DNA of 64,000 nucleotides from Promicromonospora citrea (lineage in GTDB: Bacteria; Actinomycetota; Actinomycetes; Actinomycetales; Cellulomonadaceae). Numbering within the stretch: the stretch's first letter is position 1; the number at the start of each line of letters is the position of its first letter. Below the pieces are notes generated by a model. That model was not told the origin of the DNA and did not search any database. It worked only from the letters and a program-made list of their open reading frames with translations. The stretch covers positions 1-64,000 of the forward strand of contig NZ_JABEMG010000007.1 in assembly GCF_013004695.1 (NCBI RefSeq), given 5' to 3'. This document shows positions 1 to 64,000 of this stretch, in pieces. The translations under genes and the position numbers were made by a program.

Positions 1-306
1 GTCGCGGAGGTCCGCGCCGGCGCCTCCGTGCCCGCCGCGCTCACCGCGCTCGCCGACCGCACCGGCCTCCCGCCGCTCACGCGGTTCGCCGAGAGCATCG
101 TGGTCGCGCTGGAGCGGGGGACGCCGCTGGCCGGCGTGCTGCGCGCCCAGGCGGGCGACGTCCGCGAGGCCGGTCGGCGCGCGCTGCTCGAGGCGGGCGG
201 TCGCAAGGAGGTCCTGATGATGGTCCCGGTGGTGTTCCTCTGTCTCCCGGTGACGGTCGTCTTCGCCGTGTTCCCCAGCCTCTCCGCCCTCCGGATCGGA
301 CTCTGA
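1..306 (+). CDS. TadC-like type II secretion F-family protein (C-terminal part, 5' cut by window edge)
   Basis: This is the C-terminal ~101 residues of a membrane protein of the TadB/TadC (GspF-like) family, which forms the inner-membrane platform of the Tad/Flp pilus machine. The reading frame is open from base 1, so the gene begins before the window; the GTG at 28 is internal. The visible part has an amphipathic helical stretch, then the characteristic end KEVLMMVPVVFLCLPVTVV followed by a short hydrophobic tail, typical of the last transmembrane helix of actinobacterial TadC. It is followed by a pilin-like peptide and two TadE-like proteins, which supports the assignment. TadB versus TadC cannot be separated from this fragment; position next to the pilin slot favours TadC. 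Confidence 0.85.
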   Translation, partial: VAEVRAGASVPAALTALADRTGLPPLTRFAESIVVALERGTPLAGVLRAQAGDVREAGRRALLEAGGRKEVLMMVPVVFLCLPVTVVFAVFPSLSALRIGL

Positions 307-339
307 CCCGGCCCGGCCGGGCCGACGAAAGGAACCACC

Positions 340-513
340 ATGCCCCACGCCACCACCGACCACCGGTCCGGCCGCGAGCGCGGCGACGTGCCCGGCTGGG
401 TGCTCGTCACCCTCATGACGGCGGGCCTGGTGGTCGCGCTCTGGGCCGTCGCGGGTCCGCTGCTCGAGGACGCCTTCCGGCAGGCGATCAGCAGCGTCAC
501 GGGCCAGGGGTGA
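340..513 (+). CDS. Small pilin-position single-TM protein (57 aa)
   Basis: A 57-codon ORF with an AAGGA ribosome binding site (about 329-333) in front of its ATG. The peptide has a charged N-terminus, a Gly-Asp step, then one hydrophobic helix (WVLVTLMTAGLVVALWAVAG) and a short amphipathic end. It sits between TadC and TadE, where Tad clusters normally encode the Flp pilin or a DUF4244-like peptide, so it may be the major pilin or a pilin-like subunit. The glutamate normally found five residues after the prepilin cleavage glycine is not evident, so processing by TadV-type peptidase is uncertain. Not recognised at family level; the function is inferred from position. Confidence 0.65.
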   Translation: MPHATTDHRSGRERGDVPGWVLVTLMTAGLVVALWAVAGPLLEDAFRQAISSVTGQG

Positions 514-520
514 GCCACGG

Positions 521-910
521 GTGAGCACCCGGCCGCCACGCGCGGACGACGGGTCCGCCGTCGTCGAGTTCGTCCTCGTGTCGGTGCTGGTCCTCGTGCT
601 GCTCCTCGGCGTCGTGCAGGTGGCTCTCGCGCTGCACGTGCGGTCGCTCGCGATCGACGCGGCGGCCGAGGGGGCCCGTGTCGCGGCCCGCGCCGACCGG
701 GGGCCCGCGGACGGCGCCGCACGGACCCGGGATCTGCTCACCGCCGCGCTGACCGGGGCGTACGCCCGCGACGTGACAGCGGGCGGCACCACGCTCGACG
801 GTGTGCCGGTCGCGGAGGTCACGGTGCGCGCGCCGCTGCCGGTCGTCGGGCTGCTCGGCCCGGGCGGGGTGCTGACGGTGCGCGGGCACGCGCTGCTGGA
901 GGAGCCGTGA
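521..910 (+). CDS. TadE-like pseudopilin
   Basis: 129 residues from a GTG start, 7 bp after the preceding stop. The N-terminus has the TadE signature: a short basic leader, Gly-Ser-Ala-Val-Val-Glu-Phe (residues 11-17), then one long transmembrane helix VLVSVLVLVLLLGVVQVALAL and an extracytoplasmic domain of about 90 residues. TadE proteins are minor pseudopilins of the Tad system; the Gly/Ser junction followed by Glu at +5 fits prepilin peptidase processing. The stop overlaps the start of the next TadE-like gene by 4 bp (GTGA), so the two are translationally coupled. Confidence 0.85.
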   Translation: MSTRPPRADDGSAVVEFVLVSVLVLVLLLGVVQVALALHVRSLAIDAAAEGARVAARADRGPADGAARTRDLLTAALTGAYARDVTAGGTTLDGVPVAEVTVRAPLPVVGLLGPGGVLTVRGHALLEEP

Positions 911-1359
911 GCCGGGGCCGGCGGAGGTCCGAGGGCGAGAACGGGTCGGCGATGGTCGAGTTCCTCGGCGTCGCGCTGATCCTGCTGGTGCCGCTGGTCT
1001 ACCTCGTGGTGACGGTCGGCCGCGTGCAGGCCGGGGCGTTCGCCGCGGAGGGCGCTGCGCGGGACGCGGTGCGCGCCGTGGTCACGGCCGACTCGTCGGC
1101 GCTCGGTGCCGCGCGAGCGGGCGCCGCCGTGGGCGTCGCCCTGGGTGACCAGGGCTTCGCGCGCGATGCCGGCGTGCTGTCCCTCGCGTGCTCGGACACG
1201 CCGTGCCTGACGCCGGGCGGGACGGTGGGGGCCGTCGTCCGCGTGGAGGTGCCGCTGCCGCTGGTGCCCGAGGCGCTGCGCGCCTGGGTGCCGCTGTCGG
1301 TGCCGGTGGAGGCGCGCCGCACGGCCGTGGTCGACGAGTACGCGCCGACGCGCCCGTGA
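907..1359 (+). CDS. Second TadE/TadF-like pseudopilin
   Basis: 150 residues from a GTG that overlaps the previous stop. The N-terminus repeats the TadE plan: basic leader, NGSAMVEFLGVAL with the Glu five residues after Gly-Ser, one transmembrane helix, and a longer extracellular domain with a pair of cysteines (CSDTPC). Likely a second minor pseudopilin (TadE or TadF class) of the same pilus. Its stop codon is the outer edge of a 20-bp terminator hairpin shared with the convergent xylanase gene, so the pilus transcript ends here even though a TadG-like gene lies further on. Confidence 0.8.
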   Translation: MSRGRRRSEGENGSAMVEFLGVALILLVPLVYLVVTVGRVQAGAFAAEGAARDAVRAVVTADSSALGAARAGAAVGVALGDQGFARDAGVLSLACSDTPCLTPGGTVGAVVRVEVPLPLVPEALRAWVPLSVPVEARRTAVVDEYAPTRP

Positions 1360-1414
1360 GCGCCGGACGCCCGCCCGTGCACGACGGGGGAGGAGGGCGG
1401 GCGTCCGGCGCTCA
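1357..1414. terminator. Bidirectional terminator between TadE-like and xylanase genes
   Basis: Perfect 20-bp inverted repeat: left arm 1357-1376 (TGAGCGCCGGACGCCCGCCC) and right arm 1395-1414, with an 18-base loop. It lies between convergent genes and includes the stop codon of the upstream one. No long T-run follows, which is common for terminators in very GC-rich genomes. Confidence 0.75.
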
Positions 1415-1428
1415 GGGGGTCGGTCGGA

Positions 1429-2864
<1,436 letters not shown>

Positions 2865-2932
2865 TCTACCGAACTTTCCACAGGGCGGCTCCTGACCGCG
2901 CGCCCCGGCCCGCGCGACGCGAGACTGGGAGC

Positions 2933-3388
2933 GTGTCCACCACCGAGCCCACCGAGGTGCCGGAGAGCGGGCGGATCCTCCTCCTGACCGCGGCGTTCGT
3001 CGCCTTCGCGCTGGCCCTCGTCGGGGTGGTCGCCTCGGCCGGCGCCGTGCACCTCGACCGCAAGGCCCTGCACGACGTCGCCGACCTCGCCGCGGCCGAC
3101 GCCGCCGACGCGATCTCGCCCGAGGCCTTCTACGCCGGTACCGGTGCGCCCGCGCAGGACGCCCCGCTGATCCTGTCGGACGCCGCGGTGCGCGCCGCCG
3201 TCGAGCACCACCTCGCCGAGCACCCGCCGGGCCTGCCCGTGGCGGTGGTCGAGGCGTCGTCGCCGGACGGCCGCTCCGCACGCGTGGTCCTGACCGGGGT
3301 CTCCCGCCCACCGCTGCTGCGCTGGTTCACGGACGCGTTCGGCGGGGGCGTGCCCCTCACGGTGGCCGCGACGGCGCGCGCGTGGTGA
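2933..3388 (+). CDS. TadG-like pilus assembly protein
   Basis: 151 residues from GTG 2933, chosen because the protein then begins with a short polar stretch followed directly by a hydrophobic helix (ILLLTAAFVAFALALVGVVASAGAV). The following LDRKALHDVADLAAADAADA matches the N-terminal region of TadG/Rv3654c-like proteins, which have pseudopilin-type N-termini and a secreted domain. The family normally closes the actinobacterial Tad cluster directly after the TadE genes; here it is separated from them by the xylanase gene on the opposite strand. It is divergent from the xylanase and shares about 166 bp of upstream DNA with it. Confidence 0.75.
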   Translation: MSTTEPTEVPESGRILLLTAAFVAFALALVGVVASAGAVHLDRKALHDVADLAAADAADAISPEAFYAGTGAPAQDAPLILSDAAVRAAVEHHLAEHPPGLPVAVVEASSPDGRSARVVLTGVSRPPLLRWFTDAFGGGVPLTVAATARAW

Positions 3389-3422
3389 GCCGGCGGATGC
3401 TCGCAGGACATAGGTTGGGACC

Positions 3423-3821
3423 ATGAGCGACAGCACCGATCAGCAGGCCTCCGGCGACCAGGACGGCGTGCGGCTCGAGCCCGGGCAGATCCTCGACCTG
3501 GCCCGGCAGGGCGCCGACGTGCTGCTGGACCTCGTCGACGCGGGGCTGCCCGTCGACACGGCCGACGACGCGGGCAACACCCTGCTCATGCTCGCCGCCT
3601 ACCACGGCCACGCGGACCTGACGGCGGGTCTCGCCGAGCGGGGGGCCGATGTCAACCGGCTCAACGCCCGCAACCAGTCCCCGCTCGCGGGGGCGGTGTT
3701 CAAGGACTCCACCGACGTGGTCCGCGCGCTCCTCGACCACGGCGCCGACCCCGACGCCGGTACGCCGAGCGCCCGCGCGACGGCCCAGATGTTCGGCCGC
3801 ACCCTCCCCGCCGAATCCTGA
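3423..3821 (+). CDS. Ankyrin-repeat protein
   Basis: 132 residues. After a short polar N-terminus there are about three ankyrin repeats: the helix-turn cores DDAGNTLLMLAAYHGHADLTAGLAERGADVN and NARNQSPLAGAVFKDSTDVVRALLDHGADPD are easily seen as ~33-residue units. No signal peptide or enzyme domain, so a small cytoplasmic protein-binding module; the partner is unknown. A TAGGTT hexamer at 3411-3416 lies six bases before the ATG, so the mRNA is probably leaderless, which fixes this start. The next gene, prfB, has its own promoter. Confidence 0.9.
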   Translation: MSDSTDQQASGDQDGVRLEPGQILDLARQGADVLLDLVDAGLPVDTADDAGNTLLMLAAYHGHADLTAGLAERGADVNRLNARNQSPLAGAVFKDSTDVVRALLDHGADPDAGTPSARATAQMFGRTLPAES

Positions 3822-3956
3822 CCCCGCGTCGACTGCAGAGCTTCGACCGGGTCGGCGGCCCCGCGCCGCGACGAACACTGCACTCGTGCCCCGGTGCGGG
3901 CCGGGGGCAGTGCCTGCGGCGCCGGGCACCGGGTCGCGCGGGTAACCTTGAACATC

Positions 3957-5066
3957 GTGGCAACCAACGACTTCCCCGCAGAGATCAAGGCGCTCCGCGC
4001 CACCCTCGAGTCCATCGAGGCCGTGAGCGACCCCACCGCGCTCGAGGCGAAGATCGCCGAGCTGTCGGAGCAGGCGTCCGCGCCTGACCTGTGGGACGAC
4101 CCCGAGCAGGGCCAGAAGGTCACGTCCGCGCTGTCCGCCGCCCAGGCCGAGCTGAGCCGCGTCGAGAAGCTCGCCGCGCGCATCGACGACGTCGAGACGC
4201 TCGTCGAGCTCGGCCACGAGATGGACGACGCCGACTCGCTCACCGAGGCCGAGGAGGAGGTCGCCAAGATCCGCAAGGACCTCGACGCCCTCGAGGTCCG
4301 CACCCTCCTCAACGGCGAGTACGACGCGCGCGAGGCCGTCGTCACGATCCGCGCGGGGGCGGGCGGCGTCGACGCCGCGGACTTCGCCGAGATGCTCATG
4401 CGCATGTACCTGCGCTGGGCCGAGCGGCACGGCTACCCGACCAAGGTCGGCGACACGTCCTACGCCGAGGAGGCCGGGCTCAAGTCCGCGACGTTCGAGG
4501 TCAACGCCCCGTACGCGTTCGGGACCCTGTCGGTCGAGGCGGGCACGCACCGCCTCGTGCGCATCTCGCCGTTCGACAACCAGGGTCGCAGGCAGACGTC
4601 GTTCGCCGCGGTCGAGGTGATCCCGCTCATCGAGCAGACGGACCACATCGACATCCCGGACTCCGAGCTGAAGATCGACGTGTACCGCTCGTCCGGCCCG
4701 GGCGGGCAGTCCGTGAACACGACCGACTCCGCGGTCCGCATGACGCACATCCCCACGGGCGTGGTCGTGTCGATGCAGAACGAGAAGTCGCAGATCCAGA
4801 ACCGCGCCGCCGCCTACCGCGTGCTCCAGTCGCGCCTGCTCCTGCTGCGTCAGGCGGAGGAGGCCGCGAAGAAGAAGGAGATGGCGGGCGACATCAAGGC
4901 GAGCTGGGGCGACCAGATGCGCTCGTACGTGCTCCAGCCGTACCAGATGGTCAAGGACCTGCGCACCGAGCACGAGTCGGGCAACCCGCAGGCCGTGTTC
5001 GACGGCGCCATCGACGACTTCATCGAGGCGGGCATCCGCTGGCGCCGGGGTGGCGGGAGCAAGTAA
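3957..5066 (+). CDS. prfB: Peptide chain release factor 2
   Basis: 369 residues. It recognises UGA/UAA stop codons and triggers peptide release. The anticodon-like SPF motif (residues 204-206) that defines RF2 is present, and GGQ is at 249-251 within [10 protein letters not shown]. Start GTG 3957 follows a TAACCT hexamer (3943-3948) by eight bases, consistent with a leaderless transcript; an in-frame GTG further upstream at 3894 is less likely. There is no in-frame UGA near codon 25, so the programmed +1 frameshift known from E. coli RF2 is absent, as is usual in actinobacteria. The ftsE-ftsX genes follow after a 130-bp gap. Confidence 0.97.
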
Positions 5067-5196
5067 GCCGGAGGTCGGTTTGACCCGATTGGCGCAGAAA
5101 TCGGCGGATCTCCGGGCCGGCATGCTGCGCACCGGGTGATGTTCCTCGGCGTGTCTGCCCGACACGCCACCCGATCTCGCCCCTAGTGTCGGCCAC

Positions 5197-5976
5197 GTGA
5201 TCAGGTTCGAGAACGTGTCGAAGGTCTACGCGCGCGGCGCACGGCCCGCCCTCGACCAGGTCTCCGTGGACGTCGAGCGTGGCGAGTTCGTGTTCCTCGT
5301 GGGGGCCTCGGGCTCGGGGAAGTCGACCTTCCTCTCGCTGGTGCTGCGCGAGCAGCGCCCCACACGCGGCCGCGTGTACGTGGCGGGCAGGGACGTCGCG
5401 AACCTCTCGGGGTGGCGCGTGCCCACGCTGCGCCGCCAGCTCGGCGTCGTGTTCCAGGACTTCCGCCTGCTGCAGAACAAGACCGTCCACGAGAACGTCG
5501 CGTTCGCCCTCCAGGTGATCGGCAAGCCGCGCCACGTCATCCGGGACACCGTGCCCGAGGTGCTCGACATGGTCGGCCTCGCGGGCAAGGAGAAGCGCAT
5601 GCCCACGGAGCTGTCGGGCGGCGAGCAGCAGCGGGCCGCCATCGCGCGCGCCATCGTGAACCGCCCGCAGATCCTGCTCGCCGACGAGCCCACCGGCAAC
5701 CTCGACCCGACCACCTCGCTCGGCATCATGCGCCTGCTCGACCGCATCAACCGGACCGGCACCACGGTCGTCATGGCGACGCACGACGACGAGATCGTCA
5801 ACGAGATGCGCCGCCGTGTCGTCGAGCTGTCGGACGGCGTCGTCGTGCGCGACGAGGCGAGCGGCGGCTACGGGGAGCGCGAGGCGATCCTGCCGGACGT
5901 CGGGTCGTCACCCGTGCTCGACGCGCCCGGCACGGGCACACGCCTGCCCGCCGCCCCGACGGTGCGGGGGTCCTGA
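5197..5976 (+). CDS. ftsE: Cell-division ABC ATPase FtsE
   Basis: 259 residues. Walker A is GASGSGKST, the signature is LSGGEQQR, Walker B is [12 protein letters not shown], and the H-loop is in ATHDDEIV, all in order. With FtsX it forms a membrane complex that activates peptidoglycan hydrolases at the septum. The C-terminus extends about 30 residues beyond the usual ~229 with a Gly/Pro/Ala-rich tail. A TAGTGT hexamer (5184-5189) lies seven bases before the GTG start, so the operon is probably read from a leaderless promoter. ftsX begins 1 bp after its stop. Confidence 0.97.
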
Positions 5977-5977
5977 C

Positions 5978-6892
5978 GTGCGCTTCCAGTTCGTCCTCGG
6001 CGAGGTCTTCTCCGGGCTGCGCCGCAACACCACGATGGTCGTCGCCGTCGTCCTGGTGACGTTCGTGTCGCTGACGTTCGTCGGCGCGGGAGCGCTGCTC
6101 CAGGCCCAGATCGGCAAGCTCAAGGACGACTGGTACGACAAGGTCGAGGTGTCGGTCTTCCTGTGCCCGCAGGGCAAGTCGGCCGCGCCGTCCTGCGCGG
6201 GCGGCGAGGCCACCGACCAGCAGGTGGAGGCCCTGCGCGAGGTGATCCGCACGGAGCTGTCCGGCGAGGTCAGCACGGTGTGGTTCGAGTCGAAGGCGCA
6301 GGCGTTCGAGGCGTTCGAGGAGCGCTACCCGGACGGCTACCAGGGCACGCAGCTCACCGAGGCGGACATGCAGGCCTCGCTCCGGCTCAAGCTGACCGAC
6401 GCCGAGCAGGTGGCGGTCGTGAGCGACGTGCTGTCGGGGCGCGACGGCGTCGAGATCGTCGAGGACCAGCGGGCCGTCTTCGAGCCGCTGTTCCGCACGC
6501 TGAACGTGGCGACGCTGCTCGCGGCGGGCCTGGCGGGCGTCATGCTCCTCGCGGCCGTCCTGCTCATCACGACGACGATCCGGCTCAGCGCGGTCTCGCG
6601 CCGCAAGGAGACCGAGATCATGCGACTGGTCGGCGCCTCGAACCTGTTCATCCAGCTCCCGTTCCTGCTCGAGGGCGCCCTGGCCGCCGTGCTCGGCTCC
6701 CTGCTGGCCGGCGGCGGGCTGTGGCTCGCCGTGCGGTTCATGGTCACGGACTGGCTCGAACGGTCCGTCGACTGGGTCGCGTACGTGTCCGAGGTCGATG
6801 TGCTGCGCATCGCCCCCCTGCTCGTGGTCGTCGCCGTCGCGCTGGCCGCGCTGTCGTCCTTCTTCACCCTCAACCGCTACACGAGGATCTGA
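5978..6892 (+). CDS. ftsX: Cell-division membrane protein FtsX
   Basis: 304 residues from GTG 5978. Plan typical of FtsX: N-terminal cytoplasmic segment MRFQFVLGEVFSGLRRN, TM1 (about residues 22-42), a large extracytoplasmic loop that includes a cysteine pair (CPQGKSAAPSC), then three C-terminal transmembrane helices with the RRKETEIMRLVGAS cytoplasmic loop that contacts FtsE. It transmits FtsE ATPase activity to a periplasmic/cell-wall hydrolase through the large loop. The next gene encodes just such a hydrolase, and its ATG shares one base with the ftsX stop. Confidence 0.96.
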   Translation: MRFQFVLGEVFSGLRRNTTMVVAVVLVTFVSLTFVGAGALLQAQIGKLKDDWYDKVEVSVFLCPQGKSAAPSCAGGEATDQQVEALREVIRTELSGEVSTVWFESKAQAFEAFEERYPDGYQGTQLTEADMQASLRLKLTDAEQVAVVSDVLSGRDGVEIVEDQRAVFEPLFRTLNVATLLAAGLAGVMLLAAVLLITTTIRLSAVSRRKETEIMRLVGASNLFIQLPFLLEGALAAVLGSLLAGGGLWLAVRFMVTDWLERSVDWVAYVSEVDVLRIAPLLVVVAVALAALSSFFTLNRYTRI

Positions 6893-8277
6893 TGACTGCC
6901 GAGCGAACCACTGCCGCGCGCAGCGCCCTGTCCTGGACGCGCGGGCCCCTGGCCGCCGCCCTCGCCGTCGTGCTCCTCGTGAGCGGCTCGGCCGCCGTGC
7001 ACGCGGACGACCTCGACGACAAGCGCGCCGCCGCCGAGCGCGCCCAGGCCGCCAAGGAGCGTGAGCGCGAGAACCTCGAGGCCGAGCTCGAGCACACGGA
7101 CGCGCAGCTCGCAGACGCCGTCCTCGAGCTCGACCGGGTCGAGGGCAGGCTGCCGGTCGCGGAGGCGGAGCTCGCCGTCGCCGAGGCCGACCTGGAGCGG
7201 GCCGAGCGCGAGGCGGCGATCCTCGCCCAGCGGCTCGCGGACGCTCAGGTCGAGGAGGCGACGGTCAGCCGGCAGCTCGCCGACGGCGCGGGCAAGGTCG
7301 ACGGCGCGCGCGAGGACATCGCGCAGATGGCGCGTGAGGAGCTGCGCGGCGCGGGCACCGGCTCGACGATCGGCCTGGTCACGGGCGCCGAGAGCACCGA
7401 GGAGTTCATCGACGGGTACTCCGTCTCGTCGTCGGCCGCCCGGATCCGGGCGCGCACGCTCGCCGAGCTGCAGGACGCCGAGGCCACGGCACGCAACCTC
7501 GAGGCGCGGCTCACGGCGATCCGCGAGGCCGTCGCCGAGCTCAAGCGGCTCGCCGACGAGAACGTGCGCTCCAAGGAGCAGGCCAAGCAGGCCGCCGTCG
7601 AGCGCAAGGCGGAGATCGAGCGCCTCATCGAGGAGCAGGAGCGGCTCACCCGGCGCATCGAGCGGCGCAAGGACGTGGCGCTGGAAGGCATCCGCGACAC
7701 CGAGCAGGAGCTGAGCTCGATCGAGTCCGACCTCAAGAGCATCATCCGCGAGCAGAAGGAGCGCGACGAGCGTCTGGCCCGCGAGCAGGCGGAGCGCGAG
7801 GCGGCGTCGGGCGGCGGCTCCTCCGGCGGGTCGGGCGGCTCCGGCGGCTCGTCGGGCGGCTCGTCCGGCGGCACGCTCTCGTTCCTCAGCTACCCGACGG
7901 CGAACCCGTACGTCACCTCGTCGTACGGCATGCGGTTCCACCCGGTGCTCAACTACTCGCGTCTGCACGCGGGGACGGACTTCCGGGCCTACTGCGGCAC
8001 GCCGATCCTCGCGGCGGCCGACGGCACGGTGCTGTACGCGCGCACGCTCGCCGGGCTGGGCAACCAGGTGCTCATCGACCACGGGTACACGGCACGCGGC
8101 ACGAGCGTGATGACCAGCGCGAACCACCTCACGTCGTTCGCGGTGTCGTCCGGGCAGCGGGTCTCCCGCGGCCAGGTGATCGGCTACTCGGGCACCACGG
8201 GCACGTCCACGGCCTGCCACCTGCACTTCGAGGTGTACGTCAACGGGTCGACGGTCGACCCGATGACCTGGCTCTGA
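6892..8277 (+). CDS. Secreted coiled-coil M23 (LytM) peptidoglycan endopeptidase
   Basis: 461 residues. A signal/transmembrane segment (about 18-38) is followed by a coiled coil rich in Ala, Glu and Arg (about 40-300), a Gly/Ser linker (306-328), and a C-terminal M23 domain. Zinc ligands of the LytM type are visible: H359 and D363 in HAGTD, and H443-L-H445 in CHLHFE. The coiled coil plus M23 plan matches EnvC/RipC-like partners that FtsEX activates for daughter-cell separation, and the one-base overlap with ftsX supports co-expression. Because the catalytic ligands are present, this is likely an active enzyme rather than an EnvC-type activator. Confidence 0.93.
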   Translation: MTAERTTAARSALSWTRGPLAAALAVVLLVSGSAAVHADDLDDKRAAAERAQAAKERERENLEAELEHTDAQLADAVLELDRVEGRLPVAEAELAVAEADLERAEREAAILAQRLADAQVEEATVSRQLADGAGKVDGAREDIAQMAREELRGAGTGSTIGLVTGAESTEEFIDGYSVSSSAARIRARTLAELQDAEATARNLEARLTAIREAVAELKRLADENVRSKEQAKQAAVERKAEIERLIEEQERLTRRIERRKDVALEGIRDTEQELSSIESDLKSIIREQKERDERLAREQAEREAASGGGSSGGSGGSGGSSGGSSGGTLSFLSYPTANPYVTSSYGMRFHPVLNYSRLHAGTDFRAYCGTPILAAADGTVLYARTLAGLGNQVLIDHGYTARGTSVMTSANHLTSFAVSSGQRVSRGQVIGYSGTTGTSTACHLHFEVYVNGSTVDPMTWL

Positions 8278-8400
8278 CCCGGGCCGCGTACACCGGCCTT
8301 CGCCCGCCGCATAAAGCCTGGTCCGCGCGTGCGTGACGCGTAAGATGGAAGGTCGCGCCCCGGACCGGGCGGACGAGCGAACGAGCCTGGGAGGGAGACC

Positions 8401-8883
8401 ATGGCCAAGAAGAAGGTGGACGATCCGCGCCAGGTCGTGGCGAACAACAAGAAGGCCCGCCACGACTACGTGATCGAGGACGTCTTCGAGGCCGGGATCG
8501 TGCTCACGGGCACGGAGGTCAAGGCCCTGCGCATGGGCCGCGCGTCGCTCACGGACGGGTACGCGGCCATCGACCGCGGCGAGGCGTGGCTCGAGAACGT
8601 GCACATCCCCGCCTACTTCCAGGGCACGTGGAACAACCACGCGCCCCGCCGCAAGCGCAAGCTGTTGCTGCACCGCCACGAGATCGAGCGGCTGGAGTCG
8701 AAGGCGCGCGAGAAGGGGCACACGCTCGTGCCGCTGCGGCTGTACTTCCTCGACGGTCGCGCCAAGGTCGAGATCGCGCTCGCGCGAGGCAAGAAGGAGT
8801 ACGACAAGCGGCAGTCGCTGCGCGAGAAGCAGGACATCCGCGAGGCGCAGCGCGCGATGCGGCACAAGGAGATGCTGAGCTGA
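8401..8883 (+). CDS. smpB: tmRNA-binding protein SmpB
   Basis: 160 residues. It binds the tRNA-like domain of tmRNA and mimics the missing codon-anticodon pairing during rescue of stalled ribosomes. Family motifs are present: [30 protein letters not shown] near the N-terminus, then ENVHIPAY, and a basic tail ([16 protein letters not shown]). The ATG is preceded by a good GGGAGGGAGA ribosome binding site, and TAAGAT (8341-8346) is the probable -10. The tmRNA gene follows 107 bp downstream, the usual pairing. Confidence 0.97.
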
Positions 8884-8990
8884 GGGCCCGTATCGCGGAA
8901 ATAACGTGCGGGGCCTGGGCGTTGATCCCCTAGACTGGAGATGTTCGCCCGGGCCGACGGCCCGGACGGGCGCTGATTGACAACACCATA

Positions 8991-9358
8991 GGGGCTGATC
9001 GGTTTCGACGGTGGTCGTGCTTCGAGGTGAAGCGGGCCGAGGATGCAGGCTTATCTCGTTAACGATGCCTGTCAACCAATAGTTGCCGATAACTCGCGCA
9101 ACGACTTCGCCCTCGCCGCCTGAGCGAGCCCGAAGTCCGTGGGCCCGGAGTCTGCTTCCGCTCCGGTCACCCGCGTCATCTAGGAAGCCACTGCTCGTAG
9201 CCCTCGTCATCGGGGCTGCGGGGACTCTCAGGTGACTGGGCCTGTCCGCGAACGTGTCTGCGCGAGCGCGGGGGCCGAGAAAATCCATAGCAGACTGCGC
9301 CCGGAGAAGCCCTCGAAAACCGACACCGGACCCGGGTTCGATTCCCGGCAGCTCCACC
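8991..9358 (+). ncRNA. ssrA: Transfer-messenger RNA (tmRNA)
   Basis: One-piece tmRNA. The 5' GGGGCTG (8991-8997) pairs with CAGCTCC near 9349-9355, followed by ACC, so the final A of CCA must be added. The T-arm GGGTTCGATTCCC is seen just before the 3' acceptor strand. The tag reading frame starts at GCC 9085 after the AGTT segment and ends at TGA 9121-9123, giving the degradation tag ADNSRNDFALAA, whose ALAA end is the ClpXP-recognised type. A TAGACT hexamer at 8931-8936 is the likely -10, implying a ~45-nt 5' leader that contains a GC hairpin and must be processed off. Confidence 0.96.
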
Positions 9359-9362
9359 CTCC

Positions 9363-9400
9363 ACGATGCGCCGTGGCCCCTCGGGGTCACGGCGCATCGT
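9363..9400 (+). terminator. ssrA terminator
   Basis: Perfect 13-bp arms ACGATGCGCCGTG (9363-9375) and CACGGCGCATCGT (9388-9400), extended inward by CCCC/GGGG, starting 5 bp after the tmRNA 3' end. The hairpin is followed by GTTCC rather than a long T-run. Confidence 0.8.
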
Positions 9401-9464
9401 CGTTCCCGCACCCCTCCACGGCCCGCCGCACACCGGCGACCGACGCCACGCTAGTGTGGCAGCC

Positions 9465-11249
9465 GTGCGTCACCCCCACCGCCCCGGGCTCGTCCCCGCA
9501 CCCGCGACGACGCGGGCCGACGGCGTCCCCGTGCGGCTCGCCGACGGCGCGACGGTGCGCTCCGACCCCGCCCTGCGTCCGGCCGTCCGCTGGTGGCGGC
9601 GGGTCACCGAGGAGGCGTACGGGATCGACCTGGTGCCCGTGACCGACGCGGCGGCCGACGTCGTCGTCGAGCGGGCGGGCGACCTGCCCGCCGGCGCCTA
9701 CCGCCTCGAGGTGGGCGCGGGCGACGCCACCGTCCGGGTCGAGGCGGCCGACCTCGCCGGGGCGCACGCCGCCGTGCAGACCCTCCGCCAGCTCGCCGGC
9801 CCCGACGCCTACCGCCGGGCGCCCGCCGCCTACGCCGGGGGCGCCTGTGCGCTGGTCCTGCCGTCCGTCCGCGTCGACGACCACCCGCGGTTCGCGTGGC
9901 GCGGCGTGCTGCTCGACGTCGCGCGGCACTTCCTGCCCAAGCACGACGTGCTGCGGTTCGTCGACCTCGCGGCCGCCCACCGGCTCAACGTGCTCCAGCT
10001 CCACCTCACCGACGACCAGGGCTGGCGCGTCGAGGTCCACCGCTACCCGGAGCTGACCCGCACGGGGGCGTGGCGCCGCGAGTCGACGGTCGGCACCTGG
10101 CGGACCGGCACCCGCGACGGCCGCCCGCACGGCGGGTTCTACACGCAGGACGACTTGCGTGAGATCGTCGCCTACGCGCGCGACCGTGGCGTCACCGTCG
10201 TGCCCGAGATCGACGTGCCCGGCCACGTCGAGGCCGCCGTCGCCGCCTACCCGGAGCTCGGCACCCGCAAGATGCGCCAGGAGGTCCGCACCACCTGGGG
10301 CATCAGCGAGGACGTGCTCGACCCGTCCGAGGGCTCGCTCGCCTTCTTCCGGCACGTGCTCGACGAGGTGCTCGACGTCTTCGACACACCGTGGATCGGC
10401 CTCGGCGGCGACGAGGTGCCGACCACCCTGTGGCGCGAGTCGCCGCAGATCGTCGAGCGGGCCCGCGCGCTCGGCCTGCTCGGCGCGGACGGTACGCCCG
10501 ACGTCGGCCTGCTCCACGGCTGGTTCGTTTCCCGGCTCGCGCGGCACGTCTCCGACGCCGGCCGCCGCGCCGTCGTCTGGGACGAGGCCGTCTCGCCCCT
10601 CCTGCCCCGCGACGTCGTCGTGACGTCCTGGCGCGGCCACGCGCAGGGCGCCGCGGCCCTCGCGGCGGGGTACGACGTCGTCATGGCGCCCGAGCAGGCC
10701 GTCTACCTCGACCACCGCGCGGGCGACCACCCCGCGGAGCCGATCCCGGTCGGCTTCCTGCGCACGGTCGAGGACGTCTACGCGTTCGACCCCTTCCCGG
10801 CCGCGCTGGGCGCGGGGTCCCCGCCCCCGGCCGCCGGGCACCCCGGACGGCTGCTCGGGGTGCAGGCGCAGGTGTGGACCGAGCACCTGGACAGCGCCCG
10901 GCGCGTCGACTACGCCACCTTCCCCCGGCTCGCGGCCTTCGCCGAGGTCGCCTGGTCGCCCGCGGCCGACCGGTCGCCCGGCACGCCCGCCTCGGCGGAG
11001 TTCCTCGAGCGGCTCCGGTGCGACCACCTGCCGCGGCTCGACGCGTACGGCGTCGAGTACCGTCCGGCCGGCGGCCCCCACCCCTGGCAGACCCGGCCCG
11101 GTGTCCAGGGCTACCCGCGTGACCTGGCCGCCGAGACCGCGGCGGGCGGCTGGGCGGGCATGGGCGGCTGGCGCGAGGACGGCGGCGTCGAGAACCTGCC
11201 ACAGCGCACGACGGGGGACACGACGGGGGTTCGCGGGCAGACCGGGTGA
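9465..11249 (+). CDS. GH20 beta-N-acetylhexosaminidase
   Basis: 594 residues. The first ~140 residues are the GH20b alpha/beta domain, and the catalytic barrel starts around 141 (RFAWRGVLLDVARHFLP). The catalytic pair Asp316-Glu317 lies in GLGGDEVPTTLW and there is a PEIDVPGH motif at 248-254. It removes terminal GlcNAc or GalNAc from chitin fragments or glycans by substrate-assisted catalysis. No signal peptide is evident, so it may act inside the cell. The start GTG 9465 is seven bases after TAGTGT (9452-9457), the same arrangement as ftsE. The amino-sugar operon 5 kb downstream is a natural consumer of its product. Confidence 0.94.
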   Translation: MRHPHRPGLVPAPATTRADGVPVRLADGATVRSDPALRPAVRWWRRVTEEAYGIDLVPVTDAAADVVVERAGDLPAGAYRLEVGAGDATVRVEAADLAGAHAAVQTLRQLAGPDAYRRAPAAYAGGACALVLPSVRVDDHPRFAWRGVLLDVARHFLPKHDVLRFVDLAAAHRLNVLQLHLTDDQGWRVEVHRYPELTRTGAWRRESTVGTWRTGTRDGRPHGGFYTQDDLREIVAYARDRGVTVVPEIDVPGHVEAAVAAYPELGTRKMRQEVRTTWGISEDVLDPSEGSLAFFRHVLDEVLDVFDTPWIGLGGDEVPTTLWRESPQIVERARALGLLGADGTPDVGLLHGWFVSRLARHVSDAGRRAVVWDEAVSPLLPRDVVVTSWRGHAQGAAALAAGYDVVMAPEQAVYLDHRAGDHPAEPIPVGFLRTVEDVYAFDPFPAALGAGSPPPAAGHPGRLLGVQAQVWTEHLDSARRVDYATFPRLAAFAEVAWSPAADRSPGTPASAEFLERLRCDHLPRLDAYGVEYRPAGGPHPWQTRPGVQGYPRDLAAETAAGGWAGMGGWREDGGVENLPQRTTGDTTGVRGQTG

Positions 11250-11266
11250 GAGGGCAGGATGGGCCC

Positions 11267-12469
11267 GTGCTGCGCATCGACGACCCCTCGTTCCTCTGGC
11301 CGCTGCTGACCCTCGACGAGGCGGCCCTCGAGCACAACATCACCACCGTCGCGGGCGCCTTCGCGGCAGCGGGCGTCGACCACGCCCCGCACGTGAAGAC
11401 GCACATGTCCCGCCGCGTCTGGGAGCGGCAGTCCGCCGTCGGGGTCTGGGGCGCGACCGTCGCGACGCCGGGCCAGCTGCGCCGGGTGGTCGACTGGGGC
11501 GTGCGGCGCGCCTTCCTCGCGAACGAGATCGTCGACCCCCGCGACATCGCCTGGCTCCGGTCGGCGCTCGCGGGGGACGCCTCGGGCGAGCTGGAGGAGG
11601 CGTGGGTGTACGTCGACTCCGCGCGCGGCCTCGACCTGCTCGCGGCCGGGTTCGACGGGGCAGACGCCGCCGTCGTCGCGCGGCTCGGCGTGCTCGTCGA
11701 GCTGGGTGTCCCGGGCGGTCGCACGGGCCTGCGCACGCGCGACGAGGTCGTTGCGCTCGCCGGGCGCGTGCGCGACGCCGGACTCCGCGTGGTCGGTGTC
11801 TCCGGCTACGAGGGGCCCGTCGCGAGCGGGACGAGCGAGCAGGAGCTGACCGACGTCGGCCGGTGGTGCGACGAGCTGCGCGCGACAGGCCTCGCCGTCG
11901 CGGGCCTCGTGGACGGCCCGCTCGTGCTCAGCGCGGGCGGCAGCGCGTTCGCCGACGTCGTGGCGCGGCACCTGGGAGCGCCCCTGCGCGACGCCGCCGG
12001 AAGCACGGTGCCGACCCGGGTCGTGCTGCGCTCGGGCGCCTACGTGACCCACGACCACGGCCACTACCTGCACGCCGACCCGTGGACGCGGATGGGCGCG
12101 CAGGCGCTGCTCCCGGCGATCCGGGTGTGGGCGACCGTGCTGTCGGCACCCGAGCCCGGGCTGGTGATCGTCGCGCTGGGGCGGCGGGACGTCTCCTTCG
12201 ACATCGACCTGCCGACGCCGCTCGTCGCCCGCACGCCCGACGCCGACGGCCGGCTCGGCGCCGCGCGGGACCTGGCGGGCGTCCGGGTCACCGCGCTGAA
12301 CGACCAGCACGGGTACCTCGCGCTCGGTCCCGAGGCCGACGGCACGCTGCAGCCCGGCGACGTCGTCGGGTTCGGCATCTCGCACCCGTGCACCACGCTC
12401 GACAAGTACCGGACCGCGCTGATCACGCGCGGCGACGACGTCGTCGAGCAGGTCGCCCTCGACTTCTGA
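11267..12469 (+). CDS. D-serine dehydratase-like / alanine racemase-fold PLP enzyme
   Basis: 400 residues, fold-type III PLP enzyme of the DSD / low-specificity D-threonine aldolase group. The PLP lysine is K44 in HVKTHMS. Near the C-terminus GISHPCTTLDKY provides His373 and Cys375, equivalent to the zinc ligands of eukaryotic-type D-serine dehydratase. It probably deaminates or cleaves a D-amino acid (D-Ser or D-Thr). An alternative start, GTG 11246, overlaps the GH20 stop; GTG 11267 is preferred because the homologous part starts there and CAGGAT sits six bases ahead. The RidA gene 50 bp downstream would handle the 2-aminoacrylate that a D-serine dehydratase releases. Confidence 0.85.
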   Translation: MLRIDDPSFLWPLLTLDEAALEHNITTVAGAFAAAGVDHAPHVKTHMSRRVWERQSAVGVWGATVATPGQLRRVVDWGVRRAFLANEIVDPRDIAWLRSALAGDASGELEEAWVYVDSARGLDLLAAGFDGADAAVVARLGVLVELGVPGGRTGLRTRDEVVALAGRVRDAGLRVVGVSGYEGPVASGTSEQELTDVGRWCDELRATGLAVAGLVDGPLVLSAGGSAFADVVARHLGAPLRDAAGSTVPTRVVLRSGAYVTHDHGHYLHADPWTRMGAQALLPAIRVWATVLSAPEPGLVIVALGRRDVSFDIDLPTPLVARTPDADGRLGAARDLAGVRVTALNDQHGYLALGPEADGTLQPGDVVGFGISHPCTTLDKYRTALITRGDDVVEQVALDF

Positions 12470-12519
12470 CCCCGGCCCGCCGGGCCCACCGAGCACCGCA
12501 GATCGAGCAAGGAGCACCG

Positions 12520-12924
12520 ATGACCGCCAAGACCGCCATCTCCACCTCGGACGCGCCCGCGCCCGCGCACACGTTCCACCAGGGTGTGCGCAAGGGGCCG
12601 TTCGTGCAGGTGTCCGGGCAGGGCCCCGTCGACCCGGCGACGGGCGAGTACCTCCACCCGGGCGACGTCGCCGCGCAGACGACGCGCACGCTGGAGAACG
12701 TGCGGGCGATCGTCGAGGCGGGCGGCGCGACGTTCGACGACGTCGTGATGCTGCGGGTCTACCTGACGAGGCGCGAGGACTTCGCCGCCATGAACGACGC
12801 CTACGGCGAGTTCGTCACCCGGCACTGCCCTGGCGGTGTGCTGCCGAGCCGGACCACGGTGTTCACGGGCCTGCCGCGCGAGGAGATGCTCGTGGAGATC
12901 GACGCGCTGGCCGTGACGGACTGA
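12520..12924 (+). CDS. RidA-family enamine/imine deaminase
   Basis: 134 residues, a full-length member of the RidA/YjgF/UK114 family, whose trimeric members hydrolyse reactive enamines and imines made by PLP enzymes to 2-keto acids. Family blocks GPFVQVSGQGPVDP, ENVRAIVEAGG and FDDVVMLRVYLTR are all present, with the C-terminal LVEIDALAV strand. The ATG is preceded by AAGGAG (12509-12514). It is 50 bp downstream of the PLP enzyme and probably in the same operon. Whether it is a strict RidA or another Rid subgroup cannot be settled by eye. Confidence 0.9.
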   Translation: MTAKTAISTSDAPAPAHTFHQGVRKGPFVQVSGQGPVDPATGEYLHPGDVAAQTTRTLENVRAIVEAGGATFDDVVMLRVYLTRREDFAAMNDAYGEFVTRHCPGGVLPSRTTVFTGLPREEMLVEIDALAVTD

Positions 12925-12951
12925 CGCGAGGCGTCCAGGGGCCCGCCGCGG

Positions 12952-13932
12952 TCACTCCGCCGCCGCGGGCTCCGGCTCGGCGACGGGCGGCGTCGCGCCC
13001 GGACGGCGGGACCGGGCGACCTGACGGCGGATCCCGACCACGACCAGCAGCACCAGCCCGCCCAGCGCGAGCCACGGGATGACCGCGCCGAGGATGAGCA
13101 CCACGACGTTGAAGGTGCTCACGAGTGCGCTCCAGCCGGCGGACAGACCGCCGAGGAACCCGTCGGGGCGCGCCTGCGCGGCGGGCGTGCCCTCCGCGAC
13201 GATCTCGACGTGCAGCGTGGACATCGCGACCTCGTCGGAGAGACGGTTGCGCTCGGAGACCGCCGAGTCCAGCTCGGCCTGACGCGTCGAGAGCTCGGAC
13301 TCGATCTCGATGAGGTCCGCCGTGCGGTCGGCCTCCGCCATGAGCTCGCGCAGCCGGTCGGTCGACGTGCGGAGTGCCTGGATGCGCGCGTCCAGGTCCT
13401 GCGCTGTGCCGGTGACGTCGACGGTCTCGACGTGCCGGTCGCGCACCTCGCCGAGCGCGTCCAGGGCGTCGAGGGTCGCGGACACGCGATCGGCCGGGAT
13501 GCGTAGCGTCATCGAGGCGCTGCCGGTCTCGTCGTCGGTCGGGGCGCGCTCGTCCCGTGCCTCGACGCGCCCGCCCGCGTCCTCGACCAGCCGTGCGATC
13601 TCCTCGGCGGCGTCGAACGGGTCGTCCACCGCGAGGGTCGCGGTGCCGGTGGTCACGAGCTCGCGGTCGACGGCCTCCTGCCGCGGCTCGCCCAGCCCGA
13701 CGGCGCCCGCCGCGGCGTCGGTCACGTCCTGCGCGCCGTCGGGGGAGACGACCTCGCTGCGCGGTGCGGCGCCGTCCTGGACCGCGGAGCCCCCGGACTC
13801 GCCTGCGCCCCCGCCCGAGCAGGCCGCGAGCGCGGCCACGAGCAGACCCGTGGCCGCTGTCGCCAGGAGGGTGCGGACAGGTCGGCCTGCGGGCTGGCCC
13901 GCCGCCCCCGTGGCGAACCGGATGCGCTTCAT
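12952..13932 (-). CDS. DUF4349 membrane-anchored lipoprotein
   Basis: 326 residues. A lipoprotein signal ends at LAAC with Cys38, then an Ala/Gly/Asp-rich stretch, a soluble domain with a long helical/coiled-coil section (about residues 140-240, TDRLRELMAEADRTADLIEIE) and a C-terminal transmembrane helix (about 267-300) with a basic stop-transfer. This is the DUF4349 arrangement; members are envelope proteins of unknown function. On the minus strand TACGCT (13940-13945) lies seven bases before the start, pointing to a leaderless mRNA. It is convergent with the RidA gene and divergent from the ROK regulator. Confidence 0.88.
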   Translation of the reverse strand: MKRIRFATGAAGQPAGRPVRTLLATAATGLLVAALAACSGGGAGESGGSAVQDGAAPRSEVVSPDGAQDVTDAAAGAVGLGEPRQEAVDRELVTTGTATLAVDDPFDAAEEIARLVEDAGGRVEARDERAPTDDETGSASMTLRIPADRVSATLDALDALGEVRDRHVETVDVTGTAQDLDARIQALRTSTDRLRELMAEADRTADLIEIESELSTRQAELDSAVSERNRLSDEVAMSTLHVEIVAEGTPAAQARPDGFLGGLSAGWSALVSTFNVVVLILGAVIPWLALGGLVLLVVVGIRRQVARSRRPGATPPVAEPEPAAAE

Positions 13933-13945
13933 GGTGACGAGCGTA

Positions 13946-14170
13946 AGAGGGCCAAGGGGCTGAAACCGGGCTCACCCGGTAACTGTGATCCCTTTGTGAA
14001 CTTCCGACCCTCCTGACCCGGTGTTTCTGCGGGTTTGCGAGGTCCTTGATCACGGTGCGGTCACGCCGTGCCCGCGTCGCCGTGGTGCGGCAGGCTGATT
14101 TCGTCAGGTACATGAAGTAATCCGGAGTCGACGGCAGCGTGGGGCCTCCGCCCGGCCACGCGTGACCCAC
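13946..14170. other. Divergent intergenic region without a gene
   Basis: About 225 bp between the DUF4349 promoter and the ROK operator region. It is less GC-rich than its surroundings. Two direct copies of TGTGA (13984-13988 and 13995-13999) are present but in the same orientation, so they do not form a CRP palindrome. I see no ORF with a convincing start and no RNA-like structure. Confidence 0.5.
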
Positions 14171-14235
14171 GTAACAGTCTTGTTACGGGTCCCACCGGGT
14201 GATGGACACCACTCTGTTAAGGAGGTCTACTAACA
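14171..14235. promoter_or_regulatory. Putative ROK-regulator operators
   Basis: Two symmetric sites sharing the half-site TAACA/TGTTA. Site 1 is the 18-bp CGTAACAGTCTTGTTACG (14170-14187; 7-bp arms, 4-bp spacer). Site 2 is TGTTA (14215-14219) and TAACA (14231-14235), 11 bp apart, flanking the AAGGAGG ribosome binding site of the ROK gene. Binding at site 2 would cover the translation start and suggests autorepression. The identity of the binding protein is inferred from adjacency. Confidence 0.6.
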
Positions 14236-14238
14236 AAC

Positions 14239-15393
14239 ATGGCGACGGCGACTGAACGCAACGGCACCGGGCGAGGGCTCGGCGCACGGCTGCGCGCGAC
14301 GTCCAAGGTGCTCCCCGAGCACGCCAGGGCGCACAACCGGTCCCTGGTGCTGCAGCACCTCTTCCACGAGGGGCCCACCTCCCGGGCCGACCTCGCACGA
14401 GCCACCTCGCTCACCCGCGTCACCATCTCCGACCTGGTCTCCGTGCTCATCGCGGAGGGCCTCGTCGAGGAGCTCGGCACCCGGCCCGGCCAGCGCGTCG
14501 GCAAGCCGGCGATCCTCGTGGGGCTGCGCGCGGACGCCTACCAGATCGTGGCGGTCGACCTCACCGAGCACGGCCGCATGCGCGGCGCGGTGCTGAGTCT
14601 CACGGGCGAGATCGTGGTGCGCCGGCAGCTCGACATCGACGGACGCACGGGCGACGAGCTGGTCGACCTGCTCACCCGGTTCGTCCGGCGGCTCGTCGCC
14701 GCGGCGACGCACCCGGTGATCGGCGTCGGCGTCGGGTCGCCCGGCATCATCGACCTCGACGGGCGCGTGGTCGAGGCGCCCAACCGCGGCTGGTACGACG
14801 TGCCGCTCGCCGAGGTCCTGGGCGAGCGTCTCGGACTGCCCGTGCACGTCGCCAACGACGCCAACACGGCGGCCCTCGGCGAGTTCACCTACGGCGGCGG
14901 CAGCTCGGGCATGCTCGTGGTCACCGTGGGCGCCGGTGTCGGCGCGGGCGTCGTCGTCGACGGCGTGCGCGTGCACGGCCAGGGCGACGCCGCGGGCGAG
15001 ATCGGCCACGTCACCGTGGTCGACGACGGCGAGCAGTGCGCGTGCGGACGCCGCGGCTGCCTCGAGACGGTCCTGTCCGTCCCCGCGCTGCGGCGCGCGG
15101 TCGAGGGCAGGGACAAGGAAGCTTCCGACGCCGCACTGGCGTCGGCCGGCCGGGTGCTGGGCGTGACCCTCGCCCCGGTCGTCAGCGCGCTCAACCTCAA
15201 CCAGGTGCTCCTGAGCGGTCCGCGTGACCTGCTCGACGGGCCCCTGCGCGAGGCCGCGCTGGACACCATCCGACAGCGGACCATGCCGGCCATCACCTCG
15301 GGCCTGCAGCTGCGGATGGCCGCACTCGACGAGGACGTCGTGCTGGCGGGCGCCGCCGTCCTCGTGCTTTCCGCCCAGCTGGGGGTCTCGTGA
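14239..15393 (+). CDS. ROK-family transcriptional repressor (NagC/Mlc type)
   Basis: 384 residues. The N-terminal ~75 residues form a winged helix-turn-helix (NRSLVLQHLFHEGPTSRADLARATSLTRVTISDLV). The rest is a ROK sugar-sensing domain with VANDANTAALGE, the VTVGAGVGAGVV glycine-rich loop, and the zinc motif CACGRRGCLE preceded by GEIGHV. Such proteins repress sugar operons and release DNA on binding the sugar or sugar phosphate. It is the first gene before a sugar ABC transporter, a ROK kinase and nagB, so the likely effector is GlcNAc or a derivative. Symmetric TAACA/TGTTA sites overlap its ribosome binding site. Confidence 0.92.
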   Translation: MATATERNGTGRGLGARLRATSKVLPEHARAHNRSLVLQHLFHEGPTSRADLARATSLTRVTISDLVSVLIAEGLVEELGTRPGQRVGKPAILVGLRADAYQIVAVDLTEHGRMRGAVLSLTGEIVVRRQLDIDGRTGDELVDLLTRFVRRLVAAATHPVIGVGVGSPGIIDLDGRVVEAPNRGWYDVPLAEVLGERLGLPVHVANDANTAALGEFTYGGGSSGMLVVTVGAGVGAGVVVDGVRVHGQGDAAGEIGHVTVVDDGEQCACGRRGCLETVLSVPALRRAVEGRDKEASDAALASAGRVLGVTLAPVVSALNLNQVLLSGPRDLLDGPLREAALDTIRQRTMPAITSGLQLRMAALDEDVVLAGAAVLVLSAQLGVS

Positions 15394-15480
15394 GCATCAC
15401 TGCGCACGTGTCGGCGGCAGGCGACCTCACTCACCATGCACCACCGCGACACACAGTCGTATCCCGGGAGGAAGACACAC

Positions 15481-16776
15481 GTGAACAGAAACCGTCTGGT
15501 CGGCGCCGCGGCGTCGGCGATCACCCTGACGCTCGCGCTCAGCGCGTGCGGTAACGCGGGCGGCGCGGCGAGCAGCCCCGAGGAGACCGGCCCCGGCGAG
15601 GTCCGGGTCTGGCTCGTCGGCTCCGACACGCCGCAGGACGCCCGGGACTACCTCAAGGAGACGTTCGAGGAGGAGAACCCGGGCAGCACGCTCACGATCG
15701 AGGAGCAGGCCTGGGACGGCCTCGTCGACAAGTACACGACGGCGCTGTCCGGCTCGGACGCCCCCGACGTGGTCGAGATCGGCAACACGCAGGCGGCCGC
15801 GTTCACCTCGTCCGGCTACTTCCGCGAGATCACCGCGGAGGAGTTCGAGACGCTGGGCGGCGACGACCTGCTGCCGGGCTTCGTCGAGGCCGGTGACTGG
15901 GAGGGCAAGCACTACGCCCTGCCGTACTACTCGGGCTCGCGCGTCGTCTTCTACTCCGAGCAGGTGCTGGGCGACACCGCGGTGCCGACGACCCTCGACG
16001 AGTACGTCGAGACCGCCGTCGACCTGCACACCAAGGACCTCTCCGGTGTCTACTGGCCCGGCCAGGACTGGTACAACGCCCTGCCCTTCATCTGGGAGAA
16101 CGGCGGCTTCGTCGCCGAGCAGGCCGAGGACGGCACGTGGGAGGCCGGCTTCTCCTCCGAGGGCGGTCTGAAGGGCCTGGAGCAGATCCAGACGATCATG
16201 ACCGAGGGCAACAACGCCCCGGCCGACACCAACGAGACCGACCTGCAGGTGCCGTTCTGCGAGGGGCAGGTCGCGTTCCTCTCGGCGCCGAGCTGGATCC
16301 AGTGGTCGATCAACGCGCCCGAGGAGCCGGAGGACCCGGACGGCGTGCCCGGCTGCGCCTCGACCTACGGCTCGGACCTGCAGGCCTTCGCCCTGCCGGG
16401 CAAGGACGGCGGCGCCGCGCAGGTGTTCGCCGGCGGCTCGAACATCGCCGTCGCGCAGAAGTCCGCGCGTCCTGACCTCGCGATGAGCGCGCTGGAGATC
16501 ATCCTCAGCGACGAGTACCAGTCGATCCTCGCCGAGAACGGCCTGTTCCCGGCCAAGACCTCGCTCTTCGAGAAGGTCGACCAGTCGACGTCGATCGGCA
16601 CCGCGGCCGCGGAGGCCGCCGCCAACGCGAAGCTCACCCCGGCGTCCCCCAAGTGGGCCGATGTCGAGTCGCAGATGATCCTGCAGACCGCGTTCTCCAA
16701 GATCGCCTCGGGCGAGGACGTCAAGGCCGTCGCCGAGAAGCTCGACGCGGACATCGAGGAGATCCTCAACAGCTGA
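15481..16776 (+). CDS. Sugar ABC transporter substrate-binding lipoprotein
   Basis: 431 residues from GTG 15481, preceded by GGGAGGAAG; this start places a lipobox LSAC with Cys23 right after the hydrophobic core, while the earlier in-frame ATG 15436 would not give a signal peptide. The mature part is an extracellular solute-binding protein of family 1 (MalE/DasA-like): VRVWLVGSDTP, then DAPDVVEIGNTQ, and many surface tryptophans for carbohydrate stacking. It captures a mono- or oligosaccharide and delivers it to the two permeases downstream. The neighbouring nagB and ROK kinase suggest GlcNAc or chito-oligosaccharides. Confidence 0.92.
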   Translation: MNRNRLVGAAASAITLTLALSACGNAGGAASSPEETGPGEVRVWLVGSDTPQDARDYLKETFEEENPGSTLTIEEQAWDGLVDKYTTALSGSDAPDVVEIGNTQAAAFTSSGYFREITAEEFETLGGDDLLPGFVEAGDWEGKHYALPYYSGSRVVFYSEQVLGDTAVPTTLDEYVETAVDLHTKDLSGVYWPGQDWYNALPFIWENGGFVAEQAEDGTWEAGFSSEGGLKGLEQIQTIMTEGNNAPADTNETDLQVPFCEGQVAFLSAPSWIQWSINAPEEPEDPDGVPGCASTYGSDLQAFALPGKDGGAAQVFAGGSNIAVAQKSARPDLAMSALEIILSDEYQSILAENGLFPAKTSLFEKVDQSTSIGTAAAEAAANAKLTPASPKWADVESQMILQTAFSKIASGEDVKAVAEKLDADIEEILNS

Positions 16777-16863
16777 CCCGCGTCGGCACCCCTTCCTCCC
16801 GTCCCGCCCGGTGACCTCCACTCCTGGGCGGGGCGGGACTCCACTGCCCCGAGGAGACAGGAC

Positions 16864-17811
16864 ATGAGCACCACACTCGTGGATTCACCGGCGCCACCGC
16901 GCCAAGAGATCCGGCACAAGCGCCGGCCGCCGTACCTGCCCTGGCTGCTGCTCTCGGCGACGATGATCCTGCTGGGCGTCCTCACCGGATACCCGGTGCT
17001 GCGGCTCGTGGTCATGTCGTTCCAGGAGTACGAGCGCGCCCAGCTCATGGGCCAGCCCGCCGAATGGGTCGGCCTCGGGAACTACGCGGAGGTGCTCACC
17101 GACGTCGAGGGCTTCTGGATCGTGCTCGGGCGCAGCTTCCTGCTCATGGTCTTCCTCGTCGTCACCACCCTCGTGCTCGGCATGCTGGTGGCGCTGCTCA
17201 TGATGCGCGTGAACAAGGCGCTGCGGCTGCTGGTGTCGGTGGGCCTGCTGCTCGCGTGGGCCATGCCCGCGCTGTCGGCCACCACGGTGTGGGGCTGGGT
17301 GTTCGACACCCAGTACGGCGTGGTCAACAACCTGCTGACCCGGATCACCGGTGACGACTGGTTCGGGCACTCGTGGCTGCTCAACCCGCTCTCGTTCTTC
17401 CTCATCCTGTCGTTCATCGTCGTGTGGGGCGCCGTGCCGTTCGTCGCCTTCACGCTCTACGCGGGGCTCACCCAGATCCCCGAGGAGGTGATGGAGGCCG
17501 CGCAGCTCGACGGCGCGAGCGCCTTCCAGCGCTTCCGGCTGATCCAGGTGCCGTACGTCCGCAGCATCATCACCGTGCTCGTGGTCCTGTCGATGATCTG
17601 GGACCTCAAGCTGTTCACCCAGGTGTTCGTGCTGCAGGACATCGGCGGCGACCGCGAGCTCACCAACACGATCGGCGTGTACATCTACCAGACCGGCATG
17701 GCGCAGGGGCACTACGGCCTGGCGAGCGCCGTCGGTGTCATCTTCGTGGCGGTCATGCTGGCCATCGCGTACCCCTACGTGCGGCGCACGCTGCGGGAGG
17801 AGGAGCTGTGA
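16864..17811 (+). CDS. Sugar ABC transporter permease 1 (MalF-like)
   Basis: 315 residues with six predicted transmembrane helices after a basic cytoplasmic N-terminus. The cytoplasmic coupling (EAA) loop is EVMEAAQLDGASAFQRFRLIQVP. AGGAGACAG precedes the ATG. It is 87 bp downstream of the binding-protein gene, a gap that contains no convincing hairpin, and overlaps the second permease by 4 bp (GTGA). Together they form the channel of a CUT1-type importer. No ATPase gene lies in the operon, so a shared MsiK-like ATPase encoded elsewhere is expected. Confidence 0.93.
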   Translation: MSTTLVDSPAPPRQEIRHKRRPPYLPWLLLSATMILLGVLTGYPVLRLVVMSFQEYERAQLMGQPAEWVGLGNYAEVLTDVEGFWIVLGRSFLLMVFLVVTTLVLGMLVALLMMRVNKALRLLVSVGLLLAWAMPALSATTVWGWVFDTQYGVVNNLLTRITGDDWFGHSWLLNPLSFFLILSFIVVWGAVPFVAFTLYAGLTQIPEEVMEAAQLDGASAFQRFRLIQVPYVRSIITVLVVLSMIWDLKLFTQVFVLQDIGGDRELTNTIGVYIYQTGMAQGHYGLASAVGVIFVAVMLAIAYPYVRRTLREEEL

Positions 17812-18662
17812 TCAAGGTCCGCAGGCGTCTCGCCGACACGGGGTTCGGCGCGCTGGCCGTCGCCGTCTTCGTGTTCTCGGCCTTCCCCGTCTACTGGATG
17901 GTCAACACGTCGTTCCTGCCGAACAACAAGATCCGCGGCCGGGACCTCGCGTTCTTCCCGACGCCGGACGTGTTCACGCTGAACAACTACCGGTCGGCGA
18001 TGTTCGGGGAGGCGCGGGCGCCGTTCCCGCCCGCCGTGCTCAACTCGATCGGTGTCACGTTCCTCACACTGGTGATCGCGCTGCTGGTCGGGTTCGTCGC
18101 CGCGCTGGCGCTGACCCGGTTCCAGTTCAAGGGCCGCCGGACGTTCATCGTGCTGATCCTCGTCGTCCAGATGATCCCCGGAGAGGCGATGATCATCTCG
18201 GTGTTCCGGATCATCGACGGCTGGCAGCTGCTCAACACGATCATCGGCCTGACGCTCGTGTACGCGGCCGGCGTCCTGCCGTTCACGATCTGGACACTGC
18301 GCGGTTTCGTCAACGGTGTACCCAAGGAGCTGGAGGAGGCGGCGATGATCGACGGGTGTTCCCGGGCCGGCGCGTTCTGGCGGGTGACGTTCCCGCTGCT
18401 CGCCCCGGGCCTGGTGGCGACGGGCGTGTTCGCCTTCCTCCAGGCGTGGAACGAGTTCGTCACGGCGCTGGTCGTCATGCAGCGCCCCGAGGCGATGACG
18501 CTGCCGCTCTGGCTGCGCACGTTCCTCCAGGCGACGCAGGCGACCAACTGGGGAGCCGTCATGGCGGGGTCGGTGCTGATCGCGATCCCCGCGGTGATCT
18601 TCTTCCTGATCGTGCAGGGCCGGATGACCGGTGGTCTGGTGTCCGGCGCGGTGAAGGGCTGA
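17808..18662 (+). CDS. Sugar ABC transporter permease 2 (MalG-like)
   Basis: 284 residues from a GTG overlapping the previous stop. Six transmembrane helices, with the EAA loop ELEEAAMIDGCSRAGAFWRVTFPLLAP. The N-terminal SAFPVYWMVNTSFLPNN is characteristic of MalG-type CUT1 permeases. It pairs with the preceding permease. The stop shares a base with the start of the ROK kinase gene, so transport and phosphorylation are translated together. Confidence 0.93.
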   Translation: MIKVRRRLADTGFGALAVAVFVFSAFPVYWMVNTSFLPNNKIRGRDLAFFPTPDVFTLNNYRSAMFGEARAPFPPAVLNSIGVTFLTLVIALLVGFVAALALTRFQFKGRRTFIVLILVVQMIPGEAMIISVFRIIDGWQLLNTIIGLTLVYAAGVLPFTIWTLRGFVNGVPKELEEAAMIDGCSRAGAFWRVTFPLLAPGLVATGVFAFLQAWNEFVTALVVMQRPEAMTLPLWLRTFLQATQATNWGAVMAGSVLIAIPAVIFFLIVQGRMTGGLVSGAVKG

Positions 18663-19642
18663 TGGGCAAGGACGGGATGGGTTCGTACACGGTCGGGCTC
18701 GACATCGGAGGCACCAAGATCCTCGGTGCCCTCCTGGACCCAGCGGGTGAGGTGGTGGCGACGGTGCGCCGGCCCACGGTGCACGGCGCCGACGGGCTGG
18801 TGACGGGCGCGGCCGAGGCGGTGCGCGACGTCGTGGCGTCGGGCGGCGTCGAGGTGGGGGTCCTGGCCGGGGTCGGCCTCGGCATCCCCGGCATCGTCGA
18901 CCACCGCTCCGGCACGGTGCGGCACGCGGTCAACCTCGGCGTGCACGACGACGAGCTGCCGCTCGCCGAGCTGCTGTCCGAGCAGCTCGGCGGGGTGCCC
19001 GTGGTGGTCGAGAACGACCTCAACGTGGCCGCCGTCGGCGCGGCGCACGTGCTCGAGCGGACCGCCGAGCCGGACGGTCCGGGCGGCGACGGCGACGCCG
19101 GCGCGCACGAGGACCTCGCCTTCCTCGCGCTCGGTACCGGGCTCGCCTCGGGCCTCGTGCTCGACGGCGAGCTGCGCCGCGGCGCGAGCGGCGCGGCGGG
19201 CGAGATCGGGCACATCCCGGTCGACCCGCTCGGACCCGAGTGCCCGTGCGGACAGCGGGGCTGCCTCGAGCGGTTCGCCTCGGGCAAGGCGCTCGAGGCG
19301 GCGTGGCCGGCGCGGCACGGCAGGCCGGCGCCCGTCGAGCTGTTCGAGGCGGCGCGGGCGGGCGACCAGGAGGCGATCGAGGTGCGCGACCGGTTCGCGG
19401 ACGCCGTCGCCTCGGCCGTGCGCCTGCTCGTGCTCACGACCGACGTGCGGCACGTGGTGCTCGGCGGCGGCGTGGCCCAGCTCGGCGCCGAGCTGCTCGA
19501 CGTGGTGCAGGACGCGCTGCGCGAGCAGGCCAAGGTCTCCGCGTTCCTCGGGTCGCTGCGGCTCGCCGACCGCGTCAGGCTGGCACCGACGCACGTACCG
19601 GTCGCCGCGGTGGGCGCGGCGGTGCTGGGGAGGAGGGGCTGA
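18662..19642 (+). CDS. ROK-family sugar kinase (GlcNAc kinase or glucokinase)
   Basis: 326 residues. ATP-binding GLDIGGTKILGAL at the N-terminus, catalytic Asp in ENDLNVAAVG, and the zinc motif CPCGQRGCLERFASG after GEIGHIP. No DNA-binding domain, so this is the enzyme branch of the ROK family. It phosphorylates the imported sugar in the cytoplasm; the context with nagB downstream makes N-acetylglucosamine the best guess, but glucose or mannose cannot be excluded. One-base overlaps with both neighbours (TGATG) show tight coupling. Confidence 0.9.
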   Translation: MGKDGMGSYTVGLDIGGTKILGALLDPAGEVVATVRRPTVHGADGLVTGAAEAVRDVVASGGVEVGVLAGVGLGIPGIVDHRSGTVRHAVNLGVHDDELPLAELLSEQLGGVPVVVENDLNVAAVGAAHVLERTAEPDGPGGDGDAGAHEDLAFLALGTGLASGLVLDGELRRGASGAAGEIGHIPVDPLGPECPCGQRGCLERFASGKALEAAWPARHGRPAPVELFEAARAGDQEAIEVRDRFADAVASAVRLLVLTTDVRHVVLGGGVAQLGAELLDVVQDALREQAKVSAFLGSLRLADRVRLAPTHVPVAAVGAAVLGRRG

Positions 19643-20421
19643 TGGAGGTCGTCATCGCACCGGCCGAGGAGCTCGCGCGGCTGGCCGCCGGCGCCGTCGA
19701 GGGCCTGCTGCGGGCGAAGCCCGACGCGGTGCTCGGGCTGGCCACCGGATCGTCGCCGCTCGCCGTGTACGACGAGCTCGCGCGCCGGCACAAGGAGGGC
19801 CTGTCCTTCGCGCGGGCGCGGGCGTTCATGCTCGACGAGTACGTCGGCCTGCCCGCCGACCACCCCGAGCGGTACCGCAACGTCATCGAGAAGGAGATCG
19901 CCTCGCGCGTCGACTTCCCGCCCGACGCTGTGCAGGGCCCCGACGGCCTCGCCGCCGACCTTCCTGCCGCGTGCGCGGCGTACGAGGAGGCGATCGCCGG
20001 GGCCGGCGGCGTGGACCTGCAGATCCTCGGCATCGGCACGGACGGGCACATCGCCTTCAACGAGCCGGGCTCGTCGCTCGCCTCACGCACGCGCATCAAG
20101 ACCCTGACCCGGCAGACCCGCGAGGACAACGCGCGGTTCTTCGGCGGGTCCGTCGAGGACGTGCCACGGCACTGCCTCACCCAGGGGCTCGCGACGATCA
20201 TGGAGGCGCGTCACCTCGTGCTCCTGGCCACGGGGCGCGCCAAGGCGGAGGCGGTGCACCAGCTCGTGGAGGGTCCCGTCTCGGCGATGTGGCCCGCCAC
20301 GATCATGCAGCTCCACCCGCACGCGACCGTGCTGGTCGACGACGCGGCGGCCTCGCGCCTGCAGCTCGCCGACTACTACCGCCAGACCTACGCCGACAAG
20401 CCCGAGTGGCAGGGCCTGTAG
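19642..20421 (+). CDS. nagB: Glucosamine-6-phosphate deaminase
   Basis: 259 residues, near the usual length. Converts glucosamine-6-phosphate to fructose-6-phosphate and ammonia. Family motifs: LGLATGSSPLAVY near the N-terminus, MLDEYVGLP with the active-site Asp, and GIGTDGHIAFNEPGSS with the catalytic His region; the C-terminal ATIMQLHPH segment is also present. It closes the amino-sugar operon. The deacetylase NagA that must act before it is not encoded here. A 15-bp inverted repeat follows 26 bp after its stop. Confidence 0.96.
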   Translation: MEVVIAPAEELARLAAGAVEGLLRAKPDAVLGLATGSSPLAVYDELARRHKEGLSFARARAFMLDEYVGLPADHPERYRNVIEKEIASRVDFPPDAVQGPDGLAADLPAACAAYEEAIAGAGGVDLQILGIGTDGHIAFNEPGSSLASRTRIKTLTRQTREDNARFFGGSVEDVPRHCLTQGLATIMEARHLVLLATGRAKAEAVHQLVEGPVSAMWPATIMQLHPHATVLVDDAAASRLQLADYYRQTYADKPEWQGL

Positions 20422-20447
20422 GCGCGGTCGGCAGGGACACGCGGACC

Positions 20448-20491
20448 GCGCCCGTGGCGGGCGCTCAGAGGTAGTTGCCCGCCACGGGCGC
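20448..20491. terminator. Bidirectional terminator reaching into the AAA ATPase coding end
   Basis: Perfect 15-bp arms GCGCCCGTGGCGGGC (20448-20462) and its complement (20477-20491), loop 14 bases. The right arm encodes the last residues of the convergent ATPase, whose stop codon is in the loop. It would end both nagB and ATPase transcripts. Confidence 0.7.
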
Positions 20492-21865
20492 CGGCTTCCA
20501 GCGGCCCGACGTCGCCACGTCGGCGACCCGCTCGGTCGTCAGGTCGTCGGGGCCGTGCTCGAGGATCGCGCGGCGGGCCACCTCGCGCAGGTCGGCGCCC
20601 GTCGCCCCGTCCAGGAACGAGGCGACGAGCCCGACGTCGACGGGTGCGCCCGGCGGCAGGAACAGCCGCAGGATCTCGCTGCGGCCCGCGAGGTCCGGTG
20701 GCGGCACCTCGACGATCGTGTCGAACCGGCCCGGGCGCTTGACCGCGGGGTCGAGCGCGTCGGGGTCGTTGGTCGTGGCGAGCGTCAGCACGTCGTCGGA
20801 GCTGCGCGTGCCGTCGAGCGCGTCGAGGAACTCGGCGAACGACGTGTCGCCCCGCGCGCCCTTCGCCGCGACGGAGTCGATCTCCTCGAGCACCACGAGG
20901 CACGGGCCGAGGCCCCGGATCTCGTCGTAGAGCTCGGTCATCCACGTGCGCAGCACCTCCGCGGTGACGAGCACGACCGTGAGCGGCCCGGCCAGCTCCG
21001 TCGCGATCACGCGCGACAGCTTCGTCTTGCCCACGCCCGGCCGGCCGGCCAGGAGCAGACCGCGCGAGGTGGTGTGCCCCAGCGCCTTGAGCGCGTCCCT
21101 GCGGGTGGTCACGCTCGAGCAGAACAGGTCGACCTCGCGCCACAGCTCGCCGGGCAGCACGACGTCCGCGCGGGCCTGCGGGGTGTGCGACACGGGCACC
21201 AGCTCGACGGAGCCGGTCGACGACCGCGCCGAGAGGACCCCGCCGCGATACGGGTGGTCCACCTCGAGCGTGCGGGTCAGGTCGGTCAGCACCCGCTCGG
21301 CGAGCGCGAGGCCGCCCGGCGGCGTGAACGCCGTGACGGTCGGCGTCCCGTAGCGGTAGGCCAGCTCGACGGCCACCGGCGTGTCGTACGCCGAGCCCGC
21401 GGGGAACAGCACCGTCGCGACGGCGGGGACGCTCACCGACGTGCCGTCGCCGAGGTCCAGCGCCGCCCGCTGCGGGGCGCCGCCCGGACCGAACACGTCG
21501 ACGGCGTCCGGGTGCCGGTCGATCCACCGCTGGAGGGCGTAGCCGTGCAGGCGCTGGAGCGTGCGCGACATGTCGCGCGACACGTTGACGAGCGCGCTCT
21601 CGTCGACCTCCCACCGGCGGCCCAGCCACTCGCCCGACGACCGCGGCTCGCGCGGGCGCTCGGGGACGGGGCGGCCGAGCATCGCGGCGACGGCGGCGAC
21701 GGCGCGGCGCGCGCACTCGTCGTGGTCGCCGAAGTCGGGCCACTCGGGCGCGGGCAGGTCGGGGGCGGGCAGGTCGCGCGGCGGGTCGGCCAGGGCGGTG
21801 GGCGACTCGGGGACGGGCAGGTCGTCGGGCAGGACGGGGCTCCTCTCGAGGCGGGGACGTGACAT
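20465..21865 (-). CDS. AAA+ ATPase of unknown function
   Basis: 466 residues. Residues 1-250 have no domain I recognise and start with a long Pro/Asp-rich segment. The C-terminal half is a classical AAA module: Walker A GRPGVGKT (274-281), Walker B VVLEEID (324-330), sensor 1 LATTNDP (362-368), and arginine-finger region KRPGRFD. It resembles the FtsH/Cdc48/spastin type of AAA domain but lacks a protease domain or transmembrane helix. It stands alone, convergent with nagB. TATAAC (complement of 21872-21877) lies six bases before the ATG, so the mRNA may be leaderless. A remodelling or chaperone role is plausible but unproven. Confidence 0.85.
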   Translation of the reverse strand: MSRPRLERSPVLPDDLPVPESPTALADPPRDLPAPDLPAPEWPDFGDHDECARRAVAAVAAMLGRPVPERPREPRSSGEWLGRRWEVDESALVNVSRDMSRTLQRLHGYALQRWIDRHPDAVDVFGPGGAPQRAALDLGDGTSVSVPAVATVLFPAGSAYDTPVAVELAYRYGTPTVTAFTPPGGLALAERVLTDLTRTLEVDHPYRGGVLSARSSTGSVELVPVSHTPQARADVVLPGELWREVDLFCSSVTTRRDALKALGHTTSRGLLLAGRPGVGKTKLSRVIATELAGPLTVVLVTAEVLRTWMTELYDEIRGLGPCLVVLEEIDSVAAKGARGDTSFAEFLDALDGTRSSDDVLTLATTNDPDALDPAVKRPGRFDTIVEVPPPDLAGRSEILRLFLPPGAPVDVGLVASFLDGATGADLREVARRAILEHGPDDLTTERVADVATSGRWKPAPVAGNYL

Positions 21866-21967
21866 GGGTCAGTTATAGCGGTGCCCACCGACACGGCCGC
21901 AAGGAAATCTCCGCGCCGAGCCCGTGGGCAGCCCGCGACGTCAGAGGTCCCGCGTAGACTCTCCGGC

Positions 21968-22270
21968 ATGACCGAACCACTCTCCACACCGCAGGACGAC
22001 CCCCGTACGCAGGGTGGTACGAGCGTCCTCGAGCGCGAGGAGACCCGGGAGGAGGCGCAGCCCGGGGACCACGAGCGCTTCGCGCACTACGTGCGCAAGG
22101 AGAAGATCATGGAGTCCGCCCTGAGCGGCAAGCCCGTGATCGCGCTGTGCGGCAAGGTCTGGGTCCCGGGCAGGGACCCGGGCAAGTTCCCGGTCTGCCC
22201 CCGGTGCAAGGAGATCTACGACGGTCTCCGTGACCCGCAGGACGGCGGCGAGGGCGACTCCGGAAAGTGA
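21968..22270 (+). CDS. DUF3039 zinc-ribbon-like protein
   Basis: 100 residues. The core HYVRKEKIMESALSGKPVIALCGKVWVP followed by CPRCKEIYDGL matches DUF3039, a small actinobacterial family with a Cys...CxxC zinc-binding pattern. Function unknown. The ATG 21968 is fixed by TAGACT at 21955-21960, seven bases upstream; longer in-frame starts have no support. The downstream helicase starts on a GTG that overlaps this stop, an arrangement that suggests the two act together or are at least co-translated. Confidence 0.9.
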   Translation: MTEPLSTPQDDPRTQGGTSVLEREETREEAQPGDHERFAHYVRKEKIMESALSGKPVIALCGKVWVPGRDPGKFPVCPRCKEIYDGLRDPQDGGEGDSGK

Positions 22271-24072
22271 CGAGCCAGCCGCAGCAGCTGCCCCACACAC
22301 CGTCGTCTGCGGCCGCATCGTCGCTCAGCCCTGCCTTCCCCCGCCGTGCCCCCTGGGGTACGGCGTCGAGCCTGCGCGCCTGGCAGGCCGAGGCGCTGGA
22401 ACTGTACCGCGAGCGCAGCCCGAAGGACTTCCTCGCGGTCGCGACGCCGGGTGCGGGCAAGACGACGTTCGCCCTCCGCATCGCCACCGAGCTCCTGGAG
22501 CTCGGGGTGGTCCGCCGCGTCACGGTCGTCGCGCCGACGGAGCACCTCAAGACCCAGTGGGCCGACGCCGCGGCACGCGTGGGTATCCGCATCGACCCGA
22601 AGTTCAAGAACTCGCAGGGCCGGCACGGCTCGCACTACGACGGCGTCGCGCTGACGTACGCGCAGGTGGCCGCCAAGCCGGCGCTGCACAGGGCGCGGAC
22701 CGAGGCGGCGCGCACGCTCGTCATCCTCGACGAGGTGCATCACGGCGGGGACGCCCTGAGCTGGGGTGACGCCGTCCGTGAGGCGTTCGAGGGCGCCGAG
22801 CGGCGGCTCGCGCTCACCGGCACCCCGTTCCGCAGCGACACGTCGGCCATCCCGTTCGTCCAGTACGAGGCCGACGCCGAGGGCATCCGCCGCTCGAAGG
22901 CCGACTACACCTACGGGTACGGCGAGGCGCTGCGCGACCACGTCGTGCGTCCCGTCCTCTTCCTGTCGTACGCGGGCGACATGCGCTGGCGCACCAAGGC
23001 GGGCGACGAGGTGAGCGCGCGCCTGGGCGAGGCCATGACCAAGGACATGACCGGCCAGGCGTGGCGCACGGCGCTCGACCCGGAGGGCCAGTGGATCCCG
23101 TCGGTGCTCGCCGCGGCGGACAAGCGCCTCACCGAGGTGCGCCGCACGGTGCCGGACGCGGGTGGCCTGGTCATCGCGACCGACCAGGACAACGCGCGCG
23201 CGTACGCGGCGCACCTGCACGAGATCACGGGCAGGCGGCCCACCGTGGTGCTCTCGGACGACGAGGGGGCCTCGGGGCGCATCGAGGAGTTCGCCCAGAA
23301 CGACGACCGCTGGATGGTCGCCGTGCGCATGGTGTCGGAGGGCGTGGACGTGCCGCGCCTCGCCGTCGGCGTGTACGCGACGAGCGCGTCGACGCCGCTG
23401 TTCTTCGCGCAGGCGATCGGCCGGTTCGTGCGGGCCCGCAAGCGGGGCGAGACGGCCTCGATCTTCCTGCCGAGCGTCGCCCCGCTGCTGAACCTCGCGA
23501 ACTCGATGGAGCAGGAGCGCGACCACGCGCTGGACCGTCCGCGCACGGCCGAGGAGCAGGGCATCGAGTACGACCCGGAGGCGGCGCTGGTCGCCGAGGC
23601 GAACCGGGAGGAGAAGGCGTCGGGCGAGCTGCTGGGCTCGTTCCAGGCGCTGGACGCCCAGGCGTCGTTCGACCGCGTGCTGTTCGACGGCGGAGAGTTC
23701 GGCGCGGGCGCCGACGTCGGCTCGGCGGAGGAGCTGGACTTCCTGGGGTTGCCCGGCCTGCTGGAGCCGGACCAGGTGGCGACCCTCCTCCGCCAGCGGC
23801 AGGCGGACCATCTCAAGGCGCGCGGCACCGCCGCGTCGGCGCGCGAGGTGGAGGCCGAGCGGTCGGAGCAGGAGCACCGGCGCGCCGCCGAGCTGCGCAA
23901 GGAGCTGTCGAAGCTCGTCTCGGCGTGGGCCAAGCGCAGCGGGCAGCCGCACGGCGTGATCCACACCCAGCTGCGCCGCACGTGCGGCGGGCCGGAGGTG
24001 CCTCTGGCGACGGCCGACCAGCTCGAGGCGCGGGTGGCGCAGGTGCGCCGCTGGTTCGTCGGGCAGAAGTAG
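22267..24072 (+). CDS. SF2 DEAD/DEAH-box helicase (RadD-like)
   Basis: 601 residues. N-terminal Q-like SLRAWQAEAL, Walker A TPGAGKT (60-66), Walker B DEVH (155-158), motif III LTGTPFR, and C-terminal motifs VRMVSEGVDVPR and FAQAIGRFVRAR. This is the restriction-subunit/RadD class of superfamily 2 ATPases, acting on DNA or structured nucleic acid; no nuclease domain is present. The C-terminal ~180 residues are helical and charged. Starts on GTG overlapping the DUF3039 stop. A role in DNA repair is inferred from family resemblance. Confidence 0.9.
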   Translation: MTSQPQQLPHTPSSAAASSLSPAFPRRAPWGTASSLRAWQAEALELYRERSPKDFLAVATPGAGKTTFALRIATELLELGVVRRVTVVAPTEHLKTQWADAAARVGIRIDPKFKNSQGRHGSHYDGVALTYAQVAAKPALHRARTEAARTLVILDEVHHGGDALSWGDAVREAFEGAERRLALTGTPFRSDTSAIPFVQYEADAEGIRRSKADYTYGYGEALRDHVVRPVLFLSYAGDMRWRTKAGDEVSARLGEAMTKDMTGQAWRTALDPEGQWIPSVLAAADKRLTEVRRTVPDAGGLVIATDQDNARAYAAHLHEITGRRPTVVLSDDEGASGRIEEFAQNDDRWMVAVRMVSEGVDVPRLAVGVYATSASTPLFFAQAIGRFVRARKRGETASIFLPSVAPLLNLANSMEQERDHALDRPRTAEEQGIEYDPEAALVAEANREEKASGELLGSFQALDAQASFDRVLFDGGEFGAGADVGSAEELDFLGLPGLLEPDQVATLLRQRQADHLKARGTAASAREVEAERSEQEHRRAAELRKELSKLVSAWAKRSGQPHGVIHTQLRRTCGGPEVPLATADQLEARVAQVRRWFVGQK

Positions 24073-24209
24073 CGCGCGGACGTGGCCGGGCAGGACCGGA
24101 GGAGCAGGGGAGGGACAGTGGCGAGCGCCACGATCCGCATGGTGAGACAAGAGGGCGCCACGGGCCCGTTCGCACGACTCGGGCCGCCTCTCTGGCCTAC
24201 CGTGAGGGC

Positions 24210-25655
24210 ATGACCGACGAGCTTCGGGGCAGCGGCGCCCCGCTCACAGACTCGTGGCCTGCGATCGACAACGGTGTCGGCGAGCCTCGGCCCCTTCCCG
24301 CAGCACCCCTTCCGGCGGTGCGTCCCTCTGTCGCGCTCCTGACCGACCGGTACGAGCTGACGATGCTCCAGGCGTCGCTCGCGGACGGCACGGCGCACCG
24401 GCACTGCGTGTTCGAGGTGTTCACGCGCCGGCTGCCCGCGGGCCGGCGGTACGGCGTGCTGGCGGGCACAGGTCGTGTCCTGGAAGCGCTGCCACACTTC
24501 GTCTTCGAGGACGCCGAGCTGGCCTACCTCGAGGAGAACGGGGTCGTGGACCGGCGCACGCTCGACTACCTGGCCGACTACCGGTTCACGGGGACGATCC
24601 AGGGGTACGCCGAGGGCGAGGTGTTCTTCCCCGGCTCGCCCGTGCTGCAGGTCGAGGGCACGTTCGCCGAGTCGGTGCTGCTGGAGACGCTGATCCTGTC
24701 GATCCTCAACTACGACTCGGCGGTCGCCTCCGCGGCGTCCCGCATGACGAGCGCGGCGGGCAAGCGGCCCGTGCTGGAGATGGGCTCGCGCCGGGCGAAC
24801 GAGCAGGCGTCGGTCGCCGCGGCGCGCGCGGCGGTCATCGGCGGGTTCGCCGGCACGTCGAACCTCGAGGCGGGCATGCGGTACGGCCTGGACACGATCG
24901 GCACCGCGGCGCACTCGTTCACGCTGCTGCACGACACCGAGCGCGACGCGTTCGCCTCACAGGTCGCCGCGCTCGGCCCTGGCACCACGCTGCTGGTGGA
25001 CACCTACGACGTCAAGCAGGGCGTCGCGACGGCCGTCGAGGTGGCGGGCACCGGCCTGGGCGCGGTGCGCCTCGACTCGGGCGACCTCGCCGTCCTGGCG
25101 CACGAGGTGCGCCAGCAGCTCGACGAGCTCGGCGCGCGGGACACCCGGATCGTGGTGACCTCCGACCTCGACGAGTACGCGATCGCCTCGCTCGCCGCCG
25201 CCCCGGTGGACGTGTACGGCGTCGGCACCTCGGTGGTGACCGGCTCGGGGGCGCCCACGTGCGGCATGGTCTACAAGCTCGTGGCGCGGGCCGACTCGTC
25301 CGGCGTGCTGCAGCCGGTGGCCAAGGCGTCGGCCAACAAGGCCTCGCGGGGCGGCCGCAAGGCCGCGGCGCGCCGGTACGGCCGCGACGGGCACGCGATC
25401 GAGGAGGTCATGGTGACCGGCCCGGACACGGCCGTCGCGGAGTGGACGCCGCAGAGCGACGACCTGCGGCCCCTGCTCGCGCCGATGGTGGTGGACGGCG
25501 CCGTCGACTCGCGCTGGGTGGGCCCGTACGGGGTGGCCAACGCGGCGATCAACCACGGCATGGTGCGCGCGGAGCTGCCGCGCGGGGCCCGCAGGCTGTC
25601 GGCGGGCGACCCCGCCATCCCGACGGTCGATCTGCGCCTCGACGCCTCCTGGTGA
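24210..25655 (+). CDS. pncB: Nicotinate phosphoribosyltransferase
   Basis: 481 residues. Makes nicotinate mononucleotide from nicotinate and PRPP in the Preiss-Handler NAD pathway. Family features: LLTDRYELTMLQASL near the N-terminus, FEVFTRRLP, EMGSRRANEQ, TSNLEAGMRYGLDTIGTAAHSF, and VRLDSGDL in the PRPP-binding barrel. The ATG is six bases downstream of TACCGT (24198-24203), so the transcript is probably leaderless and the ~380 codons of open frame upstream are not coding. It is next to clpS, a common actinobacterial arrangement. Confidence 0.95.
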   Translation: MTDELRGSGAPLTDSWPAIDNGVGEPRPLPAAPLPAVRPSVALLTDRYELTMLQASLADGTAHRHCVFEVFTRRLPAGRRYGVLAGTGRVLEALPHFVFEDAELAYLEENGVVDRRTLDYLADYRFTGTIQGYAEGEVFFPGSPVLQVEGTFAESVLLETLILSILNYDSAVASAASRMTSAAGKRPVLEMGSRRANEQASVAAARAAVIGGFAGTSNLEAGMRYGLDTIGTAAHSFTLLHDTERDAFASQVAALGPGTTLLVDTYDVKQGVATAVEVAGTGLGAVRLDSGDLAVLAHEVRQQLDELGARDTRIVVTSDLDEYAIASLAAAPVDVYGVGTSVVTGSGAPTCGMVYKLVARADSSGVLQPVAKASANKASRGGRKAAARRYGRDGHAIEEVMVTGPDTAVAEWTPQSDDLRPLLAPMVVDGAVDSRWVGPYGVANAAINHGMVRAELPRGARRLSAGDPAIPTVDLRLDASW

Positions 25656-25784
25656 CGTCCTGGTGACGTCCGGGGAACCCGTACCCGGAGAGGCGCGGAG
25701 CGCAGGTCACAGCCCGGCGACAACTTCGCGAAAATTCTGCCCAGGGGTGTCCGGTCCCGGGTGATGACCGCCTAGAGTGAGGGC

Positions 25785-26126
25785 GTGACTTCTTCCCCTC
25801 CGCCGCTGCTCACACCCCTGGGGTCAGCCGGGACGGCCGTCGAGGAGGACACCGACGCTGACCTCGCGTCGGGGGTTGCCGATCCCTGGGTGACGATCGT
25901 CTGGAACGACCCGGTGAACCTCATGTCGTACGTGACGTACGTGTTCGAGAGCTACTTCGGCTATCCGCGGCACAAGGCCGAGCGCCTCATGACGCAGGTG
26001 CACCGGGACGGGCGCGCCGTCGTGTCGAGCGGAGGGCGCGAGCGCATGGAGATGGACGTCCAGGCGATGCACGGCTTCGGGCTGTGGGCGACGTTGCAGG
26101 AGTCCGGCGCACGGGGAGTCGCATGA
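25785..26126 (+). CDS. clpS: ATP-dependent Clp protease adaptor ClpS
   Basis: 113 residues. Core motifs [20 protein letters not shown] and a later [20 protein letters not shown] match ClpS, which delivers N-end-rule substrates to ClpA/ClpC with ClpP. The N-terminal ~30 residues are a variable acidic extension. Start GTG lies six bases after TAGAGT (25773-25778). The following DUF2017 gene overlaps the stop by 4 bp; ClpS-DUF2017 pairs are widespread in actinobacteria. Confidence 0.95.
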
Positions 26127-26875
26127 CACCGTTCCGCGCCATGCGGCGGGGTTACGAGGCCAGGTTCGAGCCGGTGGAGCGCGTCATCCTGGCCCGCGTG
26201 GCCCGCGACGTCGCGGACATGCTCCGCGAGGAGGCGGGCCTCGACCTGCTCGACGACACCGGCGCGCCGGGCCCGTCCGCGCACCCCGGTCCGGGCAAGG
26301 GGCAGACGTGGGCGAACGGCCTGCTGGCGCCCGACGAGCTCACCGACGCCGACCTCGCGCGGCTCACGGGCGTGACGGGCGTGAGCCGCCTGCCCACCGA
26401 CCCGGCCGCGCAGCGCCTGCTGCCGACCGCCAGCAAGGACGACGAGGACCTGGCCGACGAGTTCCGCCGCCTCACGCAGAACGACGTCGCGCGCGCCAAG
26501 GTCGAGCGCCTCGAGGCGCTCGCCGCGCTGCTCGACCTGCCGACGGGCGACGACGCCCCGTCGACGCTCGGCCGGCACGGTGCGCCGCCGCCCGTGCGGG
26601 TGCCGCGCGAGGACGCCGAGCGGTTCGCGGGCGCGCTCACCGACGTGCGGCTGGTCATCGCCGAGCGGCTGGGCCTGCGCACGGACGAGCAGGTCACGCA
26701 GCTGACCGACGAGATCATGTGGGACCGCCAGGCCGGCCGCGAGATCCCCGTGGCCACCGACGGCCGCGCGGCCCGCCGCTTCTGGTCGGGCGTGTTCGTG
26801 GCGGCGGGCTACGCCCAGGAGACGCTCATGGACGTCATGCTCGCGGAGCTGCGCGGCCGCCGTCCGCTGACCTGA
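26123..26875 (+). CDS. DUF2017 protein
   Basis: 250 residues, DUF2017 family, function unknown. Largely helical and charged with no transmembrane segment: an N-terminal [22 protein letters not shown] helix, a variable Pro/Gly loop, [19 protein letters not shown], and a C-terminal domain with a [18 protein letters not shown] helix. Translationally coupled to clpS (ATGA overlap), so a role connected with Clp proteolysis is a reasonable guess. Its stop runs into a short 14-bp tandem repeat. Confidence 0.9.
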
Positions 26876-26915
26876 CCTGGCTGAGCTGACCTGGCCGGTC
26901 CGACCTGGCCGGGCC
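26874..26915. repeat. Three imperfect 14-bp tandem repeats
   Basis: GACCTGGC occurs at 26874, 26888 and 26902, exactly 14 bp apart, followed each time by a six-base variable part (TGAGCT, CGGTCC, CGGGCC). It fills the gap between the convergent DUF2017 and hydrolase genes. Probably slipped-strand expansion; no function evident. Confidence 0.6.
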
Positions 26916-26921
26916 GCGCGG

Positions 26922-27749
26922 TCAGACCTCGTAGACCGTGCCCGACCGCGCGAGGTCGACGGGGCCCGCGTAGGAGCCGCGCGCCTCGGCCAGCGACACC
27001 GCGGGGTCGTTCCACACCGGCAGGTGCGTGAGCAGGAGGCGCCGCGCCCCGGCCTCGGTGGCGAGCTCGCCCGCGCGCCGGCCCGTGAGGTGGATGCCGC
27101 GCTCGACGACGTCGTCCCTGCCCTCGACGAACGCGGCCTCGCTGAGCAGCAGGTCGACGTCGCGCGCGAGCTCGACGACCGACTCGCACGCGTCGGTGTC
27201 GCCCGTGTAGGCGAGCGTCGCCGTGCCGCCGGCGGCCGACGGGCCCGTCACCCGCACGCCGTACGTCTCGACCGGGTGGAAGACCCGGTGCGGCTCGAGC
27301 ACCAGCGGGCCCACCTGCACCTTCGGGTGCTCGGGCCAGGAGAGGAACTCGAGGTCGTGGCACATCGACTCGCCCTCGCTCAGCCCGTACGCCTGGGCGA
27401 CGTGCCCCTCGGCGGTCGACGGCCCGTAGACGGGCAGCGGGGCGCCGCGGCCGCCGTCGCGCAGCGAGCCGCGCTCGGGGTGGTAGCGCAGGTAGACGTA
27501 CAGGCCCGCGAGGTCGGCGCAGTGGTCGGGGTGCAGGTGCGAGATCGACACGGCGTCGAGCGTCAGCGGGTCGAGGTGCTTCTGCAGGGCGCCGAACGCG
27601 CCGTTGCCGAGGTCGAGCAGCACGTTCCAGTCGCGGGCCTCGTGGCCGGCCGCGGCGGCCTCCGCCGCGGTGACCTGGACCAGGTAGGACGACGCGGGCG
27701 TCTCGGGGCCCGGGAACGACCCGGAGACCCCGACGGGGAGCAGGCGCAT
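26922..27749 (-). CDS. Metallo-beta-lactamase-fold hydrolase (RNase Z/PqsE-like)
   Basis: 275 residues. Motif SHLHPDHCADL supplies the HxHxDH metal ligands, TGDTDACE gives the bridging Asp, and LLLTHLPVW a later His ligand. The N-terminal LPVGVSGSFPGPETPASSYLVQV is typical of the ElaC/RNase Z-like group found next to murI in actinobacteria. Substrate unknown; phosphodiesterase or RNase activity are possibilities. Start ATG shares a base with the murI stop (27749), so it is translationally coupled to murI. Confidence 0.88.
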   Translation of the reverse strand: MRLLPVGVSGSFPGPETPASSYLVQVTAAEAAAAGHEARDWNVLLDLGNGAFGALQKHLDPLTLDAVSISHLHPDHCADLAGLYVYLRYHPERGSLRDGGRGAPLPVYGPSTAEGHVAQAYGLSEGESMCHDLEFLSWPEHPKVQVGPLVLEPHRVFHPVETYGVRVTGPSAAGGTATLAYTGDTDACESVVELARDVDLLLSEAAFVEGRDDVVERGIHLTGRRAGELATEAGARRLLLTHLPVWNDPAVSLAEARGSYAGPVDLARSGTVYEV

Positions 27750-28552
27750 CAGACGGCCTCCACGAGGGACACCTCGGGGCCGAGGAACCTGCTGGCGAGC
27801 TGCCCGAAGGGGGCGGGGTCGCCGGTCGTCAGGAAGCGGTGCACGGGCTCGCCCGCGTCGGCGGAGCGCTCGAGGTCGTGCTCGACGAGCGTGCGGTACA
27901 CGTCCTTCGCCGTCTCGTCGGCCGACGAGACCAGCGTGACGTCGTCGCCCATGACGTACGAGATGGCGCCGGCGAGCAGCGGGTAGTGCGTGCAGCCGAG
28001 GACGAGCGTGTCGACGCCGGCCGCGCGGACCGGGTCGAGGTACTCGTGCGCGAACTTCTGCACCTCGGGACCGGACGTGCGGCCCTCCTCGACGAAGCGC
28101 ACGAACTCCGGGCAGGCCTGGCTCGTGATGGTCAGGCCGGGGGTCACGTGGAACGCGTCGTCGTAGGCGCGCGACCGGATGGTGGTGCGCGTGCCGATGA
28201 CGCCGATGCGGCCCGTGCGGGTCGCCGTCACCGCGGCGCGCGCCGCGGGCAGGATGACCTCGACGACGGGGATGCCGTGCCGCTGCGTGTAGCGCTCGCG
28301 CGCGTCCCGGTACATCGCCGACGACGCCGTGTTGCAGGCGATCACCAGCATCTTCACGCCGTCGGCCACGAGCCGGTCGAGGGCGTCGAGCGCCATCGCA
28401 CGCACCGCGGCGAGCGGCTTGGGCCCGTACGGGCTGTTCACCGTGTCGCCGAGGTAGCGGACCTGCTCGTTGGGGAGCTGGTCGAGGATGGCGCGCGCGA
28501 CCGTGAGGCCGCCGAGGCCGGAGTCGAAGATCCCGATGGGCGCGTCGTTCAC
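27749..28552 (-). CDS. murI: Glutamate racemase
   Basis: 267 residues. Makes D-glutamate for peptidoglycan. The two catalytic cysteines are visible: Cys73 in IACNTAS and Cys187 in LGCTHYPLL, with [12 protein letters not shown] near the N-terminus. Start GTG is six bases after TAGGCT (complement of 28559-28564), pointing to a leaderless mRNA for the murI-hydrolase pair. It is divergent from rph, with a shared 131-bp intergenic region. Confidence 0.97.
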
Positions 28553-28683
28553 GGGTGAAGCCTAGCGATCCCACGGTGCTCCCACCGCGCCCCGTGAGGC
28601 GCACCACGCGTGACGCGCACCACGTCTGAGCAGGTCAGAAGGTCGCGGCGGAGCGCGACTCGCCGGGTCGATAGGGTGGGCGC

Positions 28684-29445
28684 ATGACCTCCACCAGCGA
28701 CTCCACCGGCGCTGCCGTGCGCGCCGACGGCCGTGCCACCGACCAGCTCCGCCCCGTGACCGTCACCCGCGGGTGGCTCGACGAGGCCGAGGGGTCCGTC
28801 CTCGTGGAGTTCGGCCGCACGCGCGTGCTGTGCGTCGCGTCGTTCACCGAGGGCGTGCCGCGCTGGCGCAAGGGCTCCGGCGAGGGCTGGGTCACCGCCG
28901 AGTACGCGATGCTCCCGCGGGCCACGAACGAGCGCAGCCCGCGCGAGTCCGTCAAGGGCAAGATCGGCGGGCGCACGCACGAGATCTCGCGGCTCATCGG
29001 CCGGTCGCTGCGCGCCGTCGTCGACATGAGCGCGCTGGGCGAGAACTCGATCGTGCTGGACTGCGACGTGCTGCAGGCCGACGGCGGCACGCGCACCGCG
29101 GCGATCACCGGCGCCTACGTCGCGCTCGCGGACGCGATCGCCTGGGGCCGCAGGCACGGTCACGTGACCGGCGGCAAGCAGGTGCTGTCCGACTCGGTGG
29201 CCGCCGTGTCGGTGGGCATCATCGACGGCACGCCCATGCTCGACCTGCCGTACGTCGAGGACGTGCGCGCCGAGACCGACATGAACGTGGTGGTGACCGG
29301 CAGCGGGAAGTTCGTCGAGGTGCAGGGCACCGCCGAGCACGCGCCCTTCGACCGTGCCGAGCTCGACGCGCTGCTCGACCTCGCCCTGCAGGGCACGACC
29401 GAGCTCACGCGGATCCAGCAGGAAGCGCTCGCGCGGGAGCTCTGA
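28684..29445 (+). CDS. rph: Ribonuclease PH
   Basis: 253 residues. Phosphorolytic 3'-5' exoribonuclease that trims tRNA 3' ends. Motifs: [20 protein letters not shown]-like N-terminus, [37 protein letters not shown] and the C-terminal [14 protein letters not shown] is six bases after TAGGGT (28672-28677). Its last 41 bases overlap the convergent HxlR gene. The rdgB gene, usually adjacent to rph, is 1.6 kb away, separated by the HxlR/MFS pair, which may be an insertion. Confidence 0.96.
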
Positions 29446-29917
29446 GCGCACCCGGCGGGTCGGCCGCGACCTGGGCGACGACGCTGTCCTCGCCCACGAA
29501 CACCGCGCCGCCCCGCCGGACCGTCTCGGTGTACCGCCGCACCATCTCCGCCTTGTTCTCCCGCACCAGCGCGATCCAGTCCGCCGGCGCGCCCGTGGCC
29601 GGGTCGTGCGTCGCACCCCACTCGGCGACCTCGACGAGCACGGGGATCAGCCCGAGCCCGCGCTCGGTGAGGTCGTAGCGCACGCGGCGCCCGTCGGCGG
29701 GGTCGGGGGACCGGCGGACGAGGCCCGCACCGACGAGCCCGTCGAGCCGGGCGGACAGGACGCTGGGGGAGATGGCCTCGTCCGAGGCCAGGAACTCGTT
29801 GAACGTGTGCTTGCCGAAGTACACGATGTCGCGCACCACGAGCAGCGACCACCGGTCGCCGAAGGCCTCGAGGCCGAAGCTCACCGGGCACGTCGACCGC
29901 CCGCTCGCCCGCTTCAT
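29405..29917 (-). CDS. HxlR-family transcriptional regulator
   Basis: 170 residues from ATG 29917, preferred over the GTG one codon earlier because GGAG is then five bases upstream. The winged-helix HxlR core is clear: [34 protein letters not shown], then [23 protein letters not shown] and [16 protein letters not shown]. It keeps the conserved Cys near the N-terminus. Divergent from the MFS gene and separated from it by a perfect 10-bp-arm palindrome, so it likely controls both. The C-terminus overlaps rph by 41 bp in antisense. Confidence 0.9.
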
Positions 29918-29975
29918 CACGTCTCCGTCCTGCCGACCGATGAGTTCTCCCGGTCCGCGTCGTCAGCCCGGCAAG

Positions 29976-29998
29976 GTCACTACGAAGATCGTAGTGAC
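29976..29998. promoter_or_regulatory. HxlR operator candidate
   Basis: Perfect inverted repeat with arms GTCACTACGA and TCGTAGTGAC and the 3-bp centre AGA, located midway between the divergent HxlR and MFS starts. Length and position fit a dimeric winged-helix regulator acting on both genes. Confidence 0.65.
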
Positions 29999-30044
29999 TC
30001 GGGGACAGGGTCCACAAGGGACCCGGGAGCGCGAGGAGCCGGAG

Positions 30045-30992
30045 ATGAGCACGAACGAGACGCCCGCGGCGTCGGACGGCGTGGCGACGCTGCGCCTGCA
30101 GGACCCCGAGGTGCGCACCTTCGCGCACCTCCTCGTGAACGTGAGCCTCGCCTCGGTGGTCAACTTCACCGTCTGGTTCGCGGTCACCTTCTGGGTGTAC
30201 CTGGAGACGGGATCGGTCTTCGCGGCCGGTGTCATCTCGGGCATCTTCCTGGTCGCGATGGTCTCGACGGGCGTGTGGTTCGGCTCGCTCGTCGACCACC
30301 ACCGCACGAAGACCGTGCTGCAGGCGTCCGCGGCCGCGTCGCTGGCCTGCTACGTCGCGGCGCTCGCGCTCTACCTCACCTCGCCCTCCACGGCGTGGAC
30401 GCAGGGGTCGAGCCCGCGCCTGTGGGGCCTCGTGCTGCTCGTCATGGCGGGAGTCATGGTGGGCAACCTCCGGGGCATCGCGATGACCACCGTCGTCACC
30501 GCCCTCTTCGACGAGGCGCGGCGCGACCGGGCCAACGGTCTCGTGGGGACGACGTCGGGCATCTCCCACCTCGTCACCTCCGTGATCAGCGGCCTGCTCG
30601 TCGCCTCGAGCGGGATGCTCGGCGTGCTGGTGGTGGCGGTCGTCGTGCTGGGCGCCGCCGTCGTGCACCTGCGCCACCTGACCCTGCCGGACGTCCTCGC
30701 CGAGGCCGCCGCCGCGGGCGAGCCGAGGCGGGTCGACCTGCGCGGCACGCTGCGGCTGGTCGGCCAGATCCCCGGCATGTGGGCGCTCATCGGCTTCACG
30801 CTGCTCAACAACCTGCTCGGCGGCGGCCTCATGGCGCTCGCGCTGGGCAGCAGGCAGTACCGGGCGATGAGCCGGTTCTACCGGGACGGTTCGGGTCCTG
30901 ATGCCGGTTCCGGTGCCGGTGCCGGTTCCGGTGCCGGTGTCGGCGCGGGTGCCGTCGCCGGGGCGCCCGACTCCGCGCTGGTCCCGGCGTGA
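30045..30992 (+). CDS. MFS transporter with an internal deletion
   Basis: 315 residues, about 100 fewer than usual for the family. The N-terminal part is a normal MFS half (TM1-TM6) plus TM7 (GMWALIGFTLLNNLLGGGLMAL). Directly after, LGSRQYRAMSRFYRDG appears, which looks like the cytoplasmic tail that normally follows TM12. Helices 8-12 are therefore missing and the frame is intact. A low-complexity Gly-Ala-Ser tail encoded by GGTGCCGGT-type repeats ends the protein. It is divergent from HxlR with a shared operator. The start ATG follows GAGGAGCCGGAG. Probably non-functional as a carrier; it could be a remnant or an assembly artefact. Confidence 0.75.
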   Translation: MSTNETPAASDGVATLRLQDPEVRTFAHLLVNVSLASVVNFTVWFAVTFWVYLETGSVFAAGVISGIFLVAMVSTGVWFGSLVDHHRTKTVLQASAAASLACYVAALALYLTSPSTAWTQGSSPRLWGLVLLVMAGVMVGNLRGIAMTTVVTALFDEARRDRANGLVGTTSGISHLVTSVISGLLVASSGMLGVLVVAVVVLGAAVVHLRHLTLPDVLAEAAAAGEPRRVDLRGTLRLVGQIPGMWALIGFTLLNNLLGGGLMALALGSRQYRAMSRFYRDGSGPDAGSGAGAGSGAGVGAGAVAGAPDSALVPA

Positions 30993-31024
30993 GCGGGGCG
31001 GGTGGCGGCTGGCATGATCGGGAC

Positions 31025-31672
31025 ATGACCTCCTCGACCGTGCCGCCTGCCGCCCGGATCGTCCTCGCGACGCACAACCTCAAGAAGGTCGGGGAGCTGC
31101 GAGCCATCCTCGGCGCCGCCGGCCTCGTCCTGCCGGACGGCGGCCTCGTCACCTCGGGCGAGGTCGGGGCGCCGGAGCCCGTGGAGAACGGCGTGACGTT
31201 CGCCGAGAACGCGCTCATCAAGGCGCGCGCGGTCTGCGCCGCGACCGGCCTGCCCGCCGTCGCCGACGACTCGGGCCTCGCCGTCGACGTGCTGGGCGGC
31301 GCGCCCGGCATCTTCTCCGCGCGCTGGGCGGGGCGGCACGGCGACGACGTCGCCAACCTCGAGCTGCTGCTCGGCCAGCTCGCCGACGTGCGCCCGGAGC
31401 ACCGTCAGGCCGGCTTCGTGTGCGCCGCGGCCCTCGTGACCCCGGACGGGCACGAGGAGGTGCGGCTCGGCGAGATGCGCGGTGTGCTCGCGACGGCGCC
31501 GCGCGGCACCAACGGGTTCGGCTACGACCCGATCCTGGTGGTCGACGAGGACGGCGACCGCACGGCCGCCGAGCTCTCCCCGGAGGAGAAGAACGCGATC
31601 TCGCACCGGGGCAGGGCGTTCCGCGCGCTGGCCCCGGCGATCCTCGCCACGCTGACGGCCCCGGCAACCTGA
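31025..31672 (+). CDS. rdgB: XTP/dITP diphosphatase (Ham1/RdgB family)
   Basis: 215 residues. Removes non-canonical purine triphosphates such as dITP and XTP from the nucleotide pool. Motifs: LATHNLKKVGELRAIL, GVTFAENALIKARA, ADDSGLAVDVLGGAPGIFSARWAG and GTNGFGYDPIL. Start ATG 31025 is six bases after CATGAT (31013-31018); the in-frame GTG 36 bp earlier is less likely. A large inverted repeat follows its stop. Confidence 0.95.
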   Translation: MTSSTVPPAARIVLATHNLKKVGELRAILGAAGLVLPDGGLVTSGEVGAPEPVENGVTFAENALIKARAVCAATGLPAVADDSGLAVDVLGGAPGIFSARWAGRHGDDVANLELLLGQLADVRPEHRQAGFVCAAALVTPDGHEEVRLGEMRGVLATAPRGTNGFGYDPILVVDEDGDRTAAELSPEEKNAISHRGRAFRALAPAILATLTAPAT

Positions 31673-31749
31673 CCGCCGGGTCATCTTCGGCGGTCCGACC
31701 GGCCTGAGCTGCCCGTCCGCCCCGTCCGCCCCGCCCCGCGCCCCGACGT

Positions 31750-31825
31750 CGATCGCTTTTCGACCCGACGTTTCTTGGCTTTGACGGGCCGCAAAGGCGA
31801 GTAACGTCGGGTTGAAAGGCGATCG
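31750..31825 (+). other. Large inverted repeat / RNA hairpin after rdgB
   Basis: Arms of 23 bases at 31750-31772 and 31803-31825 pair completely in the plus-strand RNA using 21 Watson-Crick and two G-U pairs; on the minus strand the same two positions would be A-C mismatches. The 30-base loop contains a smaller CTTTG/CAAAG stem. It may be the rdgB terminator, a stable small RNA, or a miniature inverted-repeat element. It lies in a ~185-bp gap between convergent genes that holds no other feature I can see. Confidence 0.55.
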
Positions 31826-31858
31826 GCGGCGACGCAGGAGCGGCGACGCCGGAGCCGG

Positions 31859-32233
31859 TCAGGGTCGGCGGCGCAGGAAGGTCGCCAGCGCGCGCCAGCC
31901 GAGCATCGTCAGGGCCAGGAACGCGGCCGTCACCAGGGCGAACGTCCAGGCCAGGCCCCCGCCGGACAGGCCACGCAGCGCCAGGCCGCCCAGCACCGTC
32001 ACGGCCCACACCACGACGCCGACCGGCCACACCCGCGCCGGGTCGCGCCACGCGCGCGCCACCAGCCAGCCGAGCAGGGCCGCCGCGGCGAACGGCCAGA
32101 CGACGCGCCCGAACGCCTGCAGCAGGTCCCCGTCGTGGGACGCGATCCCGATCGCGGTGAAGGCGAGGACGGCGACGCCGTCGGCCACCGCGGCGGGCCA
32201 CACGGGACGCACAGCAGGGGGAGTGGTGCTCAC
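31859..32233 (-). CDS. DUF3054 membrane protein
   Basis: 124 residues, four transmembrane helices with short loops (ADGVAVLAFTAIGIASH; VVWPFAAAALLGWLVAR; VWPVGVVVWAVTVLGGLAL; LAWTFALVTAAFLALTML). The pattern is that of DUF3054, a small actinobacterial integral membrane family without assigned function. GTG start is seven bases after TAGGCT (complement of 32241-32246). It follows the LytTR gene on the same strand but has its own promoter. Confidence 0.85.
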   Translation of the reverse strand: MSTTPPAVRPVWPAAVADGVAVLAFTAIGIASHDGDLLQAFGRVVWPFAAAALLGWLVARAWRDPARVWPVGVVVWAVTVLGGLALRGLSGGGLAWTFALVTAAFLALTMLGWRALATFLRRRP

Positions 32234-32255
32234 GCGAGCGAGCCTAACCGCTCGC

Positions 32256-33020
32256 TCAGACCCCCAGTCGGCGGCGCAGCTCGCGCGCCTGCCGCCGGGA
32301 GACCTCGACGCGGCTGCGCTGCCGGTCGTTCATCACCAGCACGAGCGCACCCTTGAAGTCCGGCACGAGCTCGCGCACGTGGTCGAGGTTGACCAGGTAC
32401 GACCGGTGCACGCGGAAGAAGTGCCCGCGCAGGCGGCGTTCCAGCTCGTTGAGGGAGAACGTCACCAGGAGCCGTTCGTCGGCGAGCTTGAGGGACGAGT
32501 AGCCGCGTGCGGCGCTCGCGTACACGATCGCGGACTGGTCGACGAGCACCGTGCGTCCGTCGCGCTGCACGGGCACGCGGGCCAGCGGCTCGGGCTCCTC
32601 GCCGCGCCGTGCGGGCCCGCCGCTCGACGGGGCCGCGGACGGCGACGCCGCGTCGTCGGCGTGCTCCAGCGCCCGCTCGAGCGCGCGGGCGAGGCGGGCG
32701 GCGTCGAACGGCTTGACCAGGTAGTCGGCGGCGGCGAGGTCGAAGGCCTCGACGGCGTGGTCGGGGTAGGCCGTCGTGAAGATGACCCTGGGCGGGTTCG
32801 GCAGGTCCCGCAGGGCCGCGGCCACCTCCAGCCCGCTCCCGCCCGGCATGCGGATGTCGAGCAGCACGAGGTCGTAGGGCAGCGAGCGCAGGAGCAGCAG
32901 GGCCTCCTCGCCGTTGGCCGCCTCGCCGACCACCTGCACCTGCCCGAGCTCCTCCAGCAGGAAGCGCAGCTCAGCCCGGGCCGGTGCCTCGTCGTCGACG
33001 ATCAGGGCGCGGGGGCGCAT
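32256..33020 (-). CDS. LytTR-family response regulator
   Basis: 254 residues. Receiver domain at 1-120 with the phosphoryl-acceptor Asp55 (LVLLDIRMPG), acidic DD at 9-10 and Lys in YLVKPF. An Ala/Pro/Glu linker leads to a LytTR DNA-binding domain (about 150-250: VYASAARGYSSLKLADERLL, FFRVHRSYLVNLDHV). It is 5 bp downstream of the sensor kinase. Being in one operon with a carboxylate-type symporter, it probably controls that operon or other transporter genes. Confidence 0.94.
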   Translation of the reverse strand: MRPRALIVDDEAPARAELRFLLEELGQVQVVGEAANGEEALLLLRSLPYDLVLLDIRMPGGSGLEVAAALRDLPNPPRVIFTTAYPDHAVEAFDLAAADYLVKPFDAARLARALERALEHADDAASPSAAPSSGGPARRGEEPEPLARVPVQRDGRTVLVDQSAIVYASAARGYSSLKLADERLLVTFSLNELERRLRGHFFRVHRSYLVNLDHVRELVPDFKGALVLVMNDRQRSRVEVSRRQARELRRRLGV

Positions 33021-33025
33021 GCGCC

Positions 33026-34390
33026 TCAGCGTAGCGGGACACGCACCTCCACGACCGTGCCCTCGCCCTCCGTCGACTGGATGTCCAGGGTGAACCTCTC
33101 GCCGAACAGCGTGGTCAGCCGCTCGGAGATGTTCTGCAGGCCGACGCCGCCGCGCGCCCCCGCCTCGCCGTGGGACCCGTCGGGGGCCCGCGCCACGAGC
33201 GGGGTGCCCAGCCGGTCGAGCACGTCGCCGGCCATGCCGACGCCGTCGTCGGTCACGCGGATCGTCGTCGTGCGGGTCAGCGGGTCCACCCGTGCTCTCA
33301 GGGTGACGGTGCCGCCCTGGACCTTGGTCGCGAGCCCGTGCTTGACGGCGTTCTCGACCAGCGGCTGGATCGTCAGCACCGGCACGTGCGCCGTGAGCAC
33401 CTGCGGGTCGACGTCGTACCGCACGCGCAGCCGGTCCCCGAACCGGGCCTGCTCGAGCGACAGGTACGTGCGCACGAAGAAGTACTCCTGCGCGAACTCC
33501 GCGAGCTGCCCTTCCTGCCGCACCGCGTACCGGAAGAAGTCGGACAGGCGCAGCAGGAGCTGCCGCGCCTCGTCCGGGTCGGTGCGCGACTTGGACGCGA
33601 TGGTGTTGAGGATGTTGAACAGGAAGTGCGGGTTGATCTGGGCGCGCAGGGCGTCCAGGCGCGCGTCCGCGGCGAGCTTGCGCTCGCGGTCGGCCTCGGC
33701 GAGCTCGAGGTGCAGCGACAGGATGCTCGCCATGTCCTCGACCTGGTCGCGCGGGGCGGGCTCGTCGTGCGTACGGAACACGCCGATGGTCCCCACCACG
33801 CGCTCGCCCACGACGAGCGGCACGACGACGGCGCTGCGCAGCGGGCAGCCGGGCACGTCGCAGCCCATCGCGGACGCGCGGCGGGTGACGACCGTGCGGC
33901 CCTTGTCGATCGAGCTGCGCACCGCGGCGGCCCGCACCCGCCCGCCGGCCTCGTGGTGGTCGGACCCCGGGCCGACGAACGCCAGGTTGAGCTCCCGGTC
34001 GGTGATGACGACGGCGTCGCCCCCGAGCAGCGGGCGCAGCAGCGTGGCGGTGCGGCGGGCGGCGTCGGCCGTGAGGCCCGAGCGCAGCGGCATCCGGTGA
34101 CCTGCCACGATGCGCCGGCGCGAGCGCTCGACGCCTCGGCCCTCGGCGTGATCGCCCGCCGGCCGGGAGCCGACGGCGCGCCCCCTCAGCCGCCGCCACC
34201 GCGCCAGCGGCGCGCGCGGGCCCCGCAGCGCGGAGGGGTAGCCGAGCACGAGGAGCACCGACGCCGCGGTGCCCGCCACCACGGTGGTGCCCACCCCGAG
34301 CGGCGGCGACACGACGACCTGGGTCACCAGATACACCACGGCCCAGGTGCCGCAGATCGTCGCGGCGAGCAGCAGGCTACCCGTGCGCAT
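33026..34390 (-). CDS. LytS-type sensor histidine kinase
   Basis: 454 residues. Two N-terminal transmembrane helices (about 5-25 and 33-55), then a basic linker, a GAF-like domain (about 110-225), and a His_kinase module with phospho-acceptor His255 in INPHFLFN followed by an HATPase domain (ENAVKHGL, DDGVGM, GVGLQNISERL). This is the LytS/BtsS class, whose members respond to pyruvate or other carboxylates in several bacteria. Its start overlaps the end of the symporter gene by 14 bp, which argues for a shared stimulus. The actual ligand is unknown. Confidence 0.92.
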   Translation of the reverse strand: MRTGSLLLAATICGTWAVVYLVTQVVVSPPLGVGTTVVAGTAASVLLVLGYPSALRGPRAPLARWRRLRGRAVGSRPAGDHAEGRGVERSRRRIVAGHRMPLRSGLTADAARRTATLLRPLLGGDAVVITDRELNLAFVGPGSDHHEAGGRVRAAAVRSSIDKGRTVVTRRASAMGCDVPGCPLRSAVVVPLVVGERVVGTIGVFRTHDEPAPRDQVEDMASILSLHLELAEADRERKLAADARLDALRAQINPHFLFNILNTIASKSRTDPDEARQLLLRLSDFFRYAVRQEGQLAEFAQEYFFVRTYLSLEQARFGDRLRVRYDVDPQVLTAHVPVLTIQPLVENAVKHGLATKVQGGTVTLRARVDPLTRTTTIRVTDDGVGMAGDVLDRLGTPLVARAPDGSHGEAGARGGVGLQNISERLTTLFGERFTLDIQSTEGEGTVVEVRVPLR

Positions 34391-36110
34391 CGCGCCCCTC
34401 CCGGCGTCGGGCGGTGCGGCCGGAGCGGCGCCGCGTGGGCTGCTGGAGGCTCGCGAGGGTCAGCCGCGCGAGGCGTTCGGCGTGCCGGTCGGCGGCGGTG
34501 CCGTGCAGCACGAGCCACTGTCGCTCGACGTCGTCGGGCGGCGCGGTGCGGCGGGAGACCAACCAGGTCACGAGGGCGGCGAGGGGCGCGGCGACGAGCG
34601 TCGGGGTCATCAGCGTCTCGCCGAGCCCGGGTCCCACCGGCAGGGCGCCGAGCACGAACATGCTCACCGAGACGAGCCCGCCGACGGTCATGCCCGCGGT
34701 GGCGCCCGCCGCCGTCGTCCCGCGCCACCAGATCGCGAGGACGAAGACGGGGGTCAGCGCGGAGCCCGCGATCGCGAACGCCCACGTCACCATCGCGGCG
34801 ACGATGGACGGCACCGCCGGGGTGAGCTCACGCGGCTCCATGGCGATGGCCAGCGCACCCGCGGCGACGGCCACGAACGCGGTGCTCGCCCGGCCGGCCC
34901 ACACCGCCTGGGTCTCGGTGGCGCGGGGGTTGATGTGCCGCTCGTACACGTCGTGGCCCCAGGACGCCGCCGCCGCGAGCAGGAGGCCCGCGATCGTCGA
35001 CATCACCGCGACCAGCGCGCCCGCCGCGACGACGGCGAGCCCCGAGTCCCCGCCGTAGATCCGCCCCAGGACGGGCAGGGCGTGCTCGGGGACGAGCAGC
35101 ACGCCGTCGACCGTCAGTTCCTCGAGCCACGGGTGGTCGTCGACGGCGGCGGCGATCTGCTGCCGCGCGGCCGTGCCGAGCATGACGGCCAGCGCGTAGA
35201 ACAGGCCGGCCAGGCCGATCACCCACACCGTCGTCATGCGGGCCGCCGTGCCCGTCGGGCTGGTGAAGTAGCGGTTCATCACGTGCGGCAGCCCCGCGGT
35301 GCCGAGCACGAGCGTGAGGATGAGGGCGAACTGGGCCAGCGGGCCGTAGGCGGCGCCGGGCTGACCGAACAGGGCGGGTGCGCCGGGGTCGATCTGGTTG
35401 TCCTCGGGCCGCAGGTACCACCCGGCGTCGCCCGGCGCGGGGTTGGCCAGCGGCTCGGCGGACAGCTCGGCGACGGCGGAGGAGTAGTGGAAGCCCGAGC
35501 CCGCCACGGCGACGGCGAGCCAGACCAGCGCGCCGAGCAGCAGGAGGAACTGGATCGCCTGCGTCCAGGTGGTGCCGCGCATCCCGCCGAACGCGACGAG
35601 GCCCGCCACGACGGCCGTCGACAGCACGACGCCCGTCTCGTAGGCGGACAGGCCGGGCAGCCCGCGCCCGACCAGGAGCTGCCAGGTGATGCCGCTGCCG
35701 ACGGCCTGGGGGATGAGGTAGGAGAGGATGACGATCTGCACCACGCCGACGGCGACCAGCCGCACCCGTTCCGACGCGAGCCGGCGGCCGAGGAAGTCCG
35801 GGATCGAGAACTCGCCGAACCGGCGCAGGGGCGCCGCCACGAAGAGCAGCACGGGCACGAACCCCGCGGCGAACCCGACGGCGTACCAGACGCCGTCGAG
35901 CCCCGAGACGTAGACGGCGGCCGCGACGCCGAGGAACGACGCGGCGGAGAAGTAGTCCCCGCAGATGGCCAGGGCGTTCGTCGCGACGCCGACCCGCTGC
36001 CCGGCCAGGTAGAAGTCCACGGTCGAGGAGCCGCGCGGACGCACGACGAGCGTCATCAGCGCGACGAGGGCGATGAGGGCGGCCAGCGTGCCCGCGCTGG
36101 TGACGGTCAC
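34377..36110 (-). CDS. Sodium:solute symporter (acetate/carboxylate type) 1
   Basis: 577 residues, about 13 transmembrane helices. SSS family signatures include VDFYLAGQRVGVATNALAICGDYFSAASFLG near the N-terminus, GGMRGTTWTQAIQF and GTAGLPHVMNRYFT, the last typical of the ActP/MctC monocarboxylate branch. The C-terminus has a long basic cytoplasmic tail (PTRRRSGRTARRREGR). It starts on a GTG that overlaps the stop of the DUF485 gene (GTGA) and overlaps the kinase gene by 14 bp at its end. Substrate is probably acetate, pyruvate or propionate with Na+ or H+. Confidence 0.9.
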   Translation of the reverse strand: MTVTSAGTLAALIALVALMTLVVRPRGSSTVDFYLAGQRVGVATNALAICGDYFSAASFLGVAAAVYVSGLDGVWYAVGFAAGFVPVLLFVAAPLRRFGEFSIPDFLGRRLASERVRLVAVGVVQIVILSYLIPQAVGSGITWQLLVGRGLPGLSAYETGVVLSTAVVAGLVAFGGMRGTTWTQAIQFLLLLGALVWLAVAVAGSGFHYSSAVAELSAEPLANPAPGDAGWYLRPEDNQIDPGAPALFGQPGAAYGPLAQFALILTLVLGTAGLPHVMNRYFTSPTGTAARMTTVWVIGLAGLFYALAVMLGTAARQQIAAAVDDHPWLEELTVDGVLLVPEHALPVLGRIYGGDSGLAVVAAGALVAVMSTIAGLLLAAAASWGHDVYERHINPRATETQAVWAGRASTAFVAVAAGALAIAMEPRELTPAVPSIVAAMVTWAFAIAGSALTPVFVLAIWWRGTTAAGATAGMTVGGLVSVSMFVLGALPVGPGLGETLMTPTLVAAPLAALVTWLVSRRTAPPDDVERQWLVLHGTAADRHAERLARLTLASLQQPTRRRSGRTARRREGRDAHG

Positions 36111-36445
36111 GGGCGGTCCTCCTCCGGGGGGAAGCCGTCGGCGTCGTCGACGTGCCTGCCCCCGAGCATGCGTGCCTCGACCGCGGAGGAGAGCGACGCG
36201 GCGGCCAGGCCGATGACGAGGAAGAACGCGTAGAGCCCGAACGCGGCCATGGCGAAGCCCGGGCTCATGCCGCCGGCGAGCCGGCCGTCCGACCACCAGC
36301 CGAGGGTGAGGGACAGGGCGGGCACGCCCATGAGGGCGGCGAGGAAGAGGACGACGTGGGTGATCGCGACGCGGCGCAGGGTGCGGAACGCCGCGTCGAC
36401 CTCGGCCGGGGTGTCGTGCTCGTCGACCCCGTCGTCGAACTCCAT
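36107..36445 (-). CDS. DUF485-type small symporter partner 1
   Basis: 112 residues. Acidic N-terminus, a cytoplasmic helix (EVDAAFRTLRRVAITH), two transmembrane helices, and a Glu/Asp tail: the DUF485 pattern of proteins encoded immediately upstream of acetate/carboxylate symporters. First gene of the symporter-LytS-LytTR operon. TACCCT (complement of 36452-36457) lies six bases before its ATG, so the operon promoter is inside the gap after the upstream gene and the mRNA is leaderless. Confidence 0.82.
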   Translation of the reverse strand: MEFDDGVDEHDTPAEVDAAFRTLRRVAITHVVLFLAALMGVPALSLTLGWWSDGRLAGGMSPGFAMAAFGLYAFFLVIGLAAASLSSAVEARMLGGRHVDDADGFPPEEDRP

Positions 36446-36458
36446 GTCAGGAGGGTAG

Positions 36459-36890
36459 TCAGGGCCGTCGTTCCGCGGCGTGGCGCAGGCGCCACGCCGT
36501 GCGCAGCAGGATCACCGCGCCGCCGAGGATCATGACCAGCCCCATGCCGGGCCACGCCGTGGGGAAGGCCCCCGCGACCACGGTGAGCTGGACGACCTGG
36601 GCGAGGTAGATGCCGCCCGCGACGACGGCAGGGAGCGCGACGACGAGGCAGTGCACGATCGCGACGCGCCGGAACGGCAGGACCGCCCCGGCGAACGCGA
36701 GAGGGGCAGCGGCCATGGTGGCCCAGCCGAGGTAGCTCGCGTGGCCGGGGATGTCGCCCAGCGGCGTGCTGATCCACGGCAGGACCGACCCGACGAACAC
36801 GCAGAGCCCGCCGACGATCATCGCCAGGCTGCCGGGGTGCGTGACACGGCGGCGCACGGCGGTGCCGGAGGTGCTCGACGTCGAGGCCAT
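36459..36890 (-). CDS. Hypothetical four-helix membrane protein
   Basis: 143 residues, four predicted transmembrane helices after a short polar N-terminus; loops are small and the C-terminus is basic (RTAWRLRHAAERRP). No family recognised. The start at 36890 is supported by TACGAT (complement of 36897-36902) six bases upstream; an in-frame extension to 36935 lacks support. It ends 13 bp before the start of the DUF485 gene on the same strand, so the two may be partly co-transcribed. Confidence 0.7.
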   Translation of the reverse strand: MASTSSTSGTAVRRRVTHPGSLAMIVGGLCVFVGSVLPWISTPLGDIPGHASYLGWATMAAAPLAFAGAVLPFRRVAIVHCLVVALPAVVAGGIYLAQVVQLTVVAGAFPTAWPGMGLVMILGGAVILLRTAWRLRHAAERRP

Positions 36891-36967
36891 GGGCCGATCG
36901 TAGGGCCGGCGCGGCCCGCGGGGGAGGGCTCTCACCTCCCCGTCCTGACGGACGGCCGGGCCCGCCC

Positions 36968-37047
36968 CGCGAACGGTCGGAACGCCACCGCGAGCGGTCG
37001 GGTGAAGTTGGCGGACTCCGCTCGCCGCCCCGATCGACCGCTCGCGG
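36968..37047. promoter_or_regulatory. Triple CGCGARCGGTCG motif upstream of DUF4212 symporter operon
   Basis: CGCGAACGGTCGG at 36968-36980 and CGCGAGCGGTCGG at 36989-37001 are direct copies exactly 21 bp (two helical turns) apart. A third, inverted copy CGACCGCTCGCG is at 37035-37046, and with the second it forms a 13-bp-arm inverted repeat with a 34-bp spacer. Such phasing suggests cooperative binding of a regulator. The rest of the 316-bp gap (36891-37205) between the divergent genes contains no ORF I can support. Confidence 0.5.
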
Positions 37048-37123
37048 GGTCGCGTCCGCCGTCCGCCCGGTCGGGCCTTGCGCCACCAGGCCCGCTGCCC
37101 GTTTCCTCGGCCTCAGGGGGCAT

Positions 37124-37141
37124 CTGTGACCCGCACCACAG
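37124..37141. promoter_or_regulatory. CRP/GlxR-like site upstream of DUF4212 symporter operon
   Basis: CTGTG-N8-CACAG, i.e. TGTGACCCGCACCACA at 37125-37140, with TGTG-N8-CACA exactly as in CRP-family operators. It lies about 65 bp before the ATG of the DUF4212 gene, a usual position for activation or repression. Confidence 0.55.
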
Positions 37142-37205
37142 AGCGGCCCGGCGCGTGCTGGGGCTCCCGCCGGGCCGCACCACGACACGCAAAGGAGCGT
37201 CGAAC

Positions 37206-37556
37206 ATGGCCGACACCCACGAGGGCCCGGGGGGCGCCGCGCCGCCGCCGGACGACGGCGCCGTACCGGCCGCCGGCCGGGACAACGGCTGGCGCACGGA
37301 GTACTGGAAGAAGAACCTGCGCCTCATGGTGGCGCTGCTCGTCGTCTGGTTCGTGGTCTCGTTCGGCGCGGGCATCCTCTTCGTCGAGCAGCTCAACCAG
37401 ATCGTGATCGCCGGCTTCCCGCTGGGGTTCTGGTTCGCGCAGCAGGGGTCGATCTACACGTTCATCGTGCTGATCCTCATCTACGCCCTGCGCATGGACC
37501 GGCTTGACGACGAGTACGGCGTCAGCGAGCGCAACGAGGACGGGAGCCGCGCATGA
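37206..37556 (+). CDS. DUF4212-type small symporter subunit
   Basis: 116 residues. Polar, Pro/Gly-rich N-terminus, then WRTEYWKKNLRLMVALLVVWFVVSFGAGILFVEQLNQI and a second helix with GFPLGFWFAQQGSIYTFIVLILIYALRMDRLDDEYG. These are the DUF4212 hallmarks; members are encoded directly before VC_2705-type sodium symporters and are thought to be an auxiliary subunit. AAAGGAG (about 37191-37197) precedes the ATG. ATGA overlap with the symporter gene. CRP-like and repeated-motif sites lie upstream. Confidence 0.92.
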   Translation: MADTHEGPGGAAPPPDDGAVPAAGRDNGWRTEYWKKNLRLMVALLVVWFVVSFGAGILFVEQLNQIVIAGFPLGFWFAQQGSIYTFIVLILIYALRMDRLDDEYGVSERNEDGSRA

Positions 37557-39223
37557 GCGACATCCAGACCTGGGCGCTGATCTTCGTCGCGGCGTCCTTC
37601 GCGCTGTACATCGTCATCGCCTGGCGCAGCCGGGTCCGCGAGACGAAGGGCTTCTTCGTCGCCGAGCAGAACATCCCCGCCGTCGCGAACGGCGCGGCCG
37701 TCGCGGCGGACTGGATGTCGGCGGCGTCCTTCATCTCGATGGCGGGCCTCATCGCCTTCCTCGGGTCGGACGGCTCCATCTACCTCATGGGCTGGACGGG
37801 TGGCTACGTGCTGCTCGCGCTCCTGCTCGCGCCGTACCTGCGCAAGTGGGGCAAGTTCACGGTCCCGGAGTTCGTGGGCGACCGGTTCTCCGAGACGGTG
37901 CGCTCGGTGTCCGCCGTCGTGGCCATCATCGTGTCCTTCACCTACGTGGTGGGGCAGATGTCCGGCGGCGGCATCGTGTTCTCCCGGTTCCTGCAGGTGG
38001 AGCAGGCGTGGGGCGTCGCCATCGCCGCGGCGGTCATCTTCGCCTACGCCGTGTTCGGCGGCATGAAGGGCATCACCTGGACCCAGGTGGCCCAGTACAC
38101 GGTGCTCATCGTCGCCTACCTCATCCCGGCCTGGGCCGTGGCCCAGACGATGACCGGGTTCCCGGTACCCCAGATCACGTTCGGCGAGATCCTGGCCGAG
38201 CTCAACCGGATCGGCGCCGAGTTCGGCCTGCCCGTCTACACCGAGGCGTTCACGGCGCGACCCCAGATCGACGTGTTCCTCGTGACGATGTCGCTCATGA
38301 TCGGCACCGCCGGCCTGCCGCACGTGATCATCCGGTTCTACACGACCAAGACGGTCCGCGGGGCGCGCTACTCGGCCCTGTGGGCGCTGATCTTCATCGG
38401 CCTGCTGTACACGACGGCTCCCGCCGTGGGCGCGTTCACCAAGCTGAACCTGCTCTCCGGCGTGCAGGGCGCCGCGGTGGACGCCCTCCCGTCCTGGGTG
38501 CAGAACTGGATGGCGACCGGGCTGGTCACGGTCGGTGACGGGGTGCAGACGATCAGCACGATCAGCAACAACCCGGAGTCGGGCGCCGACCTGATCATCA
38601 ACAACGACATCCTGGTGCTGGCCAGCCCGGAGATCGCGGGGCTGCCGGCTCCGATCATCGGCCTGGTCGCGGCGGGCGGCCTCGCGGCGGCCATGTCGAC
38701 GGCGGCGGGCCTGCTGCTCGTCATCTCGTCGTCGGCGTCGCACGACCTGTACTTCCGGTACGTGGACCACCACGCGTCGGAGTCGCGCCGTCTGCTCGTG
38801 AGCCGCATCGCGATGGGCCTGGCCGTCCTGGTCGCCATCTACTTCGGCATCAACCCGCCGGCGTTCGTGGCCCAGGTGGTCGCCTTCGCCTTCGGGCTCG
38901 CCGCGTCGACCTTCTTCCCGATCCTGCTGCTGGGCATCTTCTGGAAGCGGGCCAACGCGGCAGGCGCGGTGTCCGGCATGCTCGCGGGCCTCGTGTTCAC
39001 GGCGACGTACATGATCTACACCCTGCCGGTGTTCGGCACCGCGGCGAACGACCACGTCCTCGGCATCAGCCCCGAGGGCATCGGCACCATCGGCGCCGTC
39101 GTGAACCTCGTCGTCACCGTCGTCGTGTCGCTGCTGACCAGACCACCCGCCCACGAGGTGCAGGAGATGGTGGAGAACATCCGGTACCCCGCGGAACGCA
39201 GGACGGAGGTGACCCCCGCCTGA
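37553..39223 (+). CDS. Sodium:solute symporter, VC_2705 family (symporter 2)
   Basis: 556 residues, about 13 transmembrane helices. Motifs: KGFFVAEQNIPAVANGAAVAADWMSAASFISMAG at the N-terminal sodium/substrate region, VVGQMSGGGIVFSRFLQV, GGMKGITWTQVAQY and GTAGLPHVIIRFYTTKTV. The VC_2705 subgroup is always paired with a DUF4212 protein, as here. Likely substrates are short-chain carboxylates such as acetate or lactate, but the group is poorly characterised. The start overlaps the DUF4212 stop. It ends near 39.2 kb, convergent with a small membrane-protein gene. Confidence 0.92.
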   Translation: MSDIQTWALIFVAASFALYIVIAWRSRVRETKGFFVAEQNIPAVANGAAVAADWMSAASFISMAGLIAFLGSDGSIYLMGWTGGYVLLALLLAPYLRKWGKFTVPEFVGDRFSETVRSVSAVVAIIVSFTYVVGQMSGGGIVFSRFLQVEQAWGVAIAAAVIFAYAVFGGMKGITWTQVAQYTVLIVAYLIPAWAVAQTMTGFPVPQITFGEILAELNRIGAEFGLPVYTEAFTARPQIDVFLVTMSLMIGTAGLPHVIIRFYTTKTVRGARYSALWALIFIGLLYTTAPAVGAFTKLNLLSGVQGAAVDALPSWVQNWMATGLVTVGDGVQTISTISNNPESGADLIINNDILVLASPEIAGLPAPIIGLVAAGGLAAAMSTAAGLLLVISSSASHDLYFRYVDHHASESRRLLVSRIAMGLAVLVAIYFGINPPAFVAQVVAFAFGLAASTFFPILLLGIFWKRANAAGAVSGMLAGLVFTATYMIYTLPVFGTAANDHVLGISPEGIGTIGAVVNLVVTVVVSLLTRPPAHEVQEMVENIRYPAERRTEVTPA

Positions 39224-39309
39224 CCAGCTCGCCGTGGGCACGCGGCGCACCCGCCCCTGGGTGAACCCCCGCCGCGTGCCCGCGGCGTCGTCGTGCCGGA
39301 CGTGGTGTG

Positions 39310-39615
39310 TCAGAAGCGGCCGGTGAGCAGGACGCCCGTTCCCGACCACACCGCGAGCACGACGGCGGTGGCGGACACCCAGGGCCGCCTGCGGGCCACG
39401 ATCGCCGACACGACGGAGCCCACGAAGGTCACCGCGAGACCCATCCCTGTGGTCGCGACGACGAAGAGGCTGCCGATGACCGCCGCCCACAGCGGGGGGA
39501 ACGGGCCGGTGGTCCACGAGGAGGGCCGCGCCTCGTGGACCGCGGAGGTCTCGGTGGACGCGACCCGATCGGGCACGGCGGACGGATCGGGCGTCGGGGC
39601 ACTGGGACCGGTCAC
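39310..39615 (-). CDS. Hypothetical two-helix membrane protein
   Basis: 101 residues from GTG 39615, preceded on the minus strand by GAAGGCGG. A polar, Ser/Thr/Pro-rich N-terminus of about 40 residues leads into a long hydrophobic hairpin (PPLWAAVIGSLFVVATTG; VTFVGSVVSAIVA) and a second helix near the end (VSATAVVLAVWSGTGVLL). No family recognised. It is convergent with the VC_2705 symporter and divergent from the ABC-F gene. A longer in-frame extension upstream is antisense to ABC-F and unlikely to be real. Confidence 0.6.
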   Translation of the reverse strand: MTGPSAPTPDPSAVPDRVASTETSAVHEARPSSWTTGPFPPLWAAVIGSLFVVATTGMGLAVTFVGSVVSAIVARRRPWVSATAVVLAVWSGTGVLLTGRF

Positions 39616-39766
39616 GGAGCCGCCTTCGGGTGGTGGTGTCCGGACCGATCGGGCCGGCGACGGGACCGTACCGCCGGTGCGCCGGTCCGCACCAGTCCTG
39701 TGTGCCGCGCCGGCTCCTGACCTCGGTCGACGACAAGCCGTCGAGCCCGGCCCGTAGGCTGGGGGG

Positions 39767-41407
<1,641 letters not shown>

Positions 41408-41556
41408 GGCGTTGCGAGCTCAGGGGGTGTGGGACCAGCCTTGATCTGAGCCCGTTGCCCGTGGTCCAGCTCGCCGCTCGACGTGATCTCTCGTGCTGCC
41501 TCGATGATCTCCTGACGATCCAGCGCGACGAGGCTCTCGTCGCGCTCCAGGTGCCG

Positions 41557-41603
41557 GACACCACGAAGGCCGCCTCCCCGGGGGAGGCGGCCTTCGTGGT
41601 GTC
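41557..41603. terminator. Bidirectional terminator between ABC-F and trxA
   Basis: Perfect 23-bp arms at 41557-41579 and 41581-41603, from GACACCACGAAGG to its complement, centred on CCCCGGGG. It sits directly after the thioredoxin stop on the minus strand and about 150 bp after the ABC-F stop. The 150 bp before it (41408-41556) contain nothing I can identify. Confidence 0.85.
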
Positions 41604-41608
41604 GGGCG

Positions 41609-41971
41609 TCAGTTCTTCTGCGCCTCGAGGTCCTTGCGCACCTGGTCCATGTCGAGGCCGCGGACGGCCTCCACGACCTCGGCGAGGCCCTTGGGCGGCA
41701 GGGCGCCGGCCTGGCGGAACACCAGCACGCCCTCGCGGAAGGCCATCAGCGTCGGGATCGAGGTGACCTGCGCGGCGGCGGAGATGCCGGGGTTGGCGTC
41801 GGTGTCCAGCTTGGCGTGGACGATGTCGGTGTTCTCGTCCGACGACTTCTCGAAGACGGGGCCGAACATCTTGCACGGCGGGCACCACGTGGCCCAGAAG
41901 TCCACGAGCACGATGTCGTTGTCGGTGACGGTCTTCTCGAACGTGGCGTCGGTGATCTCGACGGTGGCCAT
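41609..41971 (-). CDS. trxA: Thioredoxin with WCPPC active site
   Basis: 120 residues, single thioredoxin domain without a signal peptide, so cytoplasmic. The redox site is Cys30-Pro-Pro-Cys33 in FWATWCPPCKMF, whereas most general thioredoxins have WCGPC; the conserved cis-Pro is in SIPTLM. The C-terminal helix is slightly extended (MDQVRKDLEAQKN). Start ATG has GAGAGGAACC upstream on the minus strand. It is divergent from the DUF4916 gene. Confidence 0.92.
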   Translation of the reverse strand: MATVEITDATFEKTVTDNDIVLVDFWATWCPPCKMFGPVFEKSSDENTDIVHAKLDTDANPGISAAAQVTSIPTLMAFREGVLVFRQAGALPPKGLAEVVEAVRGLDMDQVRKDLEAQKN

Positions 41972-42128
41972 GTCCTGGTTCCTCTCGTTGAGCGTCTGCT
42001 ACGTGCAGCACTCTTACGCCCTCGGCTATTCCAGGAATGGTCGCGCAGTGACCCGGCAGACAGCCGCAGGCCCGGACTCGTCGGCGCGGGGTAGGGCGCG
42101 CCGGGGCCCGAACTGGTAGAACGGACCC

Positions 42129-42698
42129 GTGACGGACACTGCCGACTACCCTTCGGACGACTTCTACCCCGAGCCCACGCAGCCGTCGGGGTGGCTGACC
42201 GACGAGGACCTCGCCGTCGTACGCGCCCAGCTGCCGCTCGTGTACGTGGACGCCGTGCCGGTCCGCGTCGACGACTCGGGCGACGTGGTCTCGGTCGGCC
42301 TGCTGCTGCGCGTCAACACGCAGGGCGTGATGACGCGGGCGCTCGTCTCGGGCCGCGTGATGTACCACGAGCGGCTGCGCGACGCGCTGCTGCGGCACAT
42401 CGAGAAGGACCTCGGCCCCGTCGCGCTGCCGCAGGTGCCGCCGTCGCCGCAGCCGTTCACCGTCGCCGAGTACTTCCCCACCCCGGGCATCACGGCGTTC
42501 CACGACCCGCGCCAGCACGCCGTGTCCCTCGCGTACGTCGTGCCCGTGACGGGCGACTGCCGTCCGCAGCAGAACGCCCTCGACCTCGCCTGGCTGACGC
42601 CGGAGGAGGCGTGCGCCGACGACGTGCAGGCCGAGATGATGAACGGCCAGGGCATGCTGCTCAAGCAGGCCATGGCCCACGTGGGCCGGCTGCCGTAG
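42129..42698 (+). CDS. DUF4916 (NUDIX-like) protein
   Basis: 189 residues. The sequence follows DUF4916 in length and key blocks: SGWLTDEDLAVVRAQLPLVYVDAVPVR, VGLLLRVNTQGVMTRALVSGRVMYHERLRDALLRHIEKDLGP and FTVAEYFPTPGITAFHDPRQHAVSLAYVVPV. The fold is considered NUDIX-related and the RDALLRHIEKDLG stretch occupies the NUDIX-box position, but the usual REUXEE residues are not intact, so catalysis is uncertain. Start GTG is six bases after TAGAAC (42117-42122). A tRNA-Leu gene follows on the other strand. Confidence 0.85.
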   Translation: MTDTADYPSDDFYPEPTQPSGWLTDEDLAVVRAQLPLVYVDAVPVRVDDSGDVVSVGLLLRVNTQGVMTRALVSGRVMYHERLRDALLRHIEKDLGPVALPQVPPSPQPFTVAEYFPTPGITAFHDPRQHAVSLAYVVPVTGDCRPQQNALDLAWLTPEEACADDVQAEMMNGQGMLLKQAMAHVGRLP

Positions 42699-42716
42699 CA
42701 GCCCGGCCCACAGGGG

Positions 42717-42798
42717 TGCGCGAGGCGGGACTCGAACCCGCACGTCCGAAGACACCAGGACCTAAACCTGGCGCGGCTGCCAGTTACGCCACTCGCGC
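42717..42798 (-). tRNA. tRNA-Leu (anticodon TAG)
   Basis: Acceptor stem GCGCGAG/CTCGCGC, discriminator A at 42717, anticodon loop TTTAGGT between CCAGG and CCTGG giving TAG (reads CUA/CUG), a long class-II variable arm (GTCTTCGGAC), and T-loop GGTTCGAGTCC. CCA is not encoded. It lies between the convergent DUF4916 gene and the end of the acyl-CoA dehydrogenase gene. Confidence 0.96.
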
Positions 42799-42833
42799 GC
42801 GGCGCACAGTCTACGGGTCGACGACGGCCCAGG

Positions 42834-44045
42834 TCAGCGGAACGCCGCGAGACCCGTCAGATGCCTGCCGAGCACGAGCGTGTGCACCTCGTCGGTGCCC
42901 TCGTACGTGCGCACCGACTCGAGGTTGTTCGCGTGCCGCAGGGGCGAGTGGTCGAGCGTCACGCCGTTGCCGCCCAGGATCGTGCGCGCCTGCCGGCACA
43001 CCTCGATCGCCGCGCGCACGTTGTTGAGCTTGCCCGCCGAGATCATGTGGCCCTCCAGGCGTCCGGCGTCCTTGAGGCGGCCCAGGCGCAGCGCCAGGAG
43101 CTGGGCCGTGGTGACCGCCAGCGCCATGTCGGCCAGCTTGGCCTGCGTGAGCTGGAAGCCCGCCACCGGCGTGCCGAACTGCTCGCGCCCCTTCGCGTAG
43201 GCGAGCGCCGCCTCGAACGCGTCCCGCGCCGCGCCCACGGCGCCCCACGCGATGCCGTACCGCGCCTCGTCGAGGCACGCGAACGGCCCGGCCAGGCCCG
43301 GGTGCTCGGGCAGGATCGCGTCGGCGGGCAGGCGGACGCCGTCGAGGGTGACGTCGCACTGCACGGACGCGCGCATCGACAGCTTGGGCTCGATGGGCAC
43401 GGCCGAGAACCCCGGGGTCGACGTCGGGACCACGAACCCGCGCACCCGGTCCCGCTCGGTGCCGTCGTCGCGCGGCTCGCGGACCTTGGCCCAGATGATC
43501 GCGACGTCCGCGATCGACGCGAGGCCGATCCAGCGCTTGGCGCCGTCGAGGACCCACTCGCCGCCGGCGTCGCCCGTCTCACCGCCCGGCTCGAACCGGG
43601 CGCGCGTGGTCATGCTCGCGGGGTCGGAGCCCGCGCCCGGCTCGGTGAGCCCGAAGCAGCCGACGAGCTCGCCCGTGGCCAGGCGCGGCAGCCACTGCCG
43701 CTTCTGCGCCTCGGAGCCGTGCTTGTGGATCGCCGACATCGCGAGCGACCCCTGCACCGAGACGAACGTGCGGATGCCGGAGTCGCCCGCCTCGAGCTCC
43801 TGGGCCGCCAGCCCGTACTCGACGGCGGACCGCCCGGCGCAGCCGTAGCCGTCCAGGTGCATGCCGAGCACGCCGAGCTCGCCCAGCTCGGGGGCGAGCT
43901 CGCGCGGGAAGTGCGCGTCGGCGAACCACTGCGCGATGTTCGGCCGCACACGGCGGTCGACGAACTCGCGCACCCGGTCGCGCGTGGCCAGCTCGGCGTC
44001 GCTCAGCTCGGCGTCGAGGTCGAGCAGGTCGGCGGGCGAGGCCAT
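42834..44045 (-). CDS. Glutaryl-CoA dehydrogenase-like acyl-CoA dehydrogenase
   Basis: 403 residues. FAD-dependent acyl-CoA dehydrogenase. The block FVSVQGSLAMSAIHKHGSEAQKRQWLPRLATGELVGCFGLTEPGAGSDP and the catalytic Glu382 in TYEGTDEVHTLVLGR are typical of the glutaryl-CoA dehydrogenase branch (lysine/tryptophan degradation), where dehydrogenation is coupled to decarboxylation. The Arg needed for glutaryl binding cannot be verified by eye, so a different short-chain substrate is possible. The ATG shares a base with the bcp stop (TGATG), giving an unusual peroxiredoxin-dehydrogenase operon. Confidence 0.88.
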   Translation of the reverse strand: MASPADLLDLDAELSDAELATRDRVREFVDRRVRPNIAQWFADAHFPRELAPELGELGVLGMHLDGYGCAGRSAVEYGLAAQELEAGDSGIRTFVSVQGSLAMSAIHKHGSEAQKRQWLPRLATGELVGCFGLTEPGAGSDPASMTTRARFEPGGETGDAGGEWVLDGAKRWIGLASIADVAIIWAKVREPRDDGTERDRVRGFVVPTSTPGFSAVPIEPKLSMRASVQCDVTLDGVRLPADAILPEHPGLAGPFACLDEARYGIAWGAVGAARDAFEAALAYAKGREQFGTPVAGFQLTQAKLADMALAVTTAQLLALRLGRLKDAGRLEGHMISAGKLNNVRAAIEVCRQARTILGGNGVTLDHSPLRHANNLESVRTYEGTDEVHTLVLGRHLTGLAAFR

Positions 44046-44524
44046 CAGTCGAGGCCCAGCGCCCTGCGCACGCGGGCGACGTGGCCGGTGGCCCGGACGT
44101 TGTAGAACGCCTCGGCGACCGTGAGGTCGGGGTCGACCACGACCGTGGAGCGGACGACGCCCACGTAGGTCTTGCCGTAGTTCTGCTTCTCGCCCCACGC
44201 GCCGTACGCCTCGAGGGTGGCGTGGTCCTCGTCCGAGGCGAGCGCGAAGGTGAGCGACTCGTCCGCCGCGAACTTCTCGAGCTTCTTCACCGGGTCGGGG
44301 GAGATGCCGACCACCGCGTACCCGGCCGCCTGCAGGGACGCCTCGGAGTCGCGGAAGTCGCAGGCCTCCTTGGTGCAGCCCGGCGTCGCCGCGGCGGGGT
44401 AGAAGTAGACGATGACGCCCTTGTCGGTGCTCGCCGCCAGGTCGGTCAGGCGGACGGTCGCGCCGTCGGCGGTCGGGAGGGTGAAGTCGGGAGCCTTGTC
44501 CCCGGGCTCGAGGCGAGTGGTCAT
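44045..44524 (-). CDS. bcp: Thioredoxin-dependent peroxiredoxin (Bcp type)
   Basis: 159 residues. Peroxidatic Cys50 and resolving Cys55 in the Bcp motif TPGCTKEACDFRD; also PDFTLPTADG near the N-terminus and GISPDPVKKLEKF. Reduces hydrogen peroxide and organic peroxides using thioredoxin. TACGGT (complement of 44532-44537) lies seven bases before the ATG. Divergent from the GroES-like gene with only 55 bp between starts, so their -10 elements are about 30 bp apart. Confidence 0.94.
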   Translation of the reverse strand: MTTRLEPGDKAPDFTLPTADGATVRLTDLAASTDKGVIVYFYPAAATPGCTKEACDFRDSEASLQAAGYAVVGISPDPVKKLEKFAADESLTFALASDEDHATLEAYGAWGEKQNYGKTYVGVVRSTVVVDPDLTVAEAFYNVRATGHVARVRRALGLD

Positions 44525-44579
44525 AGCGGCAACCGTAGCGCGGTCACGGGAGCGCTTCGCGGTCGCGTAGCGTTGTCCC

Positions 44580-44945
44580 GTGAGTACTTCCGCGACGCCT
44601 GACGCCGGACCTGCCGCCGTGACGACGCCCGGCACCCTCCCGATCCGCATGCTCCACGACCGGCTGCTCGTCGAGCCCGAGCACGACGCCGCGGAGCGCC
44701 AGTCGACGGCGGGGCTGGTCATCCCGGCGACCGCCGTCGGGCCCAAGCGGCTCGCGTGGGCGACGGTCGTGGCCAAGGGCGAGCACGTCCGTCAGGTCGC
44801 GGTCGGCGACCGTGTGCTGTTTGACCCCGAGGACCGCGCCGAGGTGGACCTGGGCGGCAAGGACTACGTGCTGCTCCGCGAGCGCGACGTGCACGGCGTG
44901 GCCGAGAACGACGAGGCCGACGGCGCCGCGGGGCTCTACCTGTAG
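44580..44945 (+). CDS. GroES-like co-chaperonin domain protein
   Basis: 121 residues. After a 20-residue Ala/Pro/Thr extension comes a GroES-type beta-barrel: IRMLHDRLLVEPEHDAAERQSTAGLVIPATA, then GPKRLAWATVVAKGEHVRQVAVGDRVLFDPEDRAEVDLGGKDYVLLRERDVHGV. The mobile-loop region (QSTAGLVIP) resembles GroES, but no groEL is next to it and the C-terminus is different (ENDEADGAAGLYL). It may be a second, divergent co-chaperonin. GTG start is six bases after TAGCGT (44568-44573). Confidence 0.8.
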   Translation: MSTSATPDAGPAAVTTPGTLPIRMLHDRLLVEPEHDAAERQSTAGLVIPATAVGPKRLAWATVVAKGEHVRQVAVGDRVLFDPEDRAEVDLGGKDYVLLRERDVHGVAENDEADGAAGLYL

Positions 44946-45036
44946 GGCCCCGGCGCTGTCGCGCAGTTCACAGGCCGGCGCCGTCCGTTCGGTTACCGAT
45001 GACGGCGCTGGTCCTGGTAGTGTTTCTCCCCGTTGC

Positions 45037-45112
<76 letters not shown>

Positions 45113-45212
45113 GCACGACGGTTCCGAGGCCTCTCCCTGCGGTCCGTCGTGAGCGGAGAATCAGATGGCGCGCAGACCCTGCGACCCTGGTAATCTCTCC
45201 GTCGCAAGGCAG

Positions 45213-45285
<73 letters not shown>

Positions 45286-45289
45286 CAGC

Positions 45290-45327
45290 ACGACGAAGGC
45301 CCCCACCACGGTGGGGGCCTTCGTCGT
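45290..45327. terminator. Terminator after tRNA-Lys copy 2
   Basis: Perfect 17-bp arms ACGACGAAGGCCCCCAC (45290-45306) and complement (45311-45327), loop CACG, starting five bases after the tRNA. It also faces the end of the convergent gene at 45340 and can serve both. Confidence 0.85.
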
Positions 45328-45339
45328 TCCCGAGGTGCC

Positions 45340-45651
45340 TCAGCGCACCTGGACCGGGAACAGCTCCGTGCGCTCGACGACCCGGTCCCGCTCGGCCGCC
45401 AGCGCCGTGCGGCGGGGGTCGGCGAGGTAGCCGTCGAGGTCCCCGCTGCTCCCGAACCGGTAGAGCTGCACCTCGTGCGGATGTCCGTCGGCGCCGTCGG
45501 ACGCCGCGCGCTGCAGCACCTCGCCGCCGTGCTCGGCCACCAGGGCGAGCACCGTGTCCTCGTAGGCGGCCAGGCCTGCCTCCTGCCCGGGGCGGGCCCA
45601 CAGGAGGCAGCACAGCCGGATCTCGGTGGTGCCGGTCAGGTCGTCGCTCAT
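45340..45651 (-). CDS. Small dimeric alpha/beta-barrel protein (ABM/DUF1330-like)
   Basis: 103 residues. Pattern of a ferredoxin-like dimeric barrel: TEIRLCCLLWARPGQEAGLAAYEDTVLALVAEHGGEVLQRA, then HEVQLYRFGSSGDLDGYLADPRRTALAAERDRVVERTELFPV. Similar proteins include antibiotic-biosynthesis monooxygenase-like and DUF1330 families, many without known reactions. No membrane or signal segment. Start ATG has GAGGG four bases upstream. Divergent from the metallophosphoesterase gene. Confidence 0.7.
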   Translation of the reverse strand: MSDDLTGTTEIRLCCLLWARPGQEAGLAAYEDTVLALVAEHGGEVLQRAASDGADGHPHEVQLYRFGSSGDLDGYLADPRRTALAAERDRVVERTELFPVQVR

Positions 45652-45826
45652 CCCTCGACTAGGCGGCGCCCGCCTGGGCCGAGGATTCGTCCAGGTTCCA
45701 GACAGTTCGTCCGGCAGTTGCCTGACGCACCCGTGCCGTTCACCCGGCGGGTCCAGGTTGGCGTCCGGGCGTGCGCAGGGACGCCCGGACCCGAGACACG
45801 ACCCCAGGACACTCAGGAGGGCGGCC

Positions 45827-48800
45827 ATGCGGCCAGTCACCAGGAACCAGCCGAGCAGCACCCACAGACCCGGACGGCGGACCTCGCGCCAGGCGGGGCT
45901 CGTCGCGGCCGTCACCGCGGCCGCGCTGGCCGTGACGGGCTGGGCGGCGACCTCGTCGTCCGCTGCGCCCGCTGACGACGCCCACGACGCACGCCCGGCC
46001 GGCCGGCCGGCGCCGCACGAGCCCGGTCCGACGCCGGACGGTCCGCTGCTCACCCCTGGCGACGGTGCGTTCCTCGAGGGCTCCGTGGCCGTCGCGGCCG
46101 AGCCGGTGGCACCGGGCGACGACGTCGCGCGGCTCACGGTCGACGGCGCGCCCGTACCCGGTGCCACCGAGACCCTCGGGACGTCCGTGCTCGGCTTCCA
46201 GGTGGGCAGCAACTCGATCGAGGCGCGGTACGGCAGCACCGTCTCCGTGAACGGCGCCGCGCCGATCCCGCTGCCCGATGCCGTGAGCGAGCGCGTCGAG
46301 CTCGAGGTGCCGAACGAGCAGCTCCGCGCGGGCGAGAACACCGTCGAGGTGGTCGTCGGGGCCATCGAGACGAGCTGCGGCTCCAACCACGACGACTTCG
46401 TGCTGTCGGACTTCACGCTCGAACCCCTCGGCGAGATCGCCGACGGCGAGGAGAACGAGTACACCTACGCGTTCGGTGACGGCAGCTGCGGGTCCACCAC
46501 GAGCCTCCTGCTGCGCGCGGAGCTGACCTTCTTCGTCCAGGGCGACCCGCAGGGCACGACGGGGCTGCGCGCCGAGCTCGACACCACGACGCTGACCAAC
46601 GGCGCGCACACGCTCGAGGCGCGCACCGCCTCGGGCGACCGCACGCGGCACACGGTGCGCGTGAACAACGCACCGGCCGGCGCGCCGCGGCTCACGCCCG
46701 TCGACGGCACGCTGACCACGGGCGCGGTCGTCGTGACGGGGGCGCGGCCCGCGGACGGCGAGGGCGGCACGGCCGGGCTCGCCGTCGACGGCGAGCCGCT
46801 GGACGCGACCCAGACCCTCGGCACGGGCGACGCGACGTTCTCGTTCGACGTCGGGTCGAACTCCGTCGACGGCCGTGCGGCGAACCTGCTCGTGGTCAAC
46901 GGGATCGAGACGCCGCTCGGCGGCTCGTACGCGAGCGAGCGCGCCGACGTCGTCTTCCCCAACGAGTGGCTGCGGCCGGGGGAGAACACCGTCCGGGTCG
47001 TCACCGGCGCGTTCGCGGACGACTGCAACCGCGACGACTTCACGATCTCGGCCCTCGCGCTGGCCCCGGCAGCGGGCACGGCGGCCGGCCTCGACCTCGA
47101 GCCCACCTACCGCATGGGTGACGGCACCTGCGGCTCCAACGAGACGCTGCTGCGCGAGATCACGCTGACGTTCGACGTCGACGCGCCCGCGCGCGGCCTG
47201 CGCGCCGACCTCGACACGGCTGACCTGCGCGACGGCGAGCACGAGCTCACCGCGACGTCGACCACGGGCGAGACCGCCGCACGCACGCTGGTCACGGACA
47301 ACACGGGTCCCGCGCTCACGCGGGTCACGCCCGCCCGGGGCGCGCGGCTGACGGCCGCCGTGCCGCTCGACGTGGCGGTCGACGACGCGTCCGGCGTGGT
47401 CGAGGGCCCGGCCGTCACGCTCGACGGCGAGGAGGTCGCGCCCGGCGACCCGGTCGGGCCCGGCCTGTCCGCGGGCCGGCACACGATCGGGGTCACGGCG
47501 ACGGACGGCCTGGGCAACGCGGCGACCCACGAGGTCACCTTCGTCAGCGCCGGGATCCCGGACGTGCCCTCGGAGGTCGCGCCGGCGTCCGGGACCTCCG
47601 ACGTGGGCCGCACCGCGACCCTGCGCGCGAAGGTCACCGAGCCCGACGGCGGCCGCCTCACCGCGCGGTTCTCCGCCGCCGAGATCCTCACGCCGAAGCG
47701 CGCCTGGGAGGGTACGGCGACCGAGGTGCCGACCACGCTGGACCCGCGCGGGCAGCGGAAGATCGGCACGACGGCGCTCGCGCCCGGCGACGGCCGGTCG
47801 GAGGAGGCGCCGGCCTCGGCCGACGTGACCTACCAGCGGTTCGACGTGCCGGTGCACGGCACGGTCGACGCGCCGGTGCTGCGCTGGGAGGGCACGGCCG
47901 ACCCCGCCCGCCTGGTGACCCTGCGGGTCTGGAACCCGCGGACCGACGCGTGGGACGTCGTCGCGTCGGCGCGCGGCGCGGTCGACGGGCCGACCGTGCT
48001 CGAGGGCACCGTGGACCGCGGCCACGTGGACCGCGGCGCCGTCCACGCGATGGTGACGGGCGAGGACCCGTTCGCCGACGACCTCGCCGCCGGCGACGGC
48101 GACCGGTTCGAGGACCCGGAGGACTACGACTTCTCGATCGTCCACTACACCGACACGCAGTACCTGTCGGAGGGTGCGGTCGAGCAGGAGACGCCCGAGG
48201 AGCGCGCCGTGTGGGCGCAGGGCTACGAGGGCGTCATGAACTGGATCGTCGACAACGCCGACGAGCGGAAGATCGCCTACGTGGCGCACACCGGCGACAT
48301 CATCGAGAACAACATCCGGGCCTTCCCGCCCGAGATGGAGGACCAGGTCATCGGTGAGCTCGAGTTCGCCTCGCAGGCCCAGGGGCGCATCGACGCGGCG
48401 GGCATCCCGAACGGCGTCGTCGCGGGCAACCACGACAACCAGTCCGGCACCGACCCGACGCTCTACGACCGGTACTTCGGGCCCGACCGGTACGAGGCGC
48501 TGTCCGAGGGCTGGGAGGACGCCTCCTACGGCGGCGTCATGGAGCCCGGCTCGAACGAGAACCACTACGACCTGTTCTCGGCGGGCGGCCTCGACTTCGT
48601 GGTGGTCGGCCTCTCGTACGGCGTGACGCGGGACGAGGCCGAGTGGGCGGCGTCGATCTTCGAGCGGTACCCCGACCGCAACGGCATCCTGCTCACGCAC
48701 GACTACCTCGAGCCCTCGTCCTCGCCGGACGGGCGGGGGGCCGCCTTCGGCGGGTCGGACGGGCCGCTGCTGTACAACCTGCTCGTCAAGGACAACCCGA

Positions 48801-49360
48801 ACGTGTTCCTCGTGCTCGCGGGGCACCGGCACGGCGTGGGCACCAACGTGCGCCCGCCCGTCGTCGGCGACATCGGTGGCGGCGTGGTCGAGCTCCTGGC
48901 CGACTACCAGTTCTACACGGTGTCAGCGGGCCGGCTGGGCCTCGACCGGATCGGCGGCTACGACCCGGCCGACCAGCTCCAGTTCGGCGCGTCGTTCTTC
49001 CGGATGCTGCAGTTCGACGTCGACCGTGGCGAGATGTCGGTGGACACCTACTCGCCGCTCCTCGGTGAGTTCGGCGCCACCGAGTACGACACCGAGCACC
49101 GGTACGACGGCCGTGAGGACGACATGGTGCTGCCCGTCGACCTGACGTCGCGCACGACGTCGTTCACCACCGACGCCGTGGTGCTGTACGACCCGTCGCA
49201 CCAGATCGGCCAGGACGTCGTGGCCTCCGGCCGCACCGCGTCGGTCCGGTGGACGGGCCTGAAGCCGGGCCGCACCTACGCCTGGTTCGTCACGGCCCGC
49301 ACCTCCGGGGGCGGCACCGCGACGGCGCCCCCGGCGTACTTCACCACGGCGCGCCGGTGA
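45827..49360 (+). CDS. Large secreted multidomain metallophosphoesterase
   Basis: 1177 residues. Signal peptide to about residue 48. Two related ~130-residue domains follow (roughly 104-240 and 318-448), each with LGT..F.VGSNS, a VNG turn, a PNE.LR.GENTV strand and a conserved Cys pair. Ig-like strands come next, then a calcineurin-like phosphoesterase (about 767-1060): DTQ (in HYTDTQYL), GDIIENN, GNHDN, LTHDY and GHRHG. The end (about 1115-1177) resembles a fibronectin-type domain. It probably hydrolyses an extracellular phosphoester; the repeats may bind carbohydrate. AGGAGG (45815-45820) precedes the ATG. GTGA overlap with the next gene. Confidence 0.85.
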   Translation: MRPVTRNQPSSTHRPGRRTSRQAGLVAAVTAAALAVTGWAATSSSAAPADDAHDARPAGRPAPHEPGPTPDGPLLTPGDGAFLEGSVAVAAEPVAPGDDVARLTVDGAPVPGATETLGTSVLGFQVGSNSIEARYGSTVSVNGAAPIPLPDAVSERVELEVPNEQLRAGENTVEVVVGAIETSCGSNHDDFVLSDFTLEPLGEIADGEENEYTYAFGDGSCGSTTSLLLRAELTFFVQGDPQGTTGLRAELDTTTLTNGAHTLEARTASGDRTRHTVRVNNAPAGAPRLTPVDGTLTTGAVVVTGARPADGEGGTAGLAVDGEPLDATQTLGTGDATFSFDVGSNSVDGRAANLLVVNGIETPLGGSYASERADVVFPNEWLRPGENTVRVVTGAFADDCNRDDFTISALALAPAAGTAAGLDLEPTYRMGDGTCGSNETLLREITLTFDVDAPARGLRADLDTADLRDGEHELTATSTTGETAARTLVTDNTGPALTRVTPARGARLTAAVPLDVAVDDASGVVEGPAVTLDGEEVAPGDPVGPGLSAGRHTIGVTATDGLGNAATHEVTFVSAGIPDVPSEVAPASGTSDVGRTATLRAKVTEPDGGRLTARFSAAEILTPKRAWEGTATEVPTTLDPRGQRKIGTTALAPGDGRSEEAPASADVTYQRFDVPVHGTVDAPVLRWEGTADPARLVTLRVWNPRTDAWDVVASARGAVDGPTVLEGTVDRGHVDRGAVHAMVTGEDPFADDLAAGDGDRFEDPEDYDFSIVHYTDTQYLSEGAVEQETPEERAVWAQGYEGVMNWIVDNADERKIAYVAHTGDIIENNIRAFPPEMEDQVIGELEFASQAQGRIDAAGIPNGVVAGNHDNQSGTDPTLYDRYFGPDRYEALSEGWEDASYGGVMEPGSNENHYDLFSAGGLDFVVVGLSYGVTRDEAEWAASIFERYPDRNGILLTHDYLEPSSSPDGRGAAFGGSDGPLLYNLLVKDNPNVFLVLAGHRHGVGTNVRPPVVGDIGGGVVELLADYQFYTVSAGRLGLDRIGGYDPADQLQFGASFFRMLQFDVDRGEMSVDTYSPLLGEFGATEYDTEHRYDGREDDMVLPVDLTSRTTSFTTDAVVLYDPSHQIGQDVVASGRTASVRWTGLKPGRTYAWFVTARTSGGGTATAPPAYFTTARR

Positions 49361-50556
49361 GGATCCGGCACACCGTCGCCCTGGCGGGGCTGCTCGCGGT
49401 CGTGAGCAGCCCCGCCGGGGGCCTCGCCGCGTCCGCGCACGACGCGACGAGCGACGTGTACGCCCAGGTGCAGGCCGCGGCGCCCGGCTCGGCCGACGTG
49501 TCGGTCGTGCTGGACCTCGAGTACGACCTGCTCATGAAGTCCGCGTGGCTGCGTGCCGAGGCGTACGAGGCGACCGGCCGCGCGGCGCAGCTCGCCGAGC
49601 TCGACGAGCACGAGGCCGCCGTGGACGGCTACGTCACGGACCGGTTCGCCGTGACGTCCGACGGCGACCCCTGCACGCCGACGCTCGCCGCGGCCGACGT
49701 CGTCGAGCGCGGCGGGCGGGCGTACGCCTCGCTCGCGTACGCCTACGCGTGCGCGGGCGCACCGGACGGCGTGCACGAGGTGTCGAGCGCGCTGTTCCCC
49801 GACGCCGAGTCGTTCGTGCACTCGACCGAGACGATCGTGGAGTACGCCCTCGACGGCGAGGAGGGCTCGGCGGTGCTCACCGCGTCGTCGCCCACCCTGA
49901 CGACCGGGGAGCACCGGCTGCTGAAGCAGCTCGCGGAGTTCTTCGTGCTCGGCGGGGAGCACCTGCTGTTCGGGCTCGACCACGTGCTGTTCCTGCTCGC
50001 CCTGCTCGTCGGGGCACGCCGCCTGCGCGACGTCGTGTGGACGGCGACGGCGTTCGCCGTGGCGCACTCGATCACGTTCCTGCTGGCGGCGCTCGGCGTG
50101 GTCGAGGTGCCCGCGATCGTGGTGGAGCCGGTGATCGCCGCGTCGATCGCCGTCGTCGCCGGGGTGGACCTCGTGCTGCTCGCACGGGACGGGGCGGCGC
50201 TCCCGAGCGGGGTCCGCGACGCCCTCGCCTGGCGCGGGACGGTGCGGGACGAGCGGACGGCGTGGGACCGGTGGCGGCTGCCGCTCGTGTTCGTGTTCGG
50301 CCTCGTGCACGGCGTGGGGTTCGCCGGTGCGCTCGGGATCGACGCGGCGTGGTCGTGGTCGCTGCTGTGGTCGCTGCTCGCGTTCAACGTGGGCATCGAG
50401 GCGGTGCAGCTCGGCATCGTCGCGGTGGTGTTCCCGCTGCTGGTGCTGCTGCGCGCCCGCGCCCCGCGCACGGCCCGCTGGGCCCTGGGCGCCGGCTGCG
50501 CGGTGATCGCGGTGGTCGCACTGTGGTGGCTCCTGGAACGCACCGCCCTGGCGTGA
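49357..50556 (+). CDS. HupE/UreJ-like membrane protein with secreted N-terminal domain
   Basis: 399 residues from GTG 49357. Signal peptide (about 1-27), an extracytoplasmic domain of about 150 residues with two cysteines, then seven or so transmembrane helices starting with LKQLAEFFVLGGEHLLFGLDHVLFLLALLV. The GxEHxxxGxDHxxFL motif and a later FVFGLVHGVGFAGAL with buried histidines are the HupE/UreJ_2 signature, a family linked to nickel or other metal transport. It overlaps the metallophosphoesterase gene by 4 bp, so it may supply or handle the metal of that enzyme; this is inference. Confidence 0.82.
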   Translation: MRIRHTVALAGLLAVVSSPAGGLAASAHDATSDVYAQVQAAAPGSADVSVVLDLEYDLLMKSAWLRAEAYEATGRAAQLAELDEHEAAVDGYVTDRFAVTSDGDPCTPTLAAADVVERGGRAYASLAYAYACAGAPDGVHEVSSALFPDAESFVHSTETIVEYALDGEEGSAVLTASSPTLTTGEHRLLKQLAEFFVLGGEHLLFGLDHVLFLLALLVGARRLRDVVWTATAFAVAHSITFLLAALGVVEVPAIVVEPVIAASIAVVAGVDLVLLARDGAALPSGVRDALAWRGTVRDERTAWDRWRLPLVFVFGLVHGVGFAGALGIDAAWSWSLLWSLLAFNVGIEAVQLGIVAVVFPLLVLLRARAPRTARWALGAGCAVIAVVALWWLLERTALA

Positions 50557-50567
50557 GCCGCTCGCGG

Positions 50568-51575
50568 TCAGCGGGCCGGGTCGTGGGTGTCCCAGAAGGA
50601 CAGGAGCTCGGCGTCCAGGGCGGGGGCGACCTGCATGGGGAGCGAGTGCGTCGTGTCCGGCCAGATCTTCACCGTGGCGTCCGGGATCAGGCCCGCGCGC
50701 TCCGCCGCACCCTCGCCGCCGGCCAGCGACGAGTCGCTCGCGATCGCCACGTAGACGGGCATCGGCAGCGCGCGCAGCTCGTCGTCGGTGAGCTGGACGG
50801 GGTTGGGCAGCGAGCCCGAGCTGAAGTGCCGCGAGCCGGCGGCGATGAGGCGGGCCAGCGGGTCGTCGGGGTCCACCTCCTCGGCCTCGACGCCGCCGAT
50901 GCGGTGCAGCGCGGCCTCGCGCCACGCCTCGGGCACGAAGGGGAGCGAGGCCGGGATCGACACGAGGATCGTCGACAGCGGCATCATGCCGAGGGTGAGC
51001 ACCGGCTCCAGGAGCGTGAGGCTTGCGAGGCGCTCCGGGTACCGCACGGCGACCGCCGCGGCCAGCCCGCCGCCCTGGGAGTGGCCCACGAGGTGGGCCC
51101 GCTCGATGTCGAGCGCCGCCATGGCCTCGTCGACCCAGCGCGCCGAGTCGCCGACGCCGGCCAGCGGCAGGGTCTGCGTGGACAGCCCGGTGTCACCGAG
51201 GGTGTCGAAGGCGTACACCGTGCGGTGCCCGACGTAGTCCGGCAGGTTGTCGCCCCACATCGGCACCGACGCCGACCGGCCGGGCAGCAGGACGACGGGC
51301 GCGGCGTCGGGGTGCTCGTCGTCGACCCAGGCGTAGGCGCGGACGGTGCCGAACGTGGTCTCGAGGTCGTGCGTCGCCGTCGGCTCGGGCAGGCTCGCCA
51401 GCGCGGCCGCGTACGCCTCCTCGTACGCCGCTCGCCCCTCCGGGCTGCGGAAGTGGCCGACGCCCGGGCCGCTCGCGGCGAGGAGCAGCACGAGGCCGCT
51501 CGTCGAGAGGGTGGCGACGGTCGCGAGCAGGACGACGGGCCAGCGGCGGCGCGGGGCGTGGGGCTCGGTGCGCAT
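50568..51575 (-). CDS. Membrane-anchored alpha/beta hydrolase
   Basis: 335 residues. N-terminal anchor (about 12-34), then an alpha/beta hydrolase: oxyanion region VVLLPGRSASVPMW, nucleophile Ser166 in VGHSQGGG, and a C-terminal catalytic His in WPDTTHSLPM. Substrate unknown; esterase, lactonase or peptidase are possible. Start ATG has GAGGAG upstream on the minus strand. It is divergent from a TetR gene with a symmetric operator candidate between, so it is probably the regulated target. Confidence 0.88.
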   Translation of the reverse strand: MRTEPHAPRRRWPVVLLATVATLSTSGLVLLLAASGPGVGHFRSPEGRAAYEEAYAAALASLPEPTATHDLETTFGTVRAYAWVDDEHPDAAPVVLLPGRSASVPMWGDNLPDYVGHRTVYAFDTLGDTGLSTQTLPLAGVGDSARWVDEAMAALDIERAHLVGHSQGGGLAAAVAVRYPERLASLTLLEPVLTLGMMPLSTILVSIPASLPFVPEAWREAALHRIGGVEAEEVDPDDPLARLIAAGSRHFSSGSLPNPVQLTDDELRALPMPVYVAIASDSSLAGGEGAAERAGLIPDATVKIWPDTTHSLPMQVAPALDAELLSFWDTHDPAR

Positions 51576-51596
51576 GATGTCTCCTCGGGGCTTGTT

Positions 51597-51640
51597 GCAA
51601 TACGTTCGCATCGTAACAGATGGCGATGCGGGTGCATTGC
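51597..51640. promoter_or_regulatory. TetR operator candidate
   Basis: Imperfect inverted repeat: GCAATACGTTCGCATCG (51597-51613) and CGATGCGGGTGCATTGC (51624-51640), 13 of 17 positions symmetric, spacer 10 bp. It directly abuts the TAAACT -10 of the TetR gene (51641-51646) and lies in the hydrolase promoter area. Confidence 0.6.
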
Positions 51641-51652
51641 TAAACTCGACGC

Positions 51653-52252
51653 ATGCCGAGGATCGTCGACCACGCAGAACGCAGGGCCCAGATCGTCATG
51701 GCGCTGTGGATGGTGATCGCCGAGCGCGGCATCGAGGGTGTGAGCCTGCGCACCGTGGCCGCGGCGGCGGACGTGTCGATGGGGCGGATCCAGCACTACT
51801 TCGGCACCAAGGAGGCCCTCGTGCTGGCCGGGTGCACCGCGCTGATCGACTCCGCGTACGAGGGCTACCTCGGCACCACGGACGACCCGCCGCGGGAGCG
51901 GCTCCTGCACGTCGTGAGCCAGCAGATCCCGCGCGACGACGGGCAGCGCGCCGCCGTCAGCGTCTGGTACGCCTATGTCGCCCGGTCGATCAACGACGAC
52001 GCCGTCCGCCAGGTGCTCGCCGAGGCGCGGCGTGGTGCCGAGGAGGAGTGCGCGCGGCTCGTGCGGGAGGCGAGCGGGGTGGACGGCGCCGTGGCGCTGC
52101 AGCGGGCCCGTCGGCTGCTCGCGCTCGCCGACGGCCTGACGCTGCGCGCGCTCGTCGGCGATCTCGGCGCCACGGAGGCGGTCGCGATGCTGGAGACGGA
52201 GCTCGACACGATCTGCCCCACCACCCGGCGAGGTAGTCACGTGGCGAGGTAG
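51653..52252 (+). CDS. TetR-family transcriptional regulator
   Basis: 199 residues. N-terminal TetR helix-turn-helix: RRAQIVMALWMVIAERGIEGVSLRTVAAAADVSMGRIQHYFGTKEALVLAG. The ligand-binding half is helical with no recognisable specificity. TAAACT (51641-51646) lies six bases before the ATG. The last residues (RGSHVAR) are encoded by the first units of a 16-bp repeat array, and the stop TAG is inside the second unit, so the natural C-terminus may have been replaced by repeat DNA. Confidence 0.9.
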   Translation: MPRIVDHAERRAQIVMALWMVIAERGIEGVSLRTVAAAADVSMGRIQHYFGTKEALVLAGCTALIDSAYEGYLGTTDDPPRERLLHVVSQQIPRDDGQRAAVSVWYAYVARSINDDAVRQVLAEARRGAEEECARLVREASGVDGAVALQRARRLLALADGLTLRALVGDLGATEAVAMLETELDTICPTTRRGSHVAR

Positions 52253-52369
52253 TCGTCCAGCGAGGTAGTCACGTGGCGAGGTAGTCATCCAGCGAGGTAG
52301 CCACGAGTGCTCTTGCCGAGTGACTACTTCGCCACGTGACTACCTCGCCACGTGACTACCTCGGCACCT
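52228..52369. repeat. 16-bp direct/inverted repeat array
   Basis: Five head-to-tail 16-bp units start at 52228, 52244, 52260, 52276 and 52292, each beginning GCGAGGTAGTC (last one GCGAGGTAGCC) and ending alternately in ACGTG, GTCCA, ACGTG, ATCCA, ACGAG. After a 14-bp centre (52308-52321) three inverted units start at 52322, 52338 and 52354 (GACTAC-YTCG-S plus CACGT/CACCT). The array overlaps the end of the TetR gene and stops three bases before the trmB -10 element. RNA from either strand could form a long hairpin. Not CRISPR: units abut with only five variable bases. Confidence 0.9.
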
Positions 52370-52383
52370 CGTACCATCGGGCT

Positions 52384-53214
52384 GTGAGTCAGCCCGTGCC
52401 CGCTTCGCCCGCCGCCTCGTCCGACAGTCCTGCCGACAGCCCCGCCGAGCGCCCGCGCCCGGACGCCGAGGGGCGTCCAGGGCTCGCGGGGTTCCGGACC
52501 CGGCCGGTGTCGTTCGTGCGCCGCTCGGGCCGCCTCACCGACCGGCAGAAGCGCATGTGGGAGACGCGCCGCGACGCCTATCTGATCGACGTCCCGCGAG
52601 CCGTCGCCCGCACCTCGGTCGACCCCGCCTGGGTGCTCGACGCGGAGGCCGTCTTCGGGCGCACGGCGCCGCTCACCGTCGAGATCGGCTCGGGCATGGG
52701 CGACGCCGTCGTCGAGGCGGCGACCACCGACCCGGAGCGGGACCACCTCGCCGTCGAGGTCTACGAGCCCGGCCTGGCCAACACGATCGCGAACGCGGAC
52801 CGGGCGGCGGCCGAGCAGGGCCGCGAGGGCCTGTCCAACCTGCGGCTCGTGCAGGCCAACGCCACCGAGCTGCTGGAGACGGCCCTGCCCGCCGGCGCGG
52901 TCGACGAGCTGTGGGTGTTCTTCCCCGACCCCTGGCACAAGTCCCGGCACCACAAGCGTCGTCTGGTCACCGCCGAGTTCGCGGCCCTCGCCGCGCGCGT
53001 GCTGCGGCCCGGAGGCACCCTGCGCCTGGCCACCGACTGGGCCGAGTACGCCGCGCAGATGCTCGAGGTGCTCGACGCCCATCCGGCGCTCGACAACGCG
53101 CACGGCGCGGGCGGCGCGGCGCCGCGGTTCGAGCGGCGCGTGCTCACCAGTTTCGAGCGCAAGGCGCACCGCGCGGGGCGCACGATCACCGACCTCACGT
53201 ACGTGCGCCGCTGA
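52384..53214 (+). CDS. trmB: tRNA (guanine-N7)-methyltransferase
   Basis: 276 residues. Methylates G46 in the variable loop of tRNA using S-adenosylmethionine. SAM-binding EIGSGMGDAVVEA, LAVEVYEPGLANTI, and the family signature VFFPDPWHKSRHHKRRLV. The N-terminal ~45 residues are a Ser/Pro/Asp-rich extension. GTG start is six bases after TACCAT (52372-52377), placing the promoter immediately downstream of the repeat array; the array may affect its expression. Confidence 0.95.
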   Translation: MSQPVPASPAASSDSPADSPAERPRPDAEGRPGLAGFRTRPVSFVRRSGRLTDRQKRMWETRRDAYLIDVPRAVARTSVDPAWVLDAEAVFGRTAPLTVEIGSGMGDAVVEAATTDPERDHLAVEVYEPGLANTIANADRAAAEQGREGLSNLRLVQANATELLETALPAGAVDELWVFFPDPWHKSRHHKRRLVTAEFAALAARVLRPGGTLRLATDWAEYAAQMLEVLDAHPALDNAHGAGGAAPRFERRVLTSFERKAHRAGRTITDLTYVRR

Positions 53215-53260
53215 CCTGCCGCTTCGCCTGTCACGGGCCCGCCGATCCCGGGTGAAATAA

Positions 53261-53276
53261 CGACTTGGTCAAGTCG
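53261..53276. promoter_or_regulatory. Short palindrome upstream of symporter 3 operon
   Basis: CGACTTGGTCAAGTCG: 7-bp arms around the centre GT, in the locally AT-rich 184-bp leader region of the DUF485/symporter operon. A regulator binding site is possible; no protein can be named. Confidence 0.4.
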
Positions 53277-53309
53277 ATCGACCCGCCGGGGGAACCCATT
53301 GCCCTGAGC

Positions 53310-53327
53310 ATGTGAAATACGGCACAT
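53310..53327. promoter_or_regulatory. CRP/GlxR-like site upstream of symporter 3 operon
   Basis: TGTGAAATACGGCACA at 53311-53326, matching TGTGANNTANNTCACA of GlxR/CRP at all but one position, with flanking A/T extending the symmetry. It lies about 70 bp before the DUF485 ATG. The same TGTG-N8-CACA pattern occurs before the DUF4212 operon. Confidence 0.65.
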
Positions 53328-53397
53328 TGGGCCACTGGTGCGAGAACGCACCGGGCCGCGGGAGAGCGCGAGCCCCGCATGAGCCAATGGAGGCGGC

Positions 53398-53736
53398 ATG
53401 AGTGACGTAGAGGCTTCAGGGCCGGTCGAAACCGATTACCAACGCGTCGAACGGTCGGCGGAGTTCCAGAGCCTGCGCAAGGCCTTCCGGAACTTCGTCT
53501 TCCCGATGACGGCGCTGTTCCTGGTCTGGTACCTGCTGTACGCGCTGCTGAGCGTGTACGCCCACGAGTTCATGAGCACCCGCGTCGCCGGCACGGTGAC
53601 CGTGGGGCTCGTGTTCGGCCTGCTGCAGTTCGTGTCCACGTTCGTGATCACCACGCTCTACGCGCGCTGGGCGAACAACAAGTTCGACGCACGGGCCCAG
53701 GCCCTGCGCGAGGAGATCGAGGGGGGCCAGCTGTGA
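53398..53736 (+). CDS. DUF485 small symporter partner 2
   Basis: 112 residues. ERSAEFQSLRKAFRNFVFPMTALFLVWYLLYALLSVYAHEFM followed by a second helix (VTVGLVFGLLQFVSTFVITTLYARWAN) is a textbook DUF485 sequence, much closer to the family than the one at 36.1 kb. Such proteins precede ActP/MctC symporters and are thought to assist them. GGAGG lies four bases before the ATG. The stop overlaps the symporter start (GTGA). A CRP/GlxR-like site lies upstream. Confidence 0.95.
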   Translation: MSDVEASGPVETDYQRVERSAEFQSLRKAFRNFVFPMTALFLVWYLLYALLSVYAHEFMSTRVAGTVTVGLVFGLLQFVSTFVITTLYARWANNKFDARAQALREEIEGGQL

Positions 53737-55382
53737 ACGGGACCGTCATGGCCGCCGCGGCCACGAACGTCGGCAACACCTGGATCAATATCGGCATCTT
53801 CGGGGCGTTCGTCGCCGTCACCCTCGTCGTCGTCTTCCGGGTGTCGCGGCAGAACAAGAGCGCCGCCGACTTCTACGCGGGCGGGCGCACCTTCACCGGC
53901 ACGCAGAACGGCACGGCCATCGCGGGCGACTACCTGTCGGCGGCGAGCTTCCTGGGCATCGCCGGCGCCATCGCCGTCAACGGGTACGACGGCTTCCTCT
54001 ACTCCATCGGCTTCCTCGTGGCGTGGCTCGTCGCCCTGCTGCTGGTCGCCGAGCTGCTGCGCAACACCGGGAAGTTCACGATGGCCGACGTGCTGTCGTT
54101 CCGCCTGCGTCAGCGCCCCATCCGCATGGCGGCGGCGCTCTCGACGCTCGCCGTCGTCTTCTTCTACCTGCTCGCCCAGATGGCCGGTGCCGGCGGCCTC
54201 GTGGCCCTCCTGCTCGGCATCACCGACCAGGCCGGCCAGGGCGTCGTCATCGCCGTCGTCGGCGCGCTGATGATCCTGTACGTGCTGGTGGGCGGGATGA
54301 AGGGCACCACGTGGGTGCAGATCATCAAGGCGACCCTGCTCATCCTGGGCGCCGGCGCCATGACGATCTGGGTGCTCGCGCTGCACGGCTTCAACCTGTC
54401 GGCCGTCATGCAGGAGGCCGTGAACATGTCGGGCGACCGCGGCGAGGCGATCCTCGAGCCGGGCCTGCAGTACGGCGCGAGCGCGCTGTCCCAGCTCGAC
54501 TTCCTCTCCCTCGCGCTGGCCCTCGTGCTCGGCACCGCGGGCCTGCCGCACGTGCTCATGCGCTTCTACACGGTGCCCTCGGCCAAGGAGGCCCGGAAGT
54601 CCGTCGTCGTGGCGATCTGGCTGATCGGCATCTTCTACCTGTTCACGCTCGTGCTCGGGTACGGAGCCGGCGCCCTCGTCGGGCCGGACGCCATCCTCGC
54701 GGCACCGGGCGGCCAGAACTCGGCGGCCCCGCTGCTGGCGTTCGAGCTGGGCGGCGAGATCCTGCTGGGCATCATCGCCGCGGTCGCGTTCGCCACGATC
54801 CTCGCGGTCGTCGCGGGCCTGACCATCACCGCGGCGGCCAGCTTCTCGCACGACATCTACGCCTCGATCATCAAGAAGGGGCAGGTCTCGGCCGACGGCG
54901 AGGTGCGCGTCGCCCGCTGGACCGTCGTCGTGATCGGCATCATCGCGATCCTCGGCGGCATCTTCGCCAACGGCCAGAACATCGCGTTCCTCGTGGCGCT
55001 CGCGTTCTGCGTCGCGGCGTCGGCCAACCTGCCGACGATCATCTACTCGCTGTTCTGGAAGCGGTTCAACACGTCCGGCGCGCTGTGGAGCATCTACGGC
55101 GGTCTGATCTCGACGATCGTCCTGATCATCTTCTCGCCGGTCGTGTCGGGCAAGCCCGCCGACCCGGCGACGGGGCTGAGCAAGTCGATGATCAGCGACC
55201 CGAGCATCGACTTCCACTTCTTCCCGCTCGACAACCCGGGCATCGTGACGATCCCGCTCGCGTTCGTGCTCGGCATCGTCGGCACCTACCTGAGCAAGGA
55301 GCGGTCGCACCCGGAGAAGTACGCCGAGATGGAGGTCCGTTCCCTCACGGGCGCGGGCGCCGAGAAGGCGGTCGAGCACTGA
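53733..55382 (+). CDS. Cation/acetate symporter, ActP/MctC type (symporter 3)
   Basis: 549 residues, about 13 transmembrane helices. Signature ADFYAGGRTFTGTQNGTAIAGDYLSAASFLGIAGAIAVNGYDGFLYSIGFLVAWLV, GGMKGTTWVQIIKA, and GTAGLPHVLMRFYTVPSAKEARKSV, typical of ActP and MctC, which take up acetate, pyruvate or propionate with H+ or Na+. GTG start overlaps the DUF485 stop. The C-terminus ends in a charged cytoplasmic tail. A terminator-like hairpin follows, shared with the convergent FdhF-like gene. It is the third such symporter within 20 kb. Confidence 0.93.
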   Translation: MNGTVMAAAATNVGNTWINIGIFGAFVAVTLVVVFRVSRQNKSAADFYAGGRTFTGTQNGTAIAGDYLSAASFLGIAGAIAVNGYDGFLYSIGFLVAWLVALLLVAELLRNTGKFTMADVLSFRLRQRPIRMAAALSTLAVVFFYLLAQMAGAGGLVALLLGITDQAGQGVVIAVVGALMILYVLVGGMKGTTWVQIIKATLLILGAGAMTIWVLALHGFNLSAVMQEAVNMSGDRGEAILEPGLQYGASALSQLDFLSLALALVLGTAGLPHVLMRFYTVPSAKEARKSVVVAIWLIGIFYLFTLVLGYGAGALVGPDAILAAPGGQNSAAPLLAFELGGEILLGIIAAVAFATILAVVAGLTITAAASFSHDIYASIIKKGQVSADGEVRVARWTVVVIGIIAILGGIFANGQNIAFLVALAFCVAASANLPTIIYSLFWKRFNTSGALWSIYGGLISTIVLIIFSPVVSGKPADPATGLSKSMISDPSIDFHFFPLDNPGIVTIPLAFVLGIVGTYLSKERSHPEKYAEMEVRSLTGAGAEKAVEH

Positions 55383-55390
55383 CCTCGCGT

Positions 55391-55442
55391 TGAGTGCGGG
55401 GTGTCCGCCTCTCCGCGCCGGAGGGGCGGACACCCGCACTCA
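55391..55442. terminator. Bidirectional terminator between symporter 3 and FdhF-like genes
   Basis: Inverted repeat from TGAGTGCGGGGTGTCCGCC (starting 55391) to GGCGGACACCCGCACTCA (ending 55442), continuing inward through CTCCG/CGGAG with one bulged base and one mismatch. The outer base pairs include the stop codon of the minus-strand gene. Confidence 0.75.
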
Positions 55443-57764
55443 GCGGGCGGCCTCCAGGCGGATCACGACCGACTTCGAGGCCGGGGTGTTGCTCTGGTCC
55501 GCCGTGTGGTCCAGCGGCACGAGCACGTTCGTCTCCGGGAAGTACGCCGCGGCACAGCCCCGGGCCGTCGGGAAGGAGACGGCGCGGAAGCCTTCGGCCC
55601 GGCGCTCGGTGATCGCGCCGTCGGCGTCCGGCCACTCGCTGACCAGGTGCACGGTGTCGCCGTCCGCGAAGCCACGCTCGGTCAGGTCGTCGGGGTGCAC
55701 GAACACCACGCGGCGCCCGTTGCGCACGCCCCGGTACCGGTCGTCCAGGCCGTAGACCGTGGTGTTGAACTGGTCGTGCGAGCGCACGGTCTGCAGCAGC
55801 AGCCGGCCCTCCGGCACGCGCACCACCTCGAGCTCGTTCACCGTGAAGTTCGCCTTGCCCGTGGTGGTGGGGAACACACGGGCGTCGCGCGGCGGGTGCG
55901 GCAGCACGAACCCGCCCGGCTCGGCCACGCGGCGCTCGAAGTCCTCGAAGCCGGGCACCACGCGCGAGATGGCGTCGCGCACGCGCGCGTAGTCCGTGGC
56001 GAACTCCTCCCACGGCGTCGGGTCCTCGGGGCCGAGCGTGCGGCGCGCCAGGTCGCAGAGGATCGCCGTCTCGCTGCGCAGGGACGCCGAGGCGGGCGCC
56101 AGCCGACCGCGTGATGTGTGCACCACGCTCATCGAGTCCTCGACGGTGACCACCTGCTCGCGGCCGCCCGTGAGGTCGCGCTCGGTGCGGCCGAGGCACG
56201 GCAGCACGAGGGAGCGCCGGCCGGGCAGCACGTGCGAGCGGTTGAGCTTGGTCGACACGTGCACCGTGAGCGGCACCTCGCGCAGCGCGGCCTCGGTCAC
56301 GGCGCTGTCGGGCGTCGCCGCGGCGAAGTTGCCACCCACCGCCATGAACACCCGCAGGTGCCCGTCGCGCAGCGCCCGGACGGTCTCGACGACGTCGTAC
56401 CCCGGCTCGCGCGGGGGCTCGAAGCCGAACTCGGCGGCGAGCGCGTCGAGAAACGCCGGCGTCGGGCGCTCCCAGATGCCCATGGTGCGGTCGCCCTGCA
56501 CGTTGCTGTGCCCGCGCACGGGACAGGCGCCCGCGCCGGGCCGTCCCACGTTCCCGCGCAGGAGCAGGAAGCTGACCACCTCGCGGATGGTCGCCACCGA
56601 CTGCTTGTGCTGCGTCAGGCCCATCGCCCAGCACACGACGACGTTCTTCGCGGCCAGGACGTCCTCGACGAAGCCCTCGATCTCGGAGCGGTCCAGCCCG
56701 GTGGCCGCGTCGACGTCGGCCCAGTCGAGGGCGCGCCACGCGGCGGCCGCGCGCTCGAACCCCGAGGTGTGCTCGGCGATGAACGCCCGGTCGAGCACGC
56801 CGGGGTGGCCCGCAGTGCGGGCGTCGTCGTCGGCCTCGAGGAGGAGGCGGTTGACGGCCTGGAAGAGCGCGAGGTCGCCCGCGAGGCGGACCTGGAGGAA
56901 CCGGTCCGCCAGCTTGGTGCCCGCGCCGACCACGCCCTTGACGCGCTGCGGGTTCTTGAAGGTCTGCAGGCCTGCCTCGGGCAGCGGGTTGATCGCGACG
57001 ATGCGGGCGCCGCGCTCCTTGGCGTGCTCGAGCGCCGTGAGCATGCGCGGGTGGTTGGTCCCGGGGTTCTGGCCGACGACGACGACCAGGTCCGCGTGGT
57101 CGGTGATGTCCTCCAGCGAGACGCTGCCCTTGCCGATGCCGAGGGTCTCGGTCAGTGCGGTGCCCGACGACTCGTGGCACATGTTCGAGCAGTCCGGCAG
57201 GTTGTTCGTGCCGATCTTGCGGGCGAGGAGCTGGTACAGGAACGCCGCCTCGTTGCTCGTGCGGCCCGACGTGTAGAACGCCGCCTGGTCGGGGGAGCCC
57301 AGGCCGCGCAGCTCACCGGCGACGAGGTCGAGCGCCTCGTCCCACGAGACCGGGCGGTAGTGGTCGGAGCCCTCGTCGCGCAGCATCGGCTCCGTGAGGC
57401 GGCCGGCCTTGCCGAGCCGGTGGTCCGTCCACGTGGCCAGCTCGGAGATGGGGTGCTCGGCGAAGAACGCGGCGTCCGCGCGCTTGCGCGTCGCCTCCTC
57501 GGCGATCGCCTTGGCGCCGTTCTCGCAGAACTCCGCGAGGTGCGGCTTGCCCGGCTCGGGCCACGCGCACCCCGGGCAGTCGAACCCGCCGTGCTGGTTG
57601 AGGACCGGCAGGGTGCGCAGCCCGCGCGCGACGCCCGCCTCGTCGAGCACGTGCGCCAGCCCGTGCACGACGCCGGGCACGCCGGCGGCGCTGGTCCGCG
57701 GCGGACCGATGCGGAGGGTCGTCTCGGGGGCGTCGGTGCGGGCGTCGTCGCTCACGTCGGTCAC
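55440..57764 (-). CDS. FdhF/YdeP-type molybdopterin oxidoreductase
   Basis: 774 residues. N-terminal 4Fe-4S ligands are likely Cys63, Cys66 and Cys80 (FDCPGCAWPE...FC). The molybdopterin domains show YTSGRTSNEAAFLYQLLARKIGTNNLPDCSNMCHESSG, VVVGQNPGTNHPRM, and VRGHSNVQGDRTMGI, then a C-terminal dinucleotide-binding domain (TVRSHDQFNTTVYGLDDRYRGV). This is the FdhF/YdeP subgroup, formate-dehydrogenase-like enzymes of uncertain reaction. TAGGGT (complement of 57771-57776) is six bases before the GTG start. Divergent from fdhD, whose product activates such enzymes. Confidence 0.93.
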   Translation of the reverse strand: MTDVSDDARTDAPETTLRIGPPRTSAAGVPGVVHGLAHVLDEAGVARGLRTLPVLNQHGGFDCPGCAWPEPGKPHLAEFCENGAKAIAEEATRKRADAAFFAEHPISELATWTDHRLGKAGRLTEPMLRDEGSDHYRPVSWDEALDLVAGELRGLGSPDQAAFYTSGRTSNEAAFLYQLLARKIGTNNLPDCSNMCHESSGTALTETLGIGKGSVSLEDITDHADLVVVVGQNPGTNHPRMLTALEHAKERGARIVAINPLPEAGLQTFKNPQRVKGVVGAGTKLADRFLQVRLAGDLALFQAVNRLLLEADDDARTAGHPGVLDRAFIAEHTSGFERAAAAWRALDWADVDAATGLDRSEIEGFVEDVLAAKNVVVCWAMGLTQHKQSVATIREVVSFLLLRGNVGRPGAGACPVRGHSNVQGDRTMGIWERPTPAFLDALAAEFGFEPPREPGYDVVETVRALRDGHLRVFMAVGGNFAAATPDSAVTEAALREVPLTVHVSTKLNRSHVLPGRRSLVLPCLGRTERDLTGGREQVVTVEDSMSVVHTSRGRLAPASASLRSETAILCDLARRTLGPEDPTPWEEFATDYARVRDAISRVVPGFEDFERRVAEPGGFVLPHPPRDARVFPTTTGKANFTVNELEVVRVPEGRLLLQTVRSHDQFNTTVYGLDDRYRGVRNGRRVVFVHPDDLTERGFADGDTVHLVSEWPDADGAITERRAEGFRAVSFPTARGCAAAYFPETNVLVPLDHTADQSNTPASKSVVIRLEAAR

Positions 57765-57840
57765 AGGCCGACCCTACGCCGCTTTCATCCTCACGGGGAG
57801 GGCTGGACAGGCCGTGCCGCACGGGTGCGAGACTGGCCGC

Positions 57841-58725
57841 ATGGGAGTGGTCACCGACCGGCGCAGGGTGGTCCGCGTCCGCGCCGACGCCCGCACGGAG
57901 CGCCCGGACACGCTCGCCGTCGAGGAACCGCTGATGGTGCGGCTCGTGCCCGCGGTGGCGCGGTCGCGCGCGCCCGTCCAGGTCGCGGCCGTCGGCCCGG
58001 TGCGACCCGTCGTCCCCGTGGGCGGGCCGCCGGCGACGCCGGGCGAGACGCTGACCGTGACGATGCGGACCCCGGGGCACGACTTCGACCTCGTGGCAGG
58101 CTGGCTGGTCTCCGAGGGGGCCGTCGCCGCGCCGTCGGACATCGCGGCGATGCGGCTGTGTCCCGACGAGGAGAACACGGTCGAGGTGGCGCTCGCGCGC
58201 GGCGTCGAGCCGCCGCGGGCGCGAGCCTTCGCGACGACGAGCGCGTGCGGCGTGTGCGGGTCCGACACCGTCGTGGAGGTGCTGGCGGACCTGCGGTGGC
58301 CGGTCGCCGCCGACCCCGTGACGGTGGACCCCGCGGTGATCGCGGCGCTCCCGGACCGGCTGCGCGAGCAGCAGCGCGCCTTCGACCGCACGGGCGGCCT
58401 GCACGCCGCCGGCCTGTTCACGGCCGACGGCGAGCCGCTGGTCGTGCGCGAGGACGTGGGCAGGCACAACGCCGTCGACAAGGTGGTCGGCGCGGCGCTG
58501 CGCGACGGCTCGCTGCCCGCCGCCGGGACGGTGCTCCAGGTCAGCGGGCGGGCGTCGTTCGAGCTGGTGCAGAAGGCCGCGCGCGCGGGCATCCCCGTGC
58601 TGTCCGCGATCTCGGCGCCGTCCACGCTGGCCGTCGACCTGGCGCAGGAGGCCGGCGTGACCCTGCTGGGGTTCGTGCGCGGCGACTCGATGAACGTCTA
58701 CGCCCGCGCGGACCGGCTGCGCTGA
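57841..58725 (+). CDS. fdhD: Formate dehydrogenase accessory sulfurtransferase FdhD
   Basis: 294 residues. Transfers sulfur to the molybdenum cofactor of formate dehydrogenases. The functional cysteines are Cys136 and Cys139 in TTSACGVCGSD; other blocks are ETLTVTMRTPGHDFDLVAGWLVSEG, REDVGRHNAVDKVVG, and VSGRASFELVQKAARAGIPVLSAISAPS. The ATG 57841 follows GAGACT by six bases, a weaker version of the leaderless promoter seen elsewhere. Its only plausible target nearby is the divergent FdhF-like enzyme. Confidence 0.95.
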   Translation: MGVVTDRRRVVRVRADARTERPDTLAVEEPLMVRLVPAVARSRAPVQVAAVGPVRPVVPVGGPPATPGETLTVTMRTPGHDFDLVAGWLVSEGAVAAPSDIAAMRLCPDEENTVEVALARGVEPPRARAFATTSACGVCGSDTVVEVLADLRWPVAADPVTVDPAVIAALPDRLREQQRAFDRTGGLHAAGLFTADGEPLVVREDVGRHNAVDKVVGAALRDGSLPAAGTVLQVSGRASFELVQKAARAGIPVLSAISAPSTLAVDLAQEAGVTLLGFVRGDSMNVYARADRLR

Positions 58726-58747
58726 GCGCGGCCCGCGCGGGCGTGGA

Positions 58748-58897
58748 TCAGGACGTGAACAGCGGCACGACGCCCTTGATCGTCTCGAACAGGCCGTAGG
58801 CCAGCGGCACGGTCACGACGAGCCAGGTCACGACCAGGCGCGCGGTCTGATTCCCCACCGGCTGCGGCGTCTGCTCGTCCGGCATCTGATCGGGCAT
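58748..58897 (-). CDS. Small partner protein of the OFA-type MFS carrier (49 aa)
   Basis: A 49-codon ORF three bases after the stop of the MFS gene. The peptide has a polar N-terminus (MPDQMPDEQTPQPVGNQ) and one transmembrane helix (LVVTWLVVTVPLAYGLFETI), with a short hydrophobic end. Tiny single-helix proteins of this kind are recurrently encoded next to oxalate/formate-type MFS carriers and have been annotated as a small subunit. Position and composition support a real gene; biochemical proof for this one is lacking. Confidence 0.8.
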   Translation of the reverse strand: MPDQMPDEQTPQPVGNQTARLVVTWLVVTVPLAYGLFETIKGVVPLFTS

Positions 58898-58900
58898 CGG

Positions 58901-60298
58901 TCACACCTTCCCCTCGGCGAGCGCGCCGGACGGCCCCGTCGGCTCGTGGAACCGTGCGGCGACGGGCCGCACGAGCGCGTTGGCGACGAACCCGACCGCG
59001 AGCACGCCGACCATGGTGAACAGCGCGGGCCGGTAGTCGGCGGCGACCAGCTCGCCCGGCGTGCCGCGGGCGTCCAGGAACCCGTTGATGATGAGCGGAC
59101 CGGCCACGCCCGCCGCCGACCACGCCGTGAGCAGGCGCCCGTGGACGGCACCCACCTGGAACGTGCCGAACAGGTCGCGCAGGTAGGCGGGGGCGGTCGC
59201 GAACCCGCCGCCGTAGAACGAGATGATGACCGCGGCGAGGAGCACGAACACGACCGTCGACACGTTGCCGACCGTCGCGAGCAGCACGTACAGCACGATG
59301 CCGACGCCCAGGTACAGGACGTAGGTCGGCTTGCGGCCGATGAAGTCCGACGTCGAGGACCAGGCGAACCGGCCGGCCATGTTGAACAGCGACAGGAACG
59401 CGACGAAGCCCGCCGCCGTCGCGGGTGCGACGGACGAGGTGCCGCCGTCGCGGAAGAAGTCCTGGATCATCGGCGCCGCCTGCTCGAGGATGCCGATGCC
59501 CGCTGTCACGTTGCAGAAGAGCACGGTCCAGAGGAACCAGAACTGCGGCGTGCGGACGGCGTTCGCCGCCGACACGTTCGCCGTCGAGACCATCGGCCGG
59601 GCGGCCACCGCTCCCGCGTCGAAGCCGGGCGGCGTCCAGCCCGGCGCGGGCACCCGCACCGTGAAGACGCCGAGCATCATGACGAGGAAGTAGGCGACGC
59701 CGAGCGTGACGAACAGCGACGTCACCGCGCCGCCCGAGGCGACAGAGGTCGGGTCCGACGGGTCGTAGCCGGTGTCGTAGACGGCCATGAGCTGCCGGGA
59801 CAGCGGCGAGGCGACCAGCGCGCCGCCGCCGAAGCCCATGATCGCCATGCCCGTGGCCAGGCCGGGCCGGTCCGGGAACCACTTGATGAGCGTGGACACC
59901 GGCGAGATGTAGCCGATGCCCAGCCCGATGCCGCCGATGACCCCGTACCCGAGGTAGACGAGCCAGAGCTGCGACGTCGCGATGCCGAGCGCGCCCACGA
60001 GGAAGCCGGACGCCCAGAAGCACGCGGAGGTGAACATCGCGGCCCGCGGGCCCACCCGTTCGACCCACGTGCCCATCACGGCGGCCGACAGGCCGAGCAT
60101 CACGATGGCGATCGAGAAGATGACGCCGACCGCCGTGAGACTCGTGTCGAAGTGGGCGACCAGCGCGTTCTTGTACACGCTGGTGGCGTAGGCCTGGCCG
60201 ATGCACAGGTGGATGGCGAGGGCGGCCGGCGGGATCAGCCACCGGCTGTAGCCGGGCCGGGCCACCGTGTGCTCGCGGTCGAGGAACGACAGCGCCAC
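58901..60298 (-). CDS. OFA-family MFS transporter (oxalate/formate antiporter type)
   Basis: 465 residues from GTG 60298, with AGGAGG six bases upstream on the minus strand. Twelve transmembrane helices. The first segments WLIPPAALAIHLCIGQAYATSVYKNAL and GYGVIGGIGLGIGYISPVSTLIKWFPDRPGLATGMAIMGFGGGAL are hallmarks of the OFA branch, which exchanges oxalate, formate or related carboxylates. The FdhF-like enzyme and FdhD downstream suggest formate or oxalate as substrate. A clear promoter with both hexamers lies upstream, unlike most genes here. Confidence 0.92.
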   Translation of the reverse strand: MALSFLDREHTVARPGYSRWLIPPAALAIHLCIGQAYATSVYKNALVAHFDTSLTAVGVIFSIAIVMLGLSAAVMGTWVERVGPRAAMFTSACFWASGFLVGALGIATSQLWLVYLGYGVIGGIGLGIGYISPVSTLIKWFPDRPGLATGMAIMGFGGGALVASPLSRQLMAVYDTGYDPSDPTSVASGGAVTSLFVTLGVAYFLVMMLGVFTVRVPAPGWTPPGFDAGAVAARPMVSTANVSAANAVRTPQFWFLWTVLFCNVTAGIGILEQAAPMIQDFFRDGGTSSVAPATAAGFVAFLSLFNMAGRFAWSSTSDFIGRKPTYVLYLGVGIVLYVLLATVGNVSTVVFVLLAAVIISFYGGGFATAPAYLRDLFGTFQVGAVHGRLLTAWSAAGVAGPLIINGFLDARGTPGELVAADYRPALFTMVGVLAVGFVANALVRPVAARFHEPTGPSGALAEGKV

Positions 60299-60360
60299 GG
60301 AGTACCTCCTGCTGCGGTGTGGGCGCCCGCCGGAATGCGGTTTCACCCTGGTGGGTGCGC

Positions 60361-60390
60361 ACGCTACTGGCGGGCCGGTGACCCGGTCAA
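60361..60390 (-). promoter_or_regulatory. Sigma-A-type promoter of the OFA carrier gene
   Basis: On the minus strand TTGACC (60385-60390) and TAGCGT (60361-60366) are 18 bp apart. Transcription would start near 60354, giving a ~55-nt leader with an AGGAGG site. Immediately at the start site CACCC/GGGTG arms (60344-60357) could form an operator or a small hairpin. Confidence 0.65.
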
Positions 60391-60404
60391 TGGTTTCCGC
60401 GGGG

Positions 60405-61694
60405 TCAGTGCTGCGGGGCACGGACCGCCGCGAGGAACAGGGGCAGACCGGTCTCCGTGTGCGCCACACGAAGCAGGTACGGCCGGTCGACGACCATGCG
60501 CACGGACTCGACCGGCATGACGCCGCTCGCCTCGGCCGCGAGCTCGGTCACGGCCGCCGCGACGGTGCCCTCCTCGTCCAGCCGCAGGTACGCCTGCTGC
60601 ACGGCCTGGCTCACGCGCAACGCCTCCGCCGTCGTGATGCCGGACAGGTCGGGCGACTCGAACAGGCCGCCCAGCCCCGCCTGCTCCAGCGCGGGGGACA
60701 GGTCGAGCGCGGGCGGCTCGATCTCCAGGGTCGGCATCGTGAGCTCGACCGAGCGCGGGGCCGCGTCGTCGAGCGCGCCCGTCAGCACGGCCAGCGTTGC
60801 GGGGTCGACGTCCGCCGGGTCCGTGCCGGCCGGCGGCAGCAGCACGTCCGCGTGGAACGCCTCGGAGTACGGCAGCCGCACCGCGGCCCAGCCGTCCTGC
60901 TCGGCGTACGCCTGGTGCTGCGTGCCGTGCACCATCGCGGTCGGCGCCGTGCCGCCCGGCCCGGTGAAGTCGACGTCGCGCGTCGCACTCTCCTCGAACG
61001 GGGTCTCCCACCGCGCCGCGAGCAGCACCGCGTTCTGCAGCACCAGCCGCAGGGACGGGTCCGGCTCGACCGCCGACTCCTCGACCAGGCCACCGGTGTG
61101 CTCCGTGACCCACGCGTCCAGCACGTCCTTGCCGTCCGTGCCGCCCAGGTCCGTGCGCTGGACCCCCGCGTCGAACGACGTCGCGAGCGCGTCGAGGTAG
61201 TCCTGCTCGACGGCGAGCTCGTCGTCGAGCACGGCCTGGTTCGCCAGGTGCAGGAGGGGGCGGTCGGGCAGCTCGTCCTCCTGGACGACGGCGGGGTCGC
61301 CCTCGTACGTCCTGAGCGCGGCCGTCAGCGCGTTGTACGCCGCCGTGCGCTCCGCACCGGAGGCGCCCAGCGCGGCGTCGAGCTCGTCGGCCGTCGTGCC
61401 GCGCGCGCCCTCGGCCAGCAGCGCGAGCGCGAAGGACAACGACGCCGGGGAGACCAGCGCGTTCTCGTCCGGCTCGGGCGCCGAGCGGAGCGTGAGCAGC
61501 CCCAGGTTCTCCGTCGCCGCGACGGCGCCGGCGCTCGCGGGCGCGTCCTCGACGGTGACGGGGACGTGGTCGGCCTCGGACCGCAGCAGGCCGGCGTGGG
61601 GGTCGGTGCCCGCGCACGCGGTGAGGGCGGCGGCGAGCGCGAGGGCGAGCGCGGTGCCGGCGCGGCGGTGGGTGGTCCTGGGGTCACGCTGCAC
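60405..61694 (-). CDS. Serpin (serine protease inhibitor) lipoprotein
   Basis: 429 residues. Lipoprotein signal with Cys27 (ALTACAG), then a full-length serpin fold: [51 protein letters not shown] and the C-terminal block [24 protein letters not shown]. The hinge of the reactive loop, [12 protein letters not shown], has the small residues at P15-P9 needed for loop insertion, so it is likely an inhibitory serpin; counting from the hinge puts P1 near Ser in AEASG. It would guard cell-surface or secreted proteins from proteases. GTG start with AGGAGG upstream. Confidence 0.92.
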
Positions 61695-61888
61695 GACGTC
61701 CTCCTGGGGGCCGGGCCGCGCCCGCGCGCGGCGTCCTGCCCCTCCTGTGTCGCGGGTCCCGGTCGTCTTGCGCGGACCTGTGGGTGATCGCGCAGGTCGC
61801 GTGCGGCGAGGCGGATGCGACAGATGTCGGTGGCGCCGGGCACAATCTGCTGCGACCGGAGTGCGACGAGAAGCGAGGTAGCGAGACG

Positions 61889-64000
61889 GTGTCAGGGATC
61901 AACCGGCGGATCGCCGAGGAGCTGGGCGTCAGGGAGGGGCAGGTGGCTGCGGCGGTCGACCTGCTCGACGGCGGCGCGACGGTGCCGTTCATCGCCCGCT
62001 ACCGCAAGGAGGTCACGGGCACGCTCGACGACGCCCAGCTGCGTACGCTCGAGGAGCGCCTGCGCTACCTGCGCGAGCTGGAGGACAGGCGCGCGGCGAT
62101 CCTCGGCTCGATCGACGAGCAGGGCAAGCTCACCGACGAGCTGCGGGCCCAGATCCTCTCGGCGGAGACCAAGTCGCGCCTCGAGGACATCTACCTGCCG
62201 TACAAGCCGAAGCGGCGCACCAAGGCGCAGATCGCGCGCGAGGCCGGTCTCGAGCCGCTCGCCGACGCGCTGCTCGCCGACCCGACGCTGGACCCGGCCA
62301 CGACGGCCGGCGGCTACGTCGACGCCGACAAGGGGGTCGCCGACGCACAGGCCGCGCTCGACGGTGCCCGCGCGATCCTCGTCGAGCGCATGGGCGAGGA
62401 CGCCGACCTCATCGGCACGCTGCGCGAGCGGCTGTGGGTCAAGGGCCGCATGCTGTCGGCGGTGCGCGACGGCGCGCAGGAGAAGGGCGCCAAGTTCTCC
62501 GACTACTTCGAGTTCTCCGAGGCGCTGTCGACCCTGCCCTCGCACCGGGTGCTCGCGCTGTTCCGTGGCGAGAAGGAGGACGTGCTCGAGCTGACGATCG
62601 AGCCGGAGGAGGGCATCGAGCCGGGCGTACCGACGTCCTACGAGGCCACGATCGCGCACCGGTTCGAGATCGCGGACCAGGGCCGTCCCGCCGACCGCTG
62701 GCTCCGGGACACCGTGCGCTGGGCGTGGCGCACGAAGATCCTGGTGCACCTCGGCATCGACGTGCGCCTGCGGCTGCGCTCCGAGGCGGAGGACGAGGCG
62801 GTGCGCGTGTTCGCCGCCAACCTGCGGGACCTGCTGCTCGCCGCTCCCGCCGGCACGCGGCCCACGATGGGCCTCGACCCGGGGCTGCGCACCGGCGTCA
62901 AGGTCGCCGTCGTCGATGCGACCGGCAAGGTCGTCGAGCACGCGACCATCTACCCGCACGCCCCCGCCAACCGGTGGGACGAGTCGCTGGCGGTGCTCGC
63001 CCGGCTCGCACAGAAGCACCAGGTCGAGCTGGTGGCGATCGGCAACGGCACCGCGTCGCGCGAGACCGAGCGGCTCGCGGCCGACCTCATGAAGAAGGCC
63101 CCGCAGCTCGGTCTCACCAAGGCGGTCGTGTCGGAGGCGGGCGCGTCCGTGTACTCGGCGTCGGCGTACGCGAGCGCCGAGCTGCCCGACCTCGACGTGT
63201 CCATCCGTGGTGCCGTGTCCATCGCACGGCGCCTGCAGGACCCGCTGGCGGAGCTCGTGAAGATCGACCCCAAGTCGATCGGCGTGGGGCAGTACCAGCA
63301 CGACGTCACGGAGTCCAAGCTCTCGCGGTCGCTCGACGCCGTGGTCGAGGACTGCGTGAACGGCGTCGGCGTCGACCTCAACACGGCGTCGGTGCCGCTG
63401 CTCTCGCGCGTCTCCGGCATCACCTCGACGCTCGCTGAGAACATCGTGGCGCACCGCGACGCGAACGGGCCGTACCCGTCGCGTGCCGCGCTGAAGGACG
63501 TGCCGCGCCTCGGGCCGAAGGCGTTCGAGCAGTGCGCGGGCTTCCTCAAGGTCACCGGCGGTGCGGAGCCGCTCGACGGGTCGGCCGTGCACCCCGAGGC
63601 GTACCCGCTGGCGCGGCGCATCGTCACGGCGTCGGGCACGGACGTGCGCGCGCTCATCGGCAACGGCGGGGCGCTGCGCACCCTGCGGCCCACCGACTTC
63701 GTGGACGAGACGTTCGGCCTGCCCACGGTCACCGACATCTTCGCCGAGCTGGAGAAGCCCGGTCGCGACCCGCGCCCCGCGTTCACGACGGCGTCCTTCG
63801 CCGACGGCGTCGAGACGCTGAACGACCTGGTGCCCGGCATGGTCCTCGAGGGACAGGTCACCAACGTGGCGGCGTTCGGCGCGTTCGTCGACGTCGGGGT
63901 GCACCAGGACGGGCTCGTGCACGTCTCGGCGATGTCGAAGAGCTTCGTGAGCGATCCGCGCGAGGTCGTGAAGTCGGGCGACATCGTGAAGGTCAAGGTC
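61889..64000 (+). CDS. tex: RNA-binding transcription accessory protein Tex (3' end cut by window edge)
   Basis: 704 codons visible, open to the window end; the full protein should be ~770 or more residues. The N-terminal Tex domain is seen ([41 protein letters not shown]), then a YqgF/RNase H-like domain near residue 328 ([16 protein letters not shown]), helix-hairpin-helix near 535 ([17 protein letters not shown]) and the beginning of the S1 RNA-binding domain near 649 ([21 protein letters not shown]). It acts with RNA polymerase/RNA. Start GTG 61889 leaves a 194-bp gap to the serpin gene. Confidence 0.95.

Follow-up and report, generated by a model that had tools for sequence, protein, structure and literature searches.

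A genus-restricted, REP-like family of modular palindromic arrays at gene 3' ends in Promicromonospora, with a probable role as transcript boundaries

The repeat array located between a TetR-family regulator gene and trmB in the soil bacterium Promicromonospora citrea probably belongs to a family of dispersed, REP-like palindromes that is restricted to the genus, marks 3' boundaries, and may function in bidirectional termination or 3'-protection (a probability of about 0.6 for this account as a whole, as judged from sequence). The account builds on observations of copy number and architecture, the location at 3' ends, orthologous sites with and without an array, the dialects, and the absence of RAYT. 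The arrays may terminate transcripts, bind protein, and transpose. The family is best read as modular and fast-changing, and its 16-bp modular architecture, its species dialects, and its lack of a RAYT are new. The window, i.e., the whole stretch of 64,000 nucleotides that was analyzed, contained the following features at this locus:

51653..52252, + strand: TetR-family regulator gene, with its last codons and TAG stop (52250-52252) from array units 1 and 2
52228..52305, + strand: direct arm, five 16-bp units with the core GCGAGGTAGTC and the linkers ACGTG, GTCCA, ACGTG, and ATCCA
52303..52321, strand not applicable: centre of 19 bp between the two innermost cores
52322..52367, - strand: inverted arm, three 16-bp units, with the outer boundary CTCGGCAC at its end
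52372..52377, + strand: TACCAT, shortly beyond the array, candidate -10 element from which trmB would be transcribed without a leader
52384..53214, + strand: trmB (tRNA guanine-N7 methyltransferase), with a GTG start at 52384

In the window array (52228-52367), GCGAGGTAGTC was present five times in direct and three times in inverted orientation, and the spacing inside each arm was exactly 16 bp. Direct cores started at 52228, 52244, 52260, 52276, and 52292, and inverted cores at 52322, 52338, and 52354; three of the eight (cores 5, 6, and 8) carried one mismatch each (GTAGCC, GAAGTAG, and CCGAGG, respectively). When up to one mismatch was allowed, 19 core-like matches were detected in the window vs. 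1.9 expected, a number that was reached by no shuffle. The core starts, the spacing, and this excess confirmed the 16-bp-period array of five direct and three inverted units reported in the preliminary description, but the innermost cores were 19 bp apart and not separated by a 14-bp centre. The alternation of two linker types (ACGTG and RTCCA) is real in the window array, but the general 32-bp higher-order unit that it was thought to imply was rejected as a local accident, because the 5-bp linkers elsewhere took more than 25 forms, of which ACGTG was merely the commonest. In folding, which had been proposed as a check, the strand performed far better than shuffles both as RNA (-115.8 kcal/mol, z = -10.8) and as DNA (z about -10). 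Stop codons were present in all six frames within the window array, a consequence of TAG and TGA on opposite strands and of a pitch of 16, which equals 1 modulo 3.

The core occurred 137 times on each strand of the 4.96-Mb genome (290 contigs), vs. 1 and 0 matches for the reversed-pattern control, and tandem core pairs at 16 bp were found 57 and 63 times vs. 0 in the control. At least 60 arrays with 358 units were parsed from sampled loci in this genome, and this census represents a sample of the surroundings of pattern hits in a draft assembly. The usual plan was a direct arm facing an inverted arm, and 17 of the 60 arrays were one-armed, including two that were cut by an insertion sequence (IS) at a contig end. 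The element can be written as CCCCGCCGAGGTAGTCA-N4 ... centre ... N4-TGACTACCTCGGCGGGG; it commonly spanned 60-190 bp, with CCCCGCCGAGGTAGTCA usually forming the outer unit and TGACTACCTCGGCGGGG the opposite end. Each arm was a row of 16-bp units, each composed of a core of 11-12 bp that hardly varied and a variable linker of 4-5 bp, so that arm length changes in 16-bp steps; unit number indeed varied among arrays by exactly such steps. Core columns were 92-100% identical over the 358 units, except for the first base alone, which was less conserved and differed in the outer unit, and the linkers varied widely across arrays. Pairing of linkers between the two arms was slightly above that of shuffled linkers (0.647 vs. 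0.571), with a slight excess over chance in three data sets, and some arrays showed compensating changes in both arms (L032). In the commonest centre, which reads GTCACCCAGCGCG...CTGGGTGAC, the innermost cores were 29 bp apart. The same core, end sequence, and centre (CACCCAGCGCG...) recurred at unrelated loci. The expectation of further intergenic copies with a variable number of units was therefore borne out by dispersed copies, variable unit number, and location at 3' ends.

Based on gene calls from a home-made codon-usage caller, 55 arrays of this genome could be assigned to gene pairs, of which 35 were convergent, 16 tandem, and four divergent, and this convergent excess was highly significant (binomial p about 1e-11, relative to 13 of 61, or 21%, convergent pairs in the window). 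The array start was located within -50 to +25 bp of a gene 3' end in 52 of the 60 arrays, and the same was true of 32 of 34 arrays in other Promicromonospora, with 23 convergent and no divergent cases. Between tandem genes, the array adjoined the end of the upstream gene and not the start of the downstream gene. The stop codon was usually within about 20 bp of the array, or the TAG of the core itself served as the stop; 19 genes in this set stopped at the TAG of unit 1, 2, or 3. A strong stem directly downstream of a stop codon, a feature by which intrinsic terminators are recognized, was thus present. However, no U-tract followed the stems in the array sequences that were read, and these ended in GGCGGGG or similar. 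G-U pairs were not in excess on the sense strand at tandem sites (22, vs. 28 A-C mispairs), which gave no sign of pairing selected at the RNA level; selection on an RNA-only hairpin was rejected on this ground. Uninterrupted stems of at least 15 bp were found in 29 of 38 convergent spacers of G011, vs. 8% of shuffles and 12% of tandem spacers, with a weaker excess in G001 (11 of 25 convergent spacers).

At the TetR-trmB locus, the claim that the array supplies the last codons and the stop of the TetR gene was upheld, with the TAG at 52250-52252 inside unit 2. In G011, this site was empty, with an intergenic gap of approximately 30 bp without the repeat, and TetR ended in TGA at the point where the window reads through into the array. 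In those other relatives whose TetR end was readable, the stop was located in unrelated sequence. Together with more than 250 other copies in the genome, this identifies the array as a repeat and not as an ordinary TetR C-terminus. The GTG at 52384 was taken as the trmB start on the basis of conservation in relatives, both of the MSQP- start and of the CCTCGTAC block ahead of it, and the position of TACCAT relative to this start is conserved as well, consistent with a candidate -10 element. The suggested attenuator acting on trmB found no support, as most arrays lie between convergent genes.

Tandem core pairs were confined to Promicromonospora (P. iranensis, P. panici, and P. soli) in a scan of 84,980 species, a list that may omit records of the window's own genome. 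A degenerate pattern had no match in 395 other sampled genomes of the order, and spread beyond the genus was therefore rejected. Three viral contigs fitted the degenerate spacing, but these were low-complexity or short-period repeats and not arrays, which led to the rejection of a phage origin. Within the genus, a second dialect with GTAGAAC instead of GTAGTC was identified. Its tandem pairs were absent from G000, numbered 127 and 96 on the two strands in P. panici (G008) and 29 and 36 in G011, and were fewer in G005, G006, and G010. Both dialects have the first nine core bases, the pitch of 16 bp, and the arrangement in two arms in common, and their linker vocabularies are similar. P. iranensis harbored arrays at the same junctions as P. 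citrea with different units, and G011 contained arrays of its own dialect (GTAGAAC) at three of the same sites and a simple, single-unit-like hairpin at another (L100). The array at L088:4604 was absent from P. iranensis. Two P. iranensis strains, whose flanks were 94% identical, differed greatly in their arrays at one site and incrementally at another. No clear target-site duplication was recognized in the comparisons of empty and filled sites. At the L120 convergent junction, a long hairpin was present in 12 of 13 species, in several unrelated sequence families, and in the 13th species the region was partly N with a hairpin still visible. Such retention of a hairpin at a junction, despite turnover of its sequence family, speaks for a functional role of the hairpin.

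An IS30-like element interrupts some of the arrays. At six contig ends of the P. citrea genome, an array unit ran straight into the terminal repeat GGCGGATTCAACTGGTGGTCGCAACACC or GGCGGATTCAATCGGTGGTTGCAACACC:

L079:4037, L082:1-120, L085:3021, L089:1-120, L104:3081, and L115:8-127: junctions of array unit and IS, own-genome contig ends

The entry point was the same in all six junctions (GCGAGG-TAG-TC), and these may represent as few as three insertions. Both types of junction contained TAG, as expected from a 3-bp duplication, and the insertion thus apparently duplicates TAG. The coding end of the element (35 aa) was 55-62% identical to annotated IS30-family transposases (tblastn vs. plasmids), and NCBIfam gave no name for this fragment. 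A complete copy was not found in the contigs fetched, and an additional, limited sample of contig starts and small contigs contained no IS ends.

No description of the array repeat was found in open PMC papers. A known structured RNA was rejected because no Rfam match exceeded the gathering score, and hits of the miRNA and UTR types were all sub-threshold. DNA uptake sequences are frequently arranged as inverted pairs at terminators. Those of Neisseriaceae (PMC3630211) resemble the array core in having a short conserved core with species dialects, whereas the core described here clusters within 16-bp arrays located at 3' ends. GTAG-tagged REPs are palindromes of 20-40 bp that are accompanied by a RAYT and in which the terminal GTAG remains unpaired (Di Nocera et al., 2013; PMC3733652). 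They are located less than 20 bp from ORF 3' ends, favor convergent or unidirectional spacers, and often provide the TAG that serves as the stop (PMC3733652). The array family is similar in comprising dispersed extragenic palindromes near 3' ends with TAG stops, and the content of GTAG-tagged families is likewise often species-specific (PMC3733652). It differs in that GTAG is located inside every 16-bp unit, where it lies opposite the complementary sequence of the second arm and is base-paired in the stem, and in that the arms are rows of 16-bp units and not a single 20-40 bp stem-loop. Furthermore, the RAYT domain (Y1_Tnp, Pfam PF01797) had no match in any of 13 genomes of the genus, including that of P. 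citrea, with a control profile matching in 5 of 14 genomes. A RAYT-driven REP was therefore rejected, and the REP-type transposase that had been expected nearby was not found. Of the earlier proposal of a terminator or mobile repeat, the dispersed copies, variable unit number, 3'-end sites, and empty site in a relative stand, and the REP-type transposase does not. Many near-identical, dispersed palindromes that are extragenic and located at 3' ends correspond to REPs in the broad sense; given these common habits and the departure from the GTAG-tagged definition, the family is classified as REP-like in that broad sense only.

REPINs (2011; PMC3116915) are inverted repeat pairs that spread as one miniature mobile unit, which the arrays resemble. 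The arrays differ from these in the absence of a RAYT, in their tandem arms of variable length, and in the occurrence of one-armed forms. Term-seq in the GC-rich actinobacterium Streptomyces clavuligerus revealed transcript 3' ends at U-lacking, I-shaped GC stems, as well as bidirectional termini (PMC8269248). The array stems are likewise strong GC stems without a U-tract, and the S. clavuligerus ends offer a plausible precedent for their action; those ends were not described as dispersed families with 16-bp modular arms or species dialects. With respect to the IS30-like element, IS1397, IS621, and ISKpn1 similarly enter an extragenic palindrome at a fixed position (Tobes and Pareja, 2006; PMC1525189). 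The families listed there as entering REPs are IS3, IS110, IS4, IS256, and IS5, and not IS30.

In the proposed mechanism, an array that is transcribed from either side would fold into a very stable stem, which would end or protect the transcript and insulate the facing genes. New copies would arrive at existing 3' hairpins, or take their place, through copying or recombination via some mobilizing engine, and the arms would afterwards lengthen or shorten by slippage. Given TAG on one strand, usually TGA on the opposite one, and a pitch of 16 (1 modulo 3), every reading frame is closed by three units, so that an array landing at the end of a gene would do little harm. At the TetR-trmB locus, the element would have landed on the TetR stop region, provided a new stop, and may now part TetR from trmB. 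Slippage could also be imagined as the only process, with ordinary terminators expanding in place and no movement between loci, and this would be compatible with the many arrays that keep their position between species, the exact 16-bp steps in unit number, and the single-unit-like hairpin of G011 at L100. However, independent slippage cannot account for the recurrence of one core, one end sequence, and one centre at unrelated loci, and the TetR-trmB site is empty in G011; this explanation is already disfavored and very improbable. The empty sites in relatives, the stop codons supplied by the repeat, and the six IS ends at the same core base would also be expected of a selfish or passive miniature element without a host function, which is tolerated at 3' ends as selection removes insertions elsewhere and is also a preferred landing site of the IS30-like element. 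Such an element seems quite unlikely, however, as long hairpins of different families are found repeatedly at one and the same junction across the genus and long stems are strongly overrepresented in convergent spacers, which suggests a demand for a 3' hairpin at such sites.

The boundary reading has points against it, including the lack of a U-tract and of a G-U excess, a core that is far stricter than arm complementarity, the one-armed and the four divergent arrays, and the absence of a recognized target-site duplication. A core that is kept as linkers and pairing drift, with G-U pairs not favored, indicates that the core word either matters or was recently copied. A sequence-specific host factor, such as a termination factor, a nucleoid protein, or an RNA-binding protein, might thus bind the core in DNA or RNA, and the arrays would serve it as multi-site docking platforms; the palindrome would then be secondary and the dialects would reflect co-evolution of the factor. 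Near-identity of the core columns beside free linkers, one-armed arrays, a similar linker vocabulary in both dialects, and the missing G-U excess agree with this explanation. It is nevertheless unlikely, since no candidate protein was found, core uniformity could equally stem from recent copying and homogenization, and the arms exhibit compensating changes (L032) and linker pairing above chance. A more specific form, in which a dedicated, species-specific factor reads the 11-12 bp word at a 16-bp pitch at dozens of loci to mark 3' ends, with word and reader changing together (GTAGTC vs. GTAGAAC), is tentative and unlikely. A role of the array hairpins in bidirectional termination or 3'-protection is the most likely interpretation.

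The spread of bacterial extragenic palindromes in the absence of a RAYT, and their preference for 3' ends, still await an explanation, and Promicromonospora provides a tractable case, with countable 16-bp steps, clear dialects in close species, empty and filled orthologous sites, unrelated hairpin families that replace one another at a given junction, and an IS whose entry point in the core is a single base. If the hairpins terminate or protect transcripts, this GC-rich genus would maintain the boundaries between its convergent genes by means of a mobile set of parts with rapid turnover.

Other long hairpins were also observed in convergent spacers. In 400 kb of G011 (L138-L157), these formed further dispersed families, including one with GAAGCAACCTCGG in six convergent spacers and one with GAGTGC...GCACTCAGCGG in five. 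The window contained a long hairpin at 55392-55441 (GAGTGCGGGGTGTCCGCC...GGCGGACACCCGCACTC) that resembles the GAGTGC family of G011, and another at 31750-31830 (CGATCGCTTTTCGACCCGACGTT...AACGTCGGGTTGAAAGGCGATCG), both in convergent spacers. At the L120 junction of G012 (L166), a hairpin was located upstream of the L120-orthologous gene; it contains the word GTTGGTCGAGCTTGTCGAGACC, which may be common in the spacers of actinobacteria. G001 (L212-L231) harbored repeated hairpins of the form GACTTCGGTCGGTTG...GAGATCGGTC in convergent spacers, and a word related to these was present at the L120 junction of G003.
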